Under the pieces are notes generated by a model, which was not told the origin of the DNA, made no database searches, and worked only from the letters and a program-made list of their open reading frames with translations. From Bacillota bacterium (lineage in GTDB: Bacteria; Bacillota; Clostridia; Lachnospirales; Lachnospiraceae), in contig JAQXYZ010000044.1 in assembly GCA_029226935.1 (NCBI GenBank), positions 1 through 55,231 of the forward strand: a stretch of DNA of 55,231 nucleotides. Reading direction: 5' to 3'. Position 1 is the first letter of the stretch. Every line of letters begins with the position of its first letter. Below, in pieces: positions 1 to 55,231 of the stretch. The translations under genes were made by a program, and so were the position numbers.

Positions 1-1
1 C

Positions 2-64
2 CTGACATTAGTAGTTACAGTCGTTTCAACATATATTGTATTTAGGAAAAAAGAGATTAAATAG
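2..64 (+). CDS. C-terminal end of a membrane protein, probable ABC transporter permease (partial)
   Basis: The frame opens before the window and ends in TAG at 62-64. The 20 visible residues are a hydrophobic helix (LTLVVTVVSTYIVF) followed by a basic tail (RKKEIK), which looks like the last membrane segment of an integral membrane protein. A sensor kinase starts 16 bp downstream on the same strand. In Firmicutes, antimicrobial-peptide exporters often sit directly before their kinase, so an ABC permease is the best guess. Only the helix and the spacing are seen; the function is inferred. Confidence 0.45.
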   Translation: MTLVVTVVSTYIVFRKKEIK

Positions 65-80
65 CAGGAAGGAGACAACG

Positions 81-980
81 ATGATGAGATATATGATTAT
101 AATTGTATTACTCATTATGGTTGTTTCCTTTTTGGTTTTAAAACTATGCCTTGTGAAACAGCAAATGAGAAAAATAGTAAAACAGCTGGAAGAACCGGGA
201 GAAAACTTTATTTCGGTGGATTTTGTGGATCGGGATTTAGAAACATTGGCATTGAAAATCAACAAAAATCTTGATTTACTTCAGCAGGTAAGAGTAGAAG
301 CCGCAAAAAGCGAACAAGCTATGAAAGCTTCTGTTTCCATGATTTCACATGATATGCGAACACCGCTCACCTCTGTGATCGGATATCTTCAGCTTGCCGA
401 GAAAAACTGCCGGGAACAAGAAACCTTACAGGATATTAAAATTGCTCTAGATCGGGCGAAGTATACCAACAAACTTGTGGATGATTTTTTTGAGTTATCA
501 GTGATTGATTCAAACCAATATACGCCTGTCATGGAGAAGGTAAATATTTGTGAAGTGGTCTGTGAGGAAATTCTGGCCAACTATTTAGAGTTTGAGAAAA
601 AAGGAATTACGCCATTATTCCGGCAGGCAGATGATGTGATAGGGGTATGGGCAGACAGAAAATTATTAGTAAGGGTAGTACAGAATCTGATTTCAAATGG
701 AATTAAGTATTCTACCGGTAACATGGAATTTTCTGTTATACAGGATGACAAAGTAGTTCTTTCCATTTCAAATTCTATTTCCCATTCGATTGATGTGGAA
801 AAAATTTTTGACAAATTCTATAGAGCTGATGCTTCTCGAAATAGTGACGGAATGGGTTTGGGATTGTATATTTGTCGGAAATTTATTGAAGAAATAGAGG
901 GGAATATATCCGCTTATAGCAATGATGATATGTTGTCGATAAAAGTAGAACTAAACCCATCTTATAAATTTCGCCCTTGA
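81..980 (+). CDS. Sensor histidine kinase, single N-terminal membrane helix
   Basis: 299-residue membrane kinase. The start at 81 follows GGAG at 71-74; the reading frame stays open further upstream but has no ribosome site there. One membrane helix (about residues 5-25) and a short linker lead to the dimerisation box SHDMRTPLTSVIGY, with the phospho-accepting His at about residue 90. The ATP-binding domain shows the N box (QNLISNGIKYS), the F box (FDKFYRADASR) and the G2 box (GMGLGLYICRKF). There is almost no extracellular sensor loop, as in small kinases that sense cell-envelope stress through a partner transporter. The partial permease just upstream fits that. No response regulator is visible and would be expected left of the window. 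The last 19 bp overlap the convergent RelE toxin gene. Confidence 0.9.
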   Translation: MMRYMIIIVLLIMVVSFLVLKLCLVKQQMRKIVKQLEEPGENFISVDFVDRDLETLALKINKNLDLLQQVRVEAAKSEQAMKASVSMISHDMRTPLTSVIGYLQLAEKNCREQETLQDIKIALDRAKYTNKLVDDFFELSVIDSNQYTPVMEKVNICEVVCEEILANYLEFEKKGITPLFRQADDVIGVWADRKLLVRVVQNLISNGIKYSTGNMEFSVIQDDKVVLSISNSISHSIDVEKIFDKFYRADASRNSDGMGLGLYICRKFIEEIEGNISAYSNDDMLSIKVELNPSYKFRP

Positions 981-1264
981 TACTGTATTGTTACAACATA
1001 AACTATTTTGTTTGTTTCATCTATGCGGAAAATGACAATATAATTATCAATCAGTAACTGTCGATAACTCTTTCCGGCATATCTGCCTTCATTACGTTCT
1101 TGATGAGACTGTGGAAAGGTGTCTAAATTCAAGATAGCCTTTTTGATTCTGTCAATCTGTCCTTTAGCATTATCAGGAGAGAATTTCTCACTTGCAATAT
1201 ATTGGTAAATGCCATCTAATTCGTGTATTGCCCTGGGGTTGATTTTTACCTTGTATTTATCCAA
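962..1264 (-). CDS. Type II toxin, RelE/ParE family
   Basis: 100-residue protein of the RelE/ParE superfamily, small toxins that cleave ribosome-bound mRNA or poison gyrase. Typical features are the N-terminal helical hairpin (INPRAIHELDGIYQYIA), the central strand YRQLLIDNYIVIFRID and the C-terminal strand VYVVTIQYQGRNL. The chosen start is TTG at 1264, which overlaps the end of the antitoxin gene by 8 bp and has GGAG about 11 nt upstream. An earlier TTG at 1288 would add eight poorly conserved residues. Overlap with the antitoxin implies translational coupling. Which cellular target it hits cannot be told from the sequence. Its 3' end overlaps the sensor kinase gene tail to tail. Confidence 0.9.
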   Translation of the reverse strand: MDKYKVKINPRAIHELDGIYQYIASEKFSPDNAKGQIDRIKKAILNLDTFPQSHQERNEGRYAGKSYRQLLIDNYIVIFRIDETNKIVYVVTIQYQGRNL

Positions 1265-1520
1265 AATGCTTCTTCTCCAATTCTGCAAAAACTACCTCTG
1301 CGTCAATTGCTTCTGCTCCGTTTGCCATTTCTTGCTCGGATTCATAAATAGCTTGGTCGATGCGGTTGATTCTGGCAAATTTATCATATAATTCACTGCT
1401 CATTACAACTAAGTCGCTATATCCGTTTTTTGTAATAAAAATAGGCTCTTGCTCCTTGTGTGCGATATTAGAAATCTCAGTTGTATTGCGTAAATCCTTA
1501 ATTGGCATTATAAGTGGCAT
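1257..1520 (-). CDS. Antitoxin, Phd/YefM family
   Basis: 87-residue antitoxin, partner of the downstream RelE-type toxin. The N-terminal part (about residues 1-55, with IKDLRNTTEISNIAHKEQEP and IFITKNGYSDLVVMS) is the dimeric Phd/YefM DNA-binding fold. The acidic C-terminal tail (AEVVFAELEKKHFG) is the segment expected to wrap around the toxin. The start at 1520 has a perfect AGGAGG 8 nt upstream. A 23-bp palindrome overlaps the predicted promoter just upstream, so the pair is probably autorepressed. Confidence 0.92.
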   Translation of the reverse strand: MPLIMPIKDLRNTTEISNIAHKEQEPIFITKNGYSDLVVMSSELYDKFARINRIDQAIYESEQEMANGAEAIDAEVVFAELEKKHFG

Positions 1521-1538
1521 AATATTTCCCTCCTTTTG

Positions 1539-1572
1539 ACATAATTATAGCATAATTATGTGACGAAAACAA
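1539..1572 (-). promoter_or_regulatory. Autoregulated promoter and operator of the toxin-antitoxin pair
   Basis: On the minus strand a TATAAT -10 element (1549-1544) lies 17 bp from a weak TTGTTT -35 element (1572-1567). The -10 is inside a perfect inverted repeat: ACATAATTAT (1539-1548), AGC, ATAATTATGT (1552-1561). Each half carries the self-complementary octamer ATAATTAT. Phd-family antitoxins bind such paired sites to repress their own operon, so this is very likely the operator. Confidence 0.75.
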
Positions 1573-1649
1573 TGAAAATATACAATTTATCGGCGAGAGG
1601 TTCTAATGTAATCCTAAAAAAGCTATAGAGGTAATAAGAGAGAGTACGG

Positions 1650-1678
1650 TTGCAAACCTGCTCCTTTTCCGATATAAT
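1650..1678 (+). promoter_or_regulatory. Sigma-A-type promoter of the hydratase gene
   Basis: TTGCAA at 1650-1655 and TATAAT at 1673-1678 are separated by exactly 17 bp, about 75 bp before the hydratase start. The rest of the region between the antitoxin and this promoter shows nothing else recognisable. Confidence 0.7.
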
Positions 1679-1751
1679 AAACCTCAAAAGTCGTTAAGTA
1701 TATGATGCAGATACATCAATGAACATATATCACATGAGGAGGAACGGACAA

Positions 1752-4040
1752 ATGGTATCAGTATTTGAAGGCGGCGCCTATCTGGTAAACGGCACGGAAA
1801 TCATTCCTGACGGACCGGATGCACCTGCAGCAGTAAAAAGCAAAACAGGAAAGGACATTTCCAGAGAGGAAGGGAAAAAGGGAACTATAGCATATGGCAT
1901 TTTAGAAGCCCATAATACTTCCGAAAATATGGATAAGCTGAAAATTAAGTTTGACAAGCTTACCTCACACGACATAACTTTTGTAGGAATTATCCAGACT
2001 GCCAGAGCATCAGGCTTGGAGAAATTTCCGGTTCCCTATGTGCTGACAAACTGTCATAATTCTTTATGTGCAGTCGGAGGAACAATCAACGAGGATGATC
2101 ACATGTTTGGTCTTACCTGTGCCAAGAAGTATGGCGGTGTCTATGTACCTCCTCATCAGGCGGTCATCCACCAGTATGCAAGAGAAATGCTTGCAGGTGG
2201 CGGCAAAATGATTTTGGGTTCCGACTCACACACACGTTATGGAGCACTGGGAACCATGGCAATGGGAGAAGGAGGACCGGAGCTGGTAAAGCAGCTTTTA
2301 AACCAGACTTATGATATTAATATGCCCGGCGTGGTCGGTGTGTATCTGACAGGAGAACCGGTAAAAGGAGTAGGCCCTCAGGACGTTGCACTTGCTATTA
2401 TTGGAGAAGTATTTGCAAGTGGTTATGTGAAAAATAAGGTAATGGAATTTGTTGGTCCCGGTGTGTCTTCTTTAAGTGCAGATTTCAGAATTGGCATTGA
2501 TGTTATGACTACGGAAACCACCTGCCTGTCTTCTATCTGGAGAACCGATGATACCATTAAGGAATTTTATGAGATTCACGGAAGAAAAGAAGAGTATAAA
2601 GAATTAAATCCCGATGCGGTGGCTTATTATGATGGAATGATTACCATTGATTTGGCTACAATCAAGCCTATGATTGCTATGCCTTTCCATCCAAGCAATA
2701 CCTACACCATTGAAGAACTGAATGCAAATCTTCTGGATATTCTTGATGATGTGGAAAAGAAGGCAGCAGTGTCTTTAGACGGAGCAGTGGACTTTACCTT
2801 GAAAAATAAGGTAAAGAACGGTAAGCTCCTAGTGGATCAGGGGATTATTGCAGGATGTGCAGGTGGTGGCTTTGAAAATATCTGTGCAGCAGCTGACATC
2901 ATGAAAGGAGCTTACATAGGTTCAGATGGATTTACCTTAAGCGTATATCCTGCTTCCATGCCTGTTTATATGGAGTTGATTAAGAATGGATGCGCGGCAG
3001 CGCTGCTTGAAACAGGTGCGGTCATGAAGACAGCATTCTGTGGCCCCTGCTTTGGCGCCGGTGATACACCTGCAAATAATGCGTTCAGTATCCGCCATTC
3101 TACGAGGAACTTCCCTAACAGAGAAGGCTCCAAGCTGCAGAATGGTCAGATTTCTTCCGTAGCATTGATGGATGCACGTTCAATTGCAGCCACAGCAGCT
3201 AATAAGGGTGTACTTACGGCAGCTACAGAATTTGATGGTCCGATTCATAAATATCAATATCACTTTGATGCTAATATTTATGCAAACAGAGTGTTTGACT
3301 CTAAGGGTGTTGCAGATCCTGAGGTGGAAATCCAGTTTGGTCCTAACATTAAAGACTGGCCGACAATGACGGAGCTTCCTGAAAATCTGGTTCTTCGTGT
3401 GGTATCTGAGATTCACGATCCGGTAACTACAACAGATGAGTTGATTCCTTCGGGAGAAACTTCATCCTACCGTTCCAATCCACTTGGACTTGCAGAATTT
3501 ACCTTATCCAGAAAGGACCCTGCATATGTAGGGCTTGCCAAGGACATTCAGCTGGCTCAGAAAGCAGTTATGGAGGGTAAGTGCCCGCTTGATGTTAAGC
3601 CGGAGTTAAAGCAGATTATGGAAGTGATTAATAAGACCTATCCCGAAGTGGGCAGAGGGAATGTGGGATTTGGTTCCACCATCTTTGCAGTGAAGCCGGG
3701 GGATGGCTCTGCAAGAGAACAGGCAGCTTCCTGTCAGAAGGTATTAGGCGGATGGGCAAACATTGCCAATGAATATGCTACCAAGAGATACCGCTCCAAT
3801 TTAATCAACTGGGGCATGCTTCCTTTCCTGATTAAGGAAGGTGCGCTTCCATTTAAGAATAAGGATTATCTGTTCTTCCCCGGTATCAGAAAAGCCGTTG
3901 AGGAAAAGGCAGATGAGATTAAGGCTTACAGAGTGGGCGAGGATGGAATGACAGAATTCTCAGTAAGGCTTGGAGAACTGACAGACGAAGAGCGTCAGAT
4001 CATCTTAAAAGGTTGTCTGATTAATTATAACAGGGTTTAA
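1752..4040 (+). CDS. Aconitase-family hydratase (YbhJ-like)
   Basis: 762-residue protein of the aconitase superfamily, whose members shift hydroxyl groups on di- and tricarboxylic acids using a [4Fe-4S] cluster. The start at 1752 has AGGAGG nine nt upstream; an in-frame ATG at 1719 lacks one. Seen: GSDSHTRYG (about residues 157-165), and the iron-sulfur segment with a Cys at about 369 ([11 protein letters not shown]) and the pair TAFCGPCFG (about 427-435), then the substrate-binding stretch [10 protein letters not shown]. Length and the altered first Cys context match the uncharacterised YbhJ type rather than true aconitase A or B. It has its own promoter and terminator, with no leucine- or citrate-pathway neighbours, so the substrate is unknown. 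Confidence 0.85.
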
Positions 4041-4064
4041 AGGATTACTGAATAGAGTGGATGA

Positions 4065-4096
4065 AAAAAGCGCAAAATGTAGATTTTGCGCTTTTT
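4065..4096. terminator. Bidirectional Rho-independent terminator
   Basis: A perfect 14-bp stem (AAAAAGCGCAAAAT at 4065-4078 and its complement at 4083-4096) encloses the loop GTAG. It has A-runs on one side and T-runs on the other, so it can end both the hydratase transcript and the convergent DUF368 transcript. It overlaps the last codon of the latter. Confidence 0.9.
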
Positions 4097-4931
4097 ATGA
4101 TAGGTTCATTTTATCCATCAAAAGAGTAATTAAAATCCCCGCTGAGAAGAAGAATATATTTGTCAGGCACGAGTTTACGGAAAGGCGGAAGCTGTCAAAT
4201 GGAATGATCATAACGGTTGCTGCGATTACGATTCCTAAAATTGCGTGGAAGGCAAAAGAATAATAATTTTCAAACAGCGAGTTGACCAGCTTTGAAAGAC
4301 AGACAATTGTTGCAAGAGCACCGATTCCGGAAGGAAGCACTACATCAGGGGAAAGGCGTCCCAGACCGTCCACAAAGGGCGTGTAAAGCCCAAGCGGCAT
4401 CAGAAGAGTGGAAAAGCTCATTCCGGGTGCAATAATGCTTAGGGAAAAGCAGAAACCGCAGAACAGATACCAGAAAAAGTTTGGTGTAATGGTTATGGAA
4501 GATGTGTTTAAAATAATCAAAAGGGTAAACACCAGAAACATTGCAGCTACAGTAGAGAATATGGAGCCTTTGGTTCGCCCATGGAGACCGGCTTCCTCCC
4601 ACAGGGAGGGAAACATTCCGGTAATCAGACCGATAAACAGGCAGACGGAAGGTGCAGGATACTTTTCAAGGAAAAAAGCCAAAAGGTTGGCGACTCCGAG
4701 AAAACCTGCCGCAGCTCCAAGAATATAGGGCAGTAGTCTGGGAACATGAGTCTTAAAATGACGAAAAGGATTGGACAGTAATTCCATTATAGGCTTATAA
4801 ACCCCAAATACAACGCTGAGTACACCGCCGCTGATGCCCGGCAACACCGATCCCAATCCGATGAGTGCGCCCTGCAGCATATGAATAATGATGGTTGCGG
4901 GAGATGATTTTACAGATGTTTGCTCCTTCAT
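4095..4931 (-). CDS. popT: DUF368 membrane protein, candidate undecaprenyl-phosphate translocase
   Basis: 278-residue polytopic membrane protein of the DUF368 family. The hallmark start is visible: QGALIGLGSVLPGISGGVLS (about residues 15-34), followed by several hydrophobic helices and a second glycine/proline-rich segment (SLSIIAPGMSFSTLLMPLG). Members of this family (PopT) have been reported to flip undecaprenyl phosphate, the lipid carrier for wall and capsule synthesis, back across the membrane. The ATG at 4931 follows GGAGG by four nt. It is a single gene ending at a shared terminator. Family membership is clear; the translocase role is carried over from the family. Confidence 0.85.
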   Translation of the reverse strand: MKEQTSVKSSPATIIIHMLQGALIGLGSVLPGISGGVLSVVFGVYKPIMELLSNPFRHFKTHVPRLLPYILGAAAGFLGVANLLAFFLEKYPAPSVCLFIGLITGMFPSLWEEAGLHGRTKGSIFSTVAAMFLVFTLLIILNTSSITITPNFFWYLFCGFCFSLSIIAPGMSFSTLLMPLGLYTPFVDGLGRLSPDVVLPSGIGALATIVCLSKLVNSLFENYYSFAFHAILGIVIAATVMIIPFDSFRLSVNSCLTNIFFFSAGILITLLMDKMNLS

Positions 4932-5225
4932 TTTTCCTCCATTTTAAATAGTTTTAAATTAAGAAGACAGTTTTGATTAAACAGATTAGAACTATATTAA
5001 AGGATATGAATTTTTCTGTCATTTTATTTCCCCTAATCTTTACTAAATCTGAACATATGCCGATAAATATACTGCAAATGTTTATGGCCAGAGCATTTGC
5101 GGAAAATAATGATTTAGTCGCCACGGATGGTATGCTTAAGGGAAAAGGACAGCCCTTTTGGATATCATTTTTGTTTTTTCAAACAGGGAGGGGAGAATAA
5201 AACAAGGGACGAAAAAGGAGGAAAG

Positions 5226-6407
5226 ATGCGAATAGATTCCGCTGCAATAGGAATGGAATCCGCCAGAACCTATACCTCTGTTTCAAGAAGAGTGAGCAGG
5301 TTCACAATCACAAATGGAAGGCAGAGTCTTGAGGATGGAACCAATTCTCTGTTAGGAAATTTATTTCAGGGCAACCTGGAAGGAGAGGAAACACAGGGCG
5401 AAGAGAAGGAAAAGCCTGAAGAATCTCTGAAGGCTTCACTGGAGGATATGACTGCCCGGCTGCAAGCCGTAAGAACGGGGAGACTTCAGAAAATTGATGT
5501 GTTCGAGGCAAAAGAACAACTGATGGAAATCAGGCAGCAGTGCCTGAACTATCTGATGGAACTGTTTTTCCCGGAAAGAAGAAGCAGTTCATGGGAGAAA
5601 TATACCGCTTTGCCAGAAAATTTAAATTCCACAGCTGACAATCTGATTTCGTCTGTGGGTGTGGGAACCAAAACCTTTACTTACAGCACACAGTATTATC
5701 ATGAGGAAAGTGAAAACACTGCTTTTTCTACTCAGGGTACAGTCAGATGTGCTGATGGCAGAGAGATTCATTTCAATCTTAATGTGGAGATGAGCCGGAG
5801 CTTTCAGGAGTATTATGAGGAAAATATCAGTTATACCCAGACCTCTCTGTGTGATCCGCTGGTAATTAATCTGAATGGTAACATTGCGGATTTATCAGAC
5901 CAGACCTTTTTGTTCGATCTGGATGGAGATGGTCATGAGGATCAAATCAATCGTCTTTCGGCAGGAAGTGGTTTCCTTGCACTGGATAAGAATGGAGATG
6001 GGGTCATCAATGATGGATCGGAGCTGTTTGGAACCAAATCCGGAGATGGGTTCAGGGATCTTGCAGCTTATGACAGTGATCATAATGGATTTATTGATGA
6101 GGGAGACGAAATCTGGAGCAGGCTGAAAATCTGGATTATGGATGAAAACGGAGACAGTCGGCTTTGCACTCTGGCAGATCAGGGCGTGGGTGCCATCTGC
6201 CTTCAAAATGCAGCAACTGATTTTTCCGTTACCGATGCAAACAACAACATGAACGGTATGATCCGACGAACCGGTTTTTTCCTTTATGAGAATGGCGAGG
6301 CAGGAACGGTGCAGCATGTGGACATGGCGCTGCATGAGCAGAAGGAGCAGGAAAAAGCTTCAAAAGAGTACAACAAATATGAACAATGGTTATATAATAT
6401 GGTATAA
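5226..6407 (+). CDS. Calcium-loop (EF-hand/VCBS-like) protein of unknown function
   Basis: 393 residues, start at 5226 directly after AGGAGG. The N-terminus (MRIDSAAIGMESARTYTSV) has no signal peptide or membrane helix. Residues about 55-125 are charged and helical, possibly coiled coil. From about residue 215 come acidic loops of the D-x-D-G-D-x-x-x-x-x type: DLDGDGHEDQINR, DKNGDGVINDGSELFG, DSDHNGFIDEGDEIW, then MDENGDSRLCTL. This loop module occurs in secreted calcium-binding and RTX-like proteins, so calcium binding is likely. Without an export signal its location is unclear. The 294 bases upstream (4932-5225) hold no recognised gene or motif. The next gene is spoIID, 57 bp on. No function is assigned. 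Confidence 0.75.
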   Translation: MRIDSAAIGMESARTYTSVSRRVSRFTITNGRQSLEDGTNSLLGNLFQGNLEGEETQGEEKEKPEESLKASLEDMTARLQAVRTGRLQKIDVFEAKEQLMEIRQQCLNYLMELFFPERRSSSWEKYTALPENLNSTADNLISSVGVGTKTFTYSTQYYHEESENTAFSTQGTVRCADGREIHFNLNVEMSRSFQEYYEENISYTQTSLCDPLVINLNGNIADLSDQTFLFDLDGDGHEDQINRLSAGSGFLALDKNGDGVINDGSELFGTKSGDGFRDLAAYDSDHNGFIDEGDEIWSRLKIWIMDENGDSRLCTLADQGVGAICLQNAATDFSVTDANNNMNGMIRRTGFFLYENGEAGTVQHVDMALHEQKEQEKASKEYNKYEQWLYNMV

Positions 6408-6464
6408 AATAGCATAAGGTATAAGAAATGGACTCCACTGCATAAAATAGTGCGGAGGTGTCCT

Positions 6465-7451
6465 ATGAAAAAACTTAGAGTCTTTCAAACTGTCAAAAAA
6501 AGAAGAATCGTACCCGGATTTTCCCTGAAAAATTTGGGTGCGGTTCTTTTACTTTTACTGATTATACCGTACCTCATTACTTTCCTGTTTGGCAATCTGA
6601 GCAGTCAGGATATAAAAGAAAAAGGCAGCCTGAGTACAGACAGTGACACTTATGTTTGTAATGTTACTTCTCTTGGGAGTGAGCACATCCCTTTGGAAAT
6701 TTATGTGGCAGACAGATTGGCGAGAAGTATTGATAATGATTTTGAAGTAGAAGCGTTAAAAGCGCAGGCGGTTTTGCTTCGTTCAGCACTGATGGTAATC
6801 AGGGAGAATGAACCTGATAAGGCAGAAATTAAAGTGGAGGATGCCGGCTATGGCAGCAGGGCTCTTTCGGAACGTATCCTGAAGGCGGTAGAGCAAACGG
6901 AAGGAGTCTGCCTTTTGTGGGAAGAAAAGCCGGTTGGCGGGGCATACTTTAAGGTAAGCAATGGAGCAACCAGAAATGGAGAAGAGCTTTTTCTCTCAGA
7001 ATATTCCTATTTGAAAAGCGTAATTTGCAGCAGGGATTTCCTTTCAGAGGATTATATCAGTAAAGTAAGCTATAGTGAGGAGGAATTTGAAAAAATATGG
7101 AACCGGATTTCGACTCTTGATGTGTCAAAGAATGAAATCCGGGAAGAAGATAAATCCGAAACGGAACTTGAGAATTTTAAGATTTACAGAGACAGTGTAG
7201 GTTATGTCCTCTATGTTGAAAGAGAAGGAAAATATGTGTCAGGGGAACGGTTCAGGGAAGCGTATCAGCTTTCTTCTGCCAGTTTTCATATGGAAAAAGA
7301 GGATATGCAGATTGTATTTACAGTAAAGGGTGCAGGGCATGGGTTTGGGATGAGTCAGTTTACTGCAAATGAGCTGGCAAAGGAGGGAGAAGATTATATT
7401 GATATTCTGAAATATTTTTTTCAGGATGTAACAATTACAAAAAATGAATAA
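6465..7451 (+). CDS. spoIID: Stage II sporulation protein D (SpoIID/LytB domain)
   Basis: 328-residue protein anchored by one N-terminal membrane helix (about residues 25-45). The rest is the SpoIID domain: the strand IPLEIYVADRLARSI, the conserved EALKAQAVLLRSALM (normally EALKAQAVAARTYA), and the C-terminal GAGHGFGMSQFTANELAKEG. In sporulating bacteria SpoIID is a lytic transglycosylase at the engulfing membrane, working with SpoIIP and SpoIIM. The ATG at 6465 has GGAGG six nt upstream; a GTG at 6450 lies inside that site. The gene is followed 69 bp later by the spoIIQ-like gene, a pairing that supports a mother-cell/forespore engulfment function. Confidence 0.9.
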   Translation: MKKLRVFQTVKKRRIVPGFSLKNLGAVLLLLLIIPYLITFLFGNLSSQDIKEKGSLSTDSDTYVCNVTSLGSEHIPLEIYVADRLARSIDNDFEVEALKAQAVLLRSALMVIRENEPDKAEIKVEDAGYGSRALSERILKAVEQTEGVCLLWEEKPVGGAYFKVSNGATRNGEELFLSEYSYLKSVICSRDFLSEDYISKVSYSEEEFEKIWNRISTLDVSKNEIREEDKSETELENFKIYRDSVGYVLYVEREGKYVSGERFREAYQLSSASFHMEKEDMQIVFTVKGAGHGFGMSQFTANELAKEGEDYIDILKYFFQDVTITKNE

Positions 7452-7520
7452 AGAAGGAAAAAGGGGCAAAACTAACCATAAGAACATTTTATGTGCATAC
7501 ATGGCATAGGAGGAGTAAAG

Positions 7521-8357
7521 ATGAGAAGAAATAGAAAAAGAGGCCTTGCAAAGGAAAGAATTCTTATGGTGGCATCGTCTGTTTTGGTTCTGGCATCCCT
7601 TACAGTGACCGGGATTTGGCTGGGAAGAGATGGAAGCAATCAGGATCAGGGTTATGTGGTAGACTTAAGCTCCATTGAAAATAGTACAGCCAACGGTCTG
7701 GCTGAAGAAGAAGTAAAAATTGCGGAAAATACAACCAACCAGGCTGTCCCGGCAGATGATTTGGACTATGATCCTTATTTTCAAGAAACAAATTCCCAAA
7801 AAGTAGAAAATCCTGATCAGTCAAGAAGCGACAGCATGTCAGATACTGACGGACAAGAGCAAACAGAGAGTGCTCAAAAGAAAGAGGAGAAGAAGGAAGA
7901 GGATACTCCGGCATTGTCTACAGCTATGCAGCCGGCACTTACCTTTAGTGATTCAGATACGCTTATCTGGCCAATTGTGGGAAATATACTGATTAATTAC
8001 AGTATGGATAAGACCGTCTATTTTCCCACTTTACAGCAGTATAAATATAATCCGGCACTTATCATTCAGGCAAACGAAGGCGACCTGATTACAGCGGCAT
8101 CGGCAGGAAAAATAATTTCCGTGTTTGAAGATCCCCAGATTGGAAATGGTGTCACCATGGAGTTGGGCAGCGGATACGAAGTTACCTATGGCCAGCTCAC
8201 CAATATTCTGGTGTCTGAGGGAAGCTTTGTGGCAGCGGGAGATGTGATTGCGGAGGTGGCAGCACCTACCAAATATTATAGCGTAGAAGGGACCAATGTC
8301 TACTTCAAGCTGACCAAGGACGGAACCCCTGTAAATCCCATGACTAAGTTAAAGTAA
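7521..8357 (+). CDS. spoIIQ: SpoIIQ-like membrane protein with a degenerate M23 (LytM) domain
   Basis: 278 residues: basic N-terminus, one membrane helix (about 18-38), a long acidic/Gln-rich linker (about 45-135), then a LytM-type beta domain (about 145-278). The domain keeps the fold signature (NEGDLITAASAGKIISVFED, NGVTMELGSGYEVTYGQL, EGSFVAAGDVIAEV). However, the zinc ligands are gone: the usual HxxxD stretch reads as TLQQYKYNPALII, and the HxH strand reads VYFKL. It is therefore predicted to be a structural, non-hydrolytic partner. That fits SpoIIQ, which bridges forespore and mother cell by binding SpoIIIAH. ATG 7521 follows AGGAGG by seven nt. Confidence 0.8.
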   Translation: MRRNRKRGLAKERILMVASSVLVLASLTVTGIWLGRDGSNQDQGYVVDLSSIENSTANGLAEEEVKIAENTTNQAVPADDLDYDPYFQETNSQKVENPDQSRSDSMSDTDGQEQTESAQKKEEKKEEDTPALSTAMQPALTFSDSDTLIWPIVGNILINYSMDKTVYFPTLQQYKYNPALIIQANEGDLITAASAGKIISVFEDPQIGNGVTMELGSGYEVTYGQLTNILVSEGSFVAAGDVIAEVAAPTKYYSVEGTNVYFKLTKDGTPVNPMTKLK

Positions 8358-8374
8358 AAGGGAAAGGACTAAAA

Positions 8375-9574
8375 ATGCTGTATATTATCGGAGGCAAAGT
8401 ATTGACCATGACCGGAGAAATCTGGGATAAGGGATATCTTTGTATTGAAGATGGAAAGATAAAAGAATTGGGGCCTATGAAGAATGGAGCCCCTTTTCCT
8501 CTGCAGACCGGAAACAGTGTGCAGATTATCAATGCATTGAATTGTATTGTGATGCCGGGGCTGATAGAAGCCCATTGTCATATGGGAATCACAGAAGAAA
8601 AGAAAGGAATGGAAGGGGATGACTGTAACGAAGCAGTAAACCCAATTACCCCTTATCTGCGTGCAATTGATGCGATCAATCCCATGGATTCAGCCTTTAG
8701 CAATGCTCTGCAGGCGGGGATTACCGGTGCAATGATTGGACCGGGAAGCGCAAATGTGGTGGGAGGAAGCTTTGCTTTTATAAAGACACACGGCAGGAAT
8801 ATTGACAAACTGATTGTAAAGAGTCCGGCTGCAATGAAAGTGGCATTTGGGGAAAATCCCAAGGTCAATTACGGAGATCAGGGAAAATCCCCGGCAACCC
8901 GTATGGCGGTTGCGGCAATGCTGCGGGAAGAGCTTTTTAAGGCATCAATCTACCGGGGAAAAAAGGAAAAAGGGCAGATTAAGGAAGAAGATTTCAGGTA
9001 TGAATGCTGGCTTCCGGTACTGGAGGGGGAAATCCCCTTAAAAGCACATGTCCACCGGGCAGATGATATCCTTACGGCAATCAGGATTGCAAAAGAATTT
9101 CATGTATCTATGACGCTGGACCATTGCAGTGAGGGGCATCTGATTACGGAGGATATCAGACAATCGGGCTTTCCGGCGATTGTAGGACCGGATCTTGCCA
9201 GCAGAAATAAGATTGAAGTTCAGAATATGGCATTTAAGACAGTAGGTATCTTAAATAAAGCCGGTGTGAAGACTGCAATTACTACGGATCATCCGGTAAG
9301 CCTGATACAGGCACTGCCGATCTGTGCAGGGCTGGCTGTAAAGGCGGGGCTTGATAAAATGGAGGCATTAAAATCCATCACCCTGTATCCGGCGCAGATC
9401 TGTGGGGTGGAAAAACGCATGGGAAGTCTTGAGGTGGGAAAAGATGCAGATATTGTAATTTTTGATGGCGATCCGTTGGAGATATCTACCAGGGTCATGT
9501 GCACCATCATAAATGGCGAAATTGTGTATGCAGATCAATCATTCCCTTTACCTGCCAGTGAAAAAAAGGTATAA
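8375..9574 (+). CDS. Metal-dependent amidohydrolase (imidazolonepropionase-like)
   Basis: 399-residue TIM-barrel amidohydrolase. N- and C-terminal beta segments (IIGGKVLTMTGEIWDKGYL; GSLEVGKDADIVIFDGDPL) flank the barrel. Metal ligands visible are HCH at residues 67-69 (GLIEAHCHMG), further His residues in LKAHVHRADD and LDHCSEGHL, and the catalytic Asp in TTDHPVSL. The family hydrolyses cyclic amides and related C-N bonds; the substrate here is unknown. It starts 17 bp after spoIIQ with GGAAAGGA upstream, so it may be co-transcribed with the sporulation pair. No other catabolic genes are nearby. Confidence 0.85.
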   Translation: MLYIIGGKVLTMTGEIWDKGYLCIEDGKIKELGPMKNGAPFPLQTGNSVQIINALNCIVMPGLIEAHCHMGITEEKKGMEGDDCNEAVNPITPYLRAIDAINPMDSAFSNALQAGITGAMIGPGSANVVGGSFAFIKTHGRNIDKLIVKSPAAMKVAFGENPKVNYGDQGKSPATRMAVAAMLREELFKASIYRGKKEKGQIKEEDFRYECWLPVLEGEIPLKAHVHRADDILTAIRIAKEFHVSMTLDHCSEGHLITEDIRQSGFPAIVGPDLASRNKIEVQNMAFKTVGILNKAGVKTAITTDHPVSLIQALPICAGLAVKAGLDKMEALKSITLYPAQICGVEKRMGSLEVGKDADIVIFDGDPLEISTRVMCTIINGEIVYADQSFPLPASEKKV

Positions 9575-9610
9575 TCGAAAACGGGACACTGCAGTTTAGG
9601 AGGAACGGTC

Positions 9611-11176
9611 TTGAAATACCAGAAAGCCATCATTGCCCTTATATGTGCAGTCCTGTTGACAGGCTGCAATATGCCGGTTGTAGGAGGAGATGCAGGGCAG
9701 GGAGAGAACAATTTTATCAGCATGGAAGAAGAGCCGGATCTTTCCTATGAGGTTCCGGTAAGCACTCCGGGAATATTGGTCAACCAGCTTGGATACATGA
9801 CTGCCAGCACTAAGATGGCAATTTTTAAGGGTGAGGAGATGCCGGATGAATTTTATCTCATTGATGCGGAAAGCAAGGAGAAGGTTTATACAGGCACCCT
9901 TGAAGATAAGGGATATAATCAGGAACTGGATGAATATAATAGCTATGGAGATTTTACGGCATTTCAGACCCCCGGGACTTATTACATAGAAGCACCTGTT
10001 TTGGGCAGATCCTATACATTTTCCATTGGAGATGATGTCTATGATGAGCTCTTTAGGGAAGTGTGTAAACAATATTATTATAACCGCTGTGGAATGACAC
10101 TGACGGAGGAATACGCAGGTACGGGAGCACACAATGCCTGCCATACCGGAAAAGCCGTTCTTAAAGAGGATATTTCAGTAAGCATCGATGTGACCGGAGG
10201 CTGGCACCAGGATGAAAAGGGACAGAAGGATGTAGTGACGGCGGCAAAGACGCTGTCCGTTATGCTGCTTTCCTATGAGCTGTATGGGGACTCTTTTCAG
10301 GATGACACCGGAATCCCTGAAAGTGGGAATGGAGTGCCGGATTTATTGGATGAGGTCAGGTATGAAATAGAATGGCTCCTGAAAATGCAGGATCAGAAAA
10401 CCGGAGCGGTATATGCGGGAGTAGCAATTTATGCGCCCAATAATATACCCGGCAAGGCGGCGGATATTTATGTGGAACCTGCATCGGCAGAAGCGGAAAG
10501 AGCATTTGCCATGGCGCTTGCCAAATTCAGCTATCTGTATCAAAACTATGATAATCAGTATGCGACAGCCTGTCTTAAGGCAGCAGACAGGGCATGGAAA
10601 CATTCCCAGCTTCATGAAGAAGAGGAAGAAGGCAGTGGAGCTGACCTTAAGTTTGCATCTGCAGCAGAGCTGTACCGCGCTGCAGGATGGCAGAGCTATC
10701 ACAAATATATTAAAGAGTATTTAAGTGCAGGAGAATATTCCCAAAAGCAGGATGATGTTGTCCTGATGGGATGCGTAACCTATATTTCTACCAAGCAGAC
10801 GGTGGATTTGGAGCTGTGCGAACAGATTATGGAAATGCTGATGGAAAAGGCAGAATTGATTTCTGCAAATGCAAGAACAAAAATCTATCTTACCGCAGGA
10901 AATAGGGAACAGGACAACAACAATGAACTGTTGCTTCAAATGATGTATCTGACGATCGTAAACCATATTATTTCCAATCACGAGTATGAAACGTTGATTG
11001 AAAATCATCTGCACTACTTTTTGGGCAGAAATGATAAGGCGGTCAACTATCTGCAAAATACAGGTGATAACAGCTATGAGACCACAAATGGCAGTCTGGG
11101 AATCATGAAGCAGTTTGAAGCAGACAGTAAGTTAATTTTTATGTTAAGCGAGATTACAAATTCCCGAAATCGGTAG
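9611..11176 (+). CDS. Lipoprotein related to glycoside hydrolase family 9, catalytic motif lost
   Basis: 521 residues beginning at TTG 9611, eight nt after AGGAGG. A lipoprotein signal ends in LLTGC with the lipidated Cys at 19. Residues about 52-139 form the Ig-like domain that precedes many GH9 cellulases (ILVNQLGYMTASTKMAIF). From about 142 the GH9 barrel is recognisable: YYYNRCG, GIPESGNGVPDLLDEVRYEI, WLLKMQ and HYFLGRNDKAVNY. Yet the DAGD motif holding the catalytic Asp pair (normally GGWYDAGD) is replaced by GGWHQDEKGQKD, and no NE catalytic Glu motif is seen near the end. It may bind rather than cut glycan, or act by another chemistry. It lies 36 bp after the amidohydrolase gene. Confidence 0.75.
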   Translation: MKYQKAIIALICAVLLTGCNMPVVGGDAGQGENNFISMEEEPDLSYEVPVSTPGILVNQLGYMTASTKMAIFKGEEMPDEFYLIDAESKEKVYTGTLEDKGYNQELDEYNSYGDFTAFQTPGTYYIEAPVLGRSYTFSIGDDVYDELFREVCKQYYYNRCGMTLTEEYAGTGAHNACHTGKAVLKEDISVSIDVTGGWHQDEKGQKDVVTAAKTLSVMLLSYELYGDSFQDDTGIPESGNGVPDLLDEVRYEIEWLLKMQDQKTGAVYAGVAIYAPNNIPGKAADIYVEPASAEAERAFAMALAKFSYLYQNYDNQYATACLKAADRAWKHSQLHEEEEEGSGADLKFASAAELYRAAGWQSYHKYIKEYLSAGEYSQKQDDVVLMGCVTYISTKQTVDLELCEQIMEMLMEKAELISANARTKIYLTAGNREQDNNNELLLQMMYLTIVNHIISNHEYETLIENHLHYFLGRNDKAVNYLQNTGDNSYETTNGSLGIMKQFEADSKLIFMLSEITNSRNR

Positions 11177-11203
11177 ATGGCATTTTTTGCATTGTGACAG
11201 GCA

Positions 11204-11212
11204 TGTTATACT
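11204..11212 (+). promoter_or_regulatory. Candidate extended -10 promoter of ddl-murF
   Basis: TGTTATACT (TG at 11204, TATACT at 11207-11212) forms an extended -10 element about 77 bp before ddl. Only a T-rich stretch stands at the -35 position. Confidence 0.4.
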
Positions 11213-11288
11213 CTTTCATAATGAAAAACGTGGTTGTAAAATTGAAAGAAAAATAGAAAATTTGCAGTGTTTTGGAATGGAGGAAAAA

Positions 11289-12314
11289 ATGAAAATTGTA
11301 GTTTTGGCAGGAGGAATCAGTACGGAGAGAGATGTTTCGCTAAGCTCCGGTGCTATGATATACAGAGCATTAAAGAAGAACGGTCATAAGGCGGTTCTGC
11401 TGGATGTGTATTTGGGGTATAAAGGTGAGGATGCAGGGAGTATTTTTGAAAAGGATGAGGACTGGGCAGGAGAATTGGGAGCCATTTCAGATAAGAACCC
11501 TGATATTGAACAGGTAAAAGCAATGCGTCCTGACGGGGATAAGAACTTTTTTGGCCCCAATGTGATTTCCATCTGTCAGGCAGCGGATGTGGTTTTTATG
11601 GCACTTCATGGAGAAAATGGGGAGAATGGAAAAATACAGGCATGCTTCGACCTGATGGGAATTACCTATACGGGAACCGGTTTTGTCAGCTCTGCCCTGT
11701 GTATGGATAAAGGGCTCTCCAAGGATATTTTTGCATGCTACGGGATTCCCACACCTGCAGGTATACGATTGAAAAAAGGTGAAAAGCAGAATAAAGAGAT
11801 TCCTTTCCCCTGTGTGGTGAAGGCATGCTGCGGCGGCTCCAGTGTGGGTGTCAGCATCGTAAACAGAGAAGAAGAATATGAAGATGCTTTAAACGAAGCA
11901 TTTAGATATGATGATGAAGTCATTGTGGAACAGTACATAAAGGGGCGGGAATTTTCGGTAGGAGTCATGGATGGAAGAGCACTTCCGGTAATAGAAATCG
12001 CCCCTCTGCATGGATTTTATGATTATAAAAATAAATATCAGGCGGGTTCCACGATTGAAACCTGCCCCGCAGAGCTTTCGGAAGAAAAGACAAAAGAAAT
12101 GCAGAAATATGCAGAAGAGGCATTTCATGCGCTCCGTCTTAATAATTACGCCAGAATGGATTTTATGATGAGTACAAAGGGAGAAATCTATTGTCTGGAA
12201 GCCAATACGCTGCCGGGGATGACACCTACCTCCCTCCTTCCTCAGGAGGCGGCTGCGGAAGGAGTCAGCTTTGAAGAATTATGTGAAGAGATTATACAGG
12301 CAGCCTTGAAATAA
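11289..12314 (+). CDS. ddl: D-alanine--D-alanine ligase
   Basis: 341-residue ATP-grasp ligase joining two D-Ala for the peptidoglycan stem. ATG 11289 follows GGAGG; the open frame extends upstream without another ribosome site. Seen in order: LAGGISTERDVSLSSG (first substrate site), MALHGENGENGKIQACFDL, the ATP-binding VVKACCGGSSVGVSIV, the loop GFYDYKNKYQAGS, and EANTLPGMTPTSLLPQ with the Mg ligands and the oxyanion region. The Tyr-containing loop is of the D-Ala-D-Ala type, not the D-Ala-D-Lac resistance type. murF, which uses the product, follows 21 bp later. Confidence 0.95.
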   Translation: MKIVVLAGGISTERDVSLSSGAMIYRALKKNGHKAVLLDVYLGYKGEDAGSIFEKDEDWAGELGAISDKNPDIEQVKAMRPDGDKNFFGPNVISICQAADVVFMALHGENGENGKIQACFDLMGITYTGTGFVSSALCMDKGLSKDIFACYGIPTPAGIRLKKGEKQNKEIPFPCVVKACCGGSSVGVSIVNREEEYEDALNEAFRYDDEVIVEQYIKGREFSVGVMDGRALPVIEIAPLHGFYDYKNKYQAGSTIETCPAELSEEKTKEMQKYAEEAFHALRLNNYARMDFMMSTKGEIYCLEANTLPGMTPTSLLPQEAAAEGVSFEELCEEIIQAALK

Positions 12315-12335
12315 GAGAATGCGAGGATACAGTGT

Positions 12336-13700
12336 ATGAAAAACATGACAATTAGGAATGTTGCAGAAGCCTGCAAGGGGACGCTTTGTAAAGTTGTGGA
12401 GAGTACAAGAGAGGCTTCCTGTGTAGTCATAGATTCCCGGAAGATAGAGGAAGGCGGTATTTTTATTGCCACAAGGGGCGAGAGGGTGGATGGACATGAT
12501 TTTATTCCACAGGTTGCTGAAAAAGGTGCGCTTGCAGTAGTGTGCGAAAAAGCTCCGGAAAACTGCAAAATTCCTTACATTCTGGTGGAGGACAGCTTTC
12601 AGGCGCTTCGGGACATTGCGGAATTTTACAGAAAGCAGTTGTCCATTCCCGTAGTGGGAATTACGGGAAGCGTGGGAAAGACCAGCACCAAGGAAATGAT
12701 TGCATCTGTGCTTTCACAGAAATTTTCCGTACTGAAAACAGAAGGAAACTATAATAACGAAATTGGGCTTCCCCTTACCGTGCTTCGGATCAGATCCGAG
12801 CATGAGGCAGCAGTACTGGAAATGGGAATCAGTAATTTTGGAGAGATGCATCGGTTAAGCCGGATCGCCAGACCTGATATCTGTGTGATGACGAATATTG
12901 GACAGTGCCATCTGGAGAATTTGGGAACCAGAGAAGGAATCCTGAAGGCGAAATCAGAAATTTTTGACTTTATGAATCCCCAGGGTCAAATTCTTGTAAA
13001 TGGGGATGATGATATGTTAAGCAGTGTAAAGCCAAAGGAAAACTGCAGCCTGCTGCACTTCGGAACAGATCCGTCTAATGAAATATTTGCGTCCGGTGTC
13101 ATGAACAAAGGACTCTTAGGATCAGAAGCAGTCATTCACATGGATCTGGAGGTATTTCCTATTGAAATTCCACTTCCCGGTGGACATATGGTATATAATG
13201 CGCTGGCGGCGGCAGCAGTGGGACGCTGTCTGGGATTGTCCAGAGAACAGATACAGAAAGGAATTGCCGGAGTATCGCCGGTGGGTGGAAGAAGCCATGT
13301 GATTTGTCTGCCCCAATATACTATTATCGATGACTGCTATAATGCCAATCCGGTTTCCATGAAGGCAGCGATTGATCTGCTTGGAATGGCGCTTGGAAGA
13401 AAAGTGGCTATTCTGGGGGATATGTTCGAGTTGGGAGAACATGAGAAGGAAATGCATGGGGAGATTGGGAACTATGCAGCACAAAAAGGCATTGATGTGA
13501 CAATCTGTGTGGGGAAACTCTCAAGATATATGTATGAGGAGAACTGCCGAAAGCATCAGAATGGAAAGACATATTATTTTGAGACAAGGGATGAAATGCT
13601 GGAGCAGCTTTCGGAAATTTTACAACCCGGTGACAGCATTTTGATTAAGGCATCTCATGGAATGCAATTTGAGAAGGTAGTAGAATATTTCATGAAATAA
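12336..13700 (+). CDS. murF: UDP-N-acetylmuramoyl-tripeptide--D-alanyl-D-alanine ligase
   Basis: 454-residue Mur ligase that adds D-Ala-D-Ala to the UDP-MurNAc-tripeptide in the cytoplasm. The N-terminal substrate domain (about 1-100, DSRKIEEGGIFIATRGE) is followed by the P-loop GITGSVGKTSTKE (about 108-120), the Mur motif EMGISNFGEMHRLSRI, TNIGQCHLENLG, and DDCYNANPVSMKAAIDLL in the hinge to the C-terminal domain. It sits directly after ddl, giving substrate and consumer in one transcript. The start at 12336 has GAGG nine nt upstream; an ATG nine bases later is a weaker alternative. Confidence 0.95.
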   Translation: MKNMTIRNVAEACKGTLCKVVESTREASCVVIDSRKIEEGGIFIATRGERVDGHDFIPQVAEKGALAVVCEKAPENCKIPYILVEDSFQALRDIAEFYRKQLSIPVVGITGSVGKTSTKEMIASVLSQKFSVLKTEGNYNNEIGLPLTVLRIRSEHEAAVLEMGISNFGEMHRLSRIARPDICVMTNIGQCHLENLGTREGILKAKSEIFDFMNPQGQILVNGDDDMLSSVKPKENCSLLHFGTDPSNEIFASGVMNKGLLGSEAVIHMDLEVFPIEIPLPGGHMVYNALAAAAVGRCLGLSREQIQKGIAGVSPVGGRSHVICLPQYTIIDDCYNANPVSMKAAIDLLGMALGRKVAILGDMFELGEHEKEMHGEIGNYAAQKGIDVTICVGKLSRYMYEENCRKHQNGKTYYFETRDEMLEQLSEILQPGDSILIKASHGMQFEKVVEYFMK

Positions 13701-13708
13701 AGAGCAGA

Positions 13709-13747
13709 GGAAACAGACCTTGCTACTGCTTGTCTGCTTCCTTTTTT
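13709..13747 (+). terminator. Terminator of ddl-murF
   Basis: GGAAACAGAC (13709-13718) pairs with GTCTGCTTCC (13732-13741) with one mismatch, followed by six T (13742-13747). It is embedded in the 3' end of the convergent plsC gene. Confidence 0.65.
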
Positions 13748-14466
13748 ATTTTGAAATAAGTTTCCATGATGATATTCTTTACATAAGTGCCAATGCGCTT
13801 CTGTTCTTCCTTGGGCAGCTCCTTGATGTAAATGGGTTTTCCGTATTCCAGAATGACATGGGCTTTTCTGACCTTGGGAAGGTGGTCTTCAAAAATATCA
13901 GCGGAGTTATAAATGGTCATTGGAACAATGGCACATCCGGTTTTGGCAGCAATCTTAAAGCTTCCCTCGTGAAATTCCATAAAGGTGTGATTGACCCTGT
14001 TGCGGGTTCCCTCCGGGAAAATACAGATGGAAATACCGGACTTAACTTTCTCAATCGCATCTAAGATGACTTTAAGTCCCTGCTTGATATCCTGTCGGTC
14101 GAGAAACAGACAGTGAAGGTTCTTCATCCAGTTTACTAAAAGGGGATACCTCAGCATTTCCTTTTTGGCAATATATCCGGTGGGTCTGGGTACACGGACA
14201 TAAGTGATCAGAATATCAAAATAGCTTCTGTGGTTGCCGATATATAAGACAGCCTCATCCTGTGGAACGTTTTCTTCGCCCCTTACTTCGACGGTGGTTC
14301 CGGCGATAAACAGGCAGACACGGAACGCCCAGTTCACAATAGCAAGAGAACTCTTATTCTTAAGATCCATGTTGAATTTGCCAATAATCCACTCTGCAAT
14401 TAAAAGGGGGATGCTGCATATTAAAAATAAAACTACAAAAGATGCTACTAAAATAAAACGAATCAT
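13723..14466 (-). CDS. plsC: 1-acyl-sn-glycerol-3-phosphate acyltransferase
   Basis: 247-residue membrane-bound enzyme that acylates lysophosphatidic acid to phosphatidic acid. One N-terminal membrane helix (about 3-25) precedes the PlsC domain with the catalytic NHRSYFDILI (HX4D), the substrate motif FPEGTRNR and the third motif IVPMTIYNSADIF. The ATG at 14466 follows AGAGG by six nt. It is transcribed leftward alone from its own promoter and converges on murF with 22 bp between the coding ends. Confidence 0.93.
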   Translation of the reverse strand: MIRFILVASFVVLFLICSIPLLIAEWIIGKFNMDLKNKSSLAIVNWAFRVCLFIAGTTVEVRGEENVPQDEAVLYIGNHRSYFDILITYVRVPRPTGYIAKKEMLRYPLLVNWMKNLHCLFLDRQDIKQGLKVILDAIEKVKSGISICIFPEGTRNRVNHTFMEFHEGSFKIAAKTGCAIVPMTIYNSADIFEDHLPKVRKAHVILEYGKPIYIKELPKEEQKRIGTYVKNIIMETYFKIKKEADKQ

Positions 14467-14501
14467 GATAAACCTCTTTGTTAGAAAATTTGAGCATATA
14501 T

Positions 14502-14530
14502 AGTATAGCCGATGACATCGCGTTTGGCAA
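14502..14530 (-). promoter_or_regulatory. Sigma-A-type promoter of plsC
   Basis: On the minus strand TTGCCA (14530-14525) and TATACT (14507-14502) are 17 bp apart, about 36 bp before the plsC start. Confidence 0.7.
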
Positions 14531-14647
14531 TAGCCAGTGAACTGTTACTAGACGAAACAATCATTCTCTGATAGAATAAAATACTAGAGTAATTTATTTA
14601 TTTTACGGTAAGTATATTTGTACAGACATAGAAGAAAGGACTCCGAT

Positions 14648-15607
14648 ATGGACAAGATTGCAGTTCTAATCCCCTGCTATAATGAAGAAAAGACGATTGC
14701 AAAGGTAGTTGCAGATGCAAAGGCTGCTCTCCCGGAGGCGGTCATTTATGTATATGATAATAATTCCACTGACCGTACCGTGGAACTGGCAAGTAAGGCA
14801 GGTGCCGTAATCCGTCATGAATACATGCAGGGAAAGGGGAATGTAATCAGACGGATGTTCCGTGAGATAGAAGCACAGTGCTATATTATGGTGGATGGAG
14901 ATGATACCTATCCTATGGAGTTTGCACCTGAAATGGTGGACAAGGTGCTCCACCACAATGCGGATATGGTAGTTGGCGACCGTTTATCTTCTACTTATTT
15001 TGAGGAGAATAAGCGACCCTTTCACAATATGGGGAACAGCGTGGTGCGAGCCGGTATTAATCATTTGTTCAACTGTGAAGTAAAGGATATTATGACTGGG
15101 TTCAGGGCATTCAGCTATGGGTTTGTAAAGACTTTTCCAGTATTGTCCAAGGGCTTTGAGATTGAAACAGAGATGACAATTCACGCTGTCTATAATCATA
15201 TGCAGATTGACAATGTGATTGTGGAATACAGGGACAGACCCGAGGGAAGCGTATCCAAGCTGAATACCTACTCAGACGGATTCCGTGTTCTTGGAACCAT
15301 TTTCCGCCTTTACAGGGATTATAAGCCATTTGGGTTCTTTAGTATTTTTGCGCTTGCGCTGGTTGTGATTGCTGCAGTTTTCTTTATTCCGGTATTGATT
15401 GAATTTGTGAAAACCGGGCTGGTACTGAAATTCCCCACGTTGATTGTGTGTGGCTTTGTGATGATGGCAGCACTACAGTCTTTTTTTGCAGGATTGATTT
15501 TGTCCAATATGGCAATGAAGAACCGCAGGGATTTTGAGTATCGTTTTTCCCTTGTCTGTGAGAAGGAGAGACGCCAGAGAAGGGAAGACAAGGAGGACGA
15601 AGGTTGA
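14648..15607 (+). CDS. Family 2 glycosyltransferase, dolichyl-phosphate-mannose-synthase-like
   Basis: 319 residues. The GT-A domain shows VLIPCYNEEKTIAKVV, DNNSTDRT, VDGDDTYP (the DXD metal site) and GFEIETEMTIHA. Two membrane helices at the C-terminus (about 240-295) match polyprenyl-phosphate sugar transferases of the DPM1/GtrB/YkoT kind, which load a sugar onto the lipid carrier at the inner face of the membrane. ATG 14648 follows GAAAGGA; a candidate promoter with TAGAAT -10 lies about 75 bp upstream. The last four bases overlap the next gene, so the two proteins are probably made in a fixed ratio and work together. Confidence 0.88.
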   Translation: MDKIAVLIPCYNEEKTIAKVVADAKAALPEAVIYVYDNNSTDRTVELASKAGAVIRHEYMQGKGNVIRRMFREIEAQCYIMVDGDDTYPMEFAPEMVDKVLHHNADMVVGDRLSSTYFEENKRPFHNMGNSVVRAGINHLFNCEVKDIMTGFRAFSYGFVKTFPVLSKGFEIETEMTIHAVYNHMQIDNVIVEYRDRPEGSVSKLNTYSDGFRVLGTIFRLYRDYKPFGFFSIFALALVVIAAVFFIPVLIEFVKTGLVLKFPTLIVCGFVMMAALQSFFAGLILSNMAMKNRRDFEYRFSLVCEKERRQRREDKEDEG

Positions 15608-17337
15608 AGAAGCTGATTTCACGCTGGTATCTTTTTATTGTATTTGGTTTTCTCCTGTTTGCGGCGCTGGTTTTTATTGTCTGTGGCGAAAATAGCATCA
15701 TAGCAGTTCATGATAATCTGGATTTGTTTATTCCACAGTTTCAGATGATGAAGGATACAGGAACCTTTTGGGCACATGGAGCAGATGTGCCCTTTTTGGG
15801 TGGGATTAGCAGAGATACCCTGCCTTCCGAATTTTCGCTTTATACCATCCTGTATATGCTTCTTCCTGCTTATCCGGCTTATGTTGCAGGTTATCTCCTT
15901 AAGGTGATAATTGCACTGTTTTCCTGTATTTTGCTGGCAAAGGATCTGTATGGCGAAAGCTATGAGAAATATAAACCTCTTGTATATCTTCTGGGATTGG
16001 GCTATGGAATTTTGAACATGTTTCCGGCATTTGGAATTCCTTTTGCATCCATACCGTTGGTTATTTATCTGGTGCGGAGAATTTACGCAGAGCCGTCTTT
16101 CAAATGGTATGCAGCGCTGTTTTTTTATCCCGTGCTTTCCTATTTTTCTTATTTTGGATTATTTATTTTGGCATATATGGTGGTTGCCTTCCTATGGTTA
16201 TGGATCAGGGATAAAAAGTTCCCGGGAAGAATTCTTGCTGCAATCTGTGTGCTGGCAGCCGGGTGCATTGCCTGTGAATATCGACTGTTTGGCCTGATGC
16301 TGCTGGGGGACGAACCCAATATCCGTTCTACTATGGTAGCCGGAAGCTTTAATGGCAAAGAGATTGTTAGGACGATCATTGAAGTATTTTCGCAGGGAAT
16401 GTTTCATGCGGAGAGCATGCATACCTATCTGATCATGCCGGTATGTCTGATTTATTTTTTGTATCTGAATTTTACTTATATCAGGAAAAAGAACATGAGA
16501 GGCATTTTCCATGACCTCTATAATCTGTTGATGCTGGTACTTGTTTTTAACAGTGTTGTATATGGAATTTACTATTGGGAAGGCTTCAGAAAACTGGTGG
16601 AAACCATCTGTCCTCCGCTGACAGGGTGGCAGTTCAACCGGACAGTATTTTTCAGTCCTTTTGTCTGGTATGCTGCATTTTTCCTTGTACTTAAGCGGCT
16701 GTATGACTGTGACAGAATGATGATGAAGGGGATTGCAAATCTGGCAGCGGTTGCGTCAATCCTTGTGATTGTTCTGTCGGGAACCCGATATAATGATTTG
16801 TATCATACCTGCTACAGTCAGGCTTATGAACAGTTCAAAGGGCAGAAAATGGATCAGCTAAGCTATGGAGAATTTTATTCCGCGGAATTATTTGAGGAAG
16901 CAAAGGAAGAGATTGGCTATGACGGACAGTGGGCGGCAGCCTATGGGTTTTATCCTGCAATTCTGGAATACAATGGAATTTCAACCTTAGATGGATACTT
17001 AGGCTTTTACTCCCAAGCCTACAAGGAGGCATTCCGAAAGATCATAGCACCCGCTCTTGACAGAGTGGAGGCGAGCAGAATTTATTATGATGAATGGGGA
17101 GCCAGGGCATATCTTTATTCGGGAACGGATTTGTCAATCGTCAATGCATATCGCACTTATCAGGTGACGGACAGAGATATTTATATTGATATAGATGCAT
17201 TCAGGGAATTGGGAGGAGAATATGTCTTTTCCCGGATTGATTTGACAAATGCACAGGAAGCAGGGCTTGACTTAGTTGGGACCTATACCCATGAGAAATC
17301 TCCCTATACCTTGTATGTATATAAGACGTCTGATTAA
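15604..17337 (+). CDS. Polytopic membrane protein, DUF6044/YkoS-like
   Basis: 577 residues starting at TTG 15604, inside the stop codon of the glycosyltransferase gene, with AGGAGG close upstream. About ten hydrophobic helices fill residues 5-400; the first external loop has NSIIAVHDNLDLFIPQFQMM, reminiscent of GT-C type sugar transferases. A soluble C-terminal portion (about 420-577, DQLSYGEFYSAELFEE) follows. I believe it belongs to the DUF6044 family, whose Bacillus member YkoS is next to a YkoT-type glycosyltransferase as here. The likely role is transfer or modification of an envelope glycan using the lipid-linked sugar from its partner; this is inference. Confidence 0.7.
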   Translation: MKKLISRWYLFIVFGFLLFAALVFIVCGENSIIAVHDNLDLFIPQFQMMKDTGTFWAHGADVPFLGGISRDTLPSEFSLYTILYMLLPAYPAYVAGYLLKVIIALFSCILLAKDLYGESYEKYKPLVYLLGLGYGILNMFPAFGIPFASIPLVIYLVRRIYAEPSFKWYAALFFYPVLSYFSYFGLFILAYMVVAFLWLWIRDKKFPGRILAAICVLAAGCIACEYRLFGLMLLGDEPNIRSTMVAGSFNGKEIVRTIIEVFSQGMFHAESMHTYLIMPVCLIYFLYLNFTYIRKKNMRGIFHDLYNLLMLVLVFNSVVYGIYYWEGFRKLVETICPPLTGWQFNRTVFFSPFVWYAAFFLVLKRLYDCDRMMMKGIANLAAVASILVIVLSGTRYNDLYHTCYSQAYEQFKGQKMDQLSYGEFYSAELFEEAKEEIGYDGQWAAAYGFYPAILEYNGISTLDGYLGFYSQAYKEAFRKIIAPALDRVEASRIYYDEWGARAYLYSGTDLSIVNAYRTYQVTDRDIYIDIDAFRELGGEYVFSRIDLTNAQEAGLDLVGTYTHEKSPYTLYVYKTSD

Positions 17338-17348
17338 ATAAACGAAAT

Positions 17349-17396
17349 AAAAGCCTTCGGAACAAAGAAGATAAGATTTGTTCCGAAGGCTTTTTT
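17349..17396. terminator. Bidirectional Rho-independent terminator
   Basis: An 18-bp perfect stem (17349-17366 with 17377-17394; core AAGCCTTCGGAACAAA) closes a 10-nt loop. T-runs on both strands serve the rightward GT2/DUF6044 pair and the leftward prs transcript. Confidence 0.92.
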
Positions 17397-17405
17397 GACC
17401 GGCAG

Positions 17406-18596
17406 TTATTCAATCACTTCTCCGGCTTTATATTTGGCAACAACCCGCTGAATACGTTCATTGGGGTTGAGCAGATCACTGATGGAAGCATCATGGTTCA
17501 GGGTATCAATCAGATATGCGATGTATTTACTCATATCACAGTCGATGTACCATTCACGTTCAAGCAGCTCAGGTGTCTGATAAATAAGGTTGGTAGTAAG
17601 TACCCTGTCAATCACACCGCTTTCATAAGCCTTGTCAAAGCGGTCAAGACCGTTGGTAAACAACCCAAAGGTAGTGCAGATAAAAATTTTGCGTGCCTTG
17701 CGTTCCTTTAATGCAGCAGCAACCTCAAGAACACTCTCACCGGAGGAAATCATATCATCAATGATAACCATGTCCTTTCCTTCTACGGAGGAGCCTAAAA
17801 ACTCATGTGCCACGATGGGGTTACGCCCGTTTACAATGCGGGTGTAGTCTCTTCTTTTGTAGAACATACCCATATCCAATCCCAGCACGTTTGCCATGTA
17901 GATTGCACGGCTCATACCGCCTTCGTCGGGGCTTATAATCATCATATGCTCAGAATCAATCTGAAGATCGTGTACATGTTTTAGCAGCCCTTTAATGAAC
18001 TGGTAGGTAGGCTGAACAGTCTCAAAACCATGTAAGGGAATGGCATTCTGTACCCTTGGGTCATGTGCATCGAAGGTAATAATGTTATCTACCCCCATGC
18101 GTACCATTTCCTGCAAAGCAAGTGCACAGTCAAGAGATTCTCTTGCGGTTCTCTTGTGCTGTCTGCTCTCGTAAAGAAAAGGCATGATAACAGTAATACG
18201 TCTTGCTTTTCCGCCTACTGCAGCAATGATTCTCTTTAAATCCTGATAATGATCGTCAGGAGACATGTGATTTTCGTGTCCGCAAAGAGAATAGGTTAAG
18301 CTGTAGTTTGCAACATCTACCAGAAGATATAAGTCGGTTCCGCGGACGGACTCTAGGATCATACCCTTTGCTTCGCCGGAGCCGAAGCGGGGCACCTTTG
18401 CCTTTAAGATGTAAGAATCCCTTTGATAACCGGCAAATGCCAGACTATCCTTGTGTTCGCTTTCCCGGACGGTACGCCATTTTACCAGATAGTCATCAAC
18501 CTTCTTGCCTAGGGATTTACAACCCTCTAAAGGGATGATGCCAAGTGAACCGACGGGAATGGTTTCCAAGTTTCTTGTTTCTTCGCGCTGAGCCAT
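17406..18596 (-). CDS. prs: Ribose-phosphate pyrophosphokinase, long clostridial form
   Basis: 396-residue PRPP synthetase, making the ribosyl donor for nucleotides, His and Trp from ribose 5-phosphate and ATP. It is about 80 residues longer than the usual 315. The PRPP loop MVIIDDMISSGESV is clear. Other sites are altered: PFLYESRQHKR replaces the common PYARQDRK-type flexible loop and FDAHDPRVQNAIP replaces DLHAxQIQGFF. The extra N-terminal residues (about 1-60) and insertions resemble the long form common in Lachnospiraceae. The ATG at 18596 follows GAGGC, nine bp after the dnaI-like gene, so it is likely in the primosome operon. Confidence 0.88.
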   Translation of the reverse strand: MAQREETRNLETIPVGSLGIIPLEGCKSLGKKVDDYLVKWRTVRESEHKDSLAFAGYQRDSYILKAKVPRFGSGEAKGMILESVRGTDLYLLVDVANYSLTYSLCGHENHMSPDDHYQDLKRIIAAVGGKARRITVIMPFLYESRQHKRTARESLDCALALQEMVRMGVDNIITFDAHDPRVQNAIPLHGFETVQPTYQFIKGLLKHVHDLQIDSEHMMIISPDEGGMSRAIYMANVLGLDMGMFYKRRDYTRIVNGRNPIVAHEFLGSSVEGKDMVIIDDMISSGESVLEVAAALKERKARKIFICTTFGLFTNGLDRFDKAYESGVIDRVLTTNLIYQTPELLEREWYIDCDMSKYIAYLIDTLNHDASISDLLNPNERIQRVVAKYKAGEVIE

Positions 18597-18605
18597 AAAA
18601 GTGCC

Positions 18606-19580
18606 TCACTTTCTGTTTTGAAGTCTTTTTTTAATCATCCGGATATCTGGTCCGGTAAATTTACAAATAGTGTACTGATTAGATATTCTGGAGAAGATCC
18701 GATCAGAGTATAAGTTGCGAAAATCCTCTAAAGATAAATTGGTAGAAATAATAGTAGATTTTCGATTGAGATGCCGCCCGTTTAACAGAGAAAAAAGTAT
18801 CGTTATATTAATGTTTTTAGGATATTCAGTTCCCAAGTCATCAATAATCAGCAGATCACAACCGTAAAAGTCGTTTTGATCATTTGCAGATGTATCTTTA
18901 TTATTTTTATAGTCATATACATTTGCAGATAAGGTCTCCAAAAGCTTTGCGGAGCTTGAATAGATGACAGAATGCCCGCTTTCTATTAATTCTTTCGCAA
19001 CGCATCCGGACAAAAAGGATTTTCCCGTACCTACTGTACCATAAAAGAATAAATTATGATAGTCTGAATCAAAGGTTTTTATAAAGTTTCTGCATTCAGC
19101 TACAGTGTTTTGGAGGCGTTTGAGATCTTCACCTTCAAAATATTCATAAGAAAGCATGCTGAAATTTTCTTTTTTCAGCATTTCCTGTATGCCGGACTGT
19201 TCATAGAGGATATTGATAATTGCCTGCTTAAAACAGTGGCATTTGCTGCCGTCTATATATCCGGTATCTTTGCAGTCCGGGCAGTCATAGACAGGATCTA
19301 AATAGTTGGGAGGATAACCGGCGCCTGTAAGAAGCTCCTCTTTCATAGAAGAAAGCTTCCTGATAGAGGTACGAAGATCTTCCAAGGCAGATTCATCGCC
19401 TTCCAGAAGTTTCTTTGCCTGTGACACAGAAATTGCAGCAATGGATTCGGAAAGTTCACGGTAGCCTTCGACCTTAGTATTGATCTCCTTGGTCCGTTCT
19501 TCCAACAGATGCCTGTTCCGTGTCTGCCTCTTTTCGTATTCGCGCATAATTGCATCATATTGAGCGTTGTTTAGTGCCAC
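18606..19580 (-). CDS. dnaI: DnaI/DnaC-like helicase loader ATPase
   Basis: 324-residue AAA+ protein. The N-terminal half has a helical region and a zinc-binding group of four Cys (C100, C103, C114, C116; YDCPDCKDTGY and GSKCHCFKQ), as in the helicase-binding domain of DnaI. The ATPase half has FFYGTVGTGKSFLSG (P-loop, about 181-188), LLIIDDLGTEYP (Walker B) and STNLSLEDF (sensor 1). It probably loads the replicative helicase onto origin or restart DNA. It starts at GTG 19580 after AGGAG, 31 bp downstream of the DnaD-domain gene, matching the Bacillus dnaB-dnaI order. Confidence 0.88.
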   Translation of the reverse strand: MALNNAQYDAIMREYEKRQTRNRHLLEERTKEINTKVEGYRELSESIAAISVSQAKKLLEGDESALEDLRTSIRKLSSMKEELLTGAGYPPNYLDPVYDCPDCKDTGYIDGSKCHCFKQAIINILYEQSGIQEMLKKENFSMLSYEYFEGEDLKRLQNTVAECRNFIKTFDSDYHNLFFYGTVGTGKSFLSGCVAKELIESGHSVIYSSSAKLLETLSANVYDYKNNKDTSANDQNDFYGCDLLIIDDLGTEYPKNINITILFSLLNGRHLNRKSTIISTNLSLEDFRNLYSDRIFSRISNQYTICKFTGPDIRMIKKRLQNRK

Positions 19581-19611
19581 GATAATTTCTCCTTGCTGTT
19601 TTCGTCCCTTG

Positions 19612-20673
19612 TTAGTTGCTCAAAATTTCTTTTTCTAATGCTTCAAAATCATAATCAGTGTGCATGAACTGATTAAACTGACTGTATTGCCCGGAGGGGC
19701 GTCCCTGAGGTTTGGCTCCGGCAGATTTGTTTTTGGCATAAGCCTCATCAAGTGCCTTTATATCAGACGGATGGTGAACCTGTTTTTGATGCCAGCTGGT
19801 CAGAATGCTGTCGGCGTATTCGAACCGATGCTTGTCTGTTGCCATAACCGTGCGGCTGCAGGCTTCAAGGATGATATCTGTGGTAAAGCCATATTCATTG
19901 ATCCATCGGATTACAAAGTCCGCCTCCGCTTTGGTAGGAGTGCCGGACTTTCCAAGAGCTTTCATTACATCATAGACCTTCTTATCATACCGGGTGGCAA
20001 ATTTTGCTGCCTGTGCGGGAGTGGTAATGCCTTCCTCTGCCCAGCTGATTGCAACCTTTTCTATGTAACGAAAATCTTTTTTTCCTTTTCCTACGCAATA
20101 CTGAATCAGATAGTCGATTAAGTCCTCGGAAAACATGAGCTTGTCTGTAAAGAAAAGAATGGTTTTAATCTCTGAGGGGCTTAAAGGTCTGCCGATATAC
20201 TGTTCTGCCACAAATAAAATCTGGGAGGTCTCTTCGTTCTCCTTAAATTCCTTCAGCTGGTCAAGGCTGTAAACCGGTTTGGAAAAATCAGGTTTATTGT
20301 TTTCTGTCTCATTTTTTGGAGGAAGCGGAACAACCGGGGCAAGAGAAACAACCTCTTTGGTTTCTTTTCCGGTCTTTTTGGAAAGATCCAGAAGCTGAAT
20401 GCCGCAGAGATTTTTGGCGCCATCGTATTCTAAAGTAAGAAGATGGTTTTTTTCCCAGTATTTTAATGCCCTTATGACATCCTTCTCAGTATGGTTGAAC
20501 TGATCTGCAATGTCAGAGACACTGGTAGATAAACCGGCGTTCATCATTCTGAGCAGATATAAATAAATTTTCAGCTGCGCGTCATTGGCGTCCTTCATAT
20601 ATTCATCTATGAATAAATTGGAAACAACAGTCACATCGGTCTGATTTTCCTGATAAATTTTAAAGCGACTCAT
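19612..20673 (-). CDS. DnaD-domain replication initiation protein
   Basis: 353 residues. The N-terminal winged-helix region (about 15-80: KIYLYLLRMMNAG, SVSDIADQFNHTEKDVIRAL) is followed by two DnaD-like C-terminal helical domains (about 150-215 with FVAEQYIGRPLSPSEIKTI and IDYLIQYCVGKGKKDFRYIE, and about 225-315 with DFVIRWINEYGFTTDIILEA). Such proteins (DnaB/DnaD of Bacillus) remodel origin DNA and recruit the helicase loader. The start at 20673 has AGGGG eight nt upstream; the frame is open to 20718 with no better site. Its neighbour is the DnaI-like loader. Confidence 0.88.
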   Translation of the reverse strand: MSRFKIYQENQTDVTVVSNLFIDEYMKDANDAQLKIYLYLLRMMNAGLSTSVSDIADQFNHTEKDVIRALKYWEKNHLLTLEYDGAKNLCGIQLLDLSKKTGKETKEVVSLAPVVPLPPKNETENNKPDFSKPVYSLDQLKEFKENEETSQILFVAEQYIGRPLSPSEIKTILFFTDKLMFSEDLIDYLIQYCVGKGKKDFRYIEKVAISWAEEGITTPAQAAKFATRYDKKVYDVMKALGKSGTPTKAEADFVIRWINEYGFTTDIILEACSRTVMATDKHRFEYADSILTSWHQKQVHHPSDIKALDEAYAKNKSAGAKPQGRPSGQYSQFNQFMHTDYDFEALEKEILSN

Positions 20674-20723
20674 GAGGTCATCCCCTACCCTTATATTATT
20701 TACACGAATTGAAAGCAAATTGA

Positions 20724-20729
20724 ATTATA
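20724..20729 (-). promoter_or_regulatory. -10 element of the dnaD-dnaI-prs operon
   Basis: A perfect TATAAT reads leftward about 50 bp before the DnaD-domain start. The -35 position is a poor match (TTTCAT), as expected for a regulated promoter. Confidence 0.5.
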
Positions 20730-20799
20730 GCACAAGGTTTCCGAAAATGAAATAGGAAAAATTTCAAAAAAACCAGTATTTTCAAGGCTTTGAAGGACT

Positions 20800-20826
20800 T
20801 GTGGATAGTGTGGAAAATGTGGATAC
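20800..20826 (+). promoter_or_regulatory. Three tandem DnaA-box-like 9-mers
   Basis: TGTGGATAG (20800-20808), TGTGGAAAA (20809-20817) and TGTGGATAC (20818-20826) lie head to tail with no spacer. Each matches eight of nine bases of the DnaA box TGTGGATAA. They sit about 70 bp upstream of the -10 of the primosome operon. Confidence 0.6.
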
Positions 20827-20886
20827 CAAGAAGGTAATTTCACATAAAAGTAGGGGAAATATTACAAAAATAAAGGAATGTAAAGC

Positions 20887-20937
20887 AAAAAAATATCCAC
20901 ATATTTAAATAACAGTTTTGGCATTTAAATATGTGGA
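20887..20937 (-). terminator. Terminator of murC
   Basis: A perfect 15-bp stem (20896-20910 and 20923-20937, ends TCCACA/TGTGGA) with a 12-nt loop is followed on the minus strand by a run of seven T (20893-20887). The stem is AT-rich but long. Confidence 0.6.
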
Positions 20938-20949
20938 CAATGTGGACAA
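20893..20949. promoter_or_regulatory. Second group of three DnaA-box-like 9-mers
   Basis: ATATCCACA (20893-20901, forward), TGTGGACAA (20932-20940) and TGTGGACAA (20941-20949) each match the DnaA box at eight of nine bases. The last two are contiguous, and the outer pair forms the base of the murC terminator stem. Confidence 0.5.
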
Positions 20950-22329
20950 TTAATGCGCCAGAAGATTTTCCCCAATGTTTACAACATCTCCGGCGCCCAT
21001 AGTTATCAACAAATCTCCGGGCTGACAATTTTTTAAAATAAATTCTTCAATTTCTGCAAAGGAAGGAAAATAAAAGCAGGTTTTGCCCAATGCTTCTATT
21101 TCTTTTTGGAGAGTCACGGAACTGATTCCCAAATTATCGGTTTCACGGGCAGGATAGATATCTGCAAGAATGATATAGTCTGCCTTGGACAGCGCTCTGG
21201 CAAAATCCTTCATAAAGGCTTTTGTGCGGGTAAAGGTATGGGGCTGGAATACACACCAGAGCGATTTGTGAGGATAATTTGCCGCCGCGTTTAAGGTTGC
21301 AGTAATTTCTGTGGGATGATGTGCATAATCATCTATTATAACGGTTCCGTTTACTGTGCCCTTGTATTCGAAACGGCGGTCCGTACCGCGAAAATTGGAC
21401 AAAGCAGTCTGTACGGAAGAAAAATCAAGAGACAAAAGATCGGCAAGGGCAATGGCCGCCAAAGCATTATAGACATTATGCTCGCCGGGAACCCCGAGGG
21501 TGATTTCACGTTTGGAACCATCCTTTTTTACAAGAAGAAAGCTTGCACAGCCTGTTTCGTTGTAGGAAATCTGTTCCGGCCAGTAATCATATGCGTCGGA
21601 GCTTCCATAAGTGATTACCCTGCAGGTAAGTCCCTCTAAAACAGTGCTGACTTCAGGGATCTCTCCATTGATGATCAGGGTTCCGTCAGAAGGAAGGAGA
21701 CGGGCAAACTGGTGAAAGGAGTTTCGTATGTCGTGAATGTCCTTGAAAAAGTCAAGATGATCTTCTTCTATATTAAGGATAATGCTGATTTTAGGAAAAA
21801 AGCTTAAAAAGCTGTTGGTATATTCGCAGGCCTCCGTAACAAAGCATCCATCGTGTCCAATCCGGATATTTCCACCGATGGTTTTTAAGATGCCACCAAT
21901 GGAAAGGGTGGGATCTGTATCTGCTGCAAGGAGAATTTCCGAAACCATGGAAGTGGTAGTAGTCTTGCCGTGGGTTCCGCTGATGGCAATGGGAAGCTCA
22001 TAGTTTTTCATCATTTGTCCTAAGAGCTGTGCCCGGGTCAGCGAAGGAATCTGCATTTCCTGCATGGCAATAAATTCGGGGTTGTCGGGGTGAATGGCGC
22101 TGGTATATACCACAACATCGATATCGTTACTTAAGTTTTCGGCTTTCTGACCATAAAAAATATGTGCCCCTTTTTGGACAAGGAGCTCAGTCAAAGAGGA
22201 AGCCTTTGCATCGGAGCCGGAAACGGTAAAGCCTTTTTCGAGAAGAATTTCGGCAAGACCGCTCATACTGATGCCGCCGATTCCTATAAAATGTATGTGA
22301 TTGGGATGGTTAAAATCTAACTGATACAT
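20950..22329 (-). CDS. murC: UDP-N-acetylmuramate--L-alanine ligase
   Basis: 459-residue cytoplasmic Mur ligase adding the first amino acid of the peptidoglycan stem. Seen: the Rossmann-like start IHFIGIGGISMSGLAEILL, the P-loop AISGTHGKTTTTS (about 115-127), EACEYTNSFLSFFPKISII and LNIEEDHLDFF, DDYAHHPTEI, and FQPHTFTRT. GGAGG is five nt before the ATG at 22329. It is transcribed leftward toward dnaD, with a likely terminator between. Confidence 0.95.
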   Translation of the reverse strand: MYQLDFNHPNHIHFIGIGGISMSGLAEILLEKGFTVSGSDAKASSLTELLVQKGAHIFYGQKAENLSNDIDVVVYTSAIHPDNPEFIAMQEMQIPSLTRAQLLGQMMKNYELPIAISGTHGKTTTTSMVSEILLAADTDPTLSIGGILKTIGGNIRIGHDGCFVTEACEYTNSFLSFFPKISIILNIEEDHLDFFKDIHDIRNSFHQFARLLPSDGTLIINGEIPEVSTVLEGLTCRVITYGSSDAYDYWPEQISYNETGCASFLLVKKDGSKREITLGVPGEHNVYNALAAIALADLLSLDFSSVQTALSNFRGTDRRFEYKGTVNGTVIIDDYAHHPTEITATLNAAANYPHKSLWCVFQPHTFTRTKAFMKDFARALSKADYIILADIYPARETDNLGISSVTLQKEIEALGKTCFYFPSFAEIEEFILKNCQPGDLLITMGAGDVVNIGENLLAH

Positions 22330-22485
22330 AAAAGCCTCCGTTTGCTACAATAGTTTTGACTTAATTATATATAATTACTCAACAAAAACAAATGATATTT
22401 TTAACAAAATAAGAGGTGGAAAAAAGAGGCATATACAAAATGTAGTAAAAATAGGAAAAAAGGACTGGGGGTGGTTGTTAAATAT

Positions 22486-22500
22486 TGTAAATAATTTACA
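22486..22500. repeat. 15-bp perfect palindrome in the murC-glgC intergenic region
   Basis: TGTAAATAATTTACA is a perfect inverted repeat (7-bp arms around A) about 40 bp upstream of the glgC -35. It could be an operator. The remainder of the 308-base divergent gap (22330-22637) is very AT-rich and shows only the glgC promoter and a weak TATAAT-like candidate for murC. Confidence 0.35.
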
Positions 22501-22539
22501 TAAATTTCAAAAAAATAATGAATAATTTTGTAAAAAATA

Positions 22540-22568
22540 TTCACTTTTAAATGAAGCTATGGTATACT
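22540..22568 (+). promoter_or_regulatory. Sigma-A-type promoter of glgC-glgD
   Basis: TTCACT (22540-22545) and TATACT (22563-22568) are 17 bp apart, about 70 bp before glgC. Confidence 0.65.
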
Positions 22569-22637
22569 ATTCATAAATTTTATGATTGGTACCTGTATAA
22601 AAATGGGTGAGAAAATTTACTTGTAAGAGGTGATGAC

Positions 22638-23909
22638 ATGATTAAAAAAGAAATGATTGCCATGTTACTAGCAGGTGGCCAGGGAAGCAGATTAGGAGTA
22701 CTCACTTCTAAAGTAGCGAAGCCGGCGGTGTCTTTCGGGGGGAAATATCGTATTATCGACTTTCCGCTAAGTAACTGTATTAATTCCGGGGTGGATACGG
22801 TTGGTGTCCTGACACAGTATCAGCCCCTGCGACTGAATACGCATATCGGAATCGGTATTCCGTGGGATCTTGACAGGAATATCGGAGGTGTTACGGTTCT
22901 TCCACCGTATGAAAAAATTGCAAACAGTGAGTGGTATACCGGTACTGCCAACGCAATTTATCAGAATCTGGATTATATGGAGAGCTTTAATCCGGAATAT
23001 GTGTTAATCCTTTCAGGAGATCATATATATAAGATGGATTATGAAGTGATGTTGGATTTCCACAAGGAAAAGGGTGCGGACGTCACGATAGCGGTTATGC
23101 CTGTTCCCATGGAAGAGGCTAAGCGTTTTGGTATCATGATCACAGATGAAAACAGAAAAATTACAGATTTTGAAGAAAAACCTGCCAATCCCAGAAGCAA
23201 TCTGGCATCCATGGGCATCTACATCTTTAACTGGAAGACATTGAAGGAAGCCTTACTTGCAAATGCAGAGCAGCCGGGACTTGATTTTGGCAAACATGTC
23301 ATCCCATATTGCCATGGCAAGGGCGACCCGCTTTATGCTTATGAGTTTAACGGTTACTGGAAGGATGTAGGAACACTGCATTCTTACTGGGAAGCAAATA
23401 TGGAACTGATTGATCTTGTTCCTGAGTTCAACCTTTATGAAGAGTACTGGAAGATTTATACCAGAAGCGAAATTCTTCCTCCACAATACATAGCGGACGA
23501 TTCCGTGGTAGAAAGAAGCATCGTGGGAGAGGGAACAGATATTTATGGCAAGGTATATAATTCTGTTATCGGATGCGGTGTCACCATTGGAAAGAATACC
23601 ATTGTCAGAGATTCCATTATTATGAACAACACGACAATCGGCGATGGATGTGAACTTTATAAGGCAATTGTTGCCGAGAATGCTGTCATTAATAATTATG
23701 TAAAATTAGGTTTTGGGGATGAGGTGCCTAATGAAACGGATCCTCATATTTACAATCATGGTATTGTGACAGTTGGAGAAAAGAGTGTGATTCCGGATGG
23801 CATTACCATAGGGAAGAACTCCTGTGTGGCAGGGGTAACATCTTTAGAGGACTATCCGAACAATTATCTTGCAAGCGGAAAAACATTGATTAAGGCGGGT
23901 GATGAATAG
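22638..23909 (+). CDS. glgC: Glucose-1-phosphate adenylyltransferase, GlgC subunit
   Basis: 423 residues. It makes ADP-glucose for glycogen from ATP and glucose 1-phosphate. The nucleotidyltransferase domain begins [21 protein letters not shown], with the sugar-binding [22 protein letters not shown] and [11 protein letters not shown], and [21 protein letters not shown] left-handed beta-helix (about 290-400, hexapeptide repeats) follows. AGAGGTGAT is upstream of ATG 22638. GlgD follows with a one-base overlap, as in the two-subunit enzyme of Bacillus and clostridia. Confidence 0.95.
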
Positions 23910-25027
23910 TGAGAGCAATTGGAATAATTTTAGCAGGTGGAAACAGTTACAGGATGAAGGAGCTTTCACAGAAGCGTGCCGTATGTGCAATGCCTATCGC
24001 AGGAAGTTACCGCAGTATTGACTTTGCATTAAGCAATATGTCAAATTCACATATTCAGAAGGTTGCGGTGTTTACACAATACAATGCCAGAAGCCTGAAT
24101 GAACATTTAAGCTCCTCTAAATGGTGGGATTTTGGACGGAAGCAGGGAGGTTTGTTCGTATTTACTCCTGCAGTGACAGCGGAGAGCAATTTCTGGTATC
24201 GTGGAACGGCGGATGCGATTGCACAGAACCTTTCATTCCTTAAGAACAGTCATGAACCCTATGTGGTAATTGCCTCCGGCGATGGCGTTTATAAATTGGA
24301 TTATAATAAGGTACTGGAATATCATATTGCCAAAAAGGCTGACATTACGGTGGTATGTAAAGATATGCCGGCAAATGCAAATGTAGATCGTTTTGGTACC
24401 CTCAAGATGAATGAAGAAAGCCGTATAGAGGAATTTGAAGAAAAGCCTATCGTGGCGAAGTCCAATACCATTTCCTGTGGTATCTATGTGGTAAGAAGGC
24501 GCCAGCTGATCGAAATGATTGAAAAGTGTGCTGAGGAAGAGAGATACGATTTCGTTAAGGATATCCTGATCCGGTATAAGAATATGAAGAGAATATACGG
24601 ATACAAGATACAGGATTACTGGAGAAATATTGCAACGGTGGAGGATTATTTCAGCACAAACATGGATTTCCTTAAGCCAGAGACGAGAGATTATTTCTTC
24701 AAGCAGTATCCCGATATTTACTCAAAGGTAGATGATCTTCCTCCTGCAAAGTATAATGTGGGCTCACATGTAAAAAACAGCCTTATTTCCAGCGGATGTA
24801 TTATCAACGGAACGGTGGAAGACTCCGTGATATTTAAGAAATCCTACATAGGAAATAACTGCTATATTAAGAATTCAATCATTTTAAATGATGTATACAT
24901 AGGAGATAATACTCATATTGAGAATTGCATTGTGGAAAGTCGTGATACGATTAGAGCCAATTCTTATCATGCCGGCACGGATGGTATTAAGATAGTAATT
25001 GAAAGAAACGACAGATACGTTATTTAG
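23909..25027 (+). CDS. glgD: Glucose-1-phosphate adenylyltransferase, GlgD subunit
   Basis: 372 residues starting at GTG 23909, whose G is the last base of the glgC stop codon, so translation is coupled. The fold is the same as GlgC (ILAGGNSYRMKELSQKRAV, FALSNMSNS, WYRGTADAIAQN, FEEKPIVAKSNTISCGIYVV), but the canonical GxGxRLxPLT loop is altered (GGNSYRMKELSQ). That is usual for the regulatory GlgD subunit. It modulates the GlgC-GlgD complex. The beta-helix at the end is shorter than in GlgC. Confidence 0.92.
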   Translation: MRAIGIILAGGNSYRMKELSQKRAVCAMPIAGSYRSIDFALSNMSNSHIQKVAVFTQYNARSLNEHLSSSKWWDFGRKQGGLFVFTPAVTAESNFWYRGTADAIAQNLSFLKNSHEPYVVIASGDGVYKLDYNKVLEYHIAKKADITVVCKDMPANANVDRFGTLKMNEESRIEEFEEKPIVAKSNTISCGIYVVRRRQLIEMIEKCAEEERYDFVKDILIRYKNMKRIYGYKIQDYWRNIATVEDYFSTNMDFLKPETRDYFFKQYPDIYSKVDDLPPAKYNVGSHVKNSLISSGCIINGTVEDSVIFKKSYIGNNCYIKNSIILNDVYIGDNTHIENCIVESRDTIRANSYHAGTDGIKIVIERNDRYVI

Positions 25028-25052
25028 AATGACCGACTAAGGGGGTAGGAGT

Positions 25053-25328
25053 ATGCAAATTACAGATGTGCGGGTTAGAAAGATTACCAAAGAAGGAAAG
25101 ATGCGTGCTATCGTATCAATCACTATTGATGAAGAGTTTGTGATTCATGATATTAAGGTAATCGAGGGAGACAAAGGGTTGTTTATTGCAATGCCAAGTA
25201 AAAAAGCTACTGACGGCGAGTACAGAGATATTGCTCATCCGATTAATTCACAGACCAGAGAGAGGATTCAGCAGATTATTCTGGACAGATATGAAAAAGC
25301 ATTATTGGAGCCGGATGAGGAAATATAG
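25053..25328 (+). CDS. spoVG: SpoVG RNA/DNA-binding regulator
   Basis: 91 residues, a complete SpoVG ([71 protein letters not shown]). SpoVG is a small nucleic-acid-binding regulator affecting septation, sporulation and surface polysaccharide. It starts 25 bp after glgD with TAGGAG upstream and is closed by a terminator, so it is probably part of the glg transcript. Confidence 0.95.
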
Positions 25329-25358
25329 GATTGTCTGTGGAGTTTAGACTTAAAGTGG

Positions 25359-25388
25359 GAGGTCATCTTTGGATGACCTCTTTTCTTT
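25359..25388 (+). terminator. Terminator of glgC-glgD-spoVG
   Basis: A perfect 9-bp stem GAGGTCATC/GATGACCTC with the loop TTTG is followed by TTTTCTTTT. Confidence 0.9.
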
Positions 25389-25401
25389 TGAAAGTAAAAT
25401 G

Positions 25402-25410
25402 TGTTATGAT
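25402..25410 (+). promoter_or_regulatory. Candidate extended -10 promoter of pth-mfd
   Basis: TGTTATGAT (TG at 25402, TATGAT at 25405-25410) lies about 67 bp upstream of pth, just after the spoVG terminator. No clear -35 is seen. Confidence 0.45.
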
Positions 25411-25476
25411 GGCAGGGTAGCGCCTTTGAAACGAGGATTCGGACTAAAATACATGAAGGTGCAGAAATGAGGAAAA

Positions 25477-26058
25477 ATGTTTATAATAGCAGGACTTGGG
25501 AATCCCAAAAAAGAATATGATAATACCAGGCATAATATCGGCTTTGCCATGATTGATGCACTGGCGGACAAATACCAAATTTCCGTGATGGATATTAAGC
25601 ATAAGGGGATGACAGGAAAAGGGATTATCAATGGACAGAAGGTAATTTTGGTCAAGCCGCTTACCTTCATGAATCTGAGCGGGGAATGCATCAGGGCGCT
25701 CGCGGATTACTATAAGATAGACCCGGAAACGGAACTGATTGTAGTTTCAGATGATATCAGCCTTCCCCCGGGACAAATCAGAGTGAGAAAAAAGGGCAGT
25801 GCCGGAGGACATAATGGACTTAAAAATATTATCCAGCATCTTGGAACGGAAGGGTTTCAAAGGATCAGGCTTGGAGTAGGAGAGAAGCCAAAAGGATATG
25901 ACTTGGCAGATTATGTATTGGGACATTTTTCTAAGGAAGAACAGCCTATGATGAAGGAAGGAATTGATAAGGCCATTCAGGCAGCAGAGATGATGCTGGC
26001 AGGAGAAACCGATCAGGCAATGAATGAATTTAACCGTAAGGTTTCGATTAAGGAGTGA
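25477..26058 (+). CDS. pth: Peptidyl-tRNA hydrolase
   Basis: 193 residues; releases peptides from peptidyl-tRNA that dropped off ribosomes. Diagnostic segments are GLGNPKKEYDNTRHNIGF (catalytic His about 19), VKPLTFMNLSGECI, VVSDDISLPPGQIRVRKKGS with AGGHNGLKNI, and RIRLGVGEKP. GAGG precedes ATG 25477. pth followed by mfd, 16 bp apart, is the conserved Firmicutes order. Confidence 0.96.
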   Translation: MFIIAGLGNPKKEYDNTRHNIGFAMIDALADKYQISVMDIKHKGMTGKGIINGQKVILVKPLTFMNLSGECIRALADYYKIDPETELIVVSDDISLPPGQIRVRKKGSAGGHNGLKNIIQHLGTEGFQRIRLGVGEKPKGYDLADYVLGHFSKEEQPMMKEGIDKAIQAAEMMLAGETDQAMNEFNRKVSIKE

Positions 26059-26074
26059 AAGGAAAAGGGTTCAC

Positions 26075-29000
26075 ATGAGAGCATTAACGGCCCCGTTGGA
26101 GGAACTGGGAGAAGTTGAAGAAATAAAAAATCGGCTGAAGAAAGGGGAATTCTGTGCATCTCTTACAGGATGCGTGGAGTCCCAAAAGCTGCATATGATC
26201 TATGGGCTTGGAGATGGGTTTAAGAATACGCTTATCGTTACCTTCAGTGACCAGAGGGTAAAGGAACTGATGGAGGATTACCGGTTCTATGACCGCAATG
26301 TAAAGGTTTATCCGGCAAAGGATCTGATTTTTTATCAGGCAGATATCCATGGAAACCAGCTGGTGACCGAGAGAATTAAGTGCCTTAAAAGAATGCTTGA
26401 GGGAAAGCCGGTTACAGTAATCACGACCTTTTCAGCTCTGATGACACCACAAATTCCTCTTTCTGTCTGGAAAGAGCACCTGTTAGTCATTGATGGGAAA
26501 AGCGAGATAGACGAAAAAAAGCTGGCAGAACGACTGGTGGAAATGGGATATGAGAAGAATTATCAGGTGGAAGCGCCGGGACAATTCAGCATTCGGGGTG
26601 GGATTGTAGATATTTTCGACTTAACAGAGGAGAATCCGTATCGAATCGAGCTTTGGGGAGATGAGGTGGATTCCATCCGCAGCTTTGATGTATTAAGCCA
26701 GCGTTCCATCGAAAAGCTTTCCGGTGTTACCATATATCCTGCAAGCGAGATGATTTTATCCGACAAGCAGCTGAAAGCAGGAATGGATAAAATTGAAAAA
26801 GAAGGAAAAAATTATGCGCAAAAGCTTCGCAAGGAGTTTCATACCGAGGAGGCACATCGAATCGACGTCCAGATAAAGGAACTAAAAGAGCAGGTCTATG
26901 AGTTTCAGAATTTAATTAATCTGGATGCATATGTGAAATATTTTTACGAGGATACCGTATCTTTTTTGGAGCTTTTTGAAAAAAACAGGACCTGTATTTT
27001 TGTGGATGAGCCGGCAAGAGTAGGGGAACATGCCGGTGCAGTGGAACTGGAATTTCGGGAAAGTATGATGCATCGTGTGGAAAAGGGCTATATTCTTCCG
27101 GGACAGATGAATCTTTTATACCGCGCAGAGGAAGTGGCGGCAAAAATAATGCAGGGAAGAGTTGTTACGCTTGCTTCCCTTGAATTGAAAAATTCCCTGT
27201 TTAAAGCAGATAAAAAAGCAGATATACCGGTAAAGAGCATTTCATCTTACAATAATAGTTTTGATGCATTGGTGCAGGACTTAAAACGCTATAAGAAAAA
27301 TGGCTACCGGGTGCTGCTTTTATCCGGCTCGCGAACCAGGGCCGCAAGGCTTGCCCAGGACCTGCGGGATCAGGAACTGACCGCCTTTTATACGGAGGAC
27401 CCGGATAGAGAATTGCAGGCTGGCGAAATCATGACTTTTTATGGCAGAGTATTAAAGGGATTTGAATATCCGCTGCTGAAATTTGCGGTTATTTCGGAAA
27501 GCGATATTTTCGGAGCAGACAAAAAGAAGAAGAAAAAGAAAAAGACCTACGAAGGGCGAAAAATCAGCGACTTTAATGAATTACAGATAGGAGACTATGT
27601 GGTTCATGAAAATCATGGACTTGGGATTTATCGCGGTATTGAAAAGGTAGAGGTTGAGAAAGTCGTCAAGGACTATATTAAAATAGAATATCGCGATGGC
27701 GGCAATTTGTATGTGCTGGCAACCGGACTGGATGTGATTCAGAAATATGCGTCCGCCGATGCCAAACGTCCCAAACTGAATAAGCTTGGAACAAAGGAGT
27801 GGGTTCGCACCAAAAGTAAGGTGCGGGAAGCGACGGGAGAGGTAGCAAAGGATCTGGTGGAATTATATGCAGCCCGCCAGCAGAAAAATGGTTTTCAATA
27901 TGGGAAAGACACGGTGTGGCAGAAGGAATTCGAGGAGATGTTTCCCTTTGAGGAAACGGAGGATCAGCTTTCTGCAATCGCCGCTACCAAGAAGGATATG
28001 GAGAGCAACAGAATTATGGACCGCCTGATTTGTGGGGATGTGGGGTACGGAAAGACGGAAATCGCAATCCGGGCAGCATTCAAAGCGGTTCAGGAGGGCA
28101 AGCAGGTGGTTTATCTGGTGCCTACTACGATTCTGGCCCAGCAGCATTACAATACATTTGTACAGAGAATGAAGGATTTTCCCGTAAGAGTGGATTTGCT
28201 TTCCAGATTCAGGACTTCGGCGGAACAGAAAAAGACCATAGAGGATTTAAAAAAGGGATTCGTGGATATTGTAATTGGAACCCACAGGGTTCTTTCGGCT
28301 GATGTGGCATATAAGGATCTAGGTCTTCTGATTATAGACGAGGAACAGCGCTTTGGAGTGGCTCACAAAGAAAAAATAAAGAAATTAAAGGAAAATATTG
28401 ACGTGCTGACACTTACGGCTACGCCAATCCCCAGAACGCTTCACATGAGCCTGATCGGCATTCGCGATATGAGCGTGCTGGAAGAAGCGCCTAATGACAG
28501 AATGCCCATTCAGACCTATGTGCTTGAGTATAATGAGGAGATGGTGCGGGAAGCCATTGTGCGGGAGCTTTCAAGGAACGGACAGGTTTATTATGTATAT
28601 AACCGGGTCAACAATATTGCAGATATCGCGGCTTCTATTCAGAATCTTGTACCGGAAGCAACGGTGGCTTTTGCACATGGTCAGATGCAGGAGCGGGAGC
28701 TGGAACGGATTATGTATGATTTTATCAATGGAGAGATTGATGTGCTGGTTTCTACCACCATCATTGAAACCGGACTCGATATTTCTAACGTCAATACCAT
28801 GATTATCCATGACGCTGACAACATGGGGCTTTCCCAGCTGTACCAGCTTAGGGGAAGAGTGGGAAGGAGTAATCGTACTGCCTATGCGTTTCTCATGTAT
28901 AAGAAAGATAAGATGTTAAAGGAGGTCGCAGAGAAGCGTTTGGCGGCAATCAAAGAATTTACCGATTTAGGAAGCGGATTTAAGATCGCCATGAGAGATC

Positions 29001-29596
29001 TGGAGATTCGTGGCGCGGGAAATCTTCTGGGTGCCCGCCAGCATGGACATATGCAGGCAGTGGGGTATGACCTTTATTGCAAGATGCTGAACGAGGCAGT
29101 AAAAAATTTAAAGGGCATCAGTACCATAGAAGATTTTACGACCTCCGTGGATCTGGATGTGGATGCATTCATTCCCCCCACATATATTGTGAACGAAGTG
29201 CAGAAGCTTGATATCTATAAACGGATAGCAGGGGTGGAAAATCAGGGCGAATGTGATGATATGAAGGAAGAACTTTTAGACCGCTTTGGAGAAATCCCTG
29301 TTCCGGTGGAAAATCTTTTGCGCATAGCGATGATCCGCGTGGGTGCACATAAGCTGTATATAACAGAAATTAAGGGCAGAAATGGAGAGATTCAGTTTAT
29401 TTTAAGGCAGGATGCAAGGATTCATGCCGAACGAATTCCGGAGCTTTTAAAGAAGCAGGAAAAGCTTTCTTTTAATTATAAAATGGCAAGCTTTTTGCTC
29501 CGGTATAAGAAGTGCGGCATGGTGGAGAGAGATGCACAGATGATGCTGGAACTGACAGAAAATGCATTGAAGCAGATGGCAATATTGATTGAATAA
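26075..29596 (+). CDS. mfd: Transcription-repair coupling factor
   Basis: 1173-residue DNA translocase that removes stalled RNA polymerase and recruits UvrA. In order: UvrB-like N-terminal domains (PGQFSIRGGIVDIF), a Lys-rich linker (about 486-494), the RNA-polymerase-interacting CarD-like domain (IGDYVVHENHGLGIYRGI), helicase motifs GDVGYGKTEIA (about 653-663), DEEQRFG, TATPIPRTL and GRVGRSNR, then the TRCF C-terminal domain. ATG 26075 lies downstream of AAAGGAAAAGGG; the open frame to 26024 overlaps pth without a ribosome site. Length is normal for the family. Confidence 0.96.
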   Translation: MRALTAPLEELGEVEEIKNRLKKGEFCASLTGCVESQKLHMIYGLGDGFKNTLIVTFSDQRVKELMEDYRFYDRNVKVYPAKDLIFYQADIHGNQLVTERIKCLKRMLEGKPVTVITTFSALMTPQIPLSVWKEHLLVIDGKSEIDEKKLAERLVEMGYEKNYQVEAPGQFSIRGGIVDIFDLTEENPYRIELWGDEVDSIRSFDVLSQRSIEKLSGVTIYPASEMILSDKQLKAGMDKIEKEGKNYAQKLRKEFHTEEAHRIDVQIKELKEQVYEFQNLINLDAYVKYFYEDTVSFLELFEKNRTCIFVDEPARVGEHAGAVELEFRESMMHRVEKGYILPGQMNLLYRAEEVAAKIMQGRVVTLASLELKNSLFKADKKADIPVKSISSYNNSFDALVQDLKRYKKNGYRVLLLSGSRTRAARLAQDLRDQELTAFYTEDPDRELQAGEIMTFYGRVLKGFEYPLLKFAVISESDIFGADKKKKKKKKTYEGRKISDFNELQIGDYVVHENHGLGIYRGIEKVEVEKVVKDYIKIEYRDGGNLYVLATGLDVIQKYASADAKRPKLNKLGTKEWVRTKSKVREATGEVAKDLVELYAARQQKNGFQYGKDTVWQKEFEEMFPFEETEDQLSAIAATKKDMESNRIMDRLICGDVGYGKTEIAIRAAFKAVQEGKQVVYLVPTTILAQQHYNTFVQRMKDFPVRVDLLSRFRTSAEQKKTIEDLKKGFVDIVIGTHRVLSADVAYKDLGLLIIDEEQRFGVAHKEKIKKLKENIDVLTLTATPIPRTLHMSLIGIRDMSVLEEAPNDRMPIQTYVLEYNEEMVREAIVRELSRNGQVYYVYNRVNNIADIAASIQNLVPEATVAFAHGQMQERELERIMYDFINGEIDVLVSTTIIETGLDISNVNTMIIHDADNMGLSQLYQLRGRVGRSNRTAYAFLMYKKDKMLKEVAEKRLAAIKEFTDLGSGFKIAMRDLEIRGAGNLLGARQHGHMQAVGYDLYCKMLNEAVKNLKGISTIEDFTTSVDLDVDAFIPPTYIVNEVQKLDIYKRIAGVENQGECDDMKEELLDRFGEIPVPVENLLRIAMIRVGAHKLYITEIKGRNGEIQFILRQDARIHAERIPELLKKQEKLSFNYKMASFLLRYKKCGMVERDAQMMLELTENALKQMAILIE

Positions 29597-29607
29597 AGAA
29601 CGTACGG

Positions 29608-29654
29608 CAAGCCGTGGAGAGATACTTTATAAATCTTTTCACGGCTTGTTTTTT
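29608..29654 (+). terminator. Terminator of pth-mfd
   Basis: CAAGCCGTG (29608-29616) pairs with CACGGCTTG (29640-29648), extended by weaker inner pairs, followed by six T. Confidence 0.88.
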
Positions 29655-29683
29655 GTTTCATAGAATGCACATCATCCACTTTT

Positions 29684-29720
29684 TTACATAAATCTTACAA
29701 ACAACTTACCTGATTATGAT
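29684..29720 (+). promoter_or_regulatory. Pho box and -10 of the pst operon
   Basis: Three direct repeats TTACAT (29684), TTACAA (29695) and TTACCT (29706) have an exact 11-bp period, the pattern recognised by Firmicutes PhoP dimers. A TATGAT -10 element follows at 29715-29720 and there is no good -35, as expected for an activator-dependent promoter. The genes for PhoP and PhoR are at the other end of this module. Confidence 0.75.
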
Positions 29721-29766
29721 ATTTCCCCGCAAGATTAAATGTTAACATTTTATTCAGAGATGAGGA

Positions 29767-29804
29767 AAGCCCACTATTTATCCCTCCCAGAGGATAGCGG
29801 GCTT
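29767..29804 (+). repeat. Hairpin in the pstS leader
   Basis: AAGCCCACTAT (29767-29777) pairs with ATAGCGGGCTT (29794-29804) at ten of eleven positions. No T-run follows, so it is not a simple terminator. It may stabilise the pstS mRNA or regulate it. Confidence 0.5.
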
Positions 29805-29843
29805 CCCACTCAAACAAAAATAGATAAGAGGAGATATGAAAAA

Positions 29844-30767
29844 ATGATTAAGAGTAAGAAAATTCTTGCACTGGTATGTGCAGTGACAATGACAGCCGGA
29901 TTGATGGCATGTGGTTCTAATGAAAAGGATGCTGAAACAGCAACTGAAACCACAGATGCAACAGTAGTTGAGACGGCCCCTGCTGAAGAGACACAGGAAG
30001 CAGCAGCTGAGGAAACAACAGAGGAAAGCGTAAGCGGAAGCATTTCAATGGCAGGAAGCACTTCCATGGAGAAGCTTGCCAATGCAGTGGCAGAAAGCTT
30101 CATGGCAAAATATCCTGATGTGACGGTAACAGCTGAATTCACAGGTTCTTCCGCAGGTATTGAAGCCGTAACAGCAGGCAGCGTAGACATCGGTAACTCT
30201 TCCAGAGCATTAAAGGATGAGGAAAAGTCAGCAGGCGTTGTTGAGAACATAGTAGCAATTGACGGTATTGCAGTTGTAGTTGACCCCGCAAACACAGTAA
30301 ATGATTTGACAAAAGACCAGTTAGTAAGTATTTATACAGGGGAAACAAAGAACTGGAGTGAACTGGGCGGCGAGGATGCACCTATTGTAGTGGTCGGACG
30401 TGAAGCCGGTTCAGGCACAAGAGGAGCTTTTGAGGAACTGGTTGGTGTTGAAGATGCATGTGCATACGCAAGTGAGCTTGACAGTACAGGTGCGGTAATT
30501 GCAAAAGTAGCATCTACCCCCGGTGCTATCGGATATGCTTCCCTTGATGCAGTAGATGATACTGTAACAGCAGTGGCACTTGAAGGAGTAGAAGCAACAG
30601 TAGAGAACATCAAGGCAGGCGATTACTTCTTAAGCAGACCTTTCGTTATGGCTACAAAGGGAGAAATCTCCGAACAGAGTGATGCGGTAAAGGCACTGTT
30701 TGATTACCTTGCATCCGATGAAGGTAAAGAAGTGATTAAAGGTGTAGGACTGATTACAGTAGACTAA
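29844..30767 (+). CDS. pstS: Phosphate-binding lipoprotein PstS
   Basis: 307-residue substrate-binding lipoprotein of the high-affinity phosphate importer. The signal peptide ends in the lipobox GLMAC (lipid Cys 23), followed by an acidic Thr/Glu linker (about 24-65). Phosphate-binding segments are AGSTSMEKLANAVAESF, GSSAGIEAVTAGSVDIG and GREAGSGTRGAFEEL. The ATG at 29844 lies nine nt after AGAGGAGA; the frame is open upstream but without signal-peptide character. First gene of the pst operon. Confidence 0.95.
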   Translation: MIKSKKILALVCAVTMTAGLMACGSNEKDAETATETTDATVVETAPAEETQEAAAEETTEESVSGSISMAGSTSMEKLANAVAESFMAKYPDVTVTAEFTGSSAGIEAVTAGSVDIGNSSRALKDEEKSAGVVENIVAIDGIAVVVDPANTVNDLTKDQLVSIYTGETKNWSELGGEDAPIVVVGREAGSGTRGAFEELVGVEDACAYASELDSTGAVIAKVASTPGAIGYASLDAVDDTVTAVALEGVEATVENIKAGDYFLSRPFVMATKGEISEQSDAVKALFDYLASDEGKEVIKGVGLITVD

Positions 30768-30785
30768 TTTGGAGAGGTAAATAAA

Positions 30786-31721
30786 TTGAACGGACAGGAA
30801 AGCTTTTCAATCATGAGAAACAGTAAAACAACGTCCGCAATTGAAAAAACGGCACAGGGTATCTTTACCCTGTGTGCGTTTATTGCAATTCTGGCGGTGG
30901 CGTCTATTACTGTTTATATGGTCATAAACGGTACACCGGCTTTGTTTCATGTGGGGATAAAGGAAATTGTATTTGGAACAGTCTGGAAACCTGCATCAGC
31001 AGAACCGTCATTTGGTATTTTGTATGTCATTCTTACATCTATCATAGGAACTGCGCTGGCAGTCCTTCTGGGGGTTCCTGTCGGTGTTCTGACGGCTGTG
31101 TTTTTATCGGAGGTCGCTCCTAAAAAGCTGGCGGCAATCGTGAAACCGGCAGTTGAGCTTCTTGCCGGAATTCCTTCAGTAATTTATGGTCTTCTGGGAC
31201 TGATGATCCTTAATCCGCTGATGTATAAGCTGGAACTGGCAATTTTTAAGGACTCAGAAACTCATCAGTTTACGGGAGGAGCCAATCTTCTTTCAGCGGT
31301 TCTGGTTTTGGCAATTATGATTTTGCCTACCGTAATTAATATCAGCGAATCCGCAATCAGAGCTGTTCCGGCACAGCTTAAGTCTGCATCACTGGCGCTG
31401 GGCGCATCCCATATCCAGACGATTTTTCAGGTAATTGTTCCTGCTGCTAAATCAGGTATCATTACCGCAATCGTACTTGGAGTAGGGCGTGCAATCGGAG
31501 AGGCGATGGCGATTACACTTGTTTCGGGAAGCTCGGTCAATATGCCCCTTCCTTTTAATTCTGTCCGGTTTTTGACAACGGCAATTGTAAGTGAGATGGG
31601 ATATGCGGCAGGAACTCACAGGCAGGTATTGTTTACCATAGGTTTGGTATTGTTTGTCTTTATTATGATTATCAATATATCTTTGAGTAAACTTCTGAAA
31701 AAGGGGGATAAAGAGCGATGA
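30786..31721 (+). CDS. pstC: Phosphate ABC transporter permease PstC
   Basis: 311 residues, about six membrane helices. The permease domain includes SIIGTALAVLLGVPVGVLTAV and the EAA-type loop ALGASHIQTIFQVIVPAAKSG, followed by GVGRAIGEAMAITLVSG. It starts at TTG 30786 with GGAGAGG upstream; an internal ATG at 30813 lacks a ribosome site. The end overlaps pstA (ATGA). Confidence 0.95.
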   Translation: MNGQESFSIMRNSKTTSAIEKTAQGIFTLCAFIAILAVASITVYMVINGTPALFHVGIKEIVFGTVWKPASAEPSFGILYVILTSIIGTALAVLLGVPVGVLTAVFLSEVAPKKLAAIVKPAVELLAGIPSVIYGLLGLMILNPLMYKLELAIFKDSETHQFTGGANLLSAVLVLAIMILPTVINISESAIRAVPAQLKSASLALGASHIQTIFQVIVPAAKSGIITAIVLGVGRAIGEAMAITLVSGSSVNMPLPFNSVRFLTTAIVSEMGYAAGTHRQVLFTIGLVLFVFIMIINISLSKLLKKGDKER

Positions 31722-32587
31722 ACAGTATTATGAATGGAAAAACAAGAATTTCCGACATAGTCATCAGAGCGCTTATTTATGTCTCTGCATTTATTTCGGT
31801 GCTGCTTTTGGTGGGAATGCTGGCATATGTGTTTGTAAAGGGAATAGGCAGTGTGAACTGGACTTTCCTTACAACAGTTACCAGTACATTAAATAAAACC
31901 GTAGGAATTGCGGGAAATATAGTCAATACACTGTATATTATTATAATCACACTATTAATTGCAACCCCTGTGGGGATTGGATCGGCAATTTATTTAAATG
32001 AATATGCGAAGCCCGGAAAGCTGGTGCGCATCATCGAGTTTACAACAGAAACTCTTTCCGGTATTCCTTCCATCATCTTTGGTCTGTTTGGAATGGTGTT
32101 CTTCGGTACATTGTTTGGACTTGGATACTCCATCCTGACAGGTTCACTCACGCTGACATTAATGATACTTCCGCTGATTACCAGAAATACGCAGGAAGCA
32201 CTCAAGACTGTTCCTGACAGCTACAGGAGCGGTGCGCTTGGGATGGGTGCTACCAAATGGTATATGATCCGCACAATCCTTCTCCCCTCAGCAATGCCGG
32301 GAATTATCACAGGAATTATCCTTGCAATCGGAAGAATTGTCGGAGAGTCTGCTGCACTCCTGTTTACTGCAGGCAGCGGTTATCTGCTTCCCAAATCCGG
32401 AATGGGAATATTGAAAAAGATTTTTGAATCCGGCGGAACACTAACCATTCAGCTGTATTTAAGTATGGCAAAGGCAGAGTATTCTACCGCCTTCGGAATT
32501 GCAGCAGTGCTGCTGATCATTGTACTCTTCATTAACTGGCTGACCAAGTTCCTGACGAAGAAATTTGATGTCAGCAAGAGAGATTAG
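31718..32587 (+). CDS. pstA: Phosphate ABC transporter permease PstA
   Basis: 289 residues, about six membrane helices, second channel subunit of the importer. Seen: IVNTLYIIIITLLIATPVGI, FTTETLSGIPSIIFGLFGM, the EAA loop ALGMGATKWYMIRTILLPSA and AIGRIVGESAALLFTAGSG. Its ATG overlaps the pstC stop codon, implying coupled translation. Confidence 0.95.
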   Translation: MNSIMNGKTRISDIVIRALIYVSAFISVLLLVGMLAYVFVKGIGSVNWTFLTTVTSTLNKTVGIAGNIVNTLYIIIITLLIATPVGIGSAIYLNEYAKPGKLVRIIEFTTETLSGIPSIIFGLFGMVFFGTLFGLGYSILTGSLTLTLMILPLITRNTQEALKTVPDSYRSGALGMGATKWYMIRTILLPSAMPGIITGIILAIGRIVGESAALLFTAGSGYLLPKSGMGILKKIFESGGTLTIQLYLSMAKAEYSTAFGIAAVLLIIVLFINWLTKFLTKKFDVSKRD

Positions 32588-32629
32588 TGAAAATGCATAT
32601 GATGGATAAATAATAGAAGGAGTAACAGG

Positions 32630-33394
32630 ATGAGCGAAAATCAATACAAAATTGTCACAAAGAATTTGAATCTTTACTATGGTGAAAATCATGCACTGAA
32701 AGATATTAATATGAATATTTCTCCCGGAGCCATTACCGCTTTTATTGGTCCTTCCGGGTGCGGCAAGTCCACTTTCTTAAAGACCTTAAACAGGATGAAC
32801 GATTTGGTGGACTGTGTAAAAATTGAAGGAAAGGTTTATCTGGACGGAGAAGATATTTATGATCCCAAGGTGGATACCACCCTGCTTCGCAAGAAGATGG
32901 GCATGGTGTTCCAGCAGCCCAACCCATTTCCCATGAGTATTTATGATAATATTGCATATGGCCCGAGAATTCATGGAATTAAAAGTAAGGCAAAGCTGGA
33001 TGAAATTGTAGAAACCTCTTTAAGGGGAGCTGCTATTTTTGATGAAGTAAAGGATCGTTTGAAAAAATCTGCATTGGGATTATCCGGCGGACAGCAGCAG
33101 AGACTCTGCATTGCAAGGGCGCTTGCAGTAGAACCTGAAATTCTTTTGATGGATGAGCCTACCTCTGCACTTGACCCGATTTCCACATTGAAGATTGAAG
33201 AATTGATGGAGGAATTGAAAAAGAAATACACAGTGGTAGTGGTAACCCATAACATGCAGCAGGCAGCCAGAGTTTCAGACTACACGGCATTCTTTCTTGT
33301 TGGTGAAATGGTTGAATTTGATACAACAGATAATATTTTCTCGCGTCCTAAGGACAAACGGACAGAGGATTACATCACAGGACGGTTCGGCTGA
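32630..33394 (+). CDS. pstB: Phosphate ABC transporter ATP-binding protein PstB
   Basis: 254-residue ATPase driving phosphate import. Walker [22 protein letters not shown]-loop [20 protein letters not shown], signature [15 protein letters not shown], Walker [14 protein letters not shown] and the switch His in [15 protein letters not shown] are all intact. AGAAGGAG precedes the ATG. Confidence 0.97.
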
Positions 33395-33410
33395 GTTAAG
33401 GAGGATAAAT

Positions 33411-34073
33411 ATGTCACCGAGGATTTTATTTGATAATGAATTGAAGCTTTTAAAAGAAAATGTCACGGATATGGTAAGCCGTGTGGAAGAAAATTATGAA
33501 AATCTTTTTCAGGCTCTTAAGAACCGACAGGAGGATGAGATTGTCAGAATTAAAAATAACGACAAACTCATCAGCAGACAGCAGAGAGAGATTGAATCCC
33601 AGTGCCTTTTTCTCATCACGAAGCAGCAGCCTATTGTGGGGGATTTGAGAGTAGTGACAGCAAGTCTTAAGGTAGTGACAGATATCGAAAGAATTGGTGA
33701 CCATGTCTCTGACATGGCGGAGCTGATTTTGAGACTGCAGATGAAGGACTTTTCTCTGTTCTCGGTTCACATTGACGGAATGGTGGAGGCTACCAGAGAA
33801 ATGTTCTGTGAGGCAGTGGACGCGTTTGTGAACAGAAATGTGGAAAAGGCTAATAAAGTGATCAAAGAGGATGATGTCATTGATGCACTTTTTAACAAGG
33901 TAAAAACAGATTTGATTGAATCCCTGAAGAAAGAAGTAAAGGATGCAGATGAGTGTATTGATGTGCTGATGATTGCAAAATATCTGGAAAAAATAGGGGA
34001 TCATGCTGTCAATATCTGTGAATGGGAAATCTTTCAGGAAACAGGAAATATCAGCGATATGCGGCTGTTATAG
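33411..34073 (+). CDS. phoU: Phosphate signalling protein PhoU
   Basis: 220 residues, two repeats of the PhoU three-helix bundle with metal-site motifs (VVTDIERIGDHVSDMAEL; AKYLEKIGDHAVNICEW). PhoU connects the Pst transporter to the PhoR kinase and keeps the Pho response off when phosphate is ample. ATG 33411 follows AAGGAGG, 16 bp after pstB; the open frame further upstream runs into pstB. Confidence 0.95.
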   Translation: MSPRILFDNELKLLKENVTDMVSRVEENYENLFQALKNRQEDEIVRIKNNDKLISRQQREIESQCLFLITKQQPIVGDLRVVTASLKVVTDIERIGDHVSDMAELILRLQMKDFSLFSVHIDGMVEATREMFCEAVDAFVNRNVEKANKVIKEDDVIDALFNKVKTDLIESLKKEVKDADECIDVLMIAKYLEKIGDHAVNICEWEIFQETGNISDMRLL

Positions 34074-34199
34074 CGTCAAAAGGTTCAGATTTGCTGTGAA
34101 AGAATTGTAAGGATATGCAAAATTCCTATACCAAAAAGGAGCGAAATAGTGTAAAATAGGGAGCGTACCAGTTTTACAGAGCATCCGGAGGGATAGGAA

Positions 34200-35972
34200 A
34201 TGGATATTTTTAGCATATTGACTATGATTGGCGGACTGGCGTTGTTCCTTTATGGAATGGAAGTACTTGGAGATGGACTTAAGAAAGCATCCGGCGGAAA
34301 GCTGGAGATTATTCTTGAGAAGCTGACTTCCAATAAATTGATGGCAGTTCTTCTGGGAGCTGGAGTGACGGCAGTGATACAGTCGTCTTCTGCAACAACG
34401 GTCATGGTGGTCGGGTTCGTGAACTCGGGAATTATGAAGTTGTCTCAGGCGGTAGGTGTTATTTTGGGCGCTAATGTGGGTACGACTATAACCGCATGGT
34501 TCTTAAGCCTTACCGGAGTTGAGGGCAGCAGCTTCTTCCTGCAGCTTTTGAAGCCGTCTTCTTTCTCTCCCGTTCTGGCAATTATAGGTGTCATCCTTTT
34601 GATGACCGGTAAAAAGGAAAGACATAAGGATGCAGCAACTATCATGATTGGCTTTGCGGTGCTGATGTTTGGGATGGATACCATGTCAAATGCGGTGAAA
34701 CCTCTGGCAGATGTGCCCGAGTTTACCCATATTCTTCTGATGTTTTCCAATCCGGTACTTGGTATGCTGGTGGGGCTTGTGCTGACGGCAATTATCCAGT
34801 CGTCTTCGGCATCCATCGGTATTTTACAGGCACTTTGTATTTCAGGTGCAGTCAGCTATTCCACGGCAATTCCCGTTATCATGGGACAGAACGTAGGAAC
34901 CTGTGTGACGGCCTTGATTTCGAGTACAGGTGCAAGCAAAAACGCCAAGCGGGCAGCACTGGTACATCTTTATTATAATATTATTAAGACAGTTGTATTT
35001 ATGGCAGTATTTTATTCCATCAATGCGGTGGTTCATTTTTCCTTTATGGAAGAGGCGGCAAGTGCTCTGGGTGTTGCTGTGATCCATACGGCATTTAACG
35101 TTGCGGCGGTAATTCTTATGTTCCCGGTAAGCAGTATTCTGGAGAAACTGGCATATCTGACGATTCCGGAAAGCACTGAGGAAAATGAGCCTGTAGAGCC
35201 TGCCAGAAAAGAAATTCAGATATTGGATTCCAGATTCTTGGATACACCCAGATTTGCATTGGAGCAGTGTAAGAACGCAGCAATTGACATGGCGAATTTT
35301 GCCCGAGACGGATTATTTCTTGCCATGCAGCTGATTGACAAGTTTGACAAAAAATCGGCTGAGAAAGTAATCGAGCTGGAGCAGCTTGTAGATCACTATG
35401 AGGACGAACTGGGCTCTTACCTGGTGAAATTGAGCAGCAAACATCTTACAGAAAAGGACAGTCAGGAACTTTCGGTGCTGCTTCATTGTATCGGTGATTT
35501 TGAGAGAATTTCAGATCACGCAATCAATATTATGGAATCGGCAAGAGAGATGAGTGACAAGGAACTGTCATTTTCAAAGAAGGCACAGGAAGAACTGTCA
35601 GTCTTCACAGGTGCCATTAAAGATATTCTTAATACGTCAATTCTGGTCTTTCAGGAAGAAGATTTAAAACTGGCCGGCATGGTAGAACCCATGGAGGAGG
35701 TTGTGGATTATCTGAATTCTGAAATTAAGAAACGTCATATTAAGAGACTGCGTAAAGGAAAATGTACCATTGAAATGGGATTTATCCTTTCGGACATTAC
35801 AACCAATTATGAAAGAGTTTCAGATCATTGTTCTAATGTAGCACTTTGTCTGCTACAGTTAAATGAAGAAAACTTTGATACGCATGAATATCAGGATAAT
35901 CTGACCAGCAAGGACAATGTATCATTTACAGCGGAAGTGAAACGCTTGCGTGAACATTATCAGCTGCCCTAG
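34200..35972 (+). CDS. Na+/phosphate cotransporter with C-terminal PhoU domain
   Basis: 590 residues. Two inverted membrane repeats carry the NptA/SLC34 signatures: QSSSATTVMVVGFVN with GANVGTTITAW, and QSSSASIGILQAL with GQNVGTCVTAL. From about residue 345 the protein becomes soluble and helical with PhoU-like segments (CIGDFERISDHAINI; TTNYERVSDHCSNVAL). It offers a low-affinity, sodium-driven route for phosphate (import or, as with YjbB, export). It is placed between phoU and phoP and follows GGAGGG, so it is part of the phosphate module. Direction of transport cannot be told. Confidence 0.92.
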   Translation: MDIFSILTMIGGLALFLYGMEVLGDGLKKASGGKLEIILEKLTSNKLMAVLLGAGVTAVIQSSSATTVMVVGFVNSGIMKLSQAVGVILGANVGTTITAWFLSLTGVEGSSFFLQLLKPSSFSPVLAIIGVILLMTGKKERHKDAATIMIGFAVLMFGMDTMSNAVKPLADVPEFTHILLMFSNPVLGMLVGLVLTAIIQSSSASIGILQALCISGAVSYSTAIPVIMGQNVGTCVTALISSTGASKNAKRAALVHLYYNIIKTVVFMAVFYSINAVVHFSFMEEAASALGVAVIHTAFNVAAVILMFPVSSILEKLAYLTIPESTEENEPVEPARKEIQILDSRFLDTPRFALEQCKNAAIDMANFARDGLFLAMQLIDKFDKKSAEKVIELEQLVDHYEDELGSYLVKLSSKHLTEKDSQELSVLLHCIGDFERISDHAINIMESAREMSDKELSFSKKAQEELSVFTGAIKDILNTSILVFQEEDLKLAGMVEPMEEVVDYLNSEIKKRHIKRLRKGKCTIEMGFILSDITTNYERVSDHCSNVALCLLQLNEENFDTHEYQDNLTSKDNVSFTAEVKRLREHYQLP

Positions 35973-36025
35973 GAAAGCGGATGGACGGCTGCGTTTAGAT
36001 GAATGGGAGATGTTTGAGGATGGCA

Positions 36026-36694
36026 ATGATATATGTCGTCGAGGATGATAAAAATATTCGGGAAATAGAGGAAATTGCTCTTAAAAATTCCGGCTATCAG
36101 GTAGAATGCTTTGAATTTGCCGGAGATTTTATGACGGCACTTGAAAAGCAGATGCCGGATCTTCTTTTGTTGGATATCATGCTGCCTGACGCAGACGGAC
36201 TTCAACTGGTGGAGACTCTTCGTCAAAAGGCATCCACGAAACAGCTGCCCATCATTCTGGTAACAGCAAAGACAACTGAAATAGATAAAGTTAAGGGGTT
36301 GGACACAGGGGCAGATGATTATCTGACCAAGCCTTTTGGAATTATGGAGTTAATTTCAAGAGTTAAGGCACTTCTCAGGAGAACCTGCACAGAGCAGCCG
36401 GAAAAGGTAATTACTCTGGGCAATGTCTGTATGGATGAGGAGAGACATAAGGTAATGGTGGACGGTGAAAACTGTGAACTTACCTATAAGGAGTATGAGC
36501 TGTTAAAGCTGCTTATGACAAATGCCGGAATTGTTACTTCCAGAGAGGATATTCTTGAAAAGGTTTGGGGAACTGATTTTGAGGGGGAATCCAGAACTCT
36601 TGACATGCATATCAAGACGCTGCGACAAAAGCTTAAGGAAGCAGGCGGAATGATTAAAACTGTCAGAAATGTAGGATACATTTTTGATGTGTAG
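36026..36694 (+). CDS. phoP: Phosphate response regulator (OmpR/PhoB family)
   Basis: 222 residues. The receiver domain has the acidic pair VVEDD, the phospho-accepting Asp at about 50 (LLLDIMLPDADG), the conserved Thr in LVTAKTTEIDK and Lys in DDYLTKPFG. The winged-helix output domain ends in RTLDMHIKTLRQKLKEA and RNVGYIFDV. The start at 36026 is six nt after TGAGG; ATG 36020 with GGGAGA is nearly as good, and 35999 is less likely. Its place after the pst and cotransporter genes and before its kinase identifies it as the Pho regulator. It presumably binds the three-repeat box before pstS. Confidence 0.92.
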   Translation: MIYVVEDDKNIREIEEIALKNSGYQVECFEFAGDFMTALEKQMPDLLLLDIMLPDADGLQLVETLRQKASTKQLPIILVTAKTTEIDKVKGLDTGADDYLTKPFGIMELISRVKALLRRTCTEQPEKVITLGNVCMDEERHKVMVDGENCELTYKEYELLKLLMTNAGIVTSREDILEKVWGTDFEGESRTLDMHIKTLRQKLKEAGGMIKTVRNVGYIFDV

Positions 36695-36720
36695 CTATAA
36701 GAACAGAAGGAATAATTTTG

Positions 36721-38082
36721 ATGAAAAGAAAAATTAATAACAGATTAATCGGGACAGCTGCTTTGGCAATTTTGGCAACATTATTGCTCACGGCAGCTGT
36801 TTGTTATAATACCTTTAAAAAGCAGGTAATGGAGGATTTAAAAGGATATGCAGGCATTATCCGCTATGCTGTAGCAGAAGAGCAGATGGATTATTTAAGT
36901 GCAGCGAAGGAAGAACTAAAAAAGGAAAAATTAAGAGTGACTTTGGTTGCAGAAAGTGGAACTGTTATTTTTGATACCGATGCAGATGTGGAAAAGATGG
37001 AAAACCACCGCCATCGGCCCGAGATAGAAAGCGCTTTTTCAGAGGGGGAAGGCAGTATCATCCGTCAGTCGGATACGCTGGATGAGGATACTTATTATTA
37101 TGCGGTAAGGCTGGATAACGGACAGGTACTGCGTGTTGCCCGGGAGGTGGACAGTATTTACAGAATCATGGAAACTGCTGTCCCGTATCTGTTGATTTTT
37201 GCAGTTGTCATCTTTGGTATTTGCTGCGTTTTTTCCTATTTCCTGGCAGAAGGGATCATGCGTCCCATCAAGCTGATTGCGCAGGATACGGATAATATTG
37301 GAAGGACCGAAACTTATGAGGAGTTAAAGCCTTATATTGAGGCAATAAGGAGCCAACATGATGATGTGGTGCAGAATGCAATGATGCGGCAGCAGTTTAC
37401 GGCAAATGTTTCCCATGAATTAAAAACGCCTCTTGCGGCTATTTCCGGCTATGCGGAGCTGATTGAAAATGGAATGGCGGCTTCGGAGGAAGAGACACAC
37501 AGATTTGCAAAAGAGATTCATAAGAATGCCGGGAGACTGCTGACTCTAATCAACGATGTAATCAGACTTTCGCAGCTGGATGCAGAGGATGACGAAGAAA
37601 CGCTGGAGCCTGTCAATTTAAAGGAAATTGCACAAACCTGTGTCAATATGCTGCAGATGAATGCAGAGCAGCATCATGTGACCCTTGGATTCGAGGGTGA
37701 AAGCACCATTATCATGGCGACCAGACAGATGGCAGAGGAGGTGCTTTACAATCTTTGTGATAATGCCATCCGCTATAACAAAGAAGGAGGCAGTGTCTAT
37801 GTGACGGTGAGAGACAGGCTGGATACGGCAGTTCTGACGGTAAAGGATACGGGAATCGGAATACCTGAAGAACATCATGAGAGAATTTTTGAACGTTTTT
37901 ACAGGGTGGATAAGAGCAGGAGCAAGTCCACAGGCGGCACCGGCTTGGGGCTTGCAATTGTAAAGCATATTCTCTTAAAACTGAATGCTGTGCTACAGCT
38001 GGAAAGTGAAGAGGAAAAGGGAACTGAAATTACCGTTACCTTCCCGGCAGTGCGGGGTGCACAGTTTAAACAGAGAGATTAA
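36721..38082 (+). CDS. phoR: Phosphate sensor histidine kinase
   Basis: 453 residues: a helix at about 9-30, an extracytoplasmic segment (about 31-152), a second helix (about 153-176), a linker, the H box ANVSHELKTPLAAISGYAEL (His about 232), and the ATPase domain with NLCDNAIRYNKEGG, DTGIGIPEEHHERIFERFYR and GGTGLGLAIVKHIL. All catalytic boxes are intact. ATG 36721 has AGAAGGA ten nt upstream. It pairs with the response regulator 26 bp before it. In the Pho system the kinase is inhibited by PhoU at the transporter. Confidence 0.93.
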   Translation: MKRKINNRLIGTAALAILATLLLTAAVCYNTFKKQVMEDLKGYAGIIRYAVAEEQMDYLSAAKEELKKEKLRVTLVAESGTVIFDTDADVEKMENHRHRPEIESAFSEGEGSIIRQSDTLDEDTYYYAVRLDNGQVLRVAREVDSIYRIMETAVPYLLIFAVVIFGICCVFSYFLAEGIMRPIKLIAQDTDNIGRTETYEELKPYIEAIRSQHDDVVQNAMMRQQFTANVSHELKTPLAAISGYAELIENGMAASEEETHRFAKEIHKNAGRLLTLINDVIRLSQLDAEDDEETLEPVNLKEIAQTCVNMLQMNAEQHHVTLGFEGESTIIMATRQMAEEVLYNLCDNAIRYNKEGGSVYVTVRDRLDTAVLTVKDTGIGIPEEHHERIFERFYRVDKSRSKSTGGTGLGLAIVKHILLKLNAVLQLESEEEKGTEITVTFPAVRGAQFKQRD

Positions 38083-38111
38083 AAGAGTCCGTTTTATGGG
38101 ACTTCCGTAAT

Positions 38112-38150
38112 GTTATTCTGATATTAGAAAAGAAAAGAGCTTAGAATAAC
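38112..38150 (+). repeat. Inverted repeat ending at the ribosome site of the small-protein gene
   Basis: GTTATTCT (38112-38119) and AGAATAAC (38143-38150) are perfect complements with a 23-nt A/G-rich loop. The second arm directly abuts AGGAGG (38151-38156), so folding could influence translation of the next open reading frame. Confidence 0.5.
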
Positions 38151-38163
38151 AGGAGGAAGAATT

Positions 38164-38265
38164 ATGAAAGGATACTTTGTTTTTAACGGATATATGGGAT
38201 TGGTAGAGGACGGCTATATGCTGTTTGCAAGCGAGGAGGATTATTTAGATTATATGGAAAATTAG
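38164..38265 (+). CDS. Small conserved-looking protein, 33 residues
   Basis: The frame reads MKGYFVFNGYMGLVEDGYML followed by FASEEDYLDYMEN and a TAG stop. A full AGGAGG stands seven nt before the ATG, stronger than most sites in the window, and the gene sits alone in the 250 bp between phoR and the DNA glycosylase gene. The peptide is rich in Tyr, Gly and acidic residues, with no membrane helix or signal. Similar short GYMG...YMLFASE proteins occur, as far as I recall, in related gut Clostridia. Function is unknown; the position suggests expression with or after the Pho genes. Confidence 0.7.
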   Translation: MKGYFVFNGYMGLVEDGYMLFASEEDYLDYMEN

Positions 38266-38335
38266 CCAATCTTCCTGTATACTGTAGGCATGAAGGCAGA
38301 TGAGATCAGGCATTCATGTATGGGAGGATTTACAG

Positions 38336-38869
38336 ATGGGGAAACGGTTGGGAAGAAGAAGCTTAAGTGAACCTGCTACGGAGCTTGCAAAGGAGCTTTT
38401 GGGAAAGCTCCTTTGCAGACGGACGGAGAGCGGAGTTTTAAAATACAGAATTATGGAAACGGAATGCTACTATGGGGAAGAGGACACAGCCTGCCATGCC
38501 AGCAAGGGCAAGACAGAGCGGACGAAGGTGTTGTATGAACAGGGTGGAACCGCCTATGTTTATCTTTGCTATGGGATGCATTCTTTGTTTAATGTGGTCA
38601 GTGGAAAAAAGGGACATCCGGAAGCAGTGCTCATCCGCGGAGTGACAGGTTATAACGGGCCGGGTAAGCTGACGAAGGCCATGCACATTGACCGGACTTT
38701 GAATGGGGAGGATATGGTCAGCTCAGGCGAGCTTTGGATTGAGGATGATGGATGCAGACCTGATTATGTTGCAGCTAAGAGAGTCGGAATAGATTATGCC
38801 ACAGAGGAATACAGGAATATTTTGTGGAGATTTATTGTAAATGACGGCAGCTATAAGCCTGCGAAATAG
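38336..38869 (+). CDS. DNA-3-methyladenine glycosylase (AAG/MPG family)
   Basis: 177-residue base-excision repair enzyme that removes alkylated purines. Family features: LAKELLGKLLCRR, the catalytic-Glu segment RIMETECYYGEEDTACHASK, TAYVYLCYGMHSLFNVVSG, VLIRGVTG and GPGKLTKAMHID. It is a little shorter than the usual 190-200. ATG 38336 follows GGGAGGA; the frame upstream to 38300 is not preferred. Confidence 0.93.
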   Translation: MGKRLGRRSLSEPATELAKELLGKLLCRRTESGVLKYRIMETECYYGEEDTACHASKGKTERTKVLYEQGGTAYVYLCYGMHSLFNVVSGKKGHPEAVLIRGVTGYNGPGKLTKAMHIDRTLNGEDMVSSGELWIEDDGCRPDYVAAKRVGIDYATEEYRNILWRFIVNDGSYKPAK

Positions 38870-38944
38870 GAGAGATATAGGGGTGTGAAGGAAACAGCAG
38901 ATGCAGGAATGCAGATTCTGTTAAACAGCGCGATAACTTACAAC

Positions 38945-39046
38945 TTTTCACAGAAATTGGTATATTTTATACTTAACTTACAGGTAATAACAAAGCAGTT
39001 GTCTGCAGGGCAGAAGGTCTGTGCATATCTTTGGCACAAATGCCCT
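38945..39046 (+). promoter_or_regulatory. Candidate promoter and hairpin leader of the Spo0A-like gene
   Basis: A TATACT -10 (38968-38973) with a weak TTTTCA -35 (38945-38950) is followed by a nested hairpin: AGGGCA (39007-39012) with TGCCCT (39041-39046) and, inside, TGTGC (39020-39024) with GCACA (39034-39038). No T-run follows. The 207-bp gap before the gene otherwise holds nothing recognised. Confidence 0.4.
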
Positions 39047-39076
39047 GAAACTGTGGAAAGAATGGGGAGTACATAG

Positions 39077-39442
39077 ATGATTGAGGAAGAAAAAAGAGTA
39101 GAACAGTTAATATCGGAATTTATGCTGGATATGGGTGTGCCTGCACATTTGAAGGGGTATCGTTATGTGCGTACGGCAGTTCTGATGGCGAAGTCAGATA
39201 TGAAAGTGGTGGGAAGTGTTACAAAGCTTCTTTACCCTGAGATTGCAAAGCTGTATAATACTACTGACGGCAAGGTGGAGAGGGCAATCCGCAATGCAAT
39301 TGAAATTTCCTGGGAAAGGGGAAACAAAAAGACTTTTGAGGAGATGTTCGGTTATTGCGCGGAAAGCGGACAGGGCCGTCCTACCAACAGCGAATATATT
39401 GCTGCCATTGCCGACGCAGTGAGGCTGAAAGCGGCAAAATAA
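39077..39442 (+). CDS. Free-standing Spo0A-type C-terminal DNA-binding domain protein
   Basis: 121 residues that are almost entirely the Spo0A C-terminal effector domain: MGVPAHLKGYRYVRTAVLMA, VTKLLYPEIAKLYNTTDGKV with ERAIRNAIEISWERG, and the end RPTNSEYIAAIADAVRLK. The helix that reads 0A boxes is present, but there is no receiver domain and hence no phosphorylation switch. The gene starts at ATG 39077 with GGGGAG about nine nt upstream. It could be a constitutive or competing regulator of Spo0A targets, or control the neighbouring glycan genes. It is not the cell's main Spo0A. Confidence 0.85.
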   Translation: MIEEEKRVEQLISEFMLDMGVPAHLKGYRYVRTAVLMAKSDMKVVGSVTKLLYPEIAKLYNTTDGKVERAIRNAIEISWERGNKKTFEEMFGYCAESGQGRPTNSEYIAAIADAVRLKAAK

Positions 39443-39446
39443 ACAA

Positions 39447-39516
39447 TGAAGCGTTATCACTTTTGGAGGGCAGGGCTGAAGGAGCGCGTTTTCCCACATT
39501 TTGTACAAACGCTTCA
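39447..39516 (+). repeat. Long-range inverted repeat in the glycan operon leader
   Basis: TGAAGCGTT (39447-39455) and AACGCTTCA (39508-39516) are perfect 9-nt complements closing a 52-nt G-rich interior. The second arm ends four nt before the GGAGG of the aminotransferase gene. It may be a structured leader RNA; no known riboswitch class was recognised. Confidence 0.4.
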
Positions 39517-39530
39517 GAATGGAGGAAATT

Positions 39531-40724
39531 ATGGATAAGCCTGCAATTTGCGGAGGAACCCCGATACGGGAAACGAAAATATTTTATGGACATCAGTACA
39601 TAGATGAGGATGATATACAGGCAGTAGTGGATGTGCTCAGAAGCGATTATCTTACCTGTGGACCCAAAATCGGCGAACTGGAGGACAAATTGTGTCAGAT
39701 AACCGGAGCAAAGTATGCGGTGGTGTGCAGTAATGGAACGGCAGCGCTGCATCTTGCATGTATGGCAGCAGGTGTGATGGCAGGGGATGAGGTAATCACA
39801 ACGCCTATTACCTTTGCGGCATCTGCAAACTGTGCTCTTTACTGCGGCGCAAAGCCGGTGTTTGCTGATATCAATGAAGAAACCTACAATATTGATCCTG
39901 CCAATGTTGAAGCCCTGACCAATGAAAAGACTAGAGCAGTGGTGGCAGTGGATTATACCGGACAGTCTGTAGAACTTGACAGATTGCTGGAGCATTGCCG
40001 TAAACATCACTTGGTGCTGATCGAGGATGGCGCACATGTAATCGGAACCAGATACAAGGGAAAATGTAACGGATCTATCGCAGATATGACTACTTTAAGC
40101 TTTCATCCGGTAAAGACTGTTACCGGTGGTGAGGGCGGTGCAGTACTGACCAACAGTGAGGAATATTACAAAAAGCTGATTTTATATCGTGCCCATGGAA
40201 TTACCAGAGCGCCTGAGCAGATGGAGCATGAGCCGGATGGACCATGGTATTATGAGCAGGTGGCGCTTGGAATGAATTACCGAATGACCGATATGCAGGC
40301 GGCACTGCTCATCAGCCAGCTCAATAAGCTTCCTGCATTTTCAAAACGCAGAAAGGAAATTGTAAAGGCGTATAATGAGGCATTTTCAAAGCTGCCCCAG
40401 ATTATTGTACAGAAGGAAATACCTGAATCAGATACCACAAGGCATTTATATATTCTCAGATTGAACAGAGAACATCTGAAAATAGACCGGAAACAGTTTT
40501 TTGACGCTTTGGCGGCAGAAAATATCTGCTGCAATGTGCATTATATACCGACTTACTATTTCCCATATTATGAAAAGCTTGGCTATCAGCGAGGACTTTG
40601 CCCAAAGGCGGAGAAGCTTTATGAAGAAATTATCAGTTTGCCCCTTTATTATGCAATGACTGATCAGGATGTGCAGGATGTCATCGGTGCAGTTACGAAG
40701 ATTGCAGAGTATTATAGTATTTAA
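39531..40724 (+). CDS. pseC: PseC-like nucleotide-sugar 4-aminotransferase (DegT family)
   Basis: 397-residue PLP enzyme that puts an amino group on C4 of a UDP-4-keto-6-deoxy sugar. Start MDKPAICGGTPIRETKIFYG, ATG 39531 after GGAGG. The SNGTAALHLA loop, EDGAH (Asp about 166 to the PLP ring nitrogen) and SFHPVKTVTGGEGG with the PLP Lys at 195 are intact. The closest type by eye is PseC (UDP-4-amino-4,6-dideoxy-N-acetyl-altrosamine transaminase). It opens a three-gene rightward operon; the PseG, PseI and PseF partners are encoded on the opposite strand just beyond. The sugar's identity is inferred from those partners. Confidence 0.85.
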   Translation: MDKPAICGGTPIRETKIFYGHQYIDEDDIQAVVDVLRSDYLTCGPKIGELEDKLCQITGAKYAVVCSNGTAALHLACMAAGVMAGDEVITTPITFAASANCALYCGAKPVFADINEETYNIDPANVEALTNEKTRAVVAVDYTGQSVELDRLLEHCRKHHLVLIEDGAHVIGTRYKGKCNGSIADMTTLSFHPVKTVTGGEGGAVLTNSEEYYKKLILYRAHGITRAPEQMEHEPDGPWYYEQVALGMNYRMTDMQAALLISQLNKLPAFSKRRKEIVKAYNEAFSKLPQIIVQKEIPESDTTRHLYILRLNREHLKIDRKQFFDALAAENICCNVHYIPTYYFPYYEKLGYQRGLCPKAEKLYEEIISLPLYYAMTDQDVQDVIGAVTKIAEYYSI

Positions 40725-40741
40725 AGGTTGGGAAGAAACAA

Positions 40742-41770
40742 ATGAAGTTGAGTGTGATAGTACCTGTTTATAATATGGCGGCAGGAGACAAGCTGACATG
40801 GTGCTTGGATTCACTGATTAACCAGACGATTTCAGATTATGAGATCATTGCGGTAGACGACTGCTCTACAGATAATTCACTGGAGATACTGCGTGATTAT
40901 GAGAAGCAATATCCTGACAAATTTAAGGTGATTGCCTCTTTGGTCAATCAAAAGCAGGGGGGTGCCAAAAATTTAGGGCTTGAGCAGGCGAAGGGGGAGT
41001 GGATTGGCTTTATTGACAGCGATGACTGGATTACCCCGGATTTTTATGAGAAGCTGCTGACCCGGGCAGAGGAAACCGGGGCAGACATGGTGGGCTGTGA
41101 CTATCATCTGACTCATGAGCACAGTATGGAGATCGGTCAGATTGTACACAATAATCGTCCATCTCAGGCAGGTGTTCTTACCAAAGAAAAATACCGGTCT
41201 CTGATTTTGGATAGTGGAAGTCTGGTGGTCAAGATTTATAAAAGGCATATTATCTATGATTTTCCCAATCGCTTTCCGGAGCATATTTTCTATGAGGATA
41301 ATGCAATCAGTAATTCATGGATGCTGCGGGCTAAGCATTTTGAGTATTTGGAGGAGCCTCTTTACTATTATTACCAGCATGATACCTCCACTGTTCATAC
41401 GATTACCCAGAAGCGCTGTGAAGACCGCATGGAGGCAGCACGGGTAATGGTGAGGGAAGCCAGAGAGTTTGGTTATCTGGAGGAATATTATCCTGAGATA
41501 GAGAGCAGCTTTACCACATTGTTTTATGTGAATACCCTGTTTTCCTATATGGCAGGAGTGAAGAAGAAAAAATATGCCTTTGTCAGGGCAATGGGAAGGG
41601 AAATGCGGGAAACTTTTCCCGGGTTTATGGATAATCCTTACTATCAGGAGAGGGTTCATGCAGAAGAGAGGAAGCTGATCGGAATGCATATGAAGTCTAC
41701 CCTGTATTTTATGCTGTACTATAAGCTTTTATGGGGATACAGAAATTTCAGAAAAAAATTAAAGGGTTAA
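40742..41770 (+). CDS. Family 2 glycosyltransferase
   Basis: 342 residues, soluble GT-A fold: VIVPVYNMAAG, VDDCSTDNSLEILRDYE, GGAKNLGLEQAKGEWIGF with the metal-binding IDSDDW, and FYEDNAISNSWMLR. The C-terminal third is helical without clear membrane segments. It resembles transferases of capsule or flagellin glycan loci. It starts 17 bp after the aminotransferase and ends ten bp before the ATP-grasp gene. Donor and acceptor are unknown. Confidence 0.88.
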   Translation: MKLSVIVPVYNMAAGDKLTWCLDSLINQTISDYEIIAVDDCSTDNSLEILRDYEKQYPDKFKVIASLVNQKQGGAKNLGLEQAKGEWIGFIDSDDWITPDFYEKLLTRAEETGADMVGCDYHLTHEHSMEIGQIVHNNRPSQAGVLTKEKYRSLILDSGSLVVKIYKRHIIYDFPNRFPEHIFYEDNAISNSWMLRAKHFEYLEEPLYYYYQHDTSTVHTITQKRCEDRMEAARVMVREAREFGYLEEYYPEIESSFTTLFYVNTLFSYMAGVKKKKYAFVRAMGREMRETFPGFMDNPYYQERVHAEERKLIGMHMKSTLYFMLYYKLLWGYRNFRKKLKG

Positions 41771-41780
41771 ATTTATAAAG

Positions 41781-42953
41781 ATGAGAGCAGTGATTATCGG
41801 TGCCAGCAGTGAGGCACTTCACACAATTGAAATGGCACATAAGCATGGTCTTACGGTGATTGCACTGGATGGGAATCCGGACGCACCGGGACTTAAGGCG
41901 GCAGATGCAGGATTTGTGGTCGATATTTCCGATGAAGCAGCCACGATAGAGAGGGTCAGACGGGAAAAGGCTGACTTTGTACTTACAGTACCGATCGGAA
42001 GGTATCTGACTACGATTGGCGCAGTAAACGATGCGCTTGGGCTGCCGGGGATCAGCAGGGAAATGGCATCTCTTTGTACAGATAAGCTTCTCTTTCATCA
42101 GAGACTGTGGGAAAAGGGATTGAGGAACTGTCATTGTTATCTGGTGGAGCAGGGGAAAATTACAGACAGCAGTCCTGTGATAACGTTTCCTGCGATTTTA
42201 AAGCCAAGGTTTGGGTCCGGCAGCAGGGGAATCCACTTTCTTAACAGCGAGCGGGAGATGGAAGGCGCGCTGAAAGAGACTGGCGATGAAGCCTATGTGC
42301 TGGAGGAGTGCATTACAGGGGAAGAGTATGGCGTGGATGGGGCAGTGACGAAGGACGGCTTTCAGATGATCCTGCTTCGCAAAAAGGAAAACACACCGCC
42401 GCCAGCCAGACAGGCGGTGGGTTATATTTCTGTGCAGAACACGGATCCGTTCTGGCAGAAGGTGTACACCTACATGGTGCAGATTACAACACATCTGAAG
42501 CTGAAGGATTGTCTGCTGCATGCAGATATCATTAAGGGGGATGATGGCCCATTTGTGATAGAGCTTTCTGCCAGACCTTCCGGGCACAATCTCCATAATC
42601 TTTTTACTCCACTATGTACAGGGGTAGATATGGCAGAGGAGTATATTAAGTACCGGATGGGGCTTCCTTATGGCTTTGAGCCCTCCGAGACCAGACCTAT
42701 GATGATTCACTATTTTGATATGCAGGGAACGGCGCTTCATGTGCCATCCGAAGAGGAAGTCAGACGGATTGTCCGCACAAGGCTTGCAGCATGGGAATGT
42801 CATATAAAGAAGGGCGAAGAATTAAAGCCCGTGTCGGATGGTCATTCGGTGATGGGACGAGGGTATTTTATTCTGGAGGGCGAGGATGAAAAAGTTTTAA
42901 GAGAGGATGTCCTTAAAGTAAAGAAACTTTTTTTGGATACAGCCGGTGTCTGA
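41781..42953 (+). CDS. ATP-grasp ligase in the nonulosonic acid locus
   Basis: 390 residues. A Rossmann-like N-terminal domain (MRAVIIGASSEALHTIEMA, VIALDGNPDAPGL) is followed by the ATP-grasp fold: FPAILKPRFGSGSRGIHFL, YVLEECITGEEYGVDGAV and the Mg-ligand segment LLHADIIKGDDGPFVIELSARPSGH. A C-terminal domain (about 290-390) completes it. This architecture is that of carboxylate-amine ligases similar to carbamoyl-phosphate synthase/PurK relatives, which join a carboxylic acid to an amine through an acyl phosphate. Its placement beside sugar amination and NulO genes suggests it acylates an amino sugar with an amino acid or other acid. The substrate is inferred only. Confidence 0.85.
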   Translation: MRAVIIGASSEALHTIEMAHKHGLTVIALDGNPDAPGLKAADAGFVVDISDEAATIERVRREKADFVLTVPIGRYLTTIGAVNDALGLPGISREMASLCTDKLLFHQRLWEKGLRNCHCYLVEQGKITDSSPVITFPAILKPRFGSGSRGIHFLNSEREMEGALKETGDEAYVLEECITGEEYGVDGAVTKDGFQMILLRKKENTPPPARQAVGYISVQNTDPFWQKVYTYMVQITTHLKLKDCLLHADIIKGDDGPFVIELSARPSGHNLHNLFTPLCTGVDMAEEYIKYRMGLPYGFEPSETRPMMIHYFDMQGTALHVPSEEEVRRIVRTRLAAWECHIKKGEELKPVSDGHSVMGRGYFILEGEDEKVLREDVLKVKKLFLDTAGV

Positions 42954-44054
42954 TTATAATTTCATCATGGCATCTGCAATCCGCAGTGCACCCATTCCGT
43001 CAATTAATCTGTGCATGGTATCATGTGCAGATTTTCTTTTTGAATAGGAGGAAGCGGAGGCTGTAAGCATTGATTTCAGGAAGAGAGTCACATGCTCCAT
43101 AACAGTCTCATAATCAGTGCAAAGATTTCCGGCGCAGGGAATCGCACCTGTTTCTTCAAAAGCCCTGGCAGAAGTTAGCTGATTATCCGCCATAGTAAAG
43201 CTGATGGTGGGAACACCGAGGGCACAGAGCTCATAAAGAGTGGTACCGGAAGCGGAAACTGCCAGATCACATTTTGCCATCAGAGATGCCATGTCTGATA
43301 CATTTTCATGGAGCTGTAAAAAGGGGTATTCACGGGAAAGTGCGTAGAGCGCTTCCCGGTCCGTGTTTAGTCTGCCCACTACAATGTGGAAGGTCACAGT
43401 TTCTATAGAAGGTACTGCAACTTTGCAGAGCTTTTTGGACAGTTCCAGACAAAAATGATAGGGATCACTTCCACCGGAGGTAATAAGCACGTCAGAAACA
43501 GTATCCCTGACTTTGATTTCTCTGCCTTGAAACTGGCTTCGAAGGGGGGCATAGGACGCCCCTAAAAGACGCTTTCCTGCCCTTTGATAAAACGCTTCTA
43601 AGGAAGAAAGCTGATCATCAGGAATTACATCATAGTTGATCAGCAGGTCTACAGGGTAATCAAAGAGCTGCAAATCATCTATATAAGCGGTCTTTACAAG
43701 CGGGTTTACGGAATGAACGGCAGACAGATATTCCTCTGTGATGTAGTAAGAATCCAGAAGAAAAATGATGCTTTTTTTGGCTTGTAAAGCCTCATCTGCA
43801 GCGTGGGCAAGCAGAGCGCAAAGCTCAGGCAGTTCCTGTTCTAAGTGCTTGTAGCAGGCGGTTTTCAGACAGGTAATGGGAAAATCGGTAAGGGCGGACA
43901 AAAGGTTCACGCTCTCCTGATCAGAGACAAGAAAATGTACTTTCATGCCCTTCTGCACACAAATTTGGGCAACAGAAACACAGCGTACCAGATGCCCGGA
44001 CGCAATCCTGCTGTTTCCATCTGTGCGAATATAAATTAATCGATCAGCTCCCAC
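42954..44054 (-). CDS. pseG: PseG-like UDP-sugar hydrolase
   Basis: 366 residues, GT-B-like fold. The N-terminus YIRTDGNSRIASGHLVRC is the PseG signature; later LLDSYYITEEYL, YIDDLQLFDYPVDLLINYD, VLITSGGSDPYH and AVSASGTTLYELCALGVP are typical. PseG removes UDP from the 2,4-diamino-sugar to give the free sugar used by PseI. Start is GTG 44054, overlapping pseI by 19 bp. It ends with no gap against the ATP-grasp gene coming from the other side. Confidence 0.87.
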   Translation of the reverse strand: MGADRLIYIRTDGNSRIASGHLVRCVSVAQICVQKGMKVHFLVSDQESVNLLSALTDFPITCLKTACYKHLEQELPELCALLAHAADEALQAKKSIIFLLDSYYITEEYLSAVHSVNPLVKTAYIDDLQLFDYPVDLLINYDVIPDDQLSSLEAFYQRAGKRLLGASYAPLRSQFQGREIKVRDTVSDVLITSGGSDPYHFCLELSKKLCKVAVPSIETVTFHIVVGRLNTDREALYALSREYPFLQLHENVSDMASLMAKCDLAVSASGTTLYELCALGVPTISFTMADNQLTSARAFEETGAIPCAGNLCTDYETVMEHVTLFLKSMLTASASSYSKRKSAHDTMHRLIDGMGALRIADAMMKL

Positions 44055-45088
44055 TTTAATGGTGTTCCTTTCTTTAAGAAGGTTTTTGCCTTCCTGCCTA
44101 AGATTTCCTCATAGTACATAGTGTGGAGTCCGTTGCCCGGACGGATGGACCGGATATTTTCGGCTGTAAGCTCTTCCCCGGCGGCAATATCCTTTACAAC
44201 AAACAGGGAGCGTGAACCCTGATGCTCCAGCTTCTGAGTGTCGGTAAGTCGATATTCGCTGCTCCCCAGAGCTTTTTCCATAATGCGGATATCCCTGACC
44301 ATTTGGGCAAATTCCTCCGGCTCCATGGAAAAGGCACTGTCAGGACCGCCGTCTGAGCGGCGCAGGGTAAAGTGCTTTTCTACCATTTTTACGCCCAGGG
44401 CAATAGAACCGGCAGATACGATGGTTCCCATTGTATGATCGGAAATTCCGATCAGGCAGTCATAGGTCTTTGCAAGGGTAGGAATAACGTTCAGATTTAC
44501 GGCTTCATAGGGAGTAGGATAGGAGGATACACATTTTAAAAGAATCACATCCTCATTTCCCTCTTCCCGGCAGACTGCAAGTGCACGCTCGATATCTTCT
44601 GGATAAGCAATCCCGGTGGCAAAGATAATGGGTTTATGGAGCCTTGCAATTTTACGGATCAGAGGTATGTCGTTGATTTCGTAGGATGCAATCTTGTATG
44701 CAGGGACATTCATCTGTTCCAGAAAATCTACTGAGCTGAAATCAAAGGGCGAGGAAAAGCATTCCATACCAAGCTTATTCGCCTCCTCCATCAGCTTCGG
44801 CTGCCAATCCCAGGGAGTATAAGCCTCCTGATATAATTGATAGAGAGTGGTGCCATCCCAGATGGTTCCCTCATTAATTTGAAAGCAAGGGTCATCACAG
44901 TCGATGGTAATGGTGTCTGCCGTATAGGTCTGCAGCTTGACAGCGTCTGCACCTGCTTCCTTTGCGGCATGCAGAATTTCTATGGCCCGGTGATAATCCT
45001 GATTGTGATTGGCAGAAAGCTCTGCCACAATAAAAACAGGGGAATCTGCGCTGATGACGCGCTTTCCAATTTTGATCTGTTTATTCAT
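44036..45088 (-). CDS. pseI: PseI-like nonulosonic acid synthase
   Basis: 350 residues of the NeuB family, condensing a diamino-hexose with phosphoenolpyruvate to a nine-carbon sialic-acid-like sugar. Seen: FIVAELSANHNQDYHRAIEI, KLQTYTADTITID, FSSPFDFSSVDFLE, KIASYEINDIPLI, LLKCVSSYPTPYEAVNLN, GISDHTMGTIVS, VEKHFTLRRSDGGPDSAFS and the C-terminal antifreeze-like (SAF) domain from about 290. These variants match pseudaminic acid synthase more than NeuB or LegI. The start is ATG 45088; the upstream extension lacks a ribosome site. Confidence 0.9.
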   Translation of the reverse strand: MNKQIKIGKRVISADSPVFIVAELSANHNQDYHRAIEILHAAKEAGADAVKLQTYTADTITIDCDDPCFQINEGTIWDGTTLYQLYQEAYTPWDWQPKLMEEANKLGMECFSSPFDFSSVDFLEQMNVPAYKIASYEINDIPLIRKIARLHKPIIFATGIAYPEDIERALAVCREEGNEDVILLKCVSSYPTPYEAVNLNVIPTLAKTYDCLIGISDHTMGTIVSAGSIALGVKMVEKHFTLRRSDGGPDSAFSMEPEEFAQMVRDIRIMEKALGSSEYRLTDTQKLEHQGSRSLFVVKDIAAGEELTAENIRSIRPGNGLHTMYYEEILGRKAKTFLKKGTPLKWELID

Positions 45089-45111
45089 ATATTGGTTTCC
45101 TATCTTGTTTC

Positions 45112-46317
45112 TTATTTGGTCTCGGTGTAATTTTTCTGCAAATATTCGTCGTTTGTCCATGCTTCCCTTGCCGTAAACAGGGAGCCATCTGTATGCTCCA
45201 CATAGACAGCAGGAAGATAGTTGATAAACAATGGATTCAGACACATTGTGTAGCCTCCGGCAGTATCATAAATGATTCTGTCTCCGGGAGCAAGCGCCAC
45301 ATCCTCTTTGATTTCAAACAATCGGTCATATTCCATGCAGGTAGCCCCACAGATCCATTGAGAATGCTCCCTTTTTCGGTTTGAGATATGGGAAGCATAT
45401 TCCAAATGATGTGGATAAACATGTCTGGTGACCAGAGGATTTAAGTTGGTACGGCTTCCGTCTGTTACCACGAATTTCCTGCCCCGGATATCCTTGATAT
45501 CAATGACAGAGGTCTCAAAGGTTGTTGCCCGGGAAATCAGTGAAACGCCGGGTTCTGCAATCAGAAAGGTTCTCTGTGGATCAAAGTATACGGAAAGCTC
45601 CCGGCAGATTTCCTTAAAATAATCCCGATAATCAGGCTTATCATCTCTTCCGCCGAAGTAGCCGCCACCCATGTCCACATAGTCCAAAGACAGGTGGTAT
45701 TCCTGTGCAATTTTGACCGCCATTTTTGCCAATGCCCCAAATACCTGAACGGTTCTCGACTGGGTGGAGGAGTGCAGATGCAGCCCTGCCACACATACAT
45801 TGGGAAGTGCATTCATCCGCCTGATGGCAGCTTGAAGCACACCATTTTCATAACAGTAGCCGAACCGTCCGCCTTCTTCGGAGGCAAGAGTTTCTTCCGG
45901 GCAAAGAGTGGCAATATCACAGTTCACGCGAAGTCCAATGCGGAACCGCCTGTTGGGATAGAGAGCGCTTAACTCCTCCATCCAGTCCAGTTCATAATTG
46001 GAATCCATGTTAATCAGACCGCCGCCTAAAAGAATGTCTTCAAATACCTTCCGATCCTTGATGGGACCGTTATATATAATCTCTTTTTCCGAAAATCCAA
46101 GCCGGGTAACCAAATCATATTCTGTTTTGGATACGACCTCCGCACAGAAGTCCTGCTCCTTCAAATAGGTAATCAACCAAGGGAGGGAATTGGTCTTGAT
46201 GGAATATCCAATCCGGTAATTTCCCCAGTTTTCCTGAAGGGCACCCTTTAAGAGGGTAATGTCATATAGTAAATCCTTTTCCCGGATACGGAAAAAGGGT
46301 GTCTGTAATTGTTTCAT
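45112..46317 (-). CDS. PLP-dependent decarboxylase, alanine-racemase fold (group IV type)
   Basis: 401 residues. The PLP Lys is in YSIKTNSLPWL; other sites are LHLHSSTQSRT, YVDMGGGYFGG and FLIAEPGVSL. The C-terminal beta domain has ICGATCMEYDRL (Cys and Asp of the second active-site half) and DTAGGYTMCLNPLFI. These belong to the ornithine/diaminopimelate decarboxylase family and look functional. The ATG at 46317 follows GGAG. It is an unusual gene to sit between pseI and pseF; it might supply an amine or decarboxylated amino acid for glycan decoration. The substrate is unknown. Confidence 0.85.
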   Translation of the reverse strand: MKQLQTPFFRIREKDLLYDITLLKGALQENWGNYRIGYSIKTNSLPWLITYLKEQDFCAEVVSKTEYDLVTRLGFSEKEIIYNGPIKDRKVFEDILLGGGLINMDSNYELDWMEELSALYPNRRFRIGLRVNCDIATLCPEETLASEEGGRFGYCYENGVLQAAIRRMNALPNVCVAGLHLHSSTQSRTVQVFGALAKMAVKIAQEYHLSLDYVDMGGGYFGGRDDKPDYRDYFKEICRELSVYFDPQRTFLIAEPGVSLISRATTFETSVIDIKDIRGRKFVVTDGSRTNLNPLVTRHVYPHHLEYASHISNRKREHSQWICGATCMEYDRLFEIKEDVALAPGDRIIYDTAGGYTMCLNPLFINYLPAVYVEHTDGSLFTAREAWTNDEYLQKNYTETK

Positions 46318-46355
46318 ATTCTTCTCCAATCCACCGCATTTTGCGGATGGTTCCT

Positions 46356-47045
46356 TTATTTGTGAAGCATCCGGTATTTTAGTTCTGCCAGCTCCCAGTC
46401 CTCCATCGTGTCGATATCCTGTACTTCAAGTTCAGAAAGGACCAGAGGAACGAGACGCTCTACATCTGTGGTTCCTGCAGCCAGAAAAGCATCTGTACGA
46501 CAGGCATAAAATTGACCACAGTCATGGTAAATTTTGGGCAAATCCTGACTGCGGGCAGTGGCATATTCCGGGAACTGCCTTTCTACAAATCCCATGCTGT
46601 TTATTACCAGTCCCCGTTGGGGAGGATAAGAAAAAGGAACTACAGGCATAACAGAATCTGCTTCCTTTAGCAGCTCCATGGCACTGCGCAGCCGCTCTTT
46701 GCTTAAAAACGGGGCGGTGGGATAGATACAGCAGAAAGCATCAAAATTCCGTCCCATCTGCTGATAAGCTTTCAAAACCTCCATAATTACATCGTCCGTG
46801 GTAGCATGATCACCGGAAGACTCCGGGGAACGGAAAAAAGGAACCTTGGCCCCGGCTGTTTTGGCAATCTGTGCAATTTCCTCGTCATCCGTGGACACCA
46901 TGACCTCCTCAAATGCGCCGGAAGACAGTGCGGCCTCGATGGAATAACAGAGGATGGGTTTTCCGCAGAAGGATTTGATATTTTTGCGGGGAATACGCTT
47001 ACTGCCTCCCCGGGCAGTGATGATAGCCAGATGATTTGTGCTCAT
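46356..47045 (-). CDS. pseF: PseF-like CMP-nonulosonic acid cytidylyltransferase
   Basis: 229 residues activating the nine-carbon sugar with CTP. The CTP-binding start AIITARGGSKRIPRKNIKSF, MVSTDDEEIAQIA, IYPTAPFLSKERL, and the product-site PKIYHDCGQFYACR are typical of PseF. ATG 47045 follows AGGAGAG. It is the first gene of the leftward operon pseF-decarboxylase-pseI-pseG, behind its own promoter. Confidence 0.9.
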   Translation of the reverse strand: MSTNHLAIITARGGSKRIPRKNIKSFCGKPILCYSIEAALSSGAFEEVMVSTDDEEIAQIAKTAGAKVPFFRSPESSGDHATTDDVIMEVLKAYQQMGRNFDAFCCIYPTAPFLSKERLRSAMELLKEADSVMPVVPFSYPPQRGLVINSMGFVERQFPEYATARSQDLPKIYHDCGQFYACRTDAFLAAGTTDVERLVPLVLSELEVQDIDTMEDWELAELKYRMLHK

Positions 47046-47087
47046 TGCTCTCTCCTGAACAGTACCTTGATTTTTATGATACTTCTG

Positions 47088-47115
47088 ATTATACACCATT
47101 ATTCATTGCATTCAA
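47088..47115 (-). promoter_or_regulatory. Promoter of the leftward pse operon
   Basis: On the minus strand TTGAAT (47115-47110) and TATAAT (47093-47088) are 16 bp apart, about 43 bp before pseF. Confidence 0.68.
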
Positions 47116-47135
47116 ACAAAAATCTATGATAAACT
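47106..47135 (+). promoter_or_regulatory. Candidate promoter of the sialyltransferase-like gene
   Basis: TTGCAT (47106-47111) and TAAACT (47130-47135) are 18 bp apart. The -35 region overlaps that of the divergent pse promoter, so the two may compete or be co-regulated. Confidence 0.45.
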
Positions 47136-47197
47136 GTGCGTAGCAAACGCTTTTATGAACGTGAAAGGCAGAACTGCCGAAAGGAGCATGGTAAGCT

Positions 47198-48307
47198 TTG
47201 AAGAACGAAAACAATACCAGGAAACGGATTTATATTTGTCATACCTTTTATCATGCATATATCGCTTGTCTGAAGGAACTGAATCTTCCTGTAAGCGGGG
47301 AGGGGGCGGTCAGGGGACAGGCAACACTGCTTTTAAGTACCATGTCAAATGATTTTGGTACGCTGAAAGAGCGGGCGGAAAATTCCGGTCTTTTTGAGCA
47401 GGTGATTCCCTATGACGAAAAAGAGGAGAGTTTTTTTCCGGAGCTTTCCAAATATCACAAGGACAGGGGAAATATTCTGCTGAATATGCTTGCCCGGATG
47501 AAATATACAAAGATGATGGGAAAACTGCAGGCACCCTTTGTACCGGTCAATCTGAAGGAGTATGGGGATATTTATGTGTTCTGCGACTCTGATCCCATTG
47601 GATATTACCTGAGCACGCATAAGATTTATTACCATGCGCTGGAGGATGGACTTGACTGCATTCGCTATTATGATACGGCACGCTATGACAACCGGGGACA
47701 TTTCAAACTTAAGGCTTGGATGGCAGCAAAGAATTTAATTTTTATCCAGAACGGTTATTCTAAATATTGCCTGGACATGGAGGTAAATGACATTTCGGTT
47801 TTGGAGTATCCCTGTCCGAAGTATATTGAATGTCCCAGAAAAGCCCTGACTGAAAGTCTGGGGGAGGAAGAAAAGAAAATACTGGTTTCGATTTTTATAG
47901 AGAATATGGACGAACTGGAGAGGATGCTTGCCGCAGGGAAAGGACATGAACACAAGGTGCTGGTGCTCTCAGAACCTCTGTGTGATTTGGAGACCAGAAA
48001 ACGGATTTTCAGAGACATCATTGCAGAATATGGGGAGGTAGACGGAGAAAAGGCACAGATACTGATTAAGCCCCATCCGAGAGATGTGCTTGACTATCGT
48101 AAGCTGTTTCCCGAGCATATTGTTCTGGATGGGAAATTTCCAATGGAAATTCTGAATTATGTAAAAGGGCTTGACTTCGACCGGGTGGTAACTGTCTTTA
48201 CGGTTCCGGAGGCAATTAAGTTTGCCAGAGAGAAGGTCTTTCTGGGGGAGGATTTTATGGATCGGTATGAGGCACCGGAAATACACCGACAGAATGAGCA
48301 GATTTGA
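47198..48307 (+). CDS. Sialyltransferase-like glycosyltransferase (GT52-type)
   Basis: 369 residues, no membrane helix. It carries the two motifs that mark bacterial sialyltransferases: EDG (149-151, in HALEDGLD) and KPHP (291-294, in LIKPHPRDVLDY). FPMEIL (314-319) and a Thr-rich VVTVFTVPEAI near the end correspond to the remaining CMP-binding elements of GT52. With a CMP-NulO pathway encoded next door, it is the likely transferase for that sugar. The start is taken as TTG 47198, 12 nt after AAGGAG; the ATG at 47188 is in another frame. Family assignment is by motif only. Confidence 0.75.
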   Translation: MKNENNTRKRIYICHTFYHAYIACLKELNLPVSGEGAVRGQATLLLSTMSNDFGTLKERAENSGLFEQVIPYDEKEESFFPELSKYHKDRGNILLNMLARMKYTKMMGKLQAPFVPVNLKEYGDIYVFCDSDPIGYYLSTHKIYYHALEDGLDCIRYYDTARYDNRGHFKLKAWMAAKNLIFIQNGYSKYCLDMEVNDISVLEYPCPKYIECPRKALTESLGEEEKKILVSIFIENMDELERMLAAGKGHEHKVLVLSEPLCDLETRKRIFRDIIAEYGEVDGEKAQILIKPHPRDVLDYRKLFPEHIVLDGKFPMEILNYVKGLDFDRVVTVFTVPEAIKFAREKVFLGEDFMDRYEAPEIHRQNEQI

Positions 48308-48308
48308 T

Positions 48309-48337
48309 TTGTATCTGTAAATATGGTAAAATATAAT
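48309..48337 (+). promoter_or_regulatory. Candidate promoter of the glycan export operon
   Basis: TTGTAT (48309-48314) and TATAAT (48332-48337) are 17 bp apart, about 82 bp before the ABC exporter gene. Confidence 0.55.
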
Positions 48338-48419
48338 GATTTACTAATCTGCTGATTGATGGGAACCATGAAAGGAAGCAGTTGGTAATTACGAATATAG
48401 AAAGATTTGGAAAAGAGTC

Positions 48420-50177
48420 ATGAAGAAAATACTGAAAAAGCTGATGGTACTGCTTGACAAGCGGCAGAAGAGAGTGATGGTGCTGCTGATTATTTTAATG
48501 CTGATAGGCGCTGTTCTGGAAACTGCGGGAGTTTCCATGGTTCTGCCTGTAATGAATGTGGTCATGGACGAAAACGCGGTGGAAAAGCATGGATATTTAC
48601 AGGTAATCTGCCGTATTCTGCGCATCGACAATGAGGATACCAGAAGTCTGATGATCTTTACGATGGTTGGGCTGATTGGTATTTTTGTGATTAAGAATAT
48701 TTTCCTGTTCTTCCAGCAGAAGGCACAGCTGAAGTTTGTCTATACCAATCAGTTTGCCACTTCCAGAAGAATGATGATCAACTTTATGGAGAGACCCTAT
48801 GAATACTATCTGAATGCGGATACTTCCGTGATTCAGAGGAGTATTACTTCCGATGTGAATAATATGTACGGATTGATTTTATCCCTGTTACAGCTGTTCA
48901 GCGAGGCGATTGTGTTTGTGTGTCTGGCGGTGGTAAGCCTCTTGGCAGATGTGTGGATGACCATTACGGTAACGGTGCTTTTGGTAGCGGTTCTTCTGAT
49001 TATCAAGTGCATTTTAAAGCCCATCATGAAAAAGGCGGGAGAGGATAATCAGGATTATTACAGCGGTCTTTACAAGTGGATTGATCAGTCGGTAATGGGA
49101 ATTAAGGAAATTAAAATTGCCAATAAAGAAAACTATTTTATCAATGAATATGCCAAGTGTGGTGCGGGCTATGTGGATGCAGTGCAGAGGTATAATCTGT
49201 TTAACGCAACTCCCAGACTGCTGATTGAAACCGTGGCGATTGCCGGAATGATCTTTTATATGATGATTAAGATTTTAGGCGGTACGGCAGTGACGGATAT
49301 CATGCCACAGGTAACGGCTCTGGCAGTGGCTGCCATGCGTTTGATTCCCTGTGCAAACAGGATTAATAACTATCTGACTTCCATATCTTACTTTGAACCC
49401 TTCTTTATGGGTGTTAGTGATAATCTTCAGGAAGAGATCAGGGATGAAAACATCAACTATGATGAAAAGGCATATCAGAAAAAAGTTGAAGTAGAAAAGT
49501 TAAAGATCAGTGACAAAATCGAACTTAAGGATATTGTTTACAAATATCCCAATACAGAGGTGTTAATTTTTGATCATGCCAATATGGAAATCCCGGTGGG
49601 ACGTTCCGTGGGAATTGTGGGAACCTCCGGTGCAGGTAAGACTACGGTGGTCGACATCTTACTGGGACTTTTGACACTGCAGAGCGGGCAGATTTTGGCA
49701 GACGGCGTGGAAGTCAGGGACCATTATCAGTCCTGGCTTAAAAATATCGGTTATATTCCACAGACCATCTTTATGATTGATTCCACCATCCGTAAAAATG
49801 TTGCGTTTGGATGTGCGGATGAGGATATTGATGATGAGAAGGTGTGGCGCGCACTGAAGGAAGCTCAGCTGGATGAATTTGTCAGAGGACTTCCGGAGGG
49901 ACTTGACACCAGCATCGGGGAAAGAGGAATCCGTATTTCCGGCGGACAGAGACAGCGTATTGGAATAGCAAGGGCATTGTTTGAAGATCCGGAGGTACTG
50001 GTGTTGGACGAAGCAACCTCTGCACTGGATAATGAAACGGAAGCGGCAATTATGGATTCCATTAACCGTCTCCATGGAAGGAAAACACTTATTATCATTG
50101 CCCACCGCCTTCAAACAATTGAAAAGTGTGATATGGTCTACCGTGTAGAGAATGGTAAGGTGGTAAGGGAAAGATAA
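48420..50177 (+). CDS. ABC transporter with fused membrane and ATPase domains (glycan flippase type)
   Basis: 585 residues. Six helices (about 20-310) precede an ATPase domain with GIVGTSGAGKTTVVDILLG (Walker A, about 397-415), IGYIPQTIFMIDSTIRKNVA, RISGGQRQRIGIARAL, VLVLDEATSALDNETE and IIAHRLQTI. It resembles PglK/MsbA-type half transporters that flip lipid-linked oligosaccharides. In this locus it most likely moves the undecaprenyl-linked, NulO-containing glycan outward. The ribosome site is weak (GGAAAAGAG). Confidence 0.88.
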   Translation: MKKILKKLMVLLDKRQKRVMVLLIILMLIGAVLETAGVSMVLPVMNVVMDENAVEKHGYLQVICRILRIDNEDTRSLMIFTMVGLIGIFVIKNIFLFFQQKAQLKFVYTNQFATSRRMMINFMERPYEYYLNADTSVIQRSITSDVNNMYGLILSLLQLFSEAIVFVCLAVVSLLADVWMTITVTVLLVAVLLIIKCILKPIMKKAGEDNQDYYSGLYKWIDQSVMGIKEIKIANKENYFINEYAKCGAGYVDAVQRYNLFNATPRLLIETVAIAGMIFYMMIKILGGTAVTDIMPQVTALAVAAMRLIPCANRINNYLTSISYFEPFFMGVSDNLQEEIRDENINYDEKAYQKKVEVEKLKISDKIELKDIVYKYPNTEVLIFDHANMEIPVGRSVGIVGTSGAGKTTVVDILLGLLTLQSGQILADGVEVRDHYQSWLKNIGYIPQTIFMIDSTIRKNVAFGCADEDIDDEKVWRALKEAQLDEFVRGLPEGLDTSIGERGIRISGGQRQRIGIARALFEDPEVLVLDEATSALDNETEAAIMDSINRLHGRKTLIIIAHRLQTIEKCDMVYRVENGKVVRER

Positions 50178-50201
50178 AGAAGGAGAGGAAGATAGAGCAG
50201 G

Positions 50202-51338
50202 ATGGCAGATCAAAAGCGCATGGCAAATTATGAATTATTGAGAATTCTGGCGATGGTCATGGTCGTTATTTTACATTTTCTGTCTCAGTCTGACCGTTTG
50301 GTCAGTCTGGATCATCCTCTTGAAGGTGTAAGGATTTTGGGGACGCTGATGGAGTTTTTCTGCCTTGCGGCGGTAAATGTGTATGTGTTCCTCAGCGGTT
50401 ATTTTGGAGTAAAAAGCTCCTTTAAGCCCGGCAAGGCGGTATCATTGCTCTGCCAGATATGGTTTTATGCACTATTGATTCCCATAGCGCTTGCTGCATC
50501 AGGGATGCCAATCGTGGCGATAAAGGAAGGAAAACTGAACCTATATGGGCTGGTACAGTATCTTTTCCCGATAGAAACAGAGCATTACTGGTTTGCCACC
50601 TCCTATCTGATGCTGTATCTTTTAAGTCCTGTACTAAATACTGCAGTTAGAAATATGTCAAAAAAGCAGATGCAGATTACTTTGGGCGGCTTGCTGCTTC
50701 TGTTTTGCGTAATCAAAAGTATCAGCCCCATCTCTTTTGTGACAGACAGGTACGGATATGATCTTTCATGGTTCATTTGCGTCTATCTGGTGGCTGCTTA
50801 TTTTGGAAAATACGGTTCCTGTTTTTTTGAGAAAAATGGATGGATGACTTATATTCTGAGCTGTCTGGCGGGATTTGGCATTCACATGGTAATGTGGTTT
50901 GTGTGCCGGCGGTGGGACGGCTTTGCTTATTATTTTACGGTGCCCTTTCATTATAACTTTCTTTTCTGCCTGACAGCTGCAATAGGGTTGTTTTATGGCT
51001 TCTCGAAAATACAGATAAAAGAGGGAGTTTGGGCACGGCTGATAAGGAAAATGGGCGGGCTTAGCTTTGGAATTTATCTGCTTCATGAACATATCGATTT
51101 AAGAAATCTGTGGTATGGATGGATCAGCGGCGCAGTAAATCCCGGTAAGGCACAGGGGCTTGGAGCTTTTGTATGGGAATTGGTCTGTAGTGTAGTGATG
51201 ATTTTTGCGGCAGGTATTTTGATAGATTGGATGAGAAGCAAGCTGTTTTCTGTTGTCTCCTGCAGGCTGGGGCGTAGGAAGCCGGGACGCAAGCTTAAGG
51301 AACTGGCCGAGGCTTTTGAAACAGTAGATTTAAAGTAG
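50202..51338 (+). CDS. Membrane O-acyltransferase, acyltransferase family 3
   Basis: 378 residues with about ten membrane helices. It begins with the family signature NYELLRILAMVMVVILHFLSQ (catalytic-type His and Arg), then VNVYVFLSGYFGVKS and, near the end, LSFGIYLLHEHIDLR. Members use acyl donors to O-acetylate surface sugars. The start at 50202 is chosen over the internal ATG at 50220. It lies 24 bp after the exporter, with an expected role in O-acetylating the exported glycan. Confidence 0.87.
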   Translation: MADQKRMANYELLRILAMVMVVILHFLSQSDRLVSLDHPLEGVRILGTLMEFFCLAAVNVYVFLSGYFGVKSSFKPGKAVSLLCQIWFYALLIPIALAASGMPIVAIKEGKLNLYGLVQYLFPIETEHYWFATSYLMLYLLSPVLNTAVRNMSKKQMQITLGGLLLLFCVIKSISPISFVTDRYGYDLSWFICVYLVAAYFGKYGSCFFEKNGWMTYILSCLAGFGIHMVMWFVCRRWDGFAYYFTVPFHYNFLFCLTAAIGLFYGFSKIQIKEGVWARLIRKMGGLSFGIYLLHEHIDLRNLWYGWISGAVNPGKAQGLGAFVWELVCSVVMIFAAGILIDWMRSKLFSVVSCRLGRRKPGRKLKELAEAFETVDLK

Positions 51339-51404
51339 ATCATTTTATGATGCAGAAAATTTAGATATGATAGATATGATATGTGTGGAAAGGAGCAGCG
51401 CAGG

Positions 51405-53177
51405 ATGCACATCAGTCAGTCAAGAACAGAAACCATTCAAAAAATTTTATTTCCTTTGATACTGCTATTATTTCCTCTGCTGAAAGTAAATCAGGGGATC
51501 GACCTGACAGATACGGGCTACAGCCTCGGCAATTACAGGTTTTTCGGACAGGTCGGAGGGGTATGGACGCTGCTTACATTTCTTTCTAACGTGGCAGGTT
51601 TTTTACTGACTAAGCTTCCCATGGGAGAAACCATGCTGGGAATGAAAGTCTATACTTCTTTGCTGATCAGTGCAATGGCTCTGTTGGGATACCGGTTTTT
51701 TAAGACCAAGATGCCTCCATGGGTTGCTTTTGTGGGAGAGATTGCAGCAATTGGATTTTGCTGGTGCCCTTCCGTGATTTTGTATAATTATCTGACCTAC
51801 TTTCTGTTCCTGATTGGAGCGATTCTGTTGTTCCGAGGGCTGGCAGGGGCAAGACCTGTCTGTCTGGTGGCGGCAGGGGCAGTGTTGGGAGCAAATGCCA
51901 TGGTTCGTTTTCCGGGCAACATCCTGGAAGCCGGGCTGATTGTGGCAGTTTGGTATTATGGAGCTTTAAAGAAAAAGAAACTGGGGCAGATTGCAAAAGA
52001 GACAGGACTTTGTGTCGCAGGGTATCTGAGTTCCTTTTTGATTATGCTTGGAATCCTTTGTGCTGTTTATGGAATGGACAGCTTTGGAAGCATGATATCA
52101 GGGATCCTTGGCATGCAGGGAGGCGCTTCTGATTATACTTTGGGGGAGATGGTGCTTTCTATTCTGGACGCTTATCTCCACGGCTTCCAATGGATGCTGT
52201 ACATGATCATCTGTATTCTGCCGGGGATTCCCTTCATGGCAATACGGGAAGAGCGCTTTATGCGGATCAGGAAGATACTTTATTGCCTCTGTATTCCGGT
52301 GCTTTTCTGGGTGCTTGGAAAATGGGGAATGTATAATTTTAAATATTATCAAAAGGAATCCGCACTGCAATGGGGAGCGGTTTTTCTTCTTGTGGTAATT
52401 GGAGTAACGGTCTGGATGCTGTTTACCGGAATGCTGGATGATGAATGGCGTCTGATTGGCTGTATTGTGCTGGTAATTCTTCTGATTACACCGCTTGGCA
52501 GTAATAATTACATCTGGCCGGTGCTAAACAATCTGTTTTTGATTGCACCAGTGGGATTCTGGATGATTTACAGGATGGTAAGATGGGGCAGGACGTACCT
52601 TGATACCACGGGAAAGGTTCCTCTGTTTTCGGCAAAGGCAATGCTCTCGGGAATGATGATTGTTTTTTTGATTCAGGCAGTAGGGCTGGGCTTCCATTAT
52701 GTATTTCTGGATGGGGAAACAGGAGAAAAGAGAACCTGTAAGATTACAGAAAATCCGGTGCTTGCAGGGATGTACACCACTGAACCAAATGGGGAAGTGC
52801 TGGAAGATATCTCAGCGTTTATGGCAGAAAATAAGGAAGAATATCAGGATAAAAAACTGCTTCTTTATGGGAATATTCCGGGACTTGCGTATTATCTGGA
52901 TAAGCCTCCGGCAATCAGTACCACATGGGCAGATCTTGATACCAGTTCGCTTCTCCGGCTTAAGGAGGAATTAAAGGAAATTTCTGAAAGACCGTTGGTA
53001 ATTCTTACCCCGGCACTTGCGGCATATCTTTCGGGAAATGATGAAGCAATGTCCTGGTGGGGAACGGATGCGCAGGAATGTGCACAGGATGAGAAGCTGG
53101 CAGTCATACAGGAATTTATGGAAACGGGCGCATTTGAGCAGGTTTTTGCAAATGAAGCGTTCGTGATATATGAGTAG
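51405..53177 (+). CDS. Large polytopic membrane protein, possible GT-C-type glycosyltransferase
   Basis: 590 residues, ATG 51405 nine nt after AGGAG; the ATG at 51381 has no ribosome site. About eleven helices fill residues 15-440. The first external loop after helix 1 carries DLTDTGYSLGNYRFFGQ, an acidic loop in the place where GT-C transferases hold catalytic Asp residues. A soluble C-terminal part (about 445-590) follows. I do not recognise a named family. The neighbours (exporter, acyltransferase, sugar aminotransferase) suggest transfer of a sugar on the outer face of the membrane. Confidence 0.65.
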   Translation: MHISQSRTETIQKILFPLILLLFPLLKVNQGIDLTDTGYSLGNYRFFGQVGGVWTLLTFLSNVAGFLLTKLPMGETMLGMKVYTSLLISAMALLGYRFFKTKMPPWVAFVGEIAAIGFCWCPSVILYNYLTYFLFLIGAILLFRGLAGARPVCLVAAGAVLGANAMVRFPGNILEAGLIVAVWYYGALKKKKLGQIAKETGLCVAGYLSSFLIMLGILCAVYGMDSFGSMISGILGMQGGASDYTLGEMVLSILDAYLHGFQWMLYMIICILPGIPFMAIREERFMRIRKILYCLCIPVLFWVLGKWGMYNFKYYQKESALQWGAVFLLVVIGVTVWMLFTGMLDDEWRLIGCIVLVILLITPLGSNNYIWPVLNNLFLIAPVGFWMIYRMVRWGRTYLDTTGKVPLFSAKAMLSGMMIVFLIQAVGLGFHYVFLDGETGEKRTCKITENPVLAGMYTTEPNGEVLEDISAFMAENKEEYQDKKLLLYGNIPGLAYYLDKPPAISTTWADLDTSSLLRLKEELKEISERPLVILTPALAAYLSGNDEAMSWWGTDAQECAQDEKLAVIQEFMETGAFEQVFANEAFVIYE

Positions 53178-53212
53178 CGGTAAGCAGGTGTGAAGGAAAG
53201 GATGAAAGAAAA

Positions 53213-54343
53213 ATGATTCGATTCAATGAGCCCCCCTACACAGGGAAAGAGATGAAAAATATACAAAAAGCTATAGAAAACATGCATATCTGTGGGGATG
53301 GAGAGTTTACGAAAAAGTGTAGTGAATATCTGGAAAGAACCACAGGTACGGCCAAGTGCCTGCTGACCACCTCCTGTACGCATGCACTGGAGATGGCAGC
53401 CCTTCTGTGTGATTTGAAGGAGGGGGATGAGGTAATCCTGCCTTCCTACACCTTCGTGTCCACCGCAGATGCCTTTGTCTTAAGAGGTGCAAAGGCTGTG
53501 TTCGTAGACATTCGGCCGGATACCATGAATATCGATGAGACACTGATTGAGGATGCCATTACGGAGAAAACCAAAGCAATCTTTGTAGTGCACTATGCAG
53601 GTGTGGCATGCGAGATGGATACCATTATGGAAATTGCGGACAGGCATCATCTGATGGTAGTGGAGGACGCGGCACAGGCGATTATGTGTACCTACAAGGG
53701 AAAGCCACTTGGTACGATTGGAGATTTTGGCTGCTATAGCTTTCATGAAACGAAAAATTTCAGTATGGGAGAGGGCGGCGCTCTTCTGATCCGTAATCCT
53801 GAGTATATTGAAAATGCAGAAATCTTAAGAGAAAAAGGGACGGACAGAAGCAAATATTTCAGAGGGCAGGTAGACAAGTACCGCTGGATGAATTTGGGCT
53901 CTTCCTATCTTCCAAGCGATATTAACGCTGCTTACCTCTATACACAGTTGGAAATGGCAGAGCAGATCAATGAGGTACGTCTCGCCAGATGGAAGCAGTA
54001 CTATGAACTGCTTTCACCGCTTAAGGAAGCCGGGAAAATTGAACTGCCAATCATCCCGGAGGGGTGTGTTCACAATGGACACATGTTTTACATCAAAACC
54101 AAGGATATGGAAGAACGCACCAGCCTGATCGATTTTATGAAGGCAAACGATGTGCTGACTGTATTTCATTATGTTCCTCTGCACTCTGCACCCGCAGGAA
54201 TCAAATTCGGAAGATTTCATGGGGAAGATAAGTACACGACCAGAGAAAGTGAACGTTTACTGCGCCTTCCCATGTTTTATCAGCTGAAGGAAGAGGAAGT
54301 AGATTATATTGCAGGAAAGGTAAAGGAGTTCTATGGAGCTTAA
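53213..54343 (+). CDS. wecE: dTDP-4-amino-4,6-dideoxygalactose transaminase, WecE/RffA type
   Basis: 376 residues, the same length as E. coli WecE. It has MIRFNEPPYTGKEMKNIQKA, TTSCTHALEMAALL, LPSYTFVSTADAFVLRGAK, VVEDAAQAIM and SFHETKNFSMGEGGAL with the PLP Lys at 181. It aminates dTDP-4-keto-6-deoxyglucose to dTDP-4-amino-4,6-dideoxygalactose, the precursor of Fuc4NAc-type sugars. It is thus a second amino-sugar branch in the locus, distinct from the PseC-like enzyme. GAAGGAAAGG precedes ATG 53213. Its last 11 bp overlap the next gene. Confidence 0.9.
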   Translation: MIRFNEPPYTGKEMKNIQKAIENMHICGDGEFTKKCSEYLERTTGTAKCLLTTSCTHALEMAALLCDLKEGDEVILPSYTFVSTADAFVLRGAKAVFVDIRPDTMNIDETLIEDAITEKTKAIFVVHYAGVACEMDTIMEIADRHHLMVVEDAAQAIMCTYKGKPLGTIGDFGCYSFHETKNFSMGEGGALLIRNPEYIENAEILREKGTDRSKYFRGQVDKYRWMNLGSSYLPSDINAAYLYTQLEMAEQINEVRLARWKQYYELLSPLKEAGKIELPIIPEGCVHNGHMFYIKTKDMEERTSLIDFMKANDVLTVFHYVPLHSAPAGIKFGRFHGEDKYTTRESERLLRLPMFYQLKEEEVDYIAGKVKEFYGA

Positions 54344-55231
54344 AGCCAGATGCCAAAAGTGGGAAAACTGGATAATTGCCGGCATGGTGCTGCTTTTTTT
54401 GGGAGTTTGGGCAGGAGTCAGATTCGATTATTACTATGACCTGAATGATGATGTATTGATGAAGGATATTCTTGCAGGAAGCTACACCGGGACGCCGGAA
54501 GGGCATAATATCCAGATGCTCTGGCCAATCAGTGCATTGTTGAGTCTCTTTTACCGCATTGCAAGACCACTTCCATGGTATGGTCTGTTTCTCTGCTTTT
54601 GCCATTTTGGCTGCTTTTTTCTGATTTTGTACAGGAGTCTTAAGCTGAACCGGACATGGCAGGGGAAGGTAATGGCAGCGCTTACGGAGGGACTTCTCTT
54701 TAGCGGTTTGTTTCTGGAACATTTAATTTACGCACAGTACACAGTGACCTGTACCCTGCTGGGTGCAACAGCTGCGTTTCTGTTTTATACTACAGACATC
54801 ACTCTTTCTGCCAAAGATTTTATCAGGGAAAATATTCCATCGGTGCTTCTGGTGTCAGTGGCATACCTGATCCGTTCGGAGATGCTGCTTTTGGTGCTTC
54901 CCATGATCTGCGTGGCGGGTGTTGCCAAGTGGGGATGTGAAAAGAAGATTTTTACAAGGGAAAACAGTGTGAAATATTTGACAGTCATTGGACTGATTCT
55001 TGGAGGAATCTTACTTGGACAGCTGACACACCGGATTGCATACGGATCTGACGAATGGCGCCGATTTACGGAATTTTTTGATAACAGGACAGAGCTTTAT
55101 GATTTTCAGTCACCTCCTGATTATGAAGACCATCGGGCATTCTATGACAGTATCGGGCTGAGTGAAAGTGAAAAAGTTCTGCTCAACAACTATAACTTTG
55201 GCATGGATGAAGAGATTGATGAGACCATGAT
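54333..55231 (+). CDS. Polytopic membrane protein, truncated by the window end
   Basis: Open from ATG 54333 (AAGGAG four nt upstream) to the last base with no stop: 299 complete codons. It starts MELKARCQKWENWIIAGMVL, with a first helix at about 14-31, then an external loop YYYDLNDDVLMKDILAGSYT and at least six further helices. The acidic loop after helix 1 recalls the protein encoded at 51405, so both may be GT-C-like glycan enzymes. It overlaps the WecE-like gene by 11 bp, so it is translated with it. I do not recognise the family. Confidence 0.8.
   Translation, partial: MELKARCQKWENWIIAGMVLLFLGVWAGVRFDYYYDLNDDVLMKDILAGSYTGTPEGHNIQMLWPISALLSLFYRIARPLPWYGLFLCFCHFGCFFLILYRSLKLNRTWQGKVMAALTEGLLFSGLFLEHLIYAQYTVTCTLLGATAAFLFYTTDITLSAKDFIRENIPSVLLVSVAYLIRSEMLLLVLPMICVAGVAKWGCEKKIFTRENSVKYLTVIGLILGGILLGQLTHRIAYGSDEWRRFTEFFDNRTELYDFQSPPDYEDHRAFYDSIGLSESEKVLLNNYNFGMDEEIDETM

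What the first reader, a model, noticed from the sequence alone, without database searches (positions are those of the whole stretch)
39531..47045. Pseudaminic-type nonulosonic acid locus with an ATP-grasp ligase and a decarboxylase
PseC-, PseG-, PseI- and PseF-like enzymes are all present in two facing operons, but no PseH-type N-acetyltransferase and no PseB dehydratase is encoded in the window. In their company are an ATP-grasp ligase and a PLP decarboxylase, which the standard Pse and Leg routes do not use. Inference: the amine made by the PseC-like enzyme is acylated by the ATP-grasp ligase with an unusual acid instead of acetyl, giving an uncharacterised nine-carbon sugar. Some clostridial flagellar sugars are known to carry amino-acid-like acyl groups, so the chemistry is plausible.
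Basis: partly seen in the sequence, partly recalled or inferred. Interest (0 to 1): 0.75.

Follow-up and report, generated by a model that had tools for sequence, protein, structure and literature searches.

The report
Sialic-like sugar with ligase and decarboxylase
Some gut bacteria of the Lachnospiraceae carry a conserved gene set for a sialic-acid-like surface sugar in which the usual acetyl-adding enzyme seems to be replaced by a ligase and a decarboxylase, which predicts an unusual amine-bearing version of the sugar.

Summary
The genes are real: PseC, PseG, PseI and PseF pass NCBIfam cut-offs, with a PF13535 ATP-grasp (ATPg) and an alanine-racemase-fold PLP decarboxylase (DEC) among them. 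In 80 named loci found by DEC, PseI is present in 76, PseF 76, PseG 74, ATPg 66; PseF and DEC are one ORF in 21. PseB exists elsewhere in the genome. 'No PseH' is weak evidence: the contig ends where relatives carry a PseH-family GNAT, found in 31 of 31 relatives searched. That GNAT groups with WecE-linked ones, not with the PseI-adjacent clade. Beside PseI, ATP-grasp and GNAT rarely coexist (19, 19, both 1, of 56; p = 0.001), but phylogenetic pairing is not significant. DEC keeps its catalytic residues and lacks the diaminopimelate-specificity ones, resembling N-citrylornithine decarboxylase. Best reading: ATPg joins a side-chain carboxylate of glutamate or aspartate to the sugar amine and DEC removes the alpha-carboxylate, as in butirosin, giving an amine-bearing nonulosonic acid. 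The chemistry is inferred.

The parts
39531..40724 (+). PseC-type UDP-4-amino-sugar transaminase
   Evidence: TIGR03588 466 bits over cut-off 423.5; PseC present in 33 of 34 genomes searched (G000, G206, G207 and the 31; none in G279)
40742..41770 (+). GT2 glycosyltransferase that travels with PseC and ATPg
   Evidence: PF00535; in 56 of 80 DEC loci
41781..42953 (+). ATP-grasp carboxylate-amine ligase (ATPg), proposed N-acylating enzyme
   Evidence: PF13535 52 bits; in 66 of 80 DEC loci; nearest solved chains 4dim, L-amino acid ligases, CPS, BacD; K141, E175, D249, E261, R265 invariant in 11 and in 34 sequences
42954..44054 (-). PseG-type UDP-sugar hydrolase
   Evidence: TIGR03590 172 bits over 153.6; 74 of 80 loci
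44036..45088 (-). PseI-type nonulosonic acid synthase
   Evidence: TIGR03586 484 bits over 340; start at 45088; 76 of 80 loci
45112..46317 (-). alanine-racemase-fold PLP decarboxylase (DEC), proposed to decarboxylate the side-chain-linked amino acid
   Evidence: PF02784, PF00278; best solved relative N-citrylornithine decarboxylase 7kh2 179 bits; catalytic residues 31 of 31, diaminopimelate-specificity residues lost 31 of 31; 21 of 80 loci fuse it to PseF
46356..47045 (-). PseF-type CMP-nonulosonate cytidylyltransferase
   Evidence: TIGR03584 285 bits over 206; 76 of 80 loci
47198..48307 (+). GT52-family glycosyltransferase, likely user of the CMP-sugar
   Evidence: PF07922 53 bits; 66 of 80 loci; use of the CMP-sugar is inferred from recalled knowledge of the family
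48420..50177 (+). PglK-like lipid-linked glycan ABC flippase
   Evidence: NF050066 362 bits, below its cut-off of 1000; 61 of 80 loci
50202..51338 (+). membrane acyltransferase (Acyl_transf_3)
   Evidence: PF01757; 57 of 80 loci
53213..54343 (+). WecE-type transaminase (TDP-Fuc4N), start of the neighbouring sub-cluster that is cut off by the contig end
   Evidence: TIGR02379 628 bits over 434.9; 29 of 80 loci; contig ends at 55231
54333..55231 (+). first half of a ~590-aa protein, broken by the contig end; in five relatives a PseH-family GNAT follows within one or two genes

Best explanation
A variant nonulosonic-acid (pseudaminic-type) pathway. Shown by sequence: PseB (other contig), PseC, PseG, PseI and PseF are all encoded, and ATPg and DEC are frequent companions of them. 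Inferred: UDP-GlcNAc is converted by PseB and PseC to the UDP-4-amino sugar; ATPg activates the side-chain carboxylate of an amino acid (glutamate most likely, else aspartate) and joins it to the sugar amine; DEC then removes the alpha-carboxylate with PLP, leaving a 4-aminobutyryl (or beta-alanyl) amide; PseG, PseI and PseF make the CMP-nonulosonic acid; the GT52 enzyme transfers it to a lipid-linked glycan flipped by the PglK-like ABC protein. The order of ATPg/DEC relative to PseG/PseI/PseF is not fixed by the data (the PseF-DEC fusion would also allow a late decarboxylation). The product would carry a free amine next to its own carboxylate, a zwitterionic sialic-like sugar.
For: Conserved linkage over 80 named loci and a 21-of-80 PseF-DEC fusion. 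ATP-grasp or GNAT, seldom both, within 5 kb of PseI: 18 ATPg only, 18 GNAT only, 1 both, 19 neither, Fisher p = 0.001; the overlap stays at one genome (G188) in all 36 threshold combinations, p 0.0001-0.023 when weak GNATs count. Other acyl-type enzymes also stand near PseI (MaoC-hexapeptide protein in G184, formyltransferase in G208 together with a weak GNAT, PylC-like ATP-grasp in G236). DEC is not LysA: the genome has a better match (282 vs 125 bits). DEC keeps K45, H184, R134, G221-223, E259, C331 in 31 of 31, but has N297 where lysA proteins have Arg and M332 after the catalytic Cys, where FigC also has Met (PMC7857480 section 8 read). Its nearest solved relatives are N-citrylornithine decarboxylase (179 bits), plant DAPDC (124, 118) and BtrK (108); PMC7857480 groups FigC, SbnH, AcsE, MccE and BtrK, which act on citryl-, nucleotide- or carrier-linked amino acids, in one clade that also holds DAPDC and D-ornithine decarboxylase (passages). 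Two more distant DEC paralogues (G213, G094; 46 and 40% identity) each abut a PylC-like ATP-grasp. Precedents: C. botulinum Leg5GluNMe7Ac carries an N-methyl-glutam-4-yl group on a nonulosonate amine (passage in PMC5207245); BtrK makes GABA from carrier-bound glutamate (PMC7857480), and BtrA, B, I, J and K serve the transfer of an aminobutyryl group to an amine of butirosin (passages of PMC11405602).
Against: A PseH-family GNAT is present in 31 of 31 relatives searched, 8 over the PseH cut-off; by coordinates 29 of 31 lie inside or within 7 kb of the fetched DEC locus (contig identity inferred from matching coordinates). Within WecE-positive genomes the GNAT associates with PseI (24 of 36 with PseI against 4 of 44 without, p = 7e-8), so it might acetylate the Pse precursor. 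Ten weak GNATs near PseI (48-65 bits) score better with the WecE-type profile than with the PseI-type one. The ATPg/GNAT exclusion is not significant on phylogenetically independent pairs (median p 0.5), and at a GNAT threshold of 80 bits it is not significant either (p 0.07-0.66). G188 has both enzymes beside PseI. No substrate of ATPg or DEC was tested, and no carrier-protein gene fits in the cluster, unlike butirosin. Glutamate rather than aspartate is a guess from precedent. The structure prediction of DEC had not finished at the last poll and that of ATPg was never accepted.
Confidence: 0.42

Rival explanations
1. The WecE-linked GNAT just beyond the contig end is the working PseH: ordinary acetylation gives a Pse5Ac7Ac-type core, and ATPg with DEC add a separate group elsewhere on the same glycan.
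For: PseH-family GNAT in 31 of 31 DEC genomes searched, 8 over the cut-off; association with PseI inside WecE-positive genomes, 24/36 against 4/44, p = 7e-8; ten weak PseI-side GNATs resemble the WecE type more than the PseI type.
Against: 30 of 30 such GNATs put in the tree fall with WecE-adjacent ones and outside the clade of the 6 PseI-adjacent GNATs (99/95 support); one representative is closer to spermidine acetyltransferases (67 bits) than to solved PseH (21 bits); three genomes with a WecE-side GNAT have another acyl-type enzyme near PseI (G184, G208, G236), though G208 also has a weak GNAT there; G089 has WecE and the GNAT but no PseI at E 1e-100.
Confidence: 0.25
2. Decarboxylation comes first: DEC makes a free omega-amino acid (for example GABA or beta-alanine) and ATPg then ligates it to the sugar amine through its only carboxylate.
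For: Same gene content and same final product; ATPg occurs without an adjacent DEC, next to a class III aminotransferase, in L041, L043, L044, which could equally supply a free omega-amino acid.
Against: DEC lacks the small-substrate recognition residues of DAPDC and resembles decarboxylases of conjugated amino acids.
Confidence: 0.15
3. DEC makes a free amine from a basic amino acid and ATPg couples that amine to a sugar carboxylate (of the nonulosonic acid or a uronic acid).
For: ATP-grasp ligases join carboxylates to amines, and which partner is the sugar is not told by the sequence; family-level only.
Against: The acidic residue that binds the side-chain amine of basic amino acids is Met in 31 of 31; ATP-grasp relatives also sit within 3 kb of the amine-making WecE in 6 genomes.
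Confidence: 0.1
4. DEC is simply the cell's diaminopimelate decarboxylase placed here by chance.
For: The lysA model hits it at 125.6 bits.
Against: Far below the lysA cut-off (297.9); a better lysA match exists in G000 and in 14 of 15 genomes searched, G000 included (in G037 only DEC was found); 76 of 80 loci have PseI within 10 kb.
Confidence: 0.03

Closest known systems
Pseudaminic acid pathway PseB-PseC-PseH-PseG-PseI-PseF
   Same: PseB (other contig), PseC, PseG, PseI, PseF all over NCBIfam cut-offs
   Different: no PseI-linked PseH found; ATP-grasp ligase and PLP decarboxylase inserted
Butirosin side-chain route (BtrI, BtrJ, BtrK)
   Same: an AR-fold decarboxylase that trims linked glutamate to an aminobutyryl group; BtrK is among DEC's nearest solved relatives. 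That BtrJ is an ATP-grasp ligase is recalled, not looked up
   Different: no carrier-protein gene fits between the genes of the cluster; the acceptor here would be a sugar amine
N-citrylornithine decarboxylase FigC/FslC (7kh2)
   Same: nearest solved relative of DEC, 179 bits; Met after the catalytic Cys
   Different: siderophore context; different specificity helix; the PLP-phosphate Arg of FigC is Val or Ile in DEC
Shewanella oneidensis sfmABCDE flagellin modification (PMC3765264)
   Same: NeuB-type synthase operon with an ATP-grasp_4 gene (sfmE); nonulosonate with one acetyl (passages)
   Different: other partner genes (TPP enzyme, methyltransferase); the word decarboxylase does not occur in the main text; the added 264 Da group is suggested to hold no nitrogen
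C. difficile type B flagellin glycan (PMC5207245, PMC5207246)
   Same: PF13535 ATP-grasp gene in a locus whose glycan has Fuc3N acylated by taurinyl-Ala-Gly (passages)
   Different: not a nonulosonic acid; the word decarboxylase does not occur in the main text of PMC5207246
C. botulinum Leg5GluNMe7Ac
   Same: a glutamate derivative (N-methyl-glutam-4-yl, which I read as gamma-linked) on a nonulosonate amine (passage in PMC5207245)
   Different: legionaminic type, C5 position, N-methylated, by its name not decarboxylated

Membership tests
Standard pseudaminic acid pathway | PseB dehydratase | tested here: met
   G000:C78:2135-3100, 545 bits over 408
Standard pseudaminic acid pathway | PseC, PseG, PseI, PseF over family cut-offs | tested here: met
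Standard pseudaminic acid pathway | PseH N-acetyltransferase | tested here: inconclusive
   best hit in the assembly 30.9 bits; contig breaks where relatives have a PseH-family GNAT; that GNAT is of the WecE-linked type
Standard pseudaminic acid pathway | product Pse5Ac7Ac | not testable with these tools
   needs mass spectrometry
Diaminopimelate decarboxylase (LysA) | lysA equivalog score | tested here: not met
   125.6 bits, cut-off 297.9; a separate lysA-like gene at 282 bits is in the genome, itself just under the cut-off
Diaminopimelate decarboxylase (LysA) | specificity residues: Arg for the distal carboxylate, acidic residue after the catalytic Cys | tested here: not met
   N297 and M332 in 31 of 31; three lysA proteins, the own one included, keep R and E. 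That this Arg is R343 of PMC7857480 is my mapping by alignment
AR-fold PLP decarboxylases | catalytic Lys, His, Gly loop, Glu, Cys | tested here: met
   31 of 31, roles from PMC7857480
PF13535 ATP-grasp carboxylate-amine ligases | Pfam gathering score and conserved ATP-grasp residues | tested here: met
   52 bits over 27; invariant K141, E175, D249, E261, R265; the role of each residue is recalled from the fold
Butirosin-type carrier-linked route | ligase and decarboxylase encoded together | tested here: met
   66 of 80 loci within 10 kb
Butirosin-type carrier-linked route | dedicated acyl carrier protein | tested here: not met
   gaps between the genes from 39531 to 48420 are at most 152 bases (coordinates); elsewhere in the genome not tested

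The most novel reading that the evidence does not exclude
A ligate-then-decarboxylate route makes a nonulosonic acid with a 4-aminobutyryl (or beta-alanyl) amide in place of acetyl: a zwitterionic sialic-like sugar on the surface of many gut and rumen Lachnospiraceae, and a general rule that the acyl slot of bacterial nonulosonate pathways is swapped between GNATs and ATP-grasp amino-acid ligases.
Probability: 0.33. Interest if true: 0.77.

Novelty: new variant of a known kind. Interest (0 to 1): 0.6.

Why it matters
Nonulosonic acids are recognised by host lectins and enzymes partly through their N-acyl groups (general knowledge, not looked up here). A gut-commensal version with a free amine would change charge and recognition, and the pathway supplies a ready pair of enzymes (ligase, decarboxylase) with a precise mass prediction. 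If true, it also means that loci called pseudaminic acid from PseB, C, G, I and F alone can be given the wrong product.

Tried and rejected
Absence of PseB: rejected. Absence of PseH as proof: rejected after finding the contig break and the GNAT in relatives. Flagellar destination: not adopted; the locus carries a GT52 enzyme and a PglK-like flippase; flagellar genes were not searched for. DEC as LysA: rejected. Claim that ATP-grasp and GNAT exclude each other: kept only as suggestive, because the phylogenetic pair test had too few pairs and was not significant and a strict GNAT threshold removes significance. The first GNAT tree was wrong, 25 of its 60 rows holding stops because they were read on the wrong strand; replaced. 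That tree holds 60 GNATs: one from each of 30 of the 31 genomes, and 30 of the 48 places (only those had loci). Two PseI-adjacent GNATs (G135:C8, G173) are not in it; both score better with the PseI-type profile. For one search I used 36 places out of the 39 rows (second pieces of split hits in G041, G137 and G213 dropped).

Literature: 'pseudaminic acid' with 'ATP-grasp' gave 3 papers, passages of two read; Leg/flagellin/botulinum/glutam 6; 'nonulosonic acid' with Lachnospiraceae 8 (listing only); 'pseudaminic' with '4-aminobutyr' none; others (20 of 36 listed; 20 of 164 listed) were read as listings, apart from passages of PMC13317340 and PMC11339370. led to PMC7857480 (passages and section 8), PMC11405602 and PMC8503589 (passages). 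I did not see the ATP-grasp plus decarboxylase module in any of these; the lists were capped and subscription journals are mostly not held. Iyer et al. 2009 on amidoligases was not held.

Structure prediction: DEC job accepted but not finished at the last poll; ATPg job never accepted. No fold search was run.
Full report
What is there. The window holds two facing operons at 39531-47045. On the plus strand: PseC, a GT2 glycosyltransferase and an ATP-grasp protein (ATPg). On the minus strand: PseF, a PLP decarboxylase (DEC), PseI and PseG. PseC, PseG, PseI and PseF each pass their NCBIfam cut-offs. ATPg matches PF13535 and DEC matches PF02784/PF00278 over their gathering scores. A GT52-family glycosyltransferase, a PglK-like ABC flippase and a membrane acyltransferase follow.

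Is the company of ATPg and DEC more than chance? One scan of the genome collection (one genome for each of 84,980 species) with a DEC profile found 143 relatives; the best 80 were returned and all 80 were examined. Most titles name Lachnospiraceae, Butyrivibrio, Eisenbergiella, Parablautia or Lacrimispora; some say only Clostridium sp., Clostridia, Eubacteriales, Firmicutes or bacterium. Within 10 kb of DEC, PseI is found in 76 of 80, PseF 76, PseG 74, ATPg 66, GT52 66, flippase 61, acyltransferase 57, GT2 56, PseC 29, WecE 29, PseB 11. A PseH-type query (from L042) matched none, and a WecE-side GNAT lay within the fetched flank in 4. Some loci are cut by contig ends; in one checked case with full flanks (L105) ATPg sits with PseC and the GT2 on another contig. 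In 21 of 80 loci, mainly Butyrivibrio, PseF and DEC are one open reading frame. Several genomes are the same records as loci (equal contig lengths), so they are not independent additions.

PseB and PseH. PseB is encoded elsewhere in the same genome (C78, 545 bits), so its absence from the window means nothing. The only PseH-model hit in the assembly is 30.9 bits, RimI-like by its neighbours. However, the window ends at the end of its contig, inside a ~590-aa gene whose second half was not found in the assembly. In G037, G041, G100, G207 and G213 a PseH-family GNAT lies one or two genes after it; in G206 the GNAT lies elsewhere. Of 32 DEC genomes asked for, 31 were held, and 31 of 31 have such a GNAT at E 1e-12, 8 over the PseH cut-off. 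By coordinates, 29 of the 31 lie inside or within 7 kb of the fetched DEC locus, one (G268) 23 kb away and one (G279) elsewhere.

Is that GNAT the PseH of this pathway? In a tree of 60 GNATs, the 6 PseI-adjacent ones fall in one clade with one other (G164), and all 30 from DEC genomes fall outside it together with the 15 WecE-adjacent ones (support 99/95). One DEC-genome GNAT matches solved C. jejuni PseH at 21 bits and spermidine acetyltransferases at up to 67 bits; one PseI-adjacent GNAT matches PseH at 39 bits and spermidine acetyltransferases at up to 43. WecE makes TDP-Fuc4N, whose amine is a natural target. Against this: among 80 WecE-positive genomes the GNAT is found in 24 of 36 with PseI but 4 of 44 without, and ten weak GNATs near PseI score better with the WecE-type profile. 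I judge the WecE role more likely, not proven.

The acyl slot beside PseI. Of 250 family genomes (250 genera), 56 have PseI at E 1e-100 or better. I looked at the PseI neighbourhood in all 56: within 5 kb, ATP-grasp only in 18, GNAT only in 18, both in 1 (G188), neither in 19; Fisher p = 0.001. The overlap stays at one genome over 36 threshold combinations; p is 0.0001-0.023 when weak GNATs are counted and 0.07-0.66 when only GNATs of 80 bits or more are. On a PseI tree, independent pairs mostly point the same way but are too few (median p 0.5). The neighbourhood can hold still other acyl-type enzymes: a MaoC-hexapeptide protein (G184), a formyltransferase (G208, which also has a weak GNAT) and a PylC-like ATP-grasp (G236). 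ATP-grasp relatives also lie within 3 kb of WecE in 6 genomes (G013, G025, G154, G164, G195, G237), again beside a 4-amino-sugar transaminase. In L041, L043 and L044 a class III aminotransferase stands next to ATPg.

What DEC does. Its nearest solved relatives are N-citrylornithine decarboxylase (179 bits), plant diaminopimelate decarboxylases (124, 118) and BtrK (108). PMC7857480 (passages and section 8 read) says that an acidic residue next to the catalytic Cys binds the side-chain amine in ornithine, arginine and diaminopimelate decarboxylases and is Met in FigC, and that an Arg of the specificity helix binds the carboxylate in diaminopimelate decarboxylase. In DEC the aligned positions are M332 and N297 in 31 of 31 orthologues, while the catalytic Lys, His, Gly loop, Glu and Cys are kept; three lysA proteins, the genome's own included, have Glu and Arg there (that this Arg is the one of the paper is my mapping by alignment). 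DEC is thus an active-looking decarboxylase that seems no longer to recognise a free side-chain amine or a second amino-acid end. The same paper groups FigC, SbnH, AcsE, MccE and BtrK, which act on amino acids whose side chain is joined to citrate, a nucleotide or a carrier; the clade also holds DAPDC and D-ornithine decarboxylase. Two more distant DEC paralogues, in G213 and G094, each directly abut a PylC-like ATP-grasp gene inside other sugar loci, which supports a ligase-decarboxylase pair.

Proposed mechanism. ATPg joins a side-chain carboxylate to the sugar amine, and DEC then removes the free alpha-carboxylate. For DEC to act on the product, the ligated carboxylate cannot be the alpha one, which leaves glutamate or aspartate among the common amino acids. 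BtrK does the equivalent on carrier-bound glutamate (PMC7857480; that BtrJ is an ATP-grasp ligase is recalled). C. botulinum flagellin carries a nonulosonic acid with an N-methyl-glutam-4-yl group (passage in PMC5207245). The cluster has no room for a carrier-protein gene. All of this chemistry is inference.

Known and new. An ATP-grasp gene in a nonulosonate operon is already in print for Shewanella (sfmE, passages of PMC3765264), and one in an amino-sugar locus for C. difficile (PMC5207246). I did not see the conserved pairing with a decarboxylase, the PseF-DEC fusion or the predicted amine-bearing product in searches, whose lists were capped. I file it as a new variant of the known nonulosonate pathways.

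Noticed in passing
window 39077-39442 (+): A 121-aa protein that is only the Spo0A C-terminal DNA-binding domain, without a receiver domain, just upstream of the PseC operon.
   Followed up: no
L072 8993-11217; L071 2640-4855: More distant DEC paralogues directly abut a PylC-like ATP-grasp gene in other sugar loci: possibly a wider ligase-decarboxylase sugar-decoration module.
   Followed up: partly
L041 8252-9484, L043 1945-3156, L044 10603-11847: Class III aminotransferase next to ATPg in loci where no DEC was found.
   Followed up: partly
G013, G025, G154, G164, G195, G237: ATP-grasp relatives within 3 kb of WecE, suggesting amino-acyl decoration of Fuc4N too.
   Followed up: no
L042 9184-13085: G188 has ATP-grasp and a PseH-type GNAT side by side, followed by FabH-like and FabG-like genes, perhaps for an unusual acyl group.
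   Followed up: no
G000:C78:2135-3100 (L001): PseB stands apart from the other Pse genes, next to a dipeptidase-like gene (the name dipeptidase is recognised by eye, not searched).
   Followed up: no
L227, L228: PseG reading frames of 529 and 510 aa, with a weak GNAT-profile hit at 0-4 bases from PseI, looking like PseG-PseH fusions.
   Followed up: no
G250:C45:7209-8350: A lysA-like gene that appears in two pieces with a TGA inside.
   Followed up: no
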